Below, piece by piece: positions 1-41,900 of a stretch of 41,900 nt of DNA. Position 1 is the stretch's first letter; each line of letters starts with the position of its first letter. The translations under genes and the position numbers were made by a program. The notes beneath the pieces were generated by a model, which did no database searches, was not told the DNA's origin, and saw only the letters and a program-made list of their open reading frames with translations. Location: NCBI GenBank assembly GCA_004297335.1, contig SCUD01000099.1, positions 1 through 41,900 of the forward strand. Reading direction: 5' to 3'. This DNA is from Gammaproteobacteria bacterium. GTDB taxonomy: Bacteria; Pseudomonadota; Gammaproteobacteria; Steroidobacterales; Steroidobacteraceae.

Positions 1-140
1 TTGACGAGGCGGGAGAGGGTCTGATCGACGGACGCACGCGTGCCGCACTCCAGGAATGCCGTTGGGGTGAAAGGCTCCCCGATCGGCATCGCCTCGATGC
101 GCTTGCGAATCAGCTCGGCGGTCTTGGTCGTCGTGTTCAT
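1..140 (-). CDS. AbiEi-like/DUF6088-type antitoxin, N-terminal part (runs off left edge)
   Basis: Only the first 46 codons are in the window; the frame is open to the edge, so the gene is cut by the window and is not shown to be broken. The peptide has a run of helical residues (KTAELIRKRIEAM), then IGEPFTPTAFLECGTRAS and VDQTLSRLV. This resembles the N-terminal winged-helix start of type IV antitoxins of the AbiEi/DUF6088 kind, which repress their own promoter and neutralise a nucleotidyltransferase toxin (AbiEii) encoded downstream. The toxin would lie outside the window. The start is the ATG at 138-140, seven bases after a good -10 box, with no Shine-Dalgarno sequence. The position beyond the 3' end of the tmRNA gene, a common integration site, fits mobile-element cargo. 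Family assignment rests on a short fragment. Confidence 0.6.
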   Translation of the reverse strand, partial: MNTTTKTAELIRKRIEAMPIGEPFTPTAFLECGTRASVDQTLSRLV

Positions 141-147
141 GTACGAA

Positions 148-176
148 AATATATGCGAGTTTCTGACAAACTGCAA
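148..176 (-). promoter_or_regulatory. Promoter with overlapping operator for the antitoxin gene
   Basis: Read on the minus strand there is a -35 TTGCAG (171-176), a 17-bp spacer and a -10 TATATT (148-153). The ATG follows 7 bases after the -10, so transcription should start at or next to the start codon and give a leaderless mRNA. An inverted repeat, AGTTT-CTGAC-AAACT (158-172), extended by TGC/GCA with a one-base bulge, fills the spacer and touches the -35. A repressor bound there would block RNA polymerase, which fits the autoregulation known for AbiEi antitoxins. No binding is shown by sequence. Confidence 0.6.
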
Positions 177-450
177 GTGCGATGACTCCAAGGGAGATGC
201 TCGTGTCCCCTCCGGTAGCCAATGCTGCAATCCAACCGCTTGATTCGTCCGCGCGTAACCCTTTGATCTGTATGGGCCTGCGTTGCGGCCTTTGCGGACT
301 TCGGGCCAGTTTCAGGGAGCGAGGTCGGAGCGAGGAATGTCCAGGAGAGAGTGGAATGTGGCCCGGAACGGCCAGTTCATGCGGCTGGCGAAGTCCGCAG
401 GCTTCCGCAGGAACCCCCAGCAACACGCGGGAACCGGCGCAAACAGACAA
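177..450. other. Noncoding stretch between antitoxin promoter and tmRNA terminator
   Basis: No reading frame here has a recognisable product, a ribosome binding site or codon use like the neighbours. The short frames present are shadows or run into the tmRNA gene. There is a short direct repeat CCGCAGG near 399-415 but no second copy of the tmRNA 3' end, so no attachment-site duplication is visible. It is probably the terminal segment of an integrated element, or decayed sequence. Confidence 0.45.
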
Positions 451-482
451 GAAAAAGCCCCAACTGATAACAGTTGGGGCTT
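451..482 (-). terminator. Intrinsic terminator of the tmRNA gene
   Basis: A perfect stem, GCCCCAACTG (457-466) with CAGTTGGGGC (471-480), has a 4-base loop. Flanking A/T pairs extend it, and on the minus strand it runs into TTTTTC. It lies 7 bases past the mature 3' end of the tmRNA. Confidence 0.9.
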
Positions 483-488
483 CAGTAT

Positions 489-841
489 TGGTGGAGGCGG
501 CGGGAATCGAACCCGCGTCCGCAAGCCCTACGCTACAGAATCTACGTGCGTATCCAGCCTATTGATCTCGCCTCAGGCTACCCGGCGGGCGGGGAAAACC
601 TGGGGCCAGCTCAGGAGCGTTTTAGCGGTTCCAGCCCGGAGCACACCGGTCCCGCGATCCTGTGAGCGCGTCCCCCGATTTGGTCGCACAGGCACGGACC
701 AGTCGGAGGTTAGGCGGGATTAAGCCGCCAGAGCGTAGTTGTCGTCGTTGGCAACTAAAGTTTGCAAGCTGATTTACGAGGTCGCCTGCACCTCGGCACG
801 CATCTGGAGTTTCGCAGCCCACGTCGAAGCCGATCGCCCCC
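489..841 (-). ncRNA. ssrA: Transfer-messenger RNA (tmRNA, SsrA)
   Basis: This RNA rescues stalled ribosomes and adds a degradation tag to the unfinished protein; its partner SmpB is the next gene upstream. The 5' end GGGGGCG (minus strand, from 841) pairs with CGCCUCC before ACCA at 489-492. The T-arm GGUUCGAUUCCC is present near the 3' end, and the CCA is encoded. The tag frame at 752-720 reads ANDDNYALAA followed by TAA, a typical proteobacterial tag ending in ALAA. The length of about 353 nt is normal for a one-piece tmRNA. A terminator follows at once, and an extended -10 promoter sits 13 bases upstream of the mature 5' end. The 3' end of this gene is a frequent target for phage and island integrases, relevant to the antitoxin gene beyond it. 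Confidence 0.97.
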
Positions 842-853
842 ATTTGCCAGCGA

Positions 854-862
854 AGTATAGCA
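854..862 (-). promoter_or_regulatory. Extended -10 promoter for tmRNA
   Basis: The minus strand reads TGC-TATACT, an extended -10 element, ending 12 bases before the mature 5' end at 841. No good -35 hexamer is present at 16-18 bp spacing. The promoter lies between the smpB stop codon and ssrA, so ssrA can be transcribed independently of smpB. Confidence 0.6.
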
Positions 863-865
863 GAT

Positions 866-1342
866 TCAGCCGCGCCGGCTGGCTTTCATCACCCGCGCCT
901 TCTCGCGCTGCCAGTCGCGCTCGCGCAGGTCGCTGCGCTTGTCGTGCTGCTTCTTGCCGCGGGCGAGGCCGATCTCGAGCTTGGCGCGACCCTTCTTCCA
1001 GTACACCGCGAGTGGCACGAGCGTCGCGCCCTTGCGCTCGACCGCGCCGACGAGCGCGTCGATCTCGCGCCGGTGCAACAGCAGCTTGCGACTGCGGGTG
1101 GGATCCGGGACCCGGTGGGTCGAGGCGGTTGGCAGCGGCGACACGTGCGCGCCGACCAGCCAGGCTTCGCCGTCCTTCAGCAGCACGTAGCCCTCGGCGA
1201 TCTGCAGGCGTCCGGCGCGCAGCGCCTTCACCTCCCAGCCCTGCAGCGCGATCCCGGCCTCGAAACGCTGTTCGATGAAATAGTCGTGCCGCGCCTTGCG
1301 GTTGAGGGCGATGGTGCTGGCGTGTTCGGCGGGTGCGGGCAT
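866..1342 (-). CDS. smpB: SsrA-binding protein SmpB
   Basis: SmpB binds the tRNA-like domain of tmRNA and delivers it with EF-Tu to stalled ribosomes. The 158-residue product has the family landmarks: [20 protein letters not shown] near the N-terminus, [29 protein letters not shown], and the basic tail with [16 protein letters not shown] that enters the empty mRNA channel. The length matches the family (about 155-160). The start ATG at 1340-1342 has no Shine-Dalgarno sequence, and a TAGAAT -10 box ends exactly 6 bases before it, suggesting a leaderless transcript. The gene is codirectional with ssrA just downstream and divergent from ratA, the usual gammaproteobacterial arrangement. Confidence 0.97.
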
Positions 1343-1348
1343 CGGGGC

Positions 1349-1354
1349 ATTCTA
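1349..1354 (-). promoter_or_regulatory. -10 box for smpB, leaderless spacing
   Basis: The minus strand reads TAGAAT followed by six bases (GCCCCG) and the smpB ATG. A transcript starting 7 bases after the -10 would begin on the start codon. No convincing -35 hexamer is seen at 16-18 bp. Confidence 0.5.
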
Positions 1355-1368
1355 TCTGCTGCGGGCGG

Positions 1369-1397
1369 TTGTCCGGGCGCCGGCGCTCGGAGACAAT
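1369..1397 (+). promoter_or_regulatory. Promoter for ratA, leaderless spacing
   Basis: TTGTCC (1369-1374), a 17-bp spacer and GACAAT (1392-1397) form a sigma-70-type promoter. Six bases then separate the -10 from the ratA ATG at 1404, so the predicted start of transcription is the start codon itself. It diverges from the smpB -10 box 15 bp away. Confidence 0.55.
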
Positions 1398-1403
1398 CGG
1401 CCG

Positions 1404-1841
1404 ATGCACGAGGTCCGACGCAGTGCGTTGCTGCCCTATTCCGCCGGCCAGATGTACGGGCTGGTCACCGACGTGACGCGCTATCCCGAGTTCCTGCCGT
1501 GGTGTACGGCCTCCGAACTGCTGGCGGAGGAGGGCGAATTCGTGACCGTGCGGCTCGGGCTCGCGCGCGGACTGGTGCGCGGCAGCTTCACGACCCGCAA
1601 CCGGCTGGTGCCGGACCGCACCGTCGACATGCGCCTCGTGGACGGGCCATTCAGCCTGCTCGAGGGGCGCTGGGACTTTCATTCGATCGGTGACTCCGGC
1701 AGCCGGGCGGAGCTGACCGTCCGTTTCCAGCCGCGGGGCCTGCTCGGGGCCCTGACGCTGGGCACGGCTTTCGAGGGCATCTGCAACCAGATGGTGGATG
1801 CCTTCGGCCAGCGCGCCCGCTCGGTGTTCCGTGCCCGCTGA
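1404..1841 (+). CDS. ratA: RatA, START-domain (Coq10/RatA family) protein
   Basis: RatA is a small START/SRPBCC-fold protein. In E. coli it has been described as interfering with 70S ribosome assembly, while homologues (Coq10) bind ubiquinone; which role applies here is not visible. The 145-residue product begins MHEVRRSALLPYSAGQMY, aligning end to end with E. coli RatA, and contains DVTRYPEFLPWC, TTRNRL, MRLVDGPFSLLEGRW and the C-terminal helix FEGICNQMVDAFGQRA. An upstream in-frame ATG at 1296 would overlap smpB and the promoter, and is rejected on alignment. The gene overlaps ratB by 11 bp, so the two are likely translated together. Confidence 0.93.
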   Translation: MHEVRRSALLPYSAGQMYGLVTDVTRYPEFLPWCTASELLAEEGEFVTVRLGLARGLVRGSFTTRNRLVPDRTVDMRLVDGPFSLLEGRWDFHSIGDSGSRAELTVRFQPRGLLGALTLGTAFEGICNQMVDAFGQRARSVFRAR

Positions 1842-2148
1842 GACGATCGCGATCGAGGTCGCCTGTGCGCAGCCCGGGCGCCAGACCGTGGTTGCGCTGG
1901 AGGTGCCGTCCGGCTGTACCGCCGGCGCGGCGGTCGCACTGTCCGGAGTGCTGGCGCTGCACCCGGATCTCGATCCGGCGCGCTGCGGCCTCGGCATCTT
2001 CGGCCAGCTCGTCGCTGCCAGCGCGACCCTGCGGGCCGGGGATCGCGTCGAAGTGCTGCGGCAGCTGGTGGAGGATCCGCGCGAGCGCCGGCGGCGCCTC
2101 GCCAAGCAGGGCCGGACGATGGGCCGGGATTCAGCCGGCGGCCGCTGA
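1831..2148 (+). CDS. ratB: RatB/RnfH family ubiquitin-like small protein (UPF0125)
   Basis: A 105-residue protein with a beta-grasp-type pattern: the N-terminal strand ETIAIEVACAQPGRQTVVALEVPSG, then ALHPDLDPARCGLGIFGQ, and the C-terminal LRAGDRVEVLRQLVEDPRERRRRLAKQG. The last segment is the signature of the RnfH/RatB family. Its biochemical role is not settled. It is almost always coupled to ratA, as here. The GTG at 1831 is chosen because homologues begin just before this first strand; it lies inside the ratA 3' end in another frame. Its last 18 bases overlap the 3' end of bamE on the opposite strand. Confidence 0.88.
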   Translation: MPAETIAIEVACAQPGRQTVVALEVPSGCTAGAAVALSGVLALHPDLDPARCGLGIFGQLVAASATLRAGDRVEVLRQLVEDPRERRRRLAKQGRTMGRDSAGGR

Positions 2149-2475
2149 TTCCTTCGCCGGGACCGGATCCGGTTCCTCGATGCGCTTGACCTTGTCGCCG
2201 TCGAACCAGACGATCAGGTGGCGTTTCGTGACCTTGCCGGACTTGCCGCGCTCGAAGCGGAACGCGTAGTCCCAGCGCTCCGGGTCGAACACGTCGATGA
2301 CCATCGGTGTGCCGAGCAGGAATCGCACCTGGCTGCGGGTCATGCCGACCTCGAGCTGGTCGATCTGTTCGCGGTCGAGCAGGTTGCCCTGCTGGATGTC
2401 CATCCGATAGATGCAGCCGGCGACGATCAGTGCCAGCGGGGGAACCAGGAGGGTACGCAGTCGGGCCAGTCGCAT
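2131..2475 (-). CDS. bamE: Outer membrane protein assembly factor BamE (SmpA/OmlA lipoprotein)
   Basis: BamE is a small lipoprotein of the BAM complex, which folds beta-barrel proteins into the outer membrane. The 114-residue product has a lipoprotein signal peptide of about 20 residues ending LIVAGC, so Cys21 would be lipidated. The SmpA/OmlA domain follows: YRMDIQQGNLLDREQIDQLEVGMTRSQV, then FLLGTPMVIDVF, WDYAFRFERGKSG and LIVWFDGDKVKRIEE. The ATG at 2473-2475 is preferred over an upstream in-frame start because it puts the lipobox at the right distance. The gene is divergent from fur, shares its regulatory region, and overlaps the end of ratB convergently by 18 bp. Confidence 0.96.
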   Translation of the reverse strand: MRLARLRTLLVPPLALIVAGCIYRMDIQQGNLLDREQIDQLEVGMTRSQVRFLLGTPMVIDVFDPERWDYAFRFERGKSGKVTKRHLIVWFDGDKVKRIEEPDPVPAKESAAAG

Positions 2476-2492
2476 GGTCAGGGGTCCTGGGC

Positions 2493-2511
2493 GATAATGC
2501 CCCTCATCATA
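2493..2511. promoter_or_regulatory. Candidate Fur box between bamE and fur
   Basis: The 19 bases beginning GATAATG match the classical Fur consensus (GATAATGATAATCATTATC) at 13 of 19 positions by direct comparison. They also contain a plus-strand GATAAT (2493-2498) and a minus-strand TATGAT (2506-2511), plausible -10 boxes for fur and bamE. Fur autoregulation is well known in gammaproteobacteria. A site here could repress both divergent genes. Confidence 0.4.
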
Positions 2512-2549
2512 GCGGAATCGCCGCCGCACGCGGTGGCTGGAGCGTGACC

Positions 2550-2978
2550 GTGGAAAGCAGCGATCTGCGCAAGCTGGGCCTCAAGGTCACGCTGCCCCGG
2601 ATCAAGATCCTGGAGATCCTGGCCGCGAGCGCCGTGCATCTCTCGGCCGAGGACATTTACCGCCAGCTGCTCGAGCACGGCGAGGACATCGGCCTGGCGA
2701 CGGTCTATCGGGTGCTGACGCAGTTCGAGGCCGCGAGCCTCGTCCGGCGCCATCACTTCGAGGGCGGCACCGCGGTCTTCGAACTCAACCGCGGCGAGCA
2801 TCACGACCACATCGTCTGCATGGACTGCGGCAAGGTCGAGGAATTCCTCGACTGCGGCATCGAGTCCCGCCAGCTCGACGTCGCGAAGAAGCTCGGTTTC
2901 CAGGTCGAGGAACACAACCTGATCCTGTACGGCCGCTGCCGGCGCAAGAACTGCCCTCACCGGCGTACCGACAGCTGA
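2550..2978 (+). CDS. fur: Ferric uptake regulator Fur
   Basis: Fur is a homodimeric, iron-responsive repressor of iron-uptake genes. The 142-residue product starts with the winged-helix domain (LRKLGLKVTLPRIKILEIL; recognition region YRQLLEHGEDIGLATVYRVL). The metal-binding dimerisation domain follows, with HHDHIVCMDCGKVEEF and the second cysteine pair CRRKNC. The GTG at 2550 lies 7 bases after GGAG and aligns with Pseudomonas Fur starts; an in-frame GTG at 2544 would sit one base from the same GGAG and is less likely. The gene is divergent from bamE across a possible Fur box and converges on recN with a 10-bp gap. Confidence 0.96.
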   Translation: MESSDLRKLGLKVTLPRIKILEILAASAVHLSAEDIYRQLLEHGEDIGLATVYRVLTQFEAASLVRRHHFEGGTAVFELNRGEHHDHIVCMDCGKVEEFLDCGIESRQLDVAKKLGFQVEEHNLILYGRCRRKNCPHRRTDS

Positions 2979-2988
2979 ACCCGCGTCC

Positions 2989-4668
2989 TCAGGCGCTCCC
3001 GGCGCCGCGCAGCATCTCGCGCGCGTGCTCGCGCGCCTTGCGCGTGATCGCGACCCCACCCAGCATGCGCGCCAGCTCCTCGACGCGCTCATCGGCGCCG
3101 AGGGCCACGACGGTCGTCCGGGTGCTGCGGCCGTCCGTCAGCTTCGCGACGCGCAGCTGGTGATGGGCCTGGCTCGCCACCTGCGGCAGGTGGGTGACGC
3201 ACAGTACCTGGCCGCGTTCGCCGAGCCGGCGCAGCTGCCGGCCGACGATCTCGGCGACACCGCCGCCGATGCCGGCATCCACCTCGTCGAAGATCATGCA
3301 GCCCTGCGCGCGCTGGTCGGCGGCGGCGACCTGCACGGCGAGGCTGATGCGCGACAGCTCGCCACCCGAGGCCACGCGCCCTACCGGGCGCACCGGCTGG
3401 CCGGGGTTGGCACTGACCTGGAATTCAATGCGGTCGACACCGTCCGGCGCCGGATCCGTATCCGCGGCCGGCTCAACAGCGATCTCGAAACGACCGCCGG
3501 GCATGCCGAGGCCTTTCATCAGGTTGGTGACGCTGGCGGCGAGCTCCGTGGCGCTGTGCCGGCGTGCCGTGCTGAGCGCGGCGGCGGCGCTGCGGTAGCG
3601 CATGCTGGTTTCGGCCAGCCGTCGATCGAGATCGGCGAGCGTCACGCCGGACTGTTCCAGCGCTGCGAGCTCCTGGCGCAGCTCGACGAGCCGCTGCGGC
3701 AGTCCGGCCGCCGCGATGCGGTGCTTGCGCGCGAGTTCCTCGAGGGCCGCGACCCGGCGCTCGACCTGGTCCTGGCGGGCTGGATCGGCATCGAGTGCCT
3801 CGAGCCACCCGGCGAGGCGGGTACCGGCCTCGCCGAGGCCGATGACCGCCTCCTCGAGCAGGCGCAGCGCTTCGACGAGTCCGGGGTCGAGCGCGGCCGC
3901 GGCGCGCAGCTGCGACACCGCGCGTGCAGCCAGCGCATGGGCATCGGCGCCATCCCCCTCGAAGGCCAGCGCGAGTGCGTTGCGCCCGGCCTCGGCCAGC
4001 CGGCCGCGGTTGGCATGACGGGCGCGCTCCGCGAGCAGCGTCTCGACCTCGCCATCGGCGAGTGCCAGCGCCTCGAGCTCCTGCACCTGGTAGCGCAGCA
4101 GCTCGAGGCGCCCAGCGCGCTCGCTCGCCGCGCTCGCGAGCCCGGCGCGCTCGGCGGCGAGCGTGCGCCAGGCGCGAGCCAGCTCGCGCACCGGCGCCGC
4201 CAGCGGCTCGAGGGCACCGTGTCCATCGACGAGATCGCGCTGCGCGTCGCGCCGCTGCAGCGACAGGTATTCCTGCTGGCCGTGGATCTCGATCAGCGTG
4301 TCGCCGAGCGCGCGCACGGCCTGTGCGGGAAAAGTCTGGCCGTTGATGTACTGCCGGGAGCGGCCATCGGCGCCGATCACGCGGCGTAGCACCAGGTCCT
4401 CCACATCGTCGGCCAGGGCCTGCTCCTCGAGCCAGGCACGCGCAGCGGTGTTGCCGCGCAGGTCGAAAGTCGCGGTGACTTCCGCGCGCTCGGCGCCGTG
4501 GCGCAACAGGTCGGCGCCGGCGCGGCCGCCAATCGCCAGCAGCACCGCATCGACCAGGATGGACTTGCCGGCGCCGGTTTCGCCGGTCAGGGCCGTGAGT
4601 CCGGCGCCGAGCTCGAGCTCCACGGCGTCGATGATCGCGAGGTCGCGGATCTGCAGATGGACCAGCAA
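2989..4668 (-). CDS. recN: DNA repair protein RecN
   Basis: RecN is an SMC-like ATPase that acts at double-strand breaks. The 559-residue product has a Walker A GETGAGKS at about 29-36, a central coiled-coil arm rich in Ala, Leu, Glu and Arg, and a C-terminal ABC signature and Walker B pair (VASGGELSRISLAVQ, MIFDEVDAGIGG). E. coli RecN is 553 residues. The start is the TTG at 4666-4668, two bases after the nadK stop: translation from it (LLVHLQIRDLAI) aligns residue by residue with the E. coli start. The open frame continues upstream through nadK, but that extension has no family match. nadK-recN is the usual gammaproteobacterial pair and these are probably cotranscribed. Confidence 0.95.
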   Translation of the reverse strand: MLVHLQIRDLAIIDAVELELGAGLTALTGETGAGKSILVDAVLLAIGGRAGADLLRHGAERAEVTATFDLRGNTAARAWLEEQALADDVEDLVLRRVIGADGRSRQYINGQTFPAQAVRALGDTLIEIHGQQEYLSLQRRDAQRDLVDGHGALEPLAAPVRELARAWRTLAAERAGLASAASERAGRLELLRYQVQELEALALADGEVETLLAERARHANRGRLAEAGRNALALAFEGDGADAHALAARAVSQLRAAAALDPGLVEALRLLEEAVIGLGEAGTRLAGWLEALDADPARQDQVERRVAALEELARKHRIAAAGLPQRLVELRQELAALEQSGVTLADLDRRLAETSMRYRSAAAALSTARRHSATELAASVTNLMKGLGMPGGRFEIAVEPAADTDPAPDGVDRIEFQVSANPGQPVRPVGRVASGGELSRISLAVQVAAADQRAQGCMIFDEVDAGIGGGVAEIVGRQLRRLGERGQVLCVTHLPQVASQAHHQLRVAKLTDGRSTRTTVVALGADERVEELARMLGGVAITRKAREHAREMLRGAGSA

Positions 4669-4670
4669 GC

Positions 4671-5567
4671 TCAGGGGTCCGCGGCGTTGCGGGCGCTGCG
4701 CCCCCAGTGCAGTTTGGAGCGCAGCAGGCGGTAGTAATCGTGCCCGGGCGGATGCAGCAGCGTCACGAACTCGCCCGACAGCGCAACCTCGAGCGTGCCG
4801 CCGCCATCGAGTTCGCCGAGCGGGTGCCCGTCCCCGGTGATCTGCGCGTGGCTCGCCGACCGGGTCACGAGGCGGACCTCGAGCCGGCTCGCCGGGCCGA
4901 TCACCAGCGGCCGATCGCTCAGCGTATGCGGGGAAATCGGCGCGATCACCAGGGTGTCGAGCGACGGGTGCACGATGGGCCCGCCGCAGGACAGCGCGTA
5001 GGCCGTGGACCCGGTCGAGCTCGCGATCACCAGACCGTCGCCGCCGTGCGCATTGACGAACAGGCCGTCGATCCAGGTCTCGAGTTCGATCATGCGGCCG
5101 CCCTCGTCGCGCCGCACGACCACGTCGTTGAGCGCCTGGCAGCTCCGGCCGCCGCCGTCGGCGTGGACCAGCCGCGCGCTGAGCAGCCGGCGCCGGTCGG
5201 CGCTGAAGCGCCCCGCGAGCACCGCGTCGATGCTCTCGATCATCTGGTCCGGCGAGACATCGGTCAGGAAGCCGAGCCGGCCGCGATTGACGCCGAGCAG
5301 CGGGAGGTCGCGCCCGATCGCGAGCTGGGCGGCGTAGAGCATGGTGCCGTCGCCGCCGATCGCGACAATGAGGTCCGCGCCGTCCGTGAGTGTCCCGGCC
5401 GGCCGGCGCGCGACCGCTTCCGGCAACAGCGCGGGGCCGACGGCAGCATCGGCACTGACGCTGCAGCCGCGATCGAGCAGATGCCGGGCGAGCGCGCTCA
5501 TCGAGTCCGCCACGCGGGCATCCTCGACTTTGCCGATCAACGCGATCCGGGAGAAACGTTGCTGCAT
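4671..5567 (-). CDS. nadK: NAD kinase
   Basis: NAD kinase phosphorylates NAD to NADP in the cytoplasm. The 298-residue product carries the GGDGT nucleotide-binding motif at 71-75, then LPLLGVNRGRLGFLTDV, ALNDVVVRR and the glycine-rich STGSTAYALSCGGP segment, all in family order. E. coli NadK is 292 residues. The ATG at 5565-5567 is preceded by AAAGGA about 10 bases upstream. It is divergent from hrcA and followed two bases later by recN. Confidence 0.96.
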   Translation of the reverse strand: MQQRFSRIALIGKVEDARVADSMSALARHLLDRGCSVSADAAVGPALLPEAVARRPAGTLTDGADLIVAIGGDGTMLYAAQLAIGRDLPLLGVNRGRLGFLTDVSPDQMIESIDAVLAGRFSADRRRLLSARLVHADGGGRSCQALNDVVVRRDEGGRMIELETWIDGLFVNAHGGDGLVIASSTGSTAYALSCGGPIVHPSLDTLVIAPISPHTLSDRPLVIGPASRLEVRLVTRSASHAQITGDGHPLGELDGGGTLEVALSGEFVTLLHPPGHDYYRLLRSKLHWGRSARNAADP

Positions 5568-5677
5568 GGCGCGGTGGTCCTTTTAGCACGCGGGCGGTTG
5601 CGGCGGCCAGCCGGGACGTGGCGGTCCGCTACTCGCCGCGAATGCGCCTTGACACTGACCGACCGTGGTTGCTAGTT

Positions 5678-5693
5678 TCCGTCCATGGACGGA
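5678..5693. promoter_or_regulatory. 16-bp perfect palindrome upstream of hrcA
   Basis: TCCGTCCATGGACGGA is its own reverse complement over 16 bp, in the 161-bp gap between divergent nadK and hrcA. A consensus -35 TTGACA (5649-5654) lies upstream but no good -10 follows at 16-18 bp. The palindrome is placed where an operator for hrcA would be. It is not the CIRCE sequence, so HrcA is not an obvious ligand. Confidence 0.5.
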
Positions 5694-5701
5694 CCGCAAG
5701 G

Positions 5702-5728
5702 AAGTATTTCTTTATCTGACAGATACTT
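5702..5728 (+). promoter_or_regulatory. Inverted repeat abutting the hrcA start codon
   Basis: AAGTAT (5702-5707) and ATACTT (5723-5728) are complementary and the second arm touches the ATG at 5729. Over 10-base arms 8 positions match. No Shine-Dalgarno sequence is found at normal distance; the only purine-rich run, AAGGAAG (5699-5704), is over 20 bases away. The repeat could be a DNA operator or an RNA hairpin controlling translation. Confidence 0.4.
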
Positions 5729-6796
5729 ATGGCAGAGCCCCTGAGACCCGGCGAGGATGCCCTGAGTGAGCGGGCGCAACAGCTGCTGCGCACGCTGATC
5801 GAGAGCTATATCCGTGACGGACTCCCGGTCGGCTCGCGCACGCTGTCCCGGGAATCCCAGCTCAACCTGAGCGCCGCGACCATCCGCAATGTGATGGCGG
5901 ACCTGGAGGAGCACGGCTTCGTCATTTCGCCGCATACCTCGGCCGGGCGCGTGCCGACCGACAAGGGCTACCGGTTCTTCGTCGACACCTTGCTGCGCTA
6001 CCGGCCGCCGGAACTTGCCGAGCTCGACGAACTGCGCCGCAGCCTGGAAATGCGGGCCGGCGACTCCAAGGCGCTGGTGACGGCTGCTTCCCAGCTGCTG
6101 TCCAGCCTGACCCAGCTCGCCGGCGTCGTCACCGTCACGCGTGAGGTCCACGCCGAGCTGTCGCAGATCGAGTTTCTGGGCCTCTCCGGCAACCGGGTGC
6201 TGGCGATCCTGGTCGTCAACGAACACGAGGTGCACAACCGGGTGCTGCAGCTGCAGCGCCACTTCACGGCCGAGGAACTGCGCGGCGCGGCGCGTCATCT
6301 CAATGAGCAGTTCCGCGGCCAGCAGATCGCCGGGGTGCGTGCGCAGCTGCTCGCGCAGCTGCAGGAGACCCGCGAGCAGATGAACCGGCTGATGCTGGAT
6401 GCGATCACGCTGGCGCAGGGAGCCTTCGCGCTGCAGCCGCAGGAGCGGGAGTCCGACGTGGTGATCGCCGGCGAGACCAACCTGATGGGTTTCGCGGGGC
6501 TGTCGAACGTCGAGCGGCTGCGGCGCTTGTTCGAGGCCTTCAACGAGAAGAACGATATCCTGCACCTGCTCGACCAGAGCCTGCACGCGCAGGGGGTGCA
6601 GATCTTCATCGGCCATGAGTCCGGCTACCAGATCCTCGACGACTGCAGCGTCGTGGCGGCACCCTACACGGTGGATGAGCAGGTCGTCGGCGTCGTGGGC
6701 GTGATCGGACCGACCCGGATGGCCTACGAGCGCGTGATCCCGGTGGTGGATATTGCCGCCCGGATGCTCGGGTCGGCCTTGAATCCGCGCGGCTGA
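5729..6796 (+). CDS. hrcA: Heat-inducible transcription repressor HrcA
   Basis: HrcA represses chaperone genes by binding CIRCE elements and is activated by GroEL. The 355-residue product starts with the winged-helix domain (LRTLIESYIRDGLPVGSRTLSRE, LSAATIRNVMADLEEHGF, HTSAGRVPTDKGYRFFVD) and continues with the GAF-like and insertion domains, ending in GVIGPTRMAYERVIPVVDIAARML. Length is normal for the family (about 340-360). The ATG at 5729 lacks a clear ribosome binding site and abuts an inverted repeat. It heads the hrcA-grpE-dnaK-dnaJ cluster. I found no full CIRCE in the cluster, so its target is probably elsewhere (groESL is a common one). Confidence 0.95.
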   Translation: MAEPLRPGEDALSERAQQLLRTLIESYIRDGLPVGSRTLSRESQLNLSAATIRNVMADLEEHGFVISPHTSAGRVPTDKGYRFFVDTLLRYRPPELAELDELRRSLEMRAGDSKALVTAASQLLSSLTQLAGVVTVTREVHAELSQIEFLGLSGNRVLAILVVNEHEVHNRVLQLQRHFTAEELRGAARHLNEQFRGQQIAGVRAQLLAQLQETREQMNRLMLDAITLAQGAFALQPQERESDVVIAGETNLMGFAGLSNVERLRRLFEAFNEKNDILHLLDQSLHAQGVQIFIGHESGYQILDDCSVVAAPYTVDEQVVGVVGVIGPTRMAYERVIPVVDIAARMLGSALNPRG

Positions 6797-6870
6797 TCCC
6801 CAAGACTGCGTTCCCCGGGGCGGGCGGCCCGCGAGCCGTCCCTGCCCGCCAGTAACTGGAGCCCATCCGG

Positions 6871-7422
6871 ATGACAGAAACCGATTCACAGGTGGCGGGC
6901 ACCGCCGCAGGTACGGAGGAATCCGCGCCGCCCGCTGGTGCCGGGACGCCGGAGGAACGGCTGGCCGCGGCCGAGGCCCGCGCCAGCGAGAACTGGGCAG
7001 CGTACCTGCGCGCGGTCGCCGAACTCGACAACTACCGCAAGCGGGCAGCCCGCGAGGTCGAGGGCGCCCGGCAGTTTGGCGCCGAGCGCCTGGCCGCGGA
7101 GCTGCTGCCGGTATTGGACAGCCTCGGGCTCGCGCTCAGCGCAGCGAATGGGGCCGATGCCGCGACCCTGGTCGAGGGCCAGCGGGCGACGCTGCGGCTG
7201 CTGCTGAAGGCCTTCGAGCGCGCCGGCATCAGCGAGATCGATCCGTCCGGCCAGCCCTTCGACCCGCAGCTGCATGAAGCCATGGCCATCCAGCCGACCG
7301 CCGAGCTGGCGCCGGATACTGTCCTGCAGGTCGCGCAGAAGGGCTACGTCCTGAACGGCCGCCTGTTGCGGCCGGCCCGGGTCATCGTCGCCCGGGCCCC
7401 CGATCCGGCTGCGGGCGGTTGA
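6871..7422 (+). CDS. grpE: Nucleotide exchange factor GrpE
   Basis: GrpE dimers release ADP from DnaK. The 183-residue protein has a low-complexity acidic start, a long helix with AAAEARASENWAAYLRAVAELDNYRKRA, and the C-terminal beta domain with GQPFDPQLHEAMAIQP and VLQVAQKGYVLNGRLLRPARVIV. It lies 74 bp after hrcA. Its last codons overlap the sigma-32 promoter of dnaK, so grpE and dnaK may be uncoupled during heat shock. Confidence 0.96.
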   Translation: MTETDSQVAGTAAGTEESAPPAGAGTPEERLAAAEARASENWAAYLRAVAELDNYRKRAAREVEGARQFGAERLAAELLPVLDSLGLALSAANGADAATLVEGQRATLRLLLKAFERAGISEIDPSGQPFDPQLHEAMAIQPTAELAPDTVLQVAQKGYVLNGRLLRPARVIVARAPDPAAGG

Positions 7423-7446
7423 AACCACACCGTCGCGACCCCATTT
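7419..7446 (+). promoter_or_regulatory. Sigma-32 heat-shock promoter for dnaK, over the grpE stop codon
   Basis: TTGAAA (7419-7424), a 14-bp spacer and CCCCATTT (7439-7446) closely match the sigma-32 consensus; the -10 is identical to the CCCCATTT of E. coli dnaK P1. The grpE stop TGA (7420-7422) lies within the -35. The predicted start of transcription is about 33 bp before the dnaK ATG. Confidence 0.85.
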
Positions 7447-7485
7447 CCCGATTCAGTCCAGACACCGATTTACGGAGCCAACGCA

Positions 7486-9423
7486 ATGGGCAAGATCATC
7501 GGCATTGACCTCGGTACGACCAATTCCTGCGTCGCGGTGATGGAGGGCGGCACGTCCAAGGTCATCGAGAACAGCGAGGGTGACCGCACGACCCCGTCGG
7601 TCATCGCTTTCACCAAGGACGGCGAGGTGCTGGTCGGGCAGCCGGCCAAGCGCCAGGCGGTCACCAACCCGCAGAACACCTTCCATGCGGTCAAGCGCCT
7701 GATCGGGCGCCGCCACGAGGACGCGGTCGTGCAGCGGGATATTCCGCTCGAGACCTACAAGATCGTGCGCGCCGACAACGGCGACGCGTGGCTGGAGGCC
7801 CAGGGCAAGAAGATGGCCCCGCCGGAGATCTCGGCCCGCGTGCTGATGAAGATGAAGAAGACCGCCGAGGACTACCTCGGTGAGGCCGTGACCGACGCGG
7901 TGATCACGGTGCCGGCCTACTTCAACGACGCGCAGCGCCAGGCGACCAAGGATGCCGGGCGCATCGCCGGCCTGAACGTCCGGCGCATCATCAACGAGCC
8001 GACGGCGGCGGCACTGGCCTACGGCATGGACAAGAAGGGCCGCGACCGCAAGATTGCCGTGTATGACCTCGGCGGCGGCACCTTCGACATTTCGATCATC
8101 GAGATCGCCGACGTGGACGGCGAGCGCCAGTTCGAGGTGATGTCCACGAACGGTGACACCTTCCTGGGCGGCGAGGACTTCGACCGGCGCGTGATCGACT
8201 ACATCGCGACCGAGTTCCAGAAGGAGAGCGGGGTCGATGTCCGCACCGACCCGCTGGCGGTACAGCGCCTGCGCGAGGCGGGCGAGAAAGCCAAGATCGA
8301 GCTGTCCTCGGCACAGCAGACCGAGATCAACCTGCCCTACATCACGGCCGATGCCTCCGGGCCGAAGCACCTGACGCTCAAGCTGACGCGAGCCAAGCTC
8401 GAGTCGCTGGTCGAGGATCTGGTGCAGCGCACGATCGAGCCCTGCCGCGTCGCGCTGAAGGACGCCGGGCTCGCGATCGGCGAGGTCGACGAGGTGATCC
8501 TGGTCGGCGGCCAGACCCGCATGCCGATGGTGCAGAAAGCGGTCAAGGACTTCTTCGGCAAGGAGCCGCGCAAGGACGTCAACCCGGACGAGGCGGTCGC
8601 GGTCGGTGCGGCGATCCAGGGCGGCGTGCTCGCCGGCGACGTCAAGGACGTGCTGCTGCTCGACGTGACGCCGCTGTCGCTCGGCATCGAGACCCTCGGT
8701 GGCGTGATGACGCGACTGATCGAGAAGAACACCACGATCCCGACCAAGGCGACGAACGTGTTCTCGACGGCCGACGACAACCAGACCGGCGTGACGATCC
8801 ACGTGCTGCAGGGCGAGCGCGACCGGGCGTCTGATAACCGTTCGCTCGGCAAGTTCGACCTGTCCGATATCCCACCGGCGCCGCGTGGCCTGCCGCAGAT
8901 CGAGGTCACCTTCGATATCGACGCGAACGGCATCCTGCATGTGTCGGCGAAGGACAAGGCCACCGGCAAGGAGCAGAAGATCGTCATCAAGGCTTCGAGC
9001 GGCCTGTCCGAGGACGAAATCAAGAAGATGATCAACGATGCCGAGGCCCATGCCGCTGAAGACAAGCATTTCCGCGAGCTGGCTGAGACCCGCAACCGGG
9101 CGGATGCGCTGCTGCACGCGACCGAGAAGTCGTTGAAGGATCTCGGCGACAAGGTCAGCGGCGAGGAGCGGGTGGCGATCGAGGCTGCGGCCGGCGACCT
9201 GCGCACGGTCCTGAAGGGTGACGACAAGGATGCGATCGAGCGCAAGGCCGAGGCGCTGGCGCAGGCCAGTGCCCCGGTCGTGCAGCGCGCCTACCAGGCC
9301 GAGGCGCCGCAGCCGGGCGAGTCGGCCACGGCGGGCGCCGCCGATGGTGGCGGCAAGGGCCAGGAGGACGTGCTCGACGCCGAGTTCGAGGAGGTCAAGT
9401 CGAAAGGACCCAAGCCGAACTGA
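7486..9423 (+). CDS. dnaK: Molecular chaperone DnaK (Hsp70)
   Basis: DnaK is the ATP-dependent Hsp70 chaperone. The 645-residue product has the actin-like ATPase domain with [14 protein letters not shown] at the start, [13 protein letters not shown] near 190-205 and [13 protein letters not shown] near 340. The substrate-binding domain follows ([42 protein letters not shown]), then a helical lid, ending in [11 protein letters not shown]. Length and order are standard. Its own sigma-32 promoter lies upstream, and a strong hairpin separates it from dnaJ. Confidence 0.98.
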
Positions 9424-9445
9424 CGGCCGTATGCGACGATTCGCC

Positions 9446-9478
9446 GGCCGCCGGGTGACATCGGGTCGCCCGGCGGCC
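9446..9478 (+). other. GC-rich hairpin between dnaK and dnaJ
   Basis: Perfect 10-base arms GGCCGCCGGG (9446-9455) and CCCGGCGGCC (9469-9478) enclose 13 bases. No T-tract follows, so it is not a standard intrinsic terminator. It lies 23 bases after the dnaK stop and 16 bases before the dnaJ start codon. It could stabilise the dnaK message end or reduce dnaJ translation relative to dnaK. Confidence 0.6.
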
Positions 9479-9494
9479 CTGCGTGCGGAGCGAT

Positions 9495-10643
9495 ATGTCG
9501 AAACGTGACTACTACCAGGTGCTGGGGGTTGCCCGGAACGCGGCCGAGGACGCCATTCGCAAGGCGTACCGGCGCCTGGCGATGAAATACCACCCGGACC
9601 GCAATCCGGACGATGCGGAGGCCGAAGAGCGCTTCAAGGAAGCGAAGGAGGCCTACGAGGTCCTGACCGACGCGCAGAAGCGGGCTGCCTACGACCAGTT
9701 CGGGCACGCGGGCCTCGACGCGGCGCGCGGGGCCGGGGCGGGCCCAGGCGGGGCCGAGGCCTTCGGCGACATCTTCGGCGACGTCTTCGGTGACATTTTC
9801 GGCGGCGGCGGTGGCGGTGGCCGCAGGCGCGGCGGACGGTCCAACGTCTACCGCGGTGCCGACCTGCGTTACGAACTCGCGCTCGACCTCGAGCAGGCGG
9901 TGTTCGGTACGACGACCGAAATCGACTTCCAGACCACGGCGGACTGCCAGGAATGCACCGGCAGCGGGGCGGCCAAGGGCCACCCCCCCGTGAAATGCGA
10001 GTCCTGCAACGGTGCCGGCCAGGTGCGGGTCAGCCAGGGATTCTTCTCGGTTCAGCAGACCTGCCCGCGTTGCCGCGGCCGCGGTACGGTGATCGAGAAG
10101 CCCTGCGCCAGCTGTGCCGGCCAGGGCCGGGTCCGGACCCCCAAGCGGTTGTCCGTGAAGGTGCCGGCCGGGGTGGACACGGGCGACCGGATCCGTCTGG
10201 CCGGCGAGGGCGAGGCGGGGCGCAATGGCGGCCCTCCTGGCGACCTGTATGTCGAGATCGCGGTGCGCGAGCATCCGATCTTCGAGCGCGACGGCGCACA
10301 CCTGTCCTGCGAGGTGCCGGTCAGCTTTGCTACCGCGGCGCTCGGCGGCAGCGTCGACGTGCCCACACTCGAGGGACACGCCATCATCAAGGTACCCGCC
10401 GAGACGCAGTCCGGGCGGGTGTTCCGGCTGCGCGGCAAGGGTGTACGGCCGGTCCGCGGCGGCGCCACCGGGGACCTGTTCTGCCGCGTCGTGATCGAGA
10501 CCCCGGTGAATCTCAGTGACGAGCAGAAGGCCCTGTTGCGGAAGTTCGAGGCCGCAATGGCCGCGGACACCCGCAGCCACAACCCGCGCGAGCGCTCCTG
10601 GCTCGAGGGTGTCCGGCAGTTTTTCAGCCGCATGGGGAGCTGA
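9495..10643 (+). CDS. dnaJ: Chaperone protein DnaJ (Hsp40)
   Basis: DnaJ delivers substrates to DnaK and stimulates its ATPase. The 382-residue product has a J domain with HPD at 33-35, a Gly/Phe-rich linker with repeated [13 protein letters not shown] and a glycine run, and four zinc-binding CxxCxGxG repeats ([32 protein letters not shown]). The C-terminal substrate domain follows. The ATG at 9495 is preferred over an in-frame GTG at 9483 because homologues begin (M)SKRDYY and GGAG lies 4 bases before it. dapB starts one base after its stop. Confidence 0.97.
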
Positions 10644-10644
10644 C

Positions 10645-11445
10645 ATGACCAACGTCGCGGTACTGGGCGTCAGTGGTCGCATGGGGCGCTGCCTGGTGCG
10701 CGCGCTGCGTGAAGCCGGGGACCTCGTGCTGAGCGGCGCGCTGGCCTCCGCGAGCAGTGTGGCCCTGGGCCGCGATGCCGGCGACGTTGCCGAGACTGGA
10801 CCCGTTGCCGTCGAGATCACCGCGGACCGGCGCATCGCGCTGGCCGGTGCGGAGGTCGCCATCGACTTCACGCTGCCGGCGGCGCTCGCGGACAACCTGG
10901 CGGCGGTCACCGCACTCGGCATTCCGGTCGTCATCGGCATCACCGGGCTGGAGGCGGAACAGCATGCGGCCATCCGTCGGGCGAGCGCGACCTTGCCGGT
11001 GCTGGTCGCGCCCAACATGTCGCTGGGGGTCAACCTGCTGTTCGGGCTGGTCGGGCAGGCTGCCGCAGCCCTGCCGGAGAGCTACGACATCGAGATTCTC
11101 GAGGCGCATCACCGCCACAAGGCCGATGCACCCTCCGGGACGGCGCTCCGGCTGGGTGAGATCGCCGCCGGTGCGCGCGATCGTGCCCTGGCGGAACTCG
11201 CGGTCTATGGCCGGGTCGGCCGGACCGGCGAGCGGACTCCCGGGACGATCGGCTTCGCGAGCCTGCGCGGCGGCGACCTCGTCGGTGAGCACCGGGTACT
11301 GTTCGCCGGCGTGGGTGAGACCCTCGAGCTGGTGCATCGCGCGACCGACCGGATGAATTTCGCGCACGGCGCACTGGCCGCGGCGCGGTGGCTGATCGGC
11401 CGCCCCCCGGGGCTCTACGGCATGGCGGACGTGCTGGGCATCTAG
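10645..11445 (+). CDS. dapB: 4-hydroxy-tetrahydrodipicolinate reductase
   Basis: DapB uses NAD(P)H to reduce the dihydrodipicolinate precursor in the diaminopimelate/lysine pathway. The 266-residue product has the dinucleotide-binding [10 protein letters not shown] near the N-terminus, [14 protein letters not shown] and [14 protein letters not shown]. The catalytic [15 protein letters not shown] segment follows, with [17 protein letters not shown] and LVHRATDR near the end. E. coli DapB is 273 residues. It starts one base after dnaJ, so it is probably cotranscribed with the chaperone genes, as in many gammaproteobacteria where dapB follows dnaJ and precedes carA. Confidence 0.97.
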
Positions 11446-11581
11446 TACAATTCCCGCCCGGGTTGCGGCCCCCTTTGAATGTGAACAATGCTTGGCGGGT
11501 GGAGTCCGGTGGCTCCATCTGCCAGCGGCCTGCGCCCTGCTCCGGCAGGGCCCCGGGCCCGGAAAATGGAGTAAGGAATCG
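11446..11581 (+). promoter_or_regulatory. Leader region of carAB with possible -10 and hairpins
   Basis: TACAAT (11446-11451) immediately after the dapB stop is a plausible -10, without a clear -35. That would give a leader of over 120 nt. The leader holds a perfect hairpin GCCCTG-CTCCGG-CAGGGC (11534-11551) and a smaller GGAG/CTCC pairing near 11502-11518. No T-tract follows the hairpins, so attenuation is possible but not shown. carAB is regulated by pyrimidines and arginine in relatives. Confidence 0.35.
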
Positions 11582-12757
11582 GTGACAGCCACGCCCGCGG
11601 TGCTCGCCCTCGAGGACGGCACGGTGTTTTCAGGCGTCTCCATCGGAGCGCCCGGCAATACCACCGGCGAGGTCGTATTCAATACCGCGATGACGGGCTA
11701 CCAGGAGATCCTGACCGACCCCTCCTACAGCCGCCAGATCGTCACCCTGACCTACCCGCACATCGGCAACACCGGCGTGACGCCGGAGGACCTCGAATCG
11801 GATGCGGTCCACGCGGCCGGCCTGGTGATCCGCGACCTGCCGCTCGCGCACTCGAGCTGGCGCGCGAGCCAGTCGCTCAGCGGGTTTCTGGCCGAAGGCC
11901 GTACCGTGGCCATTGCGGGTATCGATACCCGCAAGCTGACCCGGATCCTGCGGGAGAAGGGCGCGCAGGCGGGCTGCATCATGGCGGGTGGCGACCCCGA
12001 TCCGGCCACCGCGGTGCAGCTGGCGCGGCGTTTTCCGGGACTGAAGGGCATGGACCTCGCCCGGGTCGTTTCGGTCCGCGAGTCCTACCAGTGGAACGAC
12101 GGCAGCATCGGGCGCGAAACGGGACGGGTCCTGCGGCCGGGCTCGCGCCTGCACGTGGTGGCCTATGACTTCGGCATCAAGCGCAACATCCTGCGGCTGC
12201 TGGCGGACCACGGCTGCCGCGCGACGGTCGTGCCGGCCGAGACGCCGGCCGCCGAGGTGCTGGCACTCGCGCCGGACGGGATCTTCCTGTCGAACGGTCC
12301 CGGCGATCCCGAACCCTGCGTCTACGCGATCGAGGCGATCCGGCGCTTCCTCGAGACCGACATTCCGGTGTTCGGCATCTGCCTCGGCCACCAGCTGCTG
12401 GCGCTGGCGAGCGGCGGGCGCACGGTCAAGATGAAGTTCGGTCACCACGGGGCCAATCACCCGGTCCAGGACCTGGCGGCCGGACGCGTGCTGATCACCA
12501 GCCAGAACCATGGTTTCGCGGTCGACGAGGCCTCGCTGCCGGCGTGCCTGCGGGCCACCCACCGTTCGCTGTTCGACGGCTCGCTGCAGGGCATCGCCCG
12601 CACGGACCGCCCGGCGTTCGGCTTCCAGGGCCATCCGGAGGCGAGTCCGGGTCCGCACGACCTGCGGCCGCTGTTCGGGCATTTCGGCTGGCTGATGATG
12701 CGGCGCCTGCAGCGGCAGCAACGCCTGCAGGCCGCCGGTGAACCGGCGGCGGGCTGA
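11582..12757 (+). CDS. carA: Carbamoyl-phosphate synthase small (glutaminase) subunit
   Basis: CarA hydrolyses glutamine and channels ammonia to CarB for carbamoyl phosphate, used in arginine and pyrimidine synthesis. The 391-residue product has the N-terminal interface domain ([32 protein letters not shown]). A class I amidotransferase domain follows, with catalytic Cys in [16 protein letters not shown] and the His/Glu pair in [16 protein letters not shown]. coli CarA is 382 residues. The GTG at 11582 follows AAGGA by 4 bases; upstream in-frame starts extend into the leader without family similarity. carB begins two bases after its stop. Confidence 0.96.
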
Positions 12758-12759
12758 CC

Positions 12760-15983
<3,224 letters not shown>

Positions 15984-15987
<4 letters not shown>

Positions 15988-16457
15988 GGGCGCCGATCAC
16001 GCTGCGTGGTGCCGAGAAGCTGCGCGCCGAGCTGCGCCGGCTCAAGTCTGAGGCCCGGCCCGCCGCGATCCGCGCGATCGCCGAGGCCCGCTCGCATGGC
16101 GACCTGTCCGAGAACGCCGAATATCACGCGGCCCGCGAGCAGCAGAGCTTCATCGAGGGGCGCATCAAGGAGATCGAGTTCCGGCTCGGCGATGCCCAGG
16201 TCATCGATCCGGCGACCCTGGCCGGATCGGGCCGGGTCGTGTTCGGCGCGACGGTGCAACTCGCGGCGGTGGACGGCGGTCCCGAGGTCAGCTACCAGAT
16301 TGTCGGTGACGACGAGGCCGACATCCGCCAGGGACTGATTTCGATCAACTCACCGATTGCCCGGGCCCTGATCGGCAAGTCGGTCGGTGACGAGGTCGAG
16401 GTGCTGGCGCCCGGAGGCAAGCGGGTCTACGAAGTCCTCGAACTGCGGTTCGAGTGA
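15984..16457 (+). CDS. greA: Transcription elongation factor GreA
   Basis: GreA enters the secondary channel of RNA polymerase and stimulates cleavage of backtracked RNA. The 157-residue product has the N-terminal coiled coil, with the acidic tip in [20 protein letters not shown], and the C-terminal FKBP-like domain ([55 protein letters not shown]). It overlaps carB by 4 bp, giving the common carAB-greA unit. It converges on yhbY with a 19-bp gap. Confidence 0.97.
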
Positions 16458-16476
16458 CTGGGCCTGCCATCCGATA

Positions 16477-16776
16477 TCAAGAATCTGGAAGAAGAATATT
16501 CTTTAACTTATTGTTTTTCTTGTAGAACAAACCTACATTTCCAATCTCATGGATCAGTTCGGCGCCAGCAGCCGCCGCCATCCGCGCCAGGGTCTCCCGA
16601 CGTTCGTCGCGGCCACCGATGCGGGCCCGCACCTTGATCAGTTCATGGTCATGCAGCGCGCGCGCGAACTCCGCCTGCACGTTGTCGGTCAGGCCGCGTT
16701 GTCCGATGAGCACGACGGGTCGCAGCGCATGGCCGAGGCGTCGCAGGTACTTGCGCTGGTGGTCGCTGAGCGGCAT
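16477..16776 (-). CDS. yhbY: YhbY, CRM-domain RNA-binding protein (ribosome assembly)
   Basis: YhbY is a one-domain CRM protein that binds pre-50S particles. The 99-residue product begins MPLSDHQRKYLRRLGHALRPVVLIGQRGLTDNV, with the GxxG loop (GQRG), continues with ALHDHELIKVRARI, and ends GNVGLFYKKNNKLKNILLPDS. It aligns throughout with the 97-residue E. coli protein, which fixes the start at 16774-16776. A perfect TATAAT -10 ends 6 bases before this ATG with no Shine-Dalgarno sequence, so a leaderless message is likely. Its last 70 or so bases are strikingly AT-rich compared with the rest of the gene. It is divergent from rlmE, the usual arrangement. Confidence 0.95.
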   Translation of the reverse strand: MPLSDHQRKYLRRLGHALRPVVLIGQRGLTDNVQAEFARALHDHELIKVRARIGGRDERRETLARMAAAAGAELIHEIGNVGLFYKKNNKLKNILLPDS

Positions 16777-16782
16777 CCGCGC

Positions 16783-16788
16783 ATTATA
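16783..16788 (-). promoter_or_regulatory. -10 box for yhbY, leaderless spacing
   Basis: The minus strand reads TATAAT, six bases (GCGCGG), then the yhbY ATG. No -35 match is present at normal spacing. The -10 is a perfect consensus, and the same 6-base distance occurs at smpB and ratA. Confidence 0.6.
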
Positions 16789-16814
16789 GGCCGGCGTCCC
16801 GCCGGAGGCTGCCG

Positions 16815-17438
16815 ATGAGTCGCCGCAGCCGTTCGAGCGGCCGCTGGCTGCAGGAGCACTTCGCCGATCCATTCGTCCAGCGGGCTCGCATGCAGGGCGC
16901 GCGCTCGCGCGCGACCTTCAAACTCGAGGAGATCGACCGCCTCGAGCGCCTGCTCGCGCCCGGTCGGGTCGTCGTGGATCTCGGCGCCGCACCCGGTGGC
17001 TGGAGCCAGTACGCGGCCCGCGTACTCGGCGCCCGCGGGCTGGTCGTCGCGCTCGACCTGCTGCCGATGGACGAACTGCCCGGGGTGAGCTTCCTGCAGG
17101 GGGACTTCCGCGATCCGGAGACGGTGGTCAGGCTCGAAGCGCTGCTCGGCGGGCGGCCGGTGGACCTTGTAATGTCCGACCTGGCCCCCAACATGACCGG
17201 TGTGGATGTCGTGGATCAGGCCCGGGCCGAGGAACTCGGTGAACTCACCCTCGGTTTCGCTGGTCATATTCTGGCCCCGGGCGGCGCGCTGCTGATGAAG
17301 GTCTTCCAGGGCGCTGGTTTCAACGCGTTGCTCGCCGATGCGCGCCGCCGCTTCGCCAGCGTGAGGATCCGCAAGCCCGCGGCCTCGCGCCAGCGCAGTG
17401 CCGAGACGTATCTGGTGGCGAGGAACCGCCGGGAGTAG
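16815..17438 (+). CDS. rlmE: 23S rRNA 2'-O-methyltransferase RlmE (FtsJ/RrmJ)
   Basis: RlmE methylates U2552 of 23S rRNA in the 50S A-loop using SAM. The 207-residue product shows the K-D-K-E tetrad of the family: Lys36 in RATFKLEE, Asp in [10 protein letters not shown], Lys in ALLMKVFQG and Glu in SAETYLVA. The SAM-binding [16 protein letters not shown] lies near residues 52-67. The ATG at 16815 has GGAGG six bases upstream. ftsH follows after 79 bp, the conserved rlmE-ftsH pair. Confidence 0.97.
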
Positions 17439-17517
17439 TAATGTCCAGGCAGGCATTGACGCCGCGGTCGAATTTCCACCGGTGGCCCGCGCCGGTAATC
17501 GCGCCAGGAGTGGCTCC

Positions 17518-19428
<1,911 letters not shown>

Positions 19429-19450
19429 GTCCGGTCCGGGCGCCGCGCCG

Positions 19451-20293
19451 ATGCAGTTGCATTGCGGCAGCCACGTGCTCGACCTCGCGACGCCAGTCGT
19501 GATGGGGGTGCTGAACCTGACGCCGGATTCGTTTGCCGATGGCGGCCGGCATGCCACCCGGGCCGCGGCGGTCGCGCATGCCTTGCGCATGGTCGACGAG
19601 GGTGCGGCATTCATTGACATCGGCGGCGAATCCACGCGACCGGGCGCCGAGCCCGTGCCGGTGGACGAGGAACTGCGGCGCGTGATCCCGGTGCTCGAGG
19701 ACCTGGTCGCACGCGTGGCGGTCCCGGTGTCGGTCGATACGCGCCATCCGGTCGTGATGCGCGCGGCCGTGGCTGCCGGTGCCGCGATGATCAACGACGT
19801 CGCCGCCCTGCGCGAACCGGGCGCGCTCGCGGCGGTCGCCGGGAGCGGGGCAGCGGTATGCCTGATGCACATGCAGGGCCAGCCGCGCGGCATGCAGCGG
19901 GATCCTGCCTATGCCGACGTCACCGGGGAGGTACGCGAGTTCCTGCGCGGGCGGGTGGCCGCCTGCGTGGCAGCTGGCATTCCCGCCTCCCGGCTGGTCG
20001 TGGACCCGGGGTTTGGCTTCGGCAAGGCGCTCGCGCACAATCTCGAGCTGCTGCGGCGGCTGCCGGAGCTGGCGGCCGATGGCCTGCCGGTGCTGGTGGG
20101 GATGTCGCGCAAGTCGATGGTCGGCCAGCTGACCGGCCGTGGCGTCGATGAGCGCCTCCCGGGCAGCCTCGCGCTGGCGGTGCTGGCGATTCTGGGCGGC
20201 GCACGAATCGTGCGCGCGCACGACGTTGGCCCTACAGTGGATGCCGTGAAAGTTGCCGCGGGGTTTGCCGGCGTGCAGGGAAGGGTGGGATGA
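19451..20293 (+). CDS. folP: Dihydropteroate synthase
   Basis: FolP condenses p-aminobenzoate with dihydropterin pyrophosphate in folate synthesis and is the sulfonamide target. The 280-residue TIM-barrel product contains VMGVLNLTPDSFADGG near the start, FIDIGGESTRPGA, VPVSVDTRHP, MINDVAALREP, VVDPGFGFGKALAHN and VGMSRKSMVG, all family signatures. glmM overlaps its stop by 4 bp, the conserved ftsH-folP-glmM order. Confidence 0.97.
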   Translation: MQLHCGSHVLDLATPVVMGVLNLTPDSFADGGRHATRAAAVAHALRMVDEGAAFIDIGGESTRPGAEPVPVDEELRRVIPVLEDLVARVAVPVSVDTRHPVVMRAAVAAGAAMINDVAALREPGALAAVAGSGAAVCLMHMQGQPRGMQRDPAYADVTGEVREFLRGRVAACVAAGIPASRLVVDPGFGFGKALAHNLELLRRLPELAADGLPVLVGMSRKSMVGQLTGRGVDERLPGSLALAVLAILGGARIVRAHDVGPTVDAVKVAAGFAGVQGRVG

Positions 20294-21648
20294 GCAGAAG
20301 GTATTTCGGTACTGACGGGGTCCGCGGCCGGGTCGGCACCCACCCGATGACCGCGGAGTTCGCGCTGCGGCTGGCCGGCGCGGCCGCGCGCGTGCTCGCG
20401 CCCGCGGGCGGTCGCGTGCTGGTCGGCAAGGACACGCGCCTGTCCGGCTACATGTTCGAGTCGGCCCTCGAGGCCGGTTTCGTCGCGGCCGGCGTCGACG
20501 TGCTGCTGGTGGGGCCGCTGCCGACGCCGGGCATCGCCTACATGGTACAGCGACTGAACTGTGACTTCGGCACCGTGATCAGCGCCTCGCACAATCCCTA
20601 CGACGACAATGGCATCAAGTTCTTCGACCGCAGCGGCGGCAAGCTCGCGGACGAGATCGAGGAGCGCATCGAGTCGCACCTCGACGAGCCGGCGCTCACG
20701 CTCGAGTCGGCCGCGCTCGGGCGCGCTTCGCGGGTCGACCGCGAGCGCGTGCTGTACCAGGCATTCTGCGCCGGGACGCTGCCGGCCGGCATGACCCTGC
20801 AGGGGTTGAAGCTGGTGATCGACTGCGCGAATGGAGCCGCCTACAAGGTCGCGCCACGCGTGCTCGCGGATGCCGGCGCCGAGATCATTCCTATCGGTTG
20901 TTCGCCGAACGGACGCAACATCAACGATGGTTGCGGGTCCACGCAGCCGGAGCTGCTCAAGCTGACCGTCGCCGGCGTGCGTGCGGATGCCGGCATCGCG
21001 CTCGACGGTGATGGCGATCGCGTCGTCATGGTGGACCATCTCGGACGGGTCGTGGACGGCGACCAGCTGCTGTACGTGCTGGCGCGCGCCGGGCTCGCGG
21101 CCGGCACGCTGCGCGGGCCGGTGGTCGGCACCGTGATGAGCAACATGGGCCTCGAACTTGCGTTGGGGCAGCTCGGGGTCCCGTTCCTGCGCGCGGCCGT
21201 CGGTGACCGCCACGTGCTGCAGCTGCTGCACCGGCATGGTGGCGCGCTGGGCGGGGAGACCTCGGGCCACCTTCTGTGCCTCGAGCATACGACGACGGGA
21301 GACGGCCTGATCGTCGCGCTGCAGGTGCTCGCGGTGATGAAGCAGACCGGCAAGAGCCTGGCCGAACTCGCGGCGGGCATGACCCGGCTGCCGCAGCAGA
21401 TGATCAACGTCCGCGTCGCGCGGCGATTCGACGCCGGCGCGGATCCCGGCGTCAGCGCGGCGGTCAGCGCGGTCGAACGCTCGCTGGCCGGACGCGGCCG
21501 GGTCGTGCTGCGGGCCTCGGGCACGGAGCCGGTGATCCGGGTGATGGTCGAGGGCGAGGATGCCCAGGCCGTGGGCCGACACGTCACCGCGATCGCCCAG
21601 GCGGTCGAAGCGGCCGTGGCCGCCGGCGCGAGCCGCGACGAGAATTGA
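20290..21648 (+). CDS. glmM: Phosphoglucosamine mutase
   Basis: GlmM converts glucosamine-6-phosphate to glucosamine-1-phosphate for UDP-GlcNAc, the precursor of peptidoglycan and LPS. The 452-residue product has RRYFGTDGVRGRVG at the start, the phosphoserine loop in VISASHNPYDDNGIKFF, the metal loop LDGDGDRVVMVD, sugar-binding GGETSGHLL and the phosphate-binding LRASGTEPVIRVMVEG. Length matches the family (about 445). It overlaps folP by 4 bp. The tpiA promoter straddles its stop codon. Confidence 0.97.
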   Translation: MSRRYFGTDGVRGRVGTHPMTAEFALRLAGAAARVLAPAGGRVLVGKDTRLSGYMFESALEAGFVAAGVDVLLVGPLPTPGIAYMVQRLNCDFGTVISASHNPYDDNGIKFFDRSGGKLADEIEERIESHLDEPALTLESAALGRASRVDRERVLYQAFCAGTLPAGMTLQGLKLVIDCANGAAYKVAPRVLADAGAEIIPIGCSPNGRNINDGCGSTQPELLKLTVAGVRADAGIALDGDGDRVVMVDHLGRVVDGDQLLYVLARAGLAAGTLRGPVVGTVMSNMGLELALGQLGVPFLRAAVGDRHVLQLLHRHGGALGGETSGHLLCLEHTTTGDGLIVALQVLAVMKQTGKSLAELAAGMTRLPQQMINVRVARRFDAGADPGVSAAVSAVERSLAGRGRVVLRASGTEPVIRVMVEGEDAQAVGRHVTAIAQAVEAAVAAGASRDEN

Positions 21649-21673
21649 TCCCGGCGGCCCGGCCGCGTATCCT
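21645..21673 (+). promoter_or_regulatory. Candidate promoter for tpiA-secG
   Basis: TTGATC (21645-21650, overlapping the glmM stop), a 17-bp spacer and TATCCT (21668-21673) match sigma-70 hexamers at 4 of 6 positions each. The predicted start of transcription, near 21680, lies about 26 bases before the tpiA ATG. Confidence 0.45.
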
Positions 21674-21705
21674 TGCCCGCCCATTTTTTCCGGAGGAACC
21701 TGCGG

Positions 21706-22461
21706 ATGCGGCGTGCGCTGGTGGCCGGCAACTGGAAGATGCACGGCAGCCTGGCTGAATCCGGCCGCCTGGTCGATGAGCTGGTCGCGCTGCGGGCGGG
21801 AGCCGGCGGCGCGGAAGTGATCGTCTGCCCGCCGTTCGTCTATCTGTCCGAGATCGCTCGCCGCGCGGGCGGCGCCGCCATCGGCCTCGGTGCACAGGAC
21901 GTCTGTGCGGAGGAGAGCGGTGCGCATACCGGCGAGGTGTCGGCGGCAATGCTCGCCGACGTCGGCTGCAGCTACGTGATCGTCGGCCATTCGGAGCGCC
22001 GCTCCCTGTACGGCGAGGACGATGCGCTGGTGGCCCGCAAGTTCGTCGCGGCGCAGCGCCACGGCCTGGTGCCGATCCTGTGCGTTGGTGAGTCACTGGC
22101 CGAGCGCGAGAGTGGGGCCATGCCGGCCGTGGTCACGCGCCAGGTCGATGTCGTGCTGCAGGTGGCCGGGGTCGCCGCCTTCGCCGGGGCCGTGGTCGCC
22201 TACGAGCCGGTCTGGGCCATCGGTACGGGACGCACCGCATCAGCCGGCCAGGCCCAGGAAGTGCACGCGCTGATCCGGGGCCGGATTGCGGCGAGTGATG
22301 CTACAATCGCCGCTTCCCTCAGGATCCTGTACGGGGGCAGCGTCAAGGCGGCGAACGCCGCGGAGCTGTTCGCGATGCCCGATGTGGATGGTGGTCTGGT
22401 CGGCGGTGCATCGCTGCAGGCCGGGGAGTTTGCAACAATCTGCGCTGCAGCGGGTCCCTGA
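21706..22461 (+). CDS. tpiA: Triose-phosphate isomerase
   Basis: TpiA interconverts dihydroxyacetone phosphate and glyceraldehyde-3-phosphate. The 251-residue TIM barrel has the N-terminal VAGNWKMHG with the catalytic Lys, His in VIVGHSERR, the catalytic Glu in VVAYEPVWAIGTG with its flexible loop, and the phosphate-binding LYGGSVKAANA. The ATG at 21706 follows GGAGG by 9 bases; an upstream in-frame ATG at 21673 would precede this site and adds residues absent from the family. secG starts 22 bases after its stop. Confidence 0.97.
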   Translation: MRRALVAGNWKMHGSLAESGRLVDELVALRAGAGGAEVIVCPPFVYLSEIARRAGGAAIGLGAQDVCAEESGAHTGEVSAAMLADVGCSYVIVGHSERRSLYGEDDALVARKFVAAQRHGLVPILCVGESLAERESGAMPAVVTRQVDVVLQVAGVAAFAGAVVAYEPVWAIGTGRTASAGQAQEVHALIRGRIAASDATIAASLRILYGGSVKAANAAELFAMPDVDGGLVGGASLQAGEFATICAAAGP

Positions 22462-22483
22462 CCGGCGGCGCGGGAAGGCTGGC

Positions 22484-22852
22484 ATGCTGCGAAACCTGCT
22501 GATGGTCCTGCACGGATTCCTGTCCTTCGCGATCGTGGGACTGGTGCTGCTGCAGCGCGGCAAGGGTGCCGACGCGGGCGCCGGGTTCGGCGCCGGAGCT
22601 TCTGGTACCGTGTTCGGGGCGCGCGGTTCGGCGACGTTCTTCTCGAAGATGACCGCTGTGCTCGCGACGCTGTTCTTCATGAGCAGCATGTCCCTGGCCT
22701 GGTTTGCGACCCGGCCGCTCGCGGAGCGGCCGTCGAGCGTCGTGGATACGCTGCCGCTGCCGGCGGCGGAAGTGCCGGCCGGCATCGACAGCGATGCGCC
22801 GCCCGCGCTCGCCGCGCCGGAACCGGCGCCACCGGCCCCAGCAGGCGAGTGA
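22484..22852 (+). CDS. secG: Protein-export membrane protein SecG
   Basis: SecG is the small auxiliary subunit of the SecYEG translocon. The 122-residue product has two membrane helices (LLMVLHGFLSFAIVGLVLLQ and MTAVLATLFFMSSMSLAWF) separated by the conserved glycine-rich cytoplasmic loop GKGADAGAGFGAGASGTVFG. A Pro/Ala-rich tail follows. The ATG at 22484 lies after GGAAGG. The tail ends 20 bases before tRNA-Leu; the tpiA-secG-tRNA-Leu order is common in gammaproteobacteria. Confidence 0.95.
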   Translation: MLRNLLMVLHGFLSFAIVGLVLLQRGKGADAGAGFGAGASGTVFGARGSATFFSKMTAVLATLFFMSSMSLAWFATRPLAERPSSVVDTLPLPAAEVPAGIDSDAPPALAAPEPAPPAPAGE

Positions 22853-22872
22853 CAGGGCAGGAAACGAAATTT

Positions 22873-22957
22873 GCCGACGTGGCGGAATTGGTAGACGCGC
22901 TAGCTTGAGGGGTTAGTGGGGAAACCCGTGTCGGTTCGAGTCCGACCGTCGGCACCA
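22873..22957 (+). tRNA. tRNA-Leu (GAG)
   Basis: The acceptor GCCGACG pairs with CGTCGGC, with ACCA encoded. The anticodon stem CTAGC/GTTAG encloses TTGAGGG, giving anticodon GAG. A class II variable arm (GGG-AAA-CCC) and T-arm GGTTCGAGTCC are present. It lies just after secG and may be processed from the same transcript. Confidence 0.97.
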
Positions 22958-23012
22958 TCAGTGTTTTCCGAAACCGGGCTACAAGGGAGTCCCATGCGGA
23001 CAGGCCGGCGGT

Positions 23013-23018
23013 TACAAT
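23013..23018 (+). promoter_or_regulatory. Possible -10 box of the nuo operon
   Basis: TACAAT lies in the 98-bp gap between tRNA-Leu and nuoA, 37 bases before the nuoA start. It matches the -10 consensus at 5 of 6 positions. No good -35 is visible. Confidence 0.4.
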
Positions 23019-23055
23019 GCCGCAACTTTTCCCGCGGGCCCCGACGTCGCCCGCC

Positions 23056-23424
23056 ATGGTCGGCGTAGTGCTGGATAATTACCTGCCCATCCTGATTTTT
23101 CTTGCTGTAGCCGGCGGCTTCGGCGTGGTGCTGCTCGGGCTTGGCTTCGTGCTGGGCCCGCGCCGCCCGGACGCCCAGAAGGTCTCGCCCTACGAGTGCG
23201 GCTTCGAGGCCTTCGAGGACACCCGCGCGCGCTTCGACGTGCGTTACTACCTGGTCGCGATCCTGTTCATCGTCTTCGACCTCGAAATCGCGTTCCTGTT
23301 TCCCTGGGCCGTATCGCTCGATGCGATCGGTGGCTTCGGACTGCTGTCGATGGGCGTGTTCCTGGGCGTGCTCGTCGTCGGCTTCATCTACGAGTGGAAG
23401 AAGGGCGCGCTCGAATGGGACTGA
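23056..23424 (+). CDS. nuoA: NADH-quinone oxidoreductase subunit A
   Basis: NuoA is a small membrane subunit of complex I at the junction of the peripheral and membrane arms. The 122-residue product has three membrane helices ([62 protein letters not shown]) and the conserved loop [24 protein letters not shown]. The ATG at 23056 is preferred; an earlier in-frame ATG at 23017 overlaps the -10 box. No clear Shine-Dalgarno sequence precedes it. It overlaps nuoB by 10 bp. Confidence 0.95.
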
Positions 23425-23906
23425 CCGCCGAAGCTCCAATCGTCCAGGGTCGTGGCTTCCTGACCACGACCGTCGACAGCCTGATGAACTGGGCGCGCAC
23501 CGGCTCGATGTGGCCGATGACTTTCGGTCTCGCCTGCTGCGCGGTCGAAATGATGCACGCGGGGGCCGCGCGCTATGACCTCGACCGCTTCGGCGTCGTG
23601 TTCCGCGGCAGCCCGCGCCAGTCCGACGTGATGATCGTGGCCGGCACGCTGGTCAACAAGATGGCGCCGGCGCTGCGCAAGGTCTATGACCAGATGGCGG
23701 AGCCGCGCTGGGTGATTTCGATGGGCTCCTGCGCCAACGGCGGCGGCTACTATCACTATTCCTATTCAGTGGTGCGTGGCTGCGACCGCATCGTGCCGGT
23801 CGACGTCTACGTGCCGGGCTGCCCGCCCACGGCCGAGGCGCTGATCTACGGCATCCTGCAGCTGCAGGACAAGATCCGCCGCACCAGCACGATCGCGCGC
23901 GGCTAG
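23415..23906 (+). CDS. nuoB: NADH-quinone oxidoreductase subunit B
   Basis: NuoB carries the terminal iron-sulfur cluster N2, which passes electrons to quinone. The 163-residue product has [11 protein letters not shown] with the adjacent cysteine pair, [33 protein letters not shown] and [13 protein letters not shown], supplying the four cluster cysteines. The ATG at 23415 lies inside the nuoA 3' end. The shorter start is supported by family length, since the open frame extends far upstream as a nuoA shadow. Confidence 0.97.
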
Positions 23907-23909
23907 GCC

Positions 23910-24593
23910 ATGAGCAGGAACGAGGCGACCGCACAGGCGATTGCAGAACGGCTCGGCGCGCGGGCGCCGCGCGTGGCGGCATTGCCGGGCGAGCTCGCGA
24001 TCGAGGTGTCACCGCCGGACCTGCTCGAGGTCTGCCGGGAGCTGCGCGACCGGCCGGAGTTCGCCTTCGAGCAGCTGATCGACCTGGCGGGCATCGACTA
24101 CCTGGATTATGGCCGTGCCGAGTGGACCACCGCAGCGGCGACTACGACCGGCTTCAGCCGCGGCGTGGAGCGGGCGCAGCCGCGCGAGGCGGTGCCGGAA
24201 CGCCGCTTCGCAATCGTCTGCCACCTGCTGTCCGTGTCCCGGAACGTGCGCCTGCGCCTGCGCTGCTACTGCCCGCCGGGCGATCCGCCAATGGTCGACT
24301 CGCTCACCGGCATCTGGGCCGCGGCGGACTGGTATGAGCGCGAGGCCTTCGACCTGTTCGGCATCCTGTTCCGCGGGCACCCGGACCTGCGCCGGATCCT
24401 GACCGACTACGGCTTCATCGGTCATCCGTTCCGCAAGGACTTCCCGCTCAGCGGCAACGTCGAGGTGCGCTACGATCCGGCGCGCGGGAGGGTGGTGTAC
24501 CAGCCTGTCAGCATCGAGCCGCGCGTGAACCAGCCGAAGGTGATCCGCCCGGATACCGGTCGCAGCCCCCCGGAGTCGCGCAGCGATGGCTGA
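23910..24593 (+). CDS. nuoC: NADH-quinone oxidoreductase subunit C
   Basis: NuoC is the 30-kDa peripheral-arm subunit next to NuoD. The 227-residue product holds [54 protein letters not shown] and [10 protein letters not shown], the family signature. It is separate from nuoD, unlike the fused nuoCD of enterics. It starts 3 bases after nuoB and overlaps nuoD by 8 bp. Confidence 0.96.
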
Positions 24594-25839
24594 GATCGGC
24601 AACTTCACCATCAACTTCGGCCCGCAGCATCCGGCGGCGCACGGCGTACTGCGCCTCGTGCTCGAGATGGACGGCGAGGTGATCCGCCGCGCCGATCCGC
24701 ACGTCGGGCTGCTGCACCGGGGTACCGAGAAGCTGGCCGAAAGCAAGCCCTTCAACCAGTCGATCGGCTACATGGACCGGCTCGACTACGTCTCGATGAT
24801 GTGCAACGAACACGCCTACGTGCGCGCCATCGAGAACCTGCTCGGGCTGCGCCCGCCCGAGCGCGCGCAGTACATCCGGACCATGTTCGACGAGATGACG
24901 CGGATCCTGAACCACCTGCTGTGGATCGGCTCCCACGCGCTCGACGTCGGCGCGATGACCGTGTTCCTGTATGCATTCCGCGATCGCGAGGACCTGATGG
25001 ACTGCTACGAGGCGGTCTCGGGCACCCGCATGCATGCGACCTACTATCGCCCGGGTGGCGTGTATCGGGACCTGCCCGACACGATGCCACGCTACGAGGC
25101 CTCGCGCTGGCGCAGCGAGCGCGACGTGGCCCGGCGCAACGAGGCCCGTTCCGGCACGCTGCTCGACTTCATCGCCGATTTCACCGAGCGCTATCCGGCC
25201 TGCATCGACGAGTACGAGACGCTCCTGACCGAGAACCGGATCTGGAAGCAGCGCACGGTCAACATCGGCGTGGTCTCGCCGGAACGCGCGCTGCAGCTCG
25301 GCTTCACCGGGCCGATGCTGCGCGGCTCGGGCGTCGAGTGGGACCTGCGCCGCAAGCAGCCGTACGCCGCCTATGACCGCCTCGAGTTCGACATCCCCGT
25401 CGGGGTCAATGGCGACTGCTACGACCGTTACCTGTGCCGGGTCGCCGAGCTGCGCCAGTCCACGCGGATCATCCGCCAGTGCGTGGACTGGCTGCGCGCG
25501 AATCCCGGCCCGGTGCTGGCCGGCGACCACAAGGTCACGCCGCCGCGGCGGGAGGAGATGAAGGGCGACATGGAATCGCTGATCCATCACTTCAAGCTGT
25601 TCAGCGAGGGCTATTGCGTGCCGGCCGGCGAGACCTACGCCGCGGTCGAGGCGCCCAAGGGCGAGTTCGGCGTCTGGCTGGTATCCGACGGGGCCAACAA
25701 GCCCTACCGCCTGAAGTGCCGGGCACCGGGTTTTGCGCACCTCGCGGCGATGGATGAGATGGTCCGCGGTCACCTGCTCGCCGACGTGGTCGCGACGATC
25801 GGCACGATGGACATCGTGTTCGGGGAGATCGACCGGTGA
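24586..25839 (+). CDS. nuoD: NADH-quinone oxidoreductase subunit D
   Basis: NuoD, the 49-kDa subunit, forms the quinone pocket with NuoB. The 417-residue product starts with [19 protein letters not shown]. It contains [16 protein letters not shown] with the quinone-site His region, [17 protein letters not shown] and the C-terminal segment ending [15 protein letters not shown]. Length is standard for the unfused form. Its stop overlaps the nuoE start by 4 bp. Confidence 0.97.
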
Positions 25840-26339
25840 GCGCCACGGCCGCTGCGACCGCCCTGCTCAGCGAGCACTCCCGCCGGGAGATCGACCACTG
25901 GCTGGCGAAGTTTCCGCCGGAGCGCCGTCGCTCGGCGGTGATCGCCGCCCTGCGCATCGCCCAGCACCAGAACCATGGCTTCCTGACCACGGAGCTGATG
26001 GACGCGGTGGCCGATCATGTCGGCGTGCCGGCCATCCAGGTCTACGAGGTGGCGGGCTTCTACTCGATGTTCGAGACGAAGCCGGTCGGCCGCATCCACG
26101 TCTCGATCTGCACCAACATCTGCTGCATGCTGCGTGGCGCCGACGAGATCGTCGCCGCGGTCGAGCGGCACCTGGGTATCCGCACCGGCGAGAGCACCCC
26201 GGACGGGAAGATCTACCTGAAGCGGGAGGAGGAGTGCCTGGCCGCGTGCAACAACGCGCCGATGATGATGGTCGATCACGTCTACTACGAGAACCTGACG
26301 CCGGAATCGGCGGTCCGGGTGCTCGACGCGCTGGAGTGA
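25836..26339 (+). CDS. nuoE: NADH-quinone oxidoreductase subunit E
   Basis: NuoE is the 24-kDa subunit carrying the 2Fe-2S cluster N1a. The 167-residue thioredoxin-fold product has ligands at about Cys92 and Cys97 (ICTNICC) and Cys134 and Cys138 (ECLAAC), after [17 protein letters not shown]. It begins with GTG inside the nuoD stop (GTGA), which points to coupled translation. Confidence 0.96.
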
Positions 26340-26343
26340 GCCG

Positions 26344-27647
<1,304 letters not shown>

Positions 27648-27651
<4 letters not shown>

Positions 27652-29816
27652 GCGACGATCTGGTCAACATCGAGGTGGATGGCCGGCCGCTGCGCGCGCG
27701 GCGCGGCCAGATGCTGATCCAGGCGACGGACGGCTCCGGCATCTACGTGCCGCGCTTCTGCTATCACGAGAAGCTGTCGGTCGCGGCCAACTGCCGCATG
27801 TGCCTGGTCGAGGTCGAGAAGGCGCCGAAGCCGCTGCCGGCCTGCGCCACGCCGGTCGCCGAGGGCATGAAGGTCTTTACGCGCTCGCCGAAGGCCATCG
27901 CCGCGCAGAAGGCGACGATGGAGTTCCTGCTGATCAATCATCCGCTCGACTGCCCGGTCTGCGACCAGGGTGGCGAGTGCGAGCTGCAGGACCTCGCGCT
28001 CGGCTTCGGCAGCGCCGGCTCGCGCTTCGATGAGGGCAAGCGCGCGGTCGCGGACCAGAACATCGGGCCGCTGATCTCGACCGACATGACACGCTGCATC
28101 CACTGCACGCGCTGCGTGCGCTTCACCAGCGAGATCGCCGGCATCCAGGAGCTCGGCGCGATGGGTCGCGGCGAGAACATGCGGATCAGCACCTGGATCG
28201 AGTGCAGTGTCGACCACGAGCTGTCGGGCAACGTCATCGACCTGTGCCCGGTCGGCGCGCTCAATTCGAAGCCGTTCCGGAATCGCGCGCGCTCCTGGGA
28301 GATGACCGAGCACGCACTGGTGTCGCCGCACGATCCGGTCGGTACCAACCTGAACGGCCACGTGCTGCGCGGCCGGCTGATGCGCGTGGTGCCGCGCCCG
28401 AATGAGGCGGTCAACGAGACCTGGATCGCCGATCGTGACCGCTATTCCTATGAGGGCGTCTACGCGCCGGACCGGCTGCTGGTGCCCATGCTGAAGAGCG
28501 AGGGCCAGTGGCGGGAGAGCGGCTGGGAGGCGGCGCTGGCCGCCGCGGCCGAGGGCCTGCAGGCGGCCGCACGGACCGGCGCCGGCCCGCTCGGCTTCCT
28601 CGGCTCGCCCGGCGCGACGACCGAGGAGTTGTGGCTGCTCGGCCGCATCGCCCGGGGCCTCGGCCCGGGCAACATCGATACGCGCCTGCGCCAGCTCGAT
28701 TTCCGCGACCAGGAACAGGATCCCGCCTGGCCGGGTCTTGGCCTGGAACTCGCCGACGTCGACCGGCTGGACGCGCTGCTGCTCGTCGGCTGCCGGCCGC
28801 GCGAGGAAGCGCCGATCTTCGCCCATCGTGTGCGCAAGGCCGCACTGGCAGGCGCCCGCGTGAGCCTGCTCGACACGCGCCCGCAGGAGCTGCATTTCCC
28901 GGTCCTGCACCAGCTCGTGGTGCCGGCGGCAGCGATGCTGGGAGAACTCGCGGCGCTGCTGCAGGCAGCGGCAACCCAGTCCGGCCGGCTGCTGCCCGCG
29001 ACCGTGGCGCCGCTGGCCGCGGCCGCTGCACCGACTGAGGCCCATCGCGCCGTGGTTGCGGCGCTCCTTGCCGGTACACGCCGCGCGATCGTGCTGGGCG
29101 GGCTGGTGCAGCGGCACACCCGCTTCGCCGACCTGCGCGCTGCCGCCGCGGCGCTCGCAGCGCTGACCGGCGCGACCTTCGGCCAGCTCGCCGATGGCGG
29201 CAACGCGGCCGGCGCGGCGCTCGCGGGCGCGCTGCCGCACCGCGAGCCGGGTGGCCGGCCCGCGCGGCAGGCCGGCCTCGATACCAGTGGCATGCTCGGC
29301 GCGCGGCTCGGAGCCTGCGTGCTGTTCGGCGGCATCGAGCCTGATGCCGACTTCGGCGCCCGCGACGCGACGGCGGCGCTTGCGGGCTGTCCGTTCGTGA
29401 TCGCGATGACGCCGTTCGCCAGCGAGTCGCTGCGCCAGACAGCGCATCTGCTGCTGCCGATCGGCACCTTCGCCGAGACCTCCGGTACCTATGTCAACTG
29501 CGAGGGCCGCTGGCAGGAATTCGCGGGTTGCGCGCGCCCGGTCGGCGAGGCCCGGCCGGGCTGGAAGGTGCTGCGCGTGCTCGGCAACCTGCTGGGACTT
29601 CCGGACTTCGACTTCGCGACGCCGGAGGAACTGCGCGCGGCGTTGCGCCAGGCCGTCGGCCAGCCGGCGCGCGGCGAGTGCACGGGCACGCGGGTCATCG
29701 ATGGCGGCGCCGCGGGCAGCACCACGGGGCTGCCGATCTACCGGAGCGACGCGATCCTGCGCCGCGCCACGGCCCTGCAGGCAACCCGCGCGGGCCAGGC
29801 CGCGGCGGCGGACTGA
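27648..29816 (+). CDS. nuoG: NADH-quinone oxidoreductase subunit G
   Basis: NuoG is the large iron-sulfur subunit of the peripheral arm. The 722-residue product starts with a ferredoxin-like 2Fe-2S domain ([19 protein letters not shown]). It continues with the [15 protein letters not shown] cluster region and a two-cluster segment [10 protein letters not shown], then a molybdopterin-oxidoreductase-like domain that is Ala/Leu-rich and less conserved. It is shorter than the E. coli subunit (about 900 residues) but typical of many other proteobacteria. Its stop is 18 bases before nuoH. Confidence 0.95.
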
Positions 29817-29834
29817 GCGGGAGCCCAGACCAAC

Positions 29835-30908
29835 ATGCAATGGCTGATCGCGCAATGGGAGCTGATACCGCCGGAGCTGCAGGCGCTCATCATCGTGACG
29901 CTGCAGATCGTCGGCGTGATGCTGGCGGTCATCGTCATCGTGGCCTTCCTGACGCTGGCCGAGCGCAAGGTCATCGGCTACATGCAGTTGCGCTACGGCC
30001 CCAACCGCGTCACTTTCTTCGGCCTGCGGCTGCTGCGCGGCGTCGCCCAGCCATTTGCCGACGTCGTCAAGCTGCTGCTGAAGGAAATCATCATCCCGGG
30101 GGTGTCGTCGCGCTTCCTGTTCCTGCTGGCGCCACTGATCGTGCTGGTGCCGGCGCTGGCGGCCTGGGCGGTGATCCCGTTCGCGCCGGAGTTCGTGCTG
30201 GCCGACGTCGATGCCGGGCTGCTCTTCCTGCTGGCGCTGACCTCGATGGGCGTCTATGGCGTGATCATCGCCGGCTGGGCCAGCAACTCGAAGTACGCGT
30301 TCCTCGGCTCGATGCGCTCGGCCGCACAGATGGTTGCCTACGAGATCGCGATGGGCTTCGCGCTGGTCGGCGTGCTGATGGCGGCCGGCAGCCTGAACCT
30401 CGGTGCGATCGTCCGCGCCCAGATGGGCGGTTTCCTGAGCTGGAACTGGTTCTGGCTGTTCCCGCTGTTCGTCGTCTACTTCATCGCCGGGCTGGCCGAG
30501 ACCAACCGCGCGCCATTCGACGTTGCCGAGGGCGAGTCCGAGATCGTCGCGGGCTTCCATGTCGAGTATTCGGGTGCGGCGTTCGCGACGCTGTTCGCGC
30601 TGCCCGAGTACGCGAACATGATCCTGATCTCGGCGCTGACCGCGACCCTGTTCTTCGGCGGCTGGCTGTCGCCGCTGCAGGGCTACCTGCCGGACGGCAA
30701 CTGGCTGGCGCTGTCGGGCTTCCACTGGCTGTTCCTGAAGACCGGCTTCTTCCTGTTCGTGTTCCTGTGGGTGCGGGCGACCTTCCCGCGCTATCGCTAT
30801 GACCAGATCATGCGGCTCGGCTGGAAGGTGCTGATCCCGGTGACACTGGTGTGGATCGCGGTCGAGGCGCTGCTCGCCTGGCTGCGGATCGGACCGTGGG
30901 CCGCGTGA
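29835..30908 (+). CDS. nuoH: NADH-quinone oxidoreductase subunit H
   Basis: NuoH is the membrane subunit that closes the quinone chamber. The 357-residue polytopic product has [36 protein letters not shown] and [32 protein letters not shown] read in pieces, which are the charged loops diagnostic of the family. About eight hydrophobic segments are visible. Confidence 0.97.
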
Positions 30909-30916
30909 GGAATGGG

Positions 30917-31405
30917 ATGCCACGCCTGAAGTCACTGCTGCGCACGTTCCTGCTCACCGAGATGCTGGCCGGCATGCGGGTGACGCTGCGCAACCTGTTC
31001 CGGCGCAAGATCACGCTGCACTACCCGGAGGAGAAGACCCCGCAGTCGCCGCGCTTCCGTGGCCTGCACGCGCTGCGCCGCTATCCCAACGGGCAGGAGC
31101 GCTGCATCGGCTGCAAGCTGTGCGAAATCGTCTGCCCGGCGCTCGCGATCACGATCGACACGGCCGAGAGCGCGGATGGCACGCGCCGGACGACCCGCTA
31201 CGACATCGACCTGTTCAAGTGCATCTACTGTGGCTTCTGCGAGGAGGCCTGCCCGGTGGACGCGATCGTCGAGACCCGGATACTCGAATACCACATGGAG
31301 AACCGCGGCGAGAACATCATGACCAAGGAACGGCTGCTCGCGAACGGCGAGCGCCATGAGGCGATGATCGCCGCGGACCGCGCCGCTGACGCCCGCTACC
31401 GGTGA
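30917..31405 (+). CDS. nuoI: NADH-quinone oxidoreductase subunit I
   Basis: NuoI holds the two 4Fe-4S clusters N6a and N6b. The 162-residue product has the two ferredoxin motifs [12 protein letters not shown] and [12 protein letters not shown], followed by [17 protein letters not shown]. The ATG at 30917 has GAGG upstream, and the N-terminal [21 protein letters not shown] matches homologues. An in-frame upstream extension overlaps nuoH and is rejected. Confidence 0.97.
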
Positions 31406-31411
31406 ACTGAC

Positions 31412-32014
31412 ATGCTCGTGAACATCCTGTTCTGGATCTATGCGGCGGTGCTGGTCGGCGCGGCGCTCGGCGTGATCCTGGCGCGCAACCCGGTGCACTC
31501 GGTACTGCTGCTGGTGCTGTGCTTCTTCAATGCCGCGGTGCTGTGGCTGCTGATCGAGGCCGAGTTCCTGGCGATCGTGCTGGTGCTGGTCTACGTCGGC
31601 GCGGTCATGGTGCTGTTCCTGTTCGTGGTGATGATGCTCGACATCAACGTCGAGCGGCTGCGCGAGGGCTTCGTACGCAATGCGCCGCTCGCCGCACTGA
31701 TCGCCGTGATCGTCGCGATCGAGCTCGGCTACGTGCTGTGGGTGCGGCGGCTGGGCGTCGAGCTGCCCGCGGGCACGGCGCCGCTGCCGGCGGGCCACAG
31801 CAATACCGCGGAGATCGGCGCGGTGCTGTACACGGACTTCGTCTGGCCGTTCCAGCTGGCCGCCATCGTGCTGCTGATCGCGATCGTCGCCGCCATCGCG
31901 CTGACGCTGCGGCACCGGCCGGGCGTCCGCCAGCAGAACATCGGCCAGCAGGTCGCGGTGCGGCCGGCGGATCGGGTCCGCCTGGTGCGCATGAAGTCGG
32001 AGCGCGAGCCATGA
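31412..32014 (+). CDS. nuoJ: NADH-quinone oxidoreductase subunit J
   Basis: NuoJ is a small membrane subunit whose third helix rearranges during turnover. The 200-residue product has five hydrophobic segments, with [49 protein letters not shown] and a hydrophilic C-terminal tail. Its stop overlaps the nuoK start (ATGA). Confidence 0.95.
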
Positions 32015-32316
32015 TCACGCTGGCGCACTACCTGACCCTGGCCGGGGTGCTGTTCGCGATCGCGGTCGCGGGCATCTTCCTGAACCGCCGCAACGTGATC
32101 GTGCTGCTGATGTGCATCGAGCTCATGCTGCTCGCGGTCAACTTCAACTTCGTGGCCTTTTCGCGCTTCCTCGGCCTGCTGGACGGGCAGGTGTTCGTGT
32201 TCTTCATCCTGACCGTCGCCGCCGCGGAGGCGGCGATCGGGCTCGCCATCCTGGTCGTACTGTTCCGCCAGCGCCGCAGCATCAACGTCGAGGATCTCGA
32301 CGCCATGAAGGGTTGA
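32011..32316 (+). CDS. nuoK: NADH-quinone oxidoreductase subunit K
   Basis: NuoK is a three-helix proton-channel subunit related to MrpC. The 101-residue product has the conserved membrane glutamates in [17 protein letters not shown] and [17 protein letters not shown]. The ATG at 32011 overlaps the nuoJ stop by 4 bp; the long upstream frame is a nuoJ shadow. Confidence 0.97.
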
Positions 32317-32318
32317 CG

Positions 32319-34274
32319 ATGGCCATGCAACAGGTCGCGCTGCTGATCGTGCTCGCGCCGCTCCTGGCCGCGCTGCTCGCGGGCCTCGCCGGCCGGCAGA
32401 TCGGGCGTACCGGCGCACACCTGGTCTGCACCGCCGGCGTCGGCCTGGCCTTCGCGCTGTCGCTGTGGGTGCTGCTGCAGCTGGCCAACGGCGCGCCGGA
32501 CTACAACGGCGCGGTCTATACCTGGGGCGTCAGCGACGGCCTGCACATGGAGGTCGGCTTCCTGATCGACCGGCTGAGCGCGCTGATGATGGCGGTCGTG
32601 ACCTTCGTGTCGCTGGCCGTGCATGTCTACACGATCGGCTACATGAAGGACGACCCGGGCTACCAGCGCTTCTTCGCCTACATCTCGCTGTTCACCTTCG
32701 CGATGCTGATGCTGGTGATGTCCAACAACTTCCTGCAGCTGTTCTTCGGCTGGGAGGCGGTCGGACTGGTCTCGTACCTGCTGATCGGCTTCTGGTACAA
32801 GCGGCCGACGGCGATCTTCGCCAACCTGAAGGCCTTTATCGTCAACCGCATCGGCGATTTCGGCTTCATCATCGGCATCGCCGCGGTCGTTTACTACATG
32901 GGCAGCCTCGACTACATGGAAGTGTTTGCCCGCGCCCCGTCCGTGGTCGAGCTGCGGGTGCAGCTGACGCCTGGCGAGACCACCCGGGCGGTGACGCTGA
33001 TCTGCATCGCACTGTTCATCGGTGCGATGGGCAAGTCGGCGCAGGTGCCGCTGCACGTGTGGTTGCCGGACTCGATGGAAGGTCCGACGCCGATCTCGGC
33101 GCTGATCCATGCCGCGACCATGGTCACGGCGGGCATCTTCATGATCGCGCGGATGTCGCCGCTGTACGAGCTGTCCCATGACGCGCTGCACTTCGTGCTG
33201 GTGATCGGCGCGACCACGGCGCTGTTCATGGGCTTGCTCGGCCTGGTCAACAACGACATCAAGCGCGTCGTCGCCTATTCGACGCTGTCACAGCTCGGCT
33301 ACATGACGGTCGCGCTCGGGGCCGGGGCCTATGGCGCCGGCATCTTCCACCTGATGACCCATGCGTTCTTCAAGGCGCTGCTGTTCCTCGCCGCCGGCTC
33401 GGTGATCATCGCGATGCACCACGAGCAGGACATGCGGCGCATGGGCGGGCTGCGGCGCTACATGCCGGTGACCTACTGGACCTGCCTGGTCGGCTCGCTG
33501 GCGCTGGTCGGCTTCCCGGGCCTGTCCGGGTTCTTCTCGAAGGACATCATCATCGAGGCCGTGCATCATTCGGACATCGAGGGCGCGACCTATGCCTACT
33601 GGTGCGTGCTGCTCGGCGTGTTCGTGACCGCGCTGTACAGCTTCCGGCTGGTGTTCATGACTTTCCATGGGCGCGAGCGCATGGACGAGCACACGCGCGA
33701 GCACCTGCACGAGAGTCCGTGGGTCGTGACGCTGCCGCTCATCGCGCTGGCCATACCCTCGGTCGTGATCGGCTGGCTGACCGTCGGGCCGGTCGTATTC
33801 GGCGACTGGTTCCGCGGCTCGGTGCAGCATGGCGCCGATGGCCCGCTGGCGATCCTCGGCGAGGACTTCCACGGCCCGGCGGCGTTCCTGCTGCATGCGG
33901 CGTCGTCGCCGGCGCTGTACCTGGCCCTGGCCGGTATCGCGACGGCCTGGTTCCTGTACCTGAAGCGGCCGGACCTGCCGGAGGCGATCGCGCAGCGCTT
34001 TGCCGGCCTGTACCGGCTGCTCGACAACAAGTACTACTTCGACTGGTTCAACGAGAACGTCATCGCCGCCGGTGCGCGCGGCCTCGGCGGCGGGCTGTGG
34101 AAGCGCGGCGATGAACAGGCGATTGACGGCCTGCTGGTCAACGGCAGCGCGCGCACGGTCGGGGCGGTTGCGGCGGTCGTGCGCCGGGTGCAGACCGGAT
34201 ATCTCTATCACTATGCCTTTGCGATGATCATCGGCCTCGCGCTGCTGCTCGGCTGGCTGCTGCTCAGGACCTGA
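32319..34274 (+). CDS. nuoL: NADH-quinone oxidoreductase subunit L
   Basis: NuoL is the distal antiporter-like proton-pumping subunit with a long lateral helix. The 651-residue polytopic product has NNFLQLFFGWEAVGLVSYLLIGFW, the channel segment LHVWLPDSMEGPTPISALIHAATMVTAG, VAYSTLSQLGYM and HAFFKALLFLAAGS. A C-terminal extension beyond residue 500 corresponds to the lateral helix and last membrane span. The ATG at 32319 has GAAGGG six bases upstream; a second in-frame ATG at 32325 is possible. Confidence 0.96.
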   Translation: MAMQQVALLIVLAPLLAALLAGLAGRQIGRTGAHLVCTAGVGLAFALSLWVLLQLANGAPDYNGAVYTWGVSDGLHMEVGFLIDRLSALMMAVVTFVSLAVHVYTIGYMKDDPGYQRFFAYISLFTFAMLMLVMSNNFLQLFFGWEAVGLVSYLLIGFWYKRPTAIFANLKAFIVNRIGDFGFIIGIAAVVYYMGSLDYMEVFARAPSVVELRVQLTPGETTRAVTLICIALFIGAMGKSAQVPLHVWLPDSMEGPTPISALIHAATMVTAGIFMIARMSPLYELSHDALHFVLVIGATTALFMGLLGLVNNDIKRVVAYSTLSQLGYMTVALGAGAYGAGIFHLMTHAFFKALLFLAAGSVIIAMHHEQDMRRMGGLRRYMPVTYWTCLVGSLALVGFPGLSGFFSKDIIIEAVHHSDIEGATYAYWCVLLGVFVTALYSFRLVFMTFHGRERMDEHTREHLHESPWVVTLPLIALAIPSVVIGWLTVGPVVFGDWFRGSVQHGADGPLAILGEDFHGPAAFLLHAASSPALYLALAGIATAWFLYLKRPDLPEAIAQRFAGLYRLLDNKYYFDWFNENVIAAGARGLGGGLWKRGDEQAIDGLLVNGSARTVGAVAAVVRRVQTGYLYHYAFAMIIGLALLLGWLLLRT

Positions 34275-34275
34275 C

Positions 34276-35790
34276 ATGCCGACCGTACCCCACCTGTTGA
34301 GCTGGCTCATCTGGCTGCCGATCGCGGCCGGCGGCGGCGTGCTGCTGCTCGGCGAACGCCGCGTCGCCGCGGGGCGCTGGCTGGCACTGGTCGCCGCGCT
34401 CGCGACGCTCGCGCTGTGCCTGCCGCTCTGGGCCGGGTTCGACCGGACGACCGCGGCGATGCAGTTCATCGAGGTCGTGCCGTGGATCCCGGTGATCGGC
34501 GCCTGGTACAGCCTGGGCGTCGACGGCATCGCGCTGCCGCTGATCGTGCTGACCGCGTTCATCACGCCACTCGTGGTGGTGGCCGGCTGGACCACGATCG
34601 AGCGCCGCGTGGCCCAGTATTTCGCCGCCTTCCTGGTCATGACCGGGCTGATGATCGGCGTATTCGCGGCGCTCGATGCGCTGCTGTTCTACGTATTCTG
34701 GGAAGCGATGCTGATCCCGATGTTCCTGATCATCGGCATCTGGGGTGGCACCCGGCGGGTCTACGCGACGCTCAAGTTCTTCCTCTACACCTTCCTCGGC
34801 TCGGTGCTGATGCTGGTGGCGCTGATCTGGCTGTACCTGCAGGGCGGCAGCTGGGAGATCGCCGCGATGCAGCGCCTGCCGGTCGACCTGGCGGCGCAGA
34901 CGCTGATCTTCCTGGCCTTCTTCGCCGCCTTCGCGGTCAAGATCCCGATGTGGCCGGTGCATACCTGGTTGCCGGACGCGCACGTCGAGGCGCCGACCGG
35001 CGGCTCGGTGGTGCTGGCGGCGATCATGCTGAAGATGGGCGGATATGGCTTCCTGCGCTTCAGCCTGCCGATCGCGCCGGATGCGAGCCGCGAGCTGGAC
35101 TGGCTGGTCATCGGGCTGTCGCTGGTCGCGATTGCCTATATCGGCCTGGTCGCGCTGGTGCAGACCGACATGAAGAAGCTGATCGCCTATTCGTCGATCG
35201 CGCACATGGGCTTCGTGACGCTCGGTTCGTTCATCGCCTTCGACATCGCCGCGAACACCGGCGCGCTCAGCGGCGCGGTGATGGGTCTCGACGGCGCAAT
35301 GGTGCAGATGGTCTCCCACGGCCTGGTGTCCGGCGCGCTGTTCCTGTGCGTCGGCGTGCTGTACGACCGCCTGCACACCCGCGAGATCAGCGCCTACGGC
35401 GGTGTCGTCAACACCATGCCGGTGTTCGCCTCGCTGCTGGTGCTGTTCGCGATGGCGAACTCCGGGCTGCCGGGGACCTCGGGTTTCGTCGGCGAGTTCC
35501 TGGTGATCATCGCCAGCTTCAAGGCCAACTTCTGGTATGCGATCGTGGCCGCGCTGACGCTGATCCTGGGCGCCGCCTACACCTTGTGGCTGGTCAAGCG
35601 CGTGGTCTGGGGCGACGTGGCGAACGCCAGCGTCGCCGGCCTCAAGGACGTCAATGCCCGGGAATTCCTGGTGCTGGCCGTGCTCGCCGGTGCGGTGCTG
35701 CTGCTCGGCCTGTGGCCGGCGCCGCTGCTCGACGTGATGCGACCGACGCTCGAGCAGCTGGTCCAGCAGCTGATGGTCAGCAAGCTGTGA
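34276..35790 (+). CDS. nuoM: NADH-quinone oxidoreductase subunit M
   Basis: NuoM is the second antiporter-like subunit. The 504-residue product has FYVFWEAMLIPMFLIIGIWGG, the channel segment MWPVHTWLPDAHVEAPTGGS then VVLAAIMLKMGGYGFLRF, and KKLIAYSSIAHMGFVTLG. It starts one base after nuoL. Length matches the family. Confidence 0.97.
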   Translation: MPTVPHLLSWLIWLPIAAGGGVLLLGERRVAAGRWLALVAALATLALCLPLWAGFDRTTAAMQFIEVVPWIPVIGAWYSLGVDGIALPLIVLTAFITPLVVVAGWTTIERRVAQYFAAFLVMTGLMIGVFAALDALLFYVFWEAMLIPMFLIIGIWGGTRRVYATLKFFLYTFLGSVLMLVALIWLYLQGGSWEIAAMQRLPVDLAAQTLIFLAFFAAFAVKIPMWPVHTWLPDAHVEAPTGGSVVLAAIMLKMGGYGFLRFSLPIAPDASRELDWLVIGLSLVAIAYIGLVALVQTDMKKLIAYSSIAHMGFVTLGSFIAFDIAANTGALSGAVMGLDGAMVQMVSHGLVSGALFLCVGVLYDRLHTREISAYGGVVNTMPVFASLLVLFAMANSGLPGTSGFVGEFLVIIASFKANFWYAIVAALTLILGAAYTLWLVKRVVWGDVANASVAGLKDVNAREFLVLAVLAGAVLLLGLWPAPLLDVMRPTLEQLVQQLMVSKL

Positions 35791-35797
35791 GGCCCGC

Positions 35798-37252
35798 ATG
35801 ATCGAGCACGCAGTCCCCGTCCTGGCCTCCAGTGAGCTCGTCCCTGCGGCGGCGGAGATCTTCATCGCGGCGGCGGCCTGCGTCGTGCTGCTGGCCGAGG
35901 TGTTCCTGCCCGAAAGGCGACGCGGCTGGACCTTCGTGCTGGCGATGCTGGCGCTTGCTGGCGCCACCTGGGTGACCTCGCTGGTCGCGATGCCGGAGCG
36001 CACGGTCGTGCTGTACGGCCAGTTCGTCGCCGACCCGCTGGCCACCGTACTGAAGCTGTTCACCTACGGCATCGCGGCGGTATCGCTGCTGTATTCGCGC
36101 GACTACCTGCGCCGGCGCGGCCTGCTGCGCGGCGAGTACTGCGTGCTGACGCTGTTCGCCGTGCTCGGCATCCAGGTGATCATCTCGGCGGGCAGCCTGC
36201 TGACCCTGTACCTCGGCATCGAGATCCTGGCGCTGTCGCTGTACGCGCTGGTGGCCTTCGACCGCGACAACGGCGTGGCGGCCGAGGCGGCGATGAAGTA
36301 CTTCGTGCTGGGTGCGATCGCCTCGGGCACGCTGCTGTACGGGATCTCGATCGTCTACGGCGTGACCGGCAGCTTCGATCTCGGCGTGCTGGCCGTGGTG
36401 GTCCAGGGGGAGGCGGCGGGCGGCATCGGGCTGCTGCTCGGGCTCGCGCTGATCGTGGTCGGTGTCGCGTTCAAGTTCGGGGCCGTGCCGTTCCACATGT
36501 GGTTGCCGGACGTCTACCACGGGTCGCCGACGGCGGTGACGCTGTTCATCGGCTCGGCGCCGAAGATTGCCTCCTTTGCCCTCGCGATCCGCGTCCTCGC
36601 CGAGGGTCTCGGTGGCGCCGTGGACGCCTGGCAGGACATGCTGGTGGTACTCGCGGTGCTGTCGCTCGCGATCGGCAACGTGGTCGCCATCGCGCAGACC
36701 AACCTCAAGCGCATGCTGGCCTATTCGACCATCTCCCACGTCGGTTTCATCCTGCTCGGCATCCTCGCCGGCAACGCGGCCGGCTACCAGGCGGCGATGT
36801 TCTACACGCTGACCTATGTGATCCTCGCGGTCGGCGCCTTCGGCGTCATCCTGCTGCTCTCGCGCCAGGGCTTCGAGTCCGACGAGCTCGATGACTTCCG
36901 CGGTCTCAACCAGACCAGCCCCTGGTACGCGTTCGTGATGCTGCTATTGATGTTCGGCATGGCCGGGGTACCGCCGATCGTCGGCTTCTGGGCCAAGCTG
37001 CAGGTCATCAAGGCGGTCATCGATATCGGCCTGGTGTGGCTGGCGGCCTTCGCGGTGCTGATGTCGGTGATCGGCGCGTTCTACTACCTGCGGGTGGTCA
37101 AGAACATGTATTTCGAGGAACCGGCCAGCCGCGAGCCGCTGCAGGCGGGCGGGGCGTTCCGCCTGGTCCTGAGCCTGAACGGACTCGCCGCCCTCGCACT
37201 CGGCCTGTTCCCGGGGCTGCTGCTGGCACTGTGCGCACAGGTACTGGGCTGA
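35798..37252 (+). CDS. nuoN: NADH-quinone oxidoreductase subunit N
   Basis: NuoN is the proximal antiporter-like subunit and the last gene of the operon. The 484-residue product has LYLGIEILALSLYALVAF, FHMWLPDVYHGSPTAVTLF, NLKRMLAYSTISHVGFILLG and FGMAGVPPIVGFWAKL, all typical. GAGG lies just upstream of its ATG. With nuoN the set A-N is complete in canonical order with no extra genes inserted. Confidence 0.97.
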   Translation: MIEHAVPVLASSELVPAAAEIFIAAAACVVLLAEVFLPERRRGWTFVLAMLALAGATWVTSLVAMPERTVVLYGQFVADPLATVLKLFTYGIAAVSLLYSRDYLRRRGLLRGEYCVLTLFAVLGIQVIISAGSLLTLYLGIEILALSLYALVAFDRDNGVAAEAAMKYFVLGAIASGTLLYGISIVYGVTGSFDLGVLAVVVQGEAAGGIGLLLGLALIVVGVAFKFGAVPFHMWLPDVYHGSPTAVTLFIGSAPKIASFALAIRVLAEGLGGAVDAWQDMLVVLAVLSLAIGNVVAIAQTNLKRMLAYSTISHVGFILLGILAGNAAGYQAAMFYTLTYVILAVGAFGVILLLSRQGFESDELDDFRGLNQTSPWYAFVMLLLMFGMAGVPPIVGFWAKLQVIKAVIDIGLVWLAAFAVLMSVIGAFYYLRVVKNMYFEEPASREPLQAGGAFRLVLSLNGLAALALGLFPGLLLALCAQVLG

Positions 37253-37269
37253 CCGCCGAGCGCCGGACG

Positions 37270-37298
37270 TTGTAATGCGGCCGCCGCCTGCCTATAAT
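37270..37298 (+). promoter_or_regulatory. Promoter of the initiator tRNA
   Basis: TTGTAA (37270-37275), a 17-bp spacer and a perfect TATAAT (37293-37298). The discriminator after the -10 (CCGCGTCC) is GC-rich, as in stable-RNA promoters under stringent control. The predicted start is about 5 bases before the tRNA. Confidence 0.8.
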
Positions 37299-37310
37299 CC
37301 GCGTCCCTGT

Positions 37311-37387
37311 TGCGGGGTGGAGCAGTCTGGCAGCTCGTCGGGCTCATAACCCGAAGGTCGCAGGTTCAAATCCTGCCCCCGCTACCA
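37311..37387 (+). tRNA. Initiator tRNA-fMet (CAT)
   Basis: The 77-nt gene has anticodon CAT in CGGGCTCATAACCCG, with the three G-C pairs before the loop that mark initiators, an A11-U24 D-stem pair (GAGC/GCTC) and an encoded CCA. The first acceptor position is unpaired, as initiators require for formylation, but here it is U1 opposite U72 rather than the E. coli C1-A72. It has its own strong promoter. In relatives rimP-nusA-infB usually follows; here a hairpin and a two-component module do. Confidence 0.96.
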
Positions 37388-37399
37388 ATCTTCGATGCG

Positions 37400-37421
37400 A
37401 ACGGCCCCTGACGGGGCCGTT
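37400..37421 (+). terminator. Hairpin after tRNA-fMet, probable terminator
   Basis: Perfect 9-base arms AACGGCCCC (37400-37408) and GGGGCCGTT (37413-37421) with a TGAC loop. The following CTGCTGTCT is only moderately T-rich, so termination strength is uncertain. It lies between the plus-strand tRNA and the minus-strand regulator gene. Confidence 0.55.
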
Positions 37422-37465
37422 CTGCTGTCTGCGGCCGTTCGCGGTCACGGCGCCGGCTCACGACA

Positions 37466-38848
37466 TCACCGGTCGCCGCTGCCGTGCTGCCGATCGCCGA
37501 TGCCGAACTTCTCGATGCGATAACGGATCTGGTCGCGGTTCATGCCGAGCAGGTCGGCGGCCCGCGTCTGATTGCCGCCGGCGCGGGCCAGTGCCTGCTT
37601 GACGAGGTCGCGCTCGAGTTCCTCGAAGTGGATGCCCCCGGGCGGCAGCCGGATTCCGCCCTCGATTGGACCCTGGGGGGCCAGTGCCTGGAAGTCCTCC
37701 GGCTCCAGTGTGTGCCGGTCGGACAGCAGGACCGCACGCTCGACGACGTTGCGCAGTTCCCGGACGTTGCCGGGCCAGGCACAGGCCTGCAGCAGCTGCA
37801 GGGCCTCGGCGGAAATCTCACCGGGCGGCTTGGCGAACTCGCGGCAGAAATGCCCAATGTAATGGTACACGAGCAGCGGAATATCGCCCGCGCGTTCGCG
37901 CAGTGGCGGCAGATCAATCGTGATCACGTTGAGCCGGTAGTAGAGGTCCTCGCGAAACTGGTGCGCGGCGATCGCTTCGGGCAGGTTGCGGTTGGTGGCG
38001 GCGATGATGCGCACATCCGACTTGATGTCCGTATTGCCGCCGACCCGCCGGAAGGTCTTCTCCTCGAGGAAGCGCAGCAGCTTGGCCTGCAGTGCCGGGC
38101 TCATCTCGCCGATCTCGTCCAGGAACACCGTGCCGCCCTCTGCCTGCTCGAGGAGTCCCTTGCGGCCCTGGCGGGCATCGGTGAAGGCCCCTTTCTCGTG
38201 ACCGAAGAGCTCACTCTCGAGCAGGGTCTCCGGCAGCGCGGAACAGGTGATGTTCATGAAGGGCCGGTCGGCGCGCGGACCGCAATAGTGCAATACCTTG
38301 GCCGCGAGGTCCTTGCCGGTCCCGCTCGGCCCGGTGATCAGGACAGTGGAACTGGGACTGCGCGCGACGCGGGCCAGCAGTTGCTTGACCCGGCGCATGG
38401 CCGGCGAGTCGCCGATGATGCTGTCGAAGGTGTAGGGCGCTGCCTGGCCCGCCTTCAGCGCGCGTACCCGGCGCTTGAGCACCACGGCTTCAGCAGCCTT
38501 CCGGACCACCAGCCGCAACTGCTCGAAGTTCACGGGCTTGCCCAGGTAGTCGTGGGCCCCGGCGCGCATCGCCGCCACCGCCGTTTCCACCCGCGCATCA
38601 GCGGTCAGCATGATCAGGACGGCGTCGGGATCCAGCTCCCGCAGCGGGGCGATGAGGTCCACGCCCCGGCCGTCCGGCAGTCCCTGGTCGAGCAGAATCA
38701 GATCGGGGCCGGCGTTGCGGGCCTGGTCCAGCGCCGCGCTGGCCGTCCCGGCCTCGAGCACGGTGTAGCCGGCTTCGCGAAGTCGTTCGGCAACCGACCA
38801 GCGGAGCAGTGCTTCATCTTCGACGACGAGAACGGTGGCTCCGCCCAT
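37466..38848 (-). CDS. NtrC-family sigma-54-dependent response regulator
   Basis: The 460-residue product is a transcription activator of RNA polymerase with sigma-54. It has a receiver domain (1-115) with phospho-acceptor Asp54 in LILLDQGLPDG and Lys in LGKPVNF. The AAA+ domain has Walker A GPSGTGKD at 173-180, Walker B GGTVFLDEIGEM near 238-249, and REDLYYRLNVITIDLPPLRER. The C-terminal Fis-type helix-turn-helix is NQTRAADLLGMNRDQIRYRI. The sigma-54 contact loop reads GAFTDA (220-225) instead of the usual GAFTGA. It is downstream of a lone receiver gene on the same strand and close to a divergent histidine kinase. A sigma-54 promoter at 40657-40672 is its likely target. Which signal it answers is not visible. 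Confidence 0.93.
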   Translation of the reverse strand: MGGATVLVVEDEALLRWSVAERLREAGYTVLEAGTASAALDQARNAGPDLILLDQGLPDGRGVDLIAPLRELDPDAVLIMLTADARVETAVAAMRAGAHDYLGKPVNFEQLRLVVRKAAEAVVLKRRVRALKAGQAAPYTFDSIIGDSPAMRRVKQLLARVARSPSSTVLITGPSGTGKDLAAKVLHYCGPRADRPFMNITCSALPETLLESELFGHEKGAFTDARQGRKGLLEQAEGGTVFLDEIGEMSPALQAKLLRFLEEKTFRRVGGNTDIKSDVRIIAATNRNLPEAIAAHQFREDLYYRLNVITIDLPPLRERAGDIPLLVYHYIGHFCREFAKPPGEISAEALQLLQACAWPGNVRELRNVVERAVLLSDRHTLEPEDFQALAPQGPIEGGIRLPPGGIHFEELERDLVKQALARAGGNQTRAADLLGMNRDQIRYRIEKFGIGDRQHGSGDR

Positions 38849-38906
38849 TTCGCCTGTCCGGCTGGCCTGACCTGTTCAGCGACTGCGCCGGCACATGCTA
38901 GCACGG

Positions 38907-38931
38907 GGCCGCGCCGGTACCCGGTGCGGCC
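38907..38931 (-). other. Hairpin between the receiver gene and the sigma-54 activator gene
   Basis: Eleven-base arms matching at 10 positions (GGCCGCGCCGG, 38907-38917, and CCGGTGCGGCC, 38921-38931) enclose TAC. No T-tract follows on either strand. It falls in the 94-bp gap between the two codirectional genes and may set their relative expression. A minus-strand TGC-TAGCAT near 38893-38901 could be an extended -10 for the activator. Confidence 0.4.
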
Positions 38932-38942
38932 GGCTGCCGGCA

Positions 38943-39320
38943 TCAGGCAGGCTGTTGCGCCAGCAGCTCGCCGGCTATCTTCACCGTATCGTCGTAATCG
39001 AAGGGCTTGTCGATCAGGCGGTCGACGCCGAGATTCCGCGCCTCCCGGCGGACCTCCGGGCTGCCGTAGGCGGTCATGACCACGGTCCGGCAGGCAGGGT
39101 TCAACTGCCTGAGTTGCCTCAGCACGCTGAGACCATCCGTGTCGGGCAGACGAAGATCGAGGAACACCATGCCGATTTCGGGCTGCCGGGCGACCTCGCT
39201 CAGCGCGGAGGCGCCGGTGGCCGATTCGATGACGCGAAAGCCAGCCGCCTCCAGTCGGGTCCGCAGCGACCAGCGGATCAGCGACTCATCATCGACGACA
39301 AGAATGCACTTTGAAATCAC
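38943..39320 (-). CDS. Stand-alone receiver-domain response regulator
   Basis: The 125-residue product is a single CheY-like receiver: ILVVDDESLIRWSLR at the start, phospho-acceptor Asp in MVFLDLRLPDTDGL, Thr in VVMTAYGSP and Lys in LIDKPFDYDD. No output domain follows. The GTG at 39318-39320 is preferred because it places the first beta strand at residue 5; the open frame runs further upstream without receiver similarity. Its N-terminus resembles that of the neighbouring sigma-54 activator (both have D-E-x-L-[IL]-R-W-S), suggesting duplication of a receiver. It could act as a phosphate sink, an intermediate carrier, or a protein-binding output. Confidence 0.88.
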   Translation of the reverse strand: MISKCILVVDDESLIRWSLRTRLEAAGFRVIESATGASALSEVARQPEIGMVFLDLRLPDTDGLSVLRQLRQLNPACRTVVMTAYGSPEVRREARNLGVDRLIDKPFDYDDTVKIAGELLAQQPA

Positions 39321-39456
39321 CGTTCTGACCGCCTCGGGCCCGCAGGCAGCGCGGATATTCGCGGTTCTGCCCTCAGGTGGCAAGCAAGATTCGTTCCGTT
39401 ACACTCCCGGTGCGGCCTCGGACGGGGTGATCGGACGACCGGAGAGTCTTGCCAGC

Positions 39457-40524
39457 ATGAACATTGCCCGGCATCCATCGGCACCGAACGTCCGTATCGT
39501 CTGGCTCGGGCTGGCGCTTGCCGCTGGTATCTTCGTCATCGACTGCCTGGTCACGGTCGGTGTGGCGATCGGAGCCCTTTACACCATCCCCGTGTTGCTC
39601 GGGGTATGGGTCCCCGGCCGCCGCTACATCTGGGCGATGATGTTGGCAGGCCTGGCGCTGACAACGCTCGGCTTTTTCCTCTCACCCCCACTGCCACCCG
39701 GAGCCCTCGTCGAGTTTTGGCAGGTGCTGGCCAACCGGCTGCTGTCGATGCTGGCGATCGTTTCGACGTTCTTCATTGTGCTGCACGACAAGCGCAGCCA
39801 GGCCAGCCTGCAGCGCGAGATGCAGGAGAAGCAGGCTGCGCAGCACGCGCTGGTCGAGCAGAGGGCACTGGCGCAGCTGGGGGAAATGGCGGCGGTGGTG
39901 GCCCATGAGGTCAAGAATCCGCTGGCGGGCATTGCGGGCGCGGTGCAGATCATCGGCGAGCGGCTTCCGGCTGGGGTCCCGGAGCGGCAGGTGGTCAACG
40001 ACATCCTGAAACGCATCGAGTCGCTCGACCGTACCGTAGAAGACCTGCTGCTCTACGCGCGGCCACGCACGCTCGATCGGCGATGCGTGGACCTGACCGG
40101 CCTGTTGCGGGAGACGGCAGCCTTGGTCAGCCGCGATGCTCACTTTCCCGATCTCAGGATCGAGCTCGCTGCCGGGGAGATTCCCGGCTGCAGTATCGAC
40201 CCGGAGCTGTTCCGGGAAGTGTTGCTCAACCTGCTGCTGAATGCGGCGCAGGCGATGCAGGGCCGCGGCCGCATCCGCGTCCACATCGCCGCCGACACTT
40301 CCGGATGCCATATCTCCATTGCGGATGAGGGGCCGGGAATCCCGCCGGAGCTGCAGCCGAGGATCTTCGAGCCCTTCTATTCGACCCGGAGCCGTGGGAC
40401 CGGTCTCGGCTTGAGCATCGCGCGTCGCGTCGTCGAGGAGCACGGCGGCGTGATCACCATCACCTGCCCGCCGGAGGGCGGTACGACTGCGCGCATCTTC
40501 CTGCCGCGCGCCGTGGTTCAGTAG
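39457..40524 (+). CDS. Membrane-bound sensor histidine kinase
   Basis: The 355-residue product has four hydrophobic segments in its first 110 residues (about 13-31, 33-52, 57-77 and 88-109), with the motif GVAIGALYTIPVLLGVW and then LTTLGFFLSPP. This small integral sensor module is seen in other kinases. There is no large periplasmic domain. A coiled linker leads to the phospho-acceptor His150 in VVAHEVKNPLAGIAG. The ATPase domain has NLLLNAAQAM (N box), DEGPGIP (G1) and GTGLGLSIARRVVEEHGG (G2). The ATG at 39457 is chosen, with GGAG some 12 bases upstream; an in-frame GTG at 39427 is possible. It is divergent from the two regulators and is their obvious partner. The signal is unknown and may be within the membrane or redox-linked. 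Confidence 0.93.
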   Translation: MNIARHPSAPNVRIVWLGLALAAGIFVIDCLVTVGVAIGALYTIPVLLGVWVPGRRYIWAMMLAGLALTTLGFFLSPPLPPGALVEFWQVLANRLLSMLAIVSTFFIVLHDKRSQASLQREMQEKQAAQHALVEQRALAQLGEMAAVVAHEVKNPLAGIAGAVQIIGERLPAGVPERQVVNDILKRIESLDRTVEDLLLYARPRTLDRRCVDLTGLLRETAALVSRDAHFPDLRIELAAGEIPGCSIDPELFREVLLNLLLNAAQAMQGRGRIRVHIAADTSGCHISIADEGPGIPPELQPRIFEPFYSTRSRGTGLGLSIARRVVEEHGGVITITCPPEGGTTARIFLPRAVVQ

Positions 40525-40536
40525 CCGGATACGAGC

Positions 40537-40580
40537 GGAATATTCCCCGGTTCGTGATCGCCGGCCGGGGGAAATTCCCC
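40537..40580. promoter_or_regulatory. Paired palindromes, candidate enhancer for the sigma-54 activator
   Basis: Two related palindromes lie here: GGAATATTCC (40537-40546) and GGGGAAATTCCCC (40568-40580, central A). Their centres are about 32 bp apart, close to three helical turns. They are centred roughly 142 and 109 bp upstream of the predicted sigma-54 start, as expected for NtrC-type binding sites. The same DNA can also fold as one hairpin with 14-base arms (40537-40550 and 40565-40578, 12 matches), so a terminator-like role after the kinase gene is the alternative; no T-tract follows. Confidence 0.5.
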
Positions 40581-40656
40581 ATCCCGCCCCAGGCGCGGGC
40601 GCTCGCACCGTGATTGTCGCTGCAATTGACCGGCTTGCCAGCCGGTGACGCACTAC

Positions 40657-40672
40657 TGGCACGCGGATTGCA
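40657..40672 (+). promoter_or_regulatory. Sigma-54 (-24/-12) promoter
   Basis: TGGCAC, five bases (GCGGA) and TTGCA match the sigma-54 consensus TGGCAC-N5-TTGCA fully, with the invariant GG and GC at correct spacing. The predicted start of transcription is near 40683, about 41 bases before the DUF2934 gene. It is the only such site I found in the window. Confidence 0.9.
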
Positions 40673-40723
40673 CATGGTCCATCGATACTCTCATCGTCCC
40701 GTGATGTGATCAGGGAGCCAGCG

Positions 40724-40984
40724 ATGCCGAACCCACTGCTGCTGCCACGCCGGGATCCCGCTGCGCATCCGAGCCAGGTTCGCTCGATTGCGCCAGACGG
40801 CAGTCCGGATCCAACCCACGCGGAAGTTGCCGCGCGCGCGTTCGAGATCTACCAGCAGCGGGGTGGCGAACATGGATGCGACCAGAGCGATTGGTTCAGG
40901 GCCGAGCGGGAACTCCGTGCAGCCAGGGCCGGCATCGGACGAGCGCGTAACCGGCGTCGGAAGGAGGACCGGGCCGATGGCTGA
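40724..40984 (+). CDS. DUF2934 family small protein
   Basis: The 86-residue product has a disordered, Pro/Arg-rich start, a central core VAARAFEIYQQRGGEHG followed by CDQSDWFRAERELR, and a basic tail (RNRRRK). The core, with A-x-x-[IL]-Y, a Gly-rich turn and D-W-x-x-A-E, is the DUF2934 signature. The function of that family is not established. The ATG at 40724 follows AGGGAG by 6 bases. It is the first gene after the sigma-54 promoter and overlaps the next gene by 8 bp, so the two are probably translated together. The basic tail might bind nucleic acid; this is speculation. Confidence 0.75.
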   Translation: MPNPLLLPRRDPAAHPSQVRSIAPDGSPDPTHAEVAARAFEIYQQRGGEHGCDQSDWFRAERELRAARAGIGRARNRRRKEDRADG

Positions 40985-41900
40985 GAACAGGCGCGACAAT
41001 CGCACGTGGGCCATTGTGCTGGCCGGCGGTGACGGTCGACGGCTGCACCAGCTGAGCGTTGGCCTCGACGGCCGGCCGGTGCCCAAGCAGTACTGCGGGT
41101 TCGGCACCGGCAGATCGTTGCTACAGCGCACGCTGGCACGCGCGGAGCGCGTAGCGTCTGCCGATTGTGTCGTTACGGTCGTCGATAGAAGCCACCATAG
41201 CTGGTGGCCGGCTGAACTCGACGGCCAGCCGCTGGACAACATCATGGTCCAGCCTGCCAACCGCGGTACGGCGGCCGGTGTCCTGTTGCCGCTGGTGGAG
41301 TTGTGGTGGCGCGACCCGGATGCGACGGTCGTGATTCTCCCATCGGATCACGGTGTCCGCGACGAGGAGGTTCTCGGCCGGGCGCTCAGTCACGCGGTCG
41401 ACGAGGCCTCGCGGTCGTCGGACGAAGTCGTATTGCTCGGCATGACGCCGAGCAGTCCGGAGACCGGCTATGGCTGGATCGTGCCGGATGCCCACAGCGC
41501 TGATGGGCAGTCCCGGCGTGTGCGGTATTTCTTCGAGAAGCCCGACGCCGGGGTTGCGGAGGCGCTGTTTCTCGGCGGCGCCCTGTGGAGCAGCTTTCTC
41601 ATGGCCGGTCGACTGGGGGCACTGCTCGGCCTGTATCGGCAGGCCTTGCCGCAGCTGCTGGATGCATTCCTGGGCAGCGTTCGCCCAAGGGGCACCCGCC
41701 CGGATGCCGGCGACGGGGGTGATGCCCTGCATTCGCTCTACGGGAACCTCGACGCCGCGGACTTTTCCCGCCACGTGCTGGAGGCAGCCACCGAACGCCT
41801 GCGGGTCATGGCGGTGCCACCGTGCGGCTGGTCCGACCTCGGAACGCCGGAGCGCCTGGCAGCATTCTTCACCTGGATGGCGCCGCCGAGCATCGTCGTG
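40977..41900 (+). CDS. NDP-sugar pyrophosphorylase, mannose-1-phosphate guanylyltransferase-like (runs off right edge)
   Basis: The frame is open for 308 codons to the window edge. It begins with the nucleotidyltransferase signature IVLAGGDGRRLHQLS and PVPKQYCGFGTGRSLLQRTL, then IMVQPANRGTAAGVLLPL, VVILPSDHGV and ETGYGWIVPD, as in mannose-1-phosphate guanylyltransferases and their uncharacterised relatives. Such enzymes activate sugar phosphates for exopolysaccharide, LPS or glycosylation. The first loop reads GGDGRRL rather than the GGSGTRL common in ManC, so the sugar and nucleotide are uncertain. GGAGG lies 8 bases before the ATG, within the DUF2934 gene. A sigma-54 promoter upstream implies regulated rather than housekeeping expression. 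Confidence 0.85.
   Translation, partial: MAENRRDNRTWAIVLAGGDGRRLHQLSVGLDGRPVPKQYCGFGTGRSLLQRTLARAERVASADCVVTVVDRSHHSWWPAELDGQPLDNIMVQPANRGTAAGVLLPLVELWWRDPDATVVILPSDHGVRDEEVLGRALSHAVDEASRSSDEVVLLGMTPSSPETGYGWIVPDAHSADGQSRRVRYFFEKPDAGVAEALFLGGALWSSFLMAGRLGALLGLYRQALPQLLDAFLGSVRPRGTRPDAGDGGDALHSLYGNLDAADFSRHVLEAATERLRVMAVPPCGWSDLGTPERLAAFFTWMAPPSIVV

Follow-up and report, generated by a model that had tools for sequence, protein, structure and literature searches.

The genes smpB, yhbY and, less surely, ratA of the host, a Steroidobacteraceae-like gammaproteobacterium, are very probably leaderless, judging from a -10 box that ends exactly 6 nt before each start codon, and the genes with this 6-nt spacer (N6) constitute a minor genome-wide class in the host. 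The three genes are contained in the window, the whole stretch of 41,900 nt that was analysed (Table 1). Established promoter geometry puts the transcription start site at the A of the AUG when the -10 box ends 6 nt ahead of it. From this box position, RNA polymerase would start at the A of the AUG or within 1-2 nt of it, the smpB, yhbY and ratA mRNAs would carry neither a leader nor a Shine-Dalgarno (SD) sequence, and initiation would take place on the 5'-terminal AUG by a 70S or otherwise SD-independent route, as expected for the class of leaderless mRNAs. The same reading of the start site from such a box is made in passages of a 2011 survey (Zheng et al., 2011; PMC3160421), and 70S or SD-independent translation is given as established for the class in the relevant part of PMC5397173. 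Transcripts with a leader could come in addition from another promoter further upstream.

Table 1. Start signals and genes discussed, with their positions in the window.
Feature	Position	Strand	Remarks
-10-like box TATATT of the antitoxin-like gene cut by the window end	148..153	-	7 nt before ATG at 140
ssrA (tmRNA), directly 3' of smpB	489..841	-	tag ANDDNYALAA; ARAGORN
smpB, SsrA-binding protein	866..1342	-	NF003843 218 bits, TIGR00086 176.8 bits, PF01668
-10 box TAGAAT of smpB	1349..1354	-	ends 6 nt before ATG at 1342
-35 box TTGTCC of ratA	1369..1374	+	17 nt ahead of GACAAT
GGAG, possible weak SD sequence of ratA	1389..1392	+	11 nt from ATG, overlaps GACAAT
-10 box GACAAT of ratA	1392..1397	+	ends 6 nt before ATG at 1404
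ratA, polyketide cyclase/lipid-transport fold, Coq10-like	1404..1841	+	PF03364
yhbY, CRM-domain ribosome assembly RNA-binding protein	16477..16776	-	PF01985; TIGR00253 67.4 bits, below the cut-off of 78.5
-10 box TATAAT of yhbY	16783..16788	-	ends 6 nt before ATG at 16776
GGAGG, SD sequence of rlmE	16804..16808	+	6 nt before rlmE ATG
rlmE (ftsJ), divergent from yhbY, control gene	16815..17438	+	PF01728

On re-reading of the sequence, the three boxes, their coordinates and their 6-nt spacers are as the initial annotation described them, and so is the 7-nt spacer of the antitoxin-like gene. The pattern TAnAAT-N(0-20)-ATG is found at only two places in the window, both with N6 and both at genuine gene starts. 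The start codons, which had been taken from alignment with E. coli homologues, also hold. The smpB start is fixed by the frame, because its -10 box contains an in-frame stop codon, TAG, four codons ahead of the ATG, and a scan of the frame down to codon 12 shows no alternative start codon; the SmpB N-terminus is variable among orthologues, which start at the expected residue in 10 of 50 cases. The yhbY and ratA starts are at the expected residue in 35/47 and 30/31 orthologues, respectively, and RatA starts at the counterpart of Met14 in the annotated ORF of Escherichia, as read from the E. albertii locus. The claim that none of the three genes has an SD sequence stands for smpB and yhbY, where the 30 nt upstream of the start contain nothing resembling an SD sequence, and is less clear for ratA, where GGAG is a possible weak SD sequence. 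The genes smpB and ratA are divergent with a gap of 61 bp, and yhbY and rlmE are divergent with a gap of 38 bp; rlmE shows an ordinary leader signal.

The host genome (3.96 Mb, 187 contigs) was searched as a whole for TATAAT, TACAAT and TAGAAT (TA[T/C/G]AAT) followed by ATG after 0 to 20 nt. This pattern is present at 99 places: 25 have the N6 spacer and the next highest spacer has nine (binomial p about 5e-12, uncorrected for the 21 spacers). The genome-wide enrichment of -10 boxes 6 nt before starts, proposed earlier as a check, is thus present. By hexamer, N6 accounts for 9 of 17 places with TATAAT, 6 of 41 with TACAAT and 10 of 41 with TAGAAT. A frame of at least 60 aa is opened by 21 of the 25 ATGs at N6 and by 27 of 46 at spacers outside 5-8, a comparison that covers 86 of the 99 matches. 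With N15 as the control for N6, since both keep the same codon phase, the host shows 26 TANAAT-N6-ATG places against two TANAAT-N15-ATG. GACAAT followed by ATG is found at 158 places of the host genome with no visible N6 peak among the matches listed, at least four of which are at N6 by eye, and GACAAT is not supported as a genome-wide leaderless box. Regarding the -35 region, none of 21 members of the N6 set has four or more of six matches to TTGACA, no more than shuffles have, and in another score the N6 group is below shuffles (40 against 47.2, a score equalled or exceeded by 492 of 500 shuffles). The deficit is small in the TTGACA-match score and the N9-20 group is alike, so no -35 signature is claimed.

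The N6 excess is not restricted to the host. In 59 genomes TANAAT shows 1573 places at N6 against 934 at N15, N6 being larger in 55 genomes, equal in one and smaller in three. The own genus (seven genomes including the host) contains 153 against 32, with N6 larger in 7/7; 29 others of the family contain 656 against 332 and 23 others of the order, 764 against 570. For the class, 274 genomes were compared for TATAAT at N6 and N15 and binned by their background of the reversed pattern. The 88 genomes with the lowest background show 325 against 152, two middle groups of 57 genomes each show 388 against 316 and 916 against 803, and in the 72 genomes with the highest background the two counts are equal (2571 and 2552). 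At class level the N6 excess is clear where the background is low, and there only.

Conservation was followed in orthologues, whose starts were chosen by rule (nearest in-frame start, ATG preferred). The strict box rule takes a hexamer 5-8 nt before the start that retains A2 and T6 of TATAAT and differs from it at no more than one position; the wide rule adds [T/G]ANAAT, since the strict one excludes GACAAT. Counts for the order include the host. They cover smpB at 50 of 53 places, the 31 ratA genes present at these 50 loci, and the 37 rlmE genes present at the 47 yhbY loci. Relatedness is ignored in the Fisher and shuffle figures, and the shuffles keep single-base make-up only. Within the order, yhbY has a strict box in 25/47 loci, 16 of them at exactly 6 nt (mononucleotide shuffles, 0.35), smpB in 13/50 (0.33) and the control rlmE in 1/37 (0.25). 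Under the wide rule the counts are 26/47 for yhbY, 13/50 for smpB and 3/37 for rlmE (shuffles 0.36, at most 3). Outside the order, yhbY was read under the strict rule in 68 of the 75 class genomes with a match other than G000 and G020; two of the 68 have a box, and one of these two is very A+T-rich upstream; the difference between 25/47 and 2/68 gives a Fisher p of 2e-10. In G003, which belongs to the same genus as the host, the yhbY box is far upstream of the start. On a YhbY tree, 41 of the 47 order sequences fall in one clade of 45 rows, which has weak support, and 24 of the 27 leaderless-like genes fall in it too (24/45 rows in the clade, 3/70 among the other rows). This tree is weak (99 columns), and on it 14 changes are required to explain the trait, compared with 16.4 when the labels are shuffled (81 of 500 shuffles as low), so that no significant clustering of the trait is seen. 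A single origin of leaderless yhbY is unsupported, at least 14 changes being needed. Judging from these distributions, the leaderless-like yhbY is recurrent in the order rather than fixed, and appears to have been often gained and lost.

For smpB, a set of named records was also used (80 loci, 79 usable for smpB and 66 for ratA), which is not independent of the order set, since the two overlap (e.g., L190 and L005, L242 and L032). A strict smpB box is found in 24 of the 79 records, 18 at exactly 6 nt (shuffles 1.37), and the carriers include Ectothiorhodospira, Sedimenticola, Thiodiazotropha, Fontimonas and Hydrocarboniphaga. Cultured relatives have the smpB geometry: the box is present in Ectothiorhodospira shaposhnikovii DSM 243 and Fontimonas thermophila DSM 23609. 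Two further observations concern smpB itself. One genome of the same genus contains a second, diverged SmpB match (G001:C83:2648-3088; 58% identity), and four genomes of the family (G004, G005, G008 and G032, two of them at least 98% complete) show no SmpB match at E 0.001, which is either a contig gap or a true absence.

The gene ratA shows a different picture. The arrangement TTGTC[C/G]-17-GACAAT is found in seven of the eight loci scanned (L003-L009, and not L010) and makes a convincing candidate promoter. The distance from GACAAT to the ratA start is 6 nt in the host and 21 to 25 nt in its six nearest relatives, whose leaders would be 15-19 nt longer; in five of these six, a GAGG or GGAGG is visible by eye within the leader. 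At other loci of the family GACAAT is again 6 or 7 nt before ratA (L028, L032, L299, L302 and L310), GGAG not being present at these loci (by eye), and other boxes lie close to the start: TACAAT in L309, GAGAAT in L297 and TATAGT in L017. At ratA, one TTGTCC-17-GACAAT promoter, common to the host and six near relatives with longer leaders, would thus give a leaderless mRNA in the host, and the box is again 6-7 nt from the start elsewhere in the order. From these sequences, the ratA leader length appears to change among relatives, and the leader state would switch even with the same promoter. Strict boxes are found at 2/31 ratA genes of the order and 0/66 of the named records, and wide boxes at 9/31 (shuffles 0.22, at most 2) and 7/66 (0.77). 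The N6 peak, the same-phase excess and the position of the box in orthologues support leaderless starts well at yhbY and smpB, and the support is weaker for ratA. ratA is held less certain than smpB and yhbY because GACAAT has no genome-wide N6 peak, and it is the least sure of the three because GGAG overlaps its box and the six nearest relatives carry 21-25 nt leaders. smpB and yhbY show a TANNNT about 6-7 nt before the start, and GACAAT of ratA is, strictly, not a TANNNT. As a separate observation, TTGTC-N18-GACAA is a perfect dyad between smpB and ratA (window 1369-1397), kept in L003-L009, so that the -35 and -10 boxes of ratA read as reverse complements of each other.

The 25 N6 places found with TA[T/C/G]AAT include 18 genes with a family match, three frames without a match and four frames shorter than 60 aa, which are probably chance. 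The 18 matched genes, several of which are assigned by matches below the curated NCBIfam cut-off, are SmpB, YhbY, the tRNA-modification enzyme TtcA, a group of regulators or antitoxins with four members (a histidine kinase, a MarR regulator, a Phd-type antitoxin and a protein kinase carrying a receiver-like domain) and eleven others. The latter are metK, purE, and genes for a dihydroorotate dehydrogenase (DHODH), a cysteine desulfurase-type protein and a RarA-like ATPase, together with PHA synthase-type (PhaC), Nudix, epimerase-type, decarboxylase-type, PepSY and DUF4160 proteins. The initial annotation considered smpB, ratA, yhbY and the antitoxin ribosome-related or regulatory. The ribosome theme is not borne out: the N6 set is mixed, mostly metabolism, repair and regulation, and only SmpB, YhbY and TtcA are ribosome-linked among the 18. 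RatA is described as a Coq10 homologue in PMC11988751, which ascribes its toxicity to an artefact of a mis-annotated longer form. A coordinated leaderless set of ribosome factors is therefore unsupported, and the apparent theme arises from the choice of window. In passages of the 2011 survey (PMC3160421), leaderless genes are less likely to belong to the translation category and more likely to belong to transcription. It is improbable that the leaderless starts of yhbY, which encodes a 50S assembly factor, and of smpB, which acts in ribosome rescue, were selected as a control loop, in which 70S translation without 30S-SD recognition would keep assembly and rescue factors made when free subunits or initiation factors run short or SD-dependent initiation is limited. 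Such a loop, if true, would account for the recurrence of the trait at yhbY and its near absence from the divergent rlmE, and it is less likely because ratA, which is no ribosome gene, recurs as well.

The antitoxin-like gene at the window end has a paralogue elsewhere in the genome (locus L002) with the same TATATT-N7-ATG. This paralogue is a full DUF6088 protein (PF19570), with a sub-threshold AbiEi match. The window segment 1-497, from the antitoxin-like gene to the ssrA 3' end (489), shows an 84% identical copy on another contig (L002:1501-1966; G000:C183), and no tmRNA is found at that copy within the locus examined. The segment looks like a mobile island joined to the ssrA 3' end. In L002:1800-1829, GTAAGAAA and TTTCTTAC lie on either side of the TATATT box and form an inverted repeat across the promoter, which may serve as an autoregulatory operator; the copy in the window (141-171) is diverged.

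Why the arrangement exists is a question distinct from whether these mRNAs are leaderless, and there is a little less than an even chance that it is a by-product of compaction, in which short divergent gaps squeeze promoters against starts and the leaderless mRNAs have no selected role in translation; this explanation is compatible with the leaderless reading. Within the order, 19 leaderless-like yhbY-rlmE pairs have a median gap of 38 bp and the 18 other pairs one of 74 bp (p 0.005); 54 pairs from outside the order have a median of 117.5 bp. These shorter gaps make compaction a live explanation of origin. The lability of the trait on the YhbY tree and the variation of ratA leader length among near relatives with one promoter agree with it. 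However, the smpB-ratA gap is not significantly different (median 76 in nine pairs against 95 in 55 pairs; p 0.18), the gap is 60-80 bp at six of the 19 leaderless-like yhbY genes, and at yhbY the exact 6-nt spacer predominates (16/25).

The leaderless reading itself would be replaced if the boxes were minor or unused promoters, the main transcripts coming from upstream with ordinary leaders, or if ratA used GGAG as an SD sequence. This is unlikely, even though a consensus sigma-70 promoter scan reports none at the smpB, ratA and yhbY starts, GGAG is present at 1389-1392 and a leader of 21-25 nt is seen at ratA in the six nearest relatives: the distance from box to start is kept in divergent orthologues while neighbouring bases change, a longer leader of smpB or yhbY would be SD-less too, given the 30 nt upstream of their starts, and GGAG is missing, by eye, at the other loci with GACAAT near ratA. 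Chance, i.e., A+T-rich hexamers near a few starts, is scarcely credible. The window alone offers three cases, one of which is not TAnAAT, and would be compatible with it, but it is contradicted by the genome-wide N6 peak, the same-phase control and the conservation in orthologues.

The leaderless reading of smpB, yhbY and ratA relies on a mechanism known from other bacteria, and what appears new, as far as literature searches go, is the repeated presence of leaderless-like smpB, ratA and yhbY in these gammaproteobacteria. Among the passages on leaderless genes retrieved with smpB and yhbY by name, and with ratA not by name, none reports a leaderless start of these three genes in a gammaproteobacterium. 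Genes that are widely conserved and well understood, and whose relatives differ in having a leader or none, would provide a natural experiment on leader function, and they are a warning for gene callers relying on SD signals. In the passages of Zheng et al. (2011) (PMC3160421) that deal with leaderless (TA-led) genes, a TANNNT about 12 bp upstream of the start is read as their -10 box, and smpB and yhbY are like these genes in the position of the box. The same passages report leaderless genes in only 15 of 239 gammaproteobacterial genomes and do not name yhbY, smpB or ratA, whereas here these particular genes recur, in another gammaproteobacterial group. The same gene yhbY in E. coli has, according to the relevant part of PMC5230787, a mapped leader of 31 nt with an SD motif, unlike the host gene. 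In the part of PMC11988751 that concerns E. coli ratA/pasT, the true start of RatA is Met14 of the annotated ORF, like that of RatA here, and the gene is described with a sigma-70 promoter whose -10 box is inside the annotated ORF, upstream of Met14. In E. albertii ratA, no -10 box stands 6 nt before Met14 and the nearest -10-like hexamer is 29 nt before it, whereas the host shows GACAAT at 6 nt.
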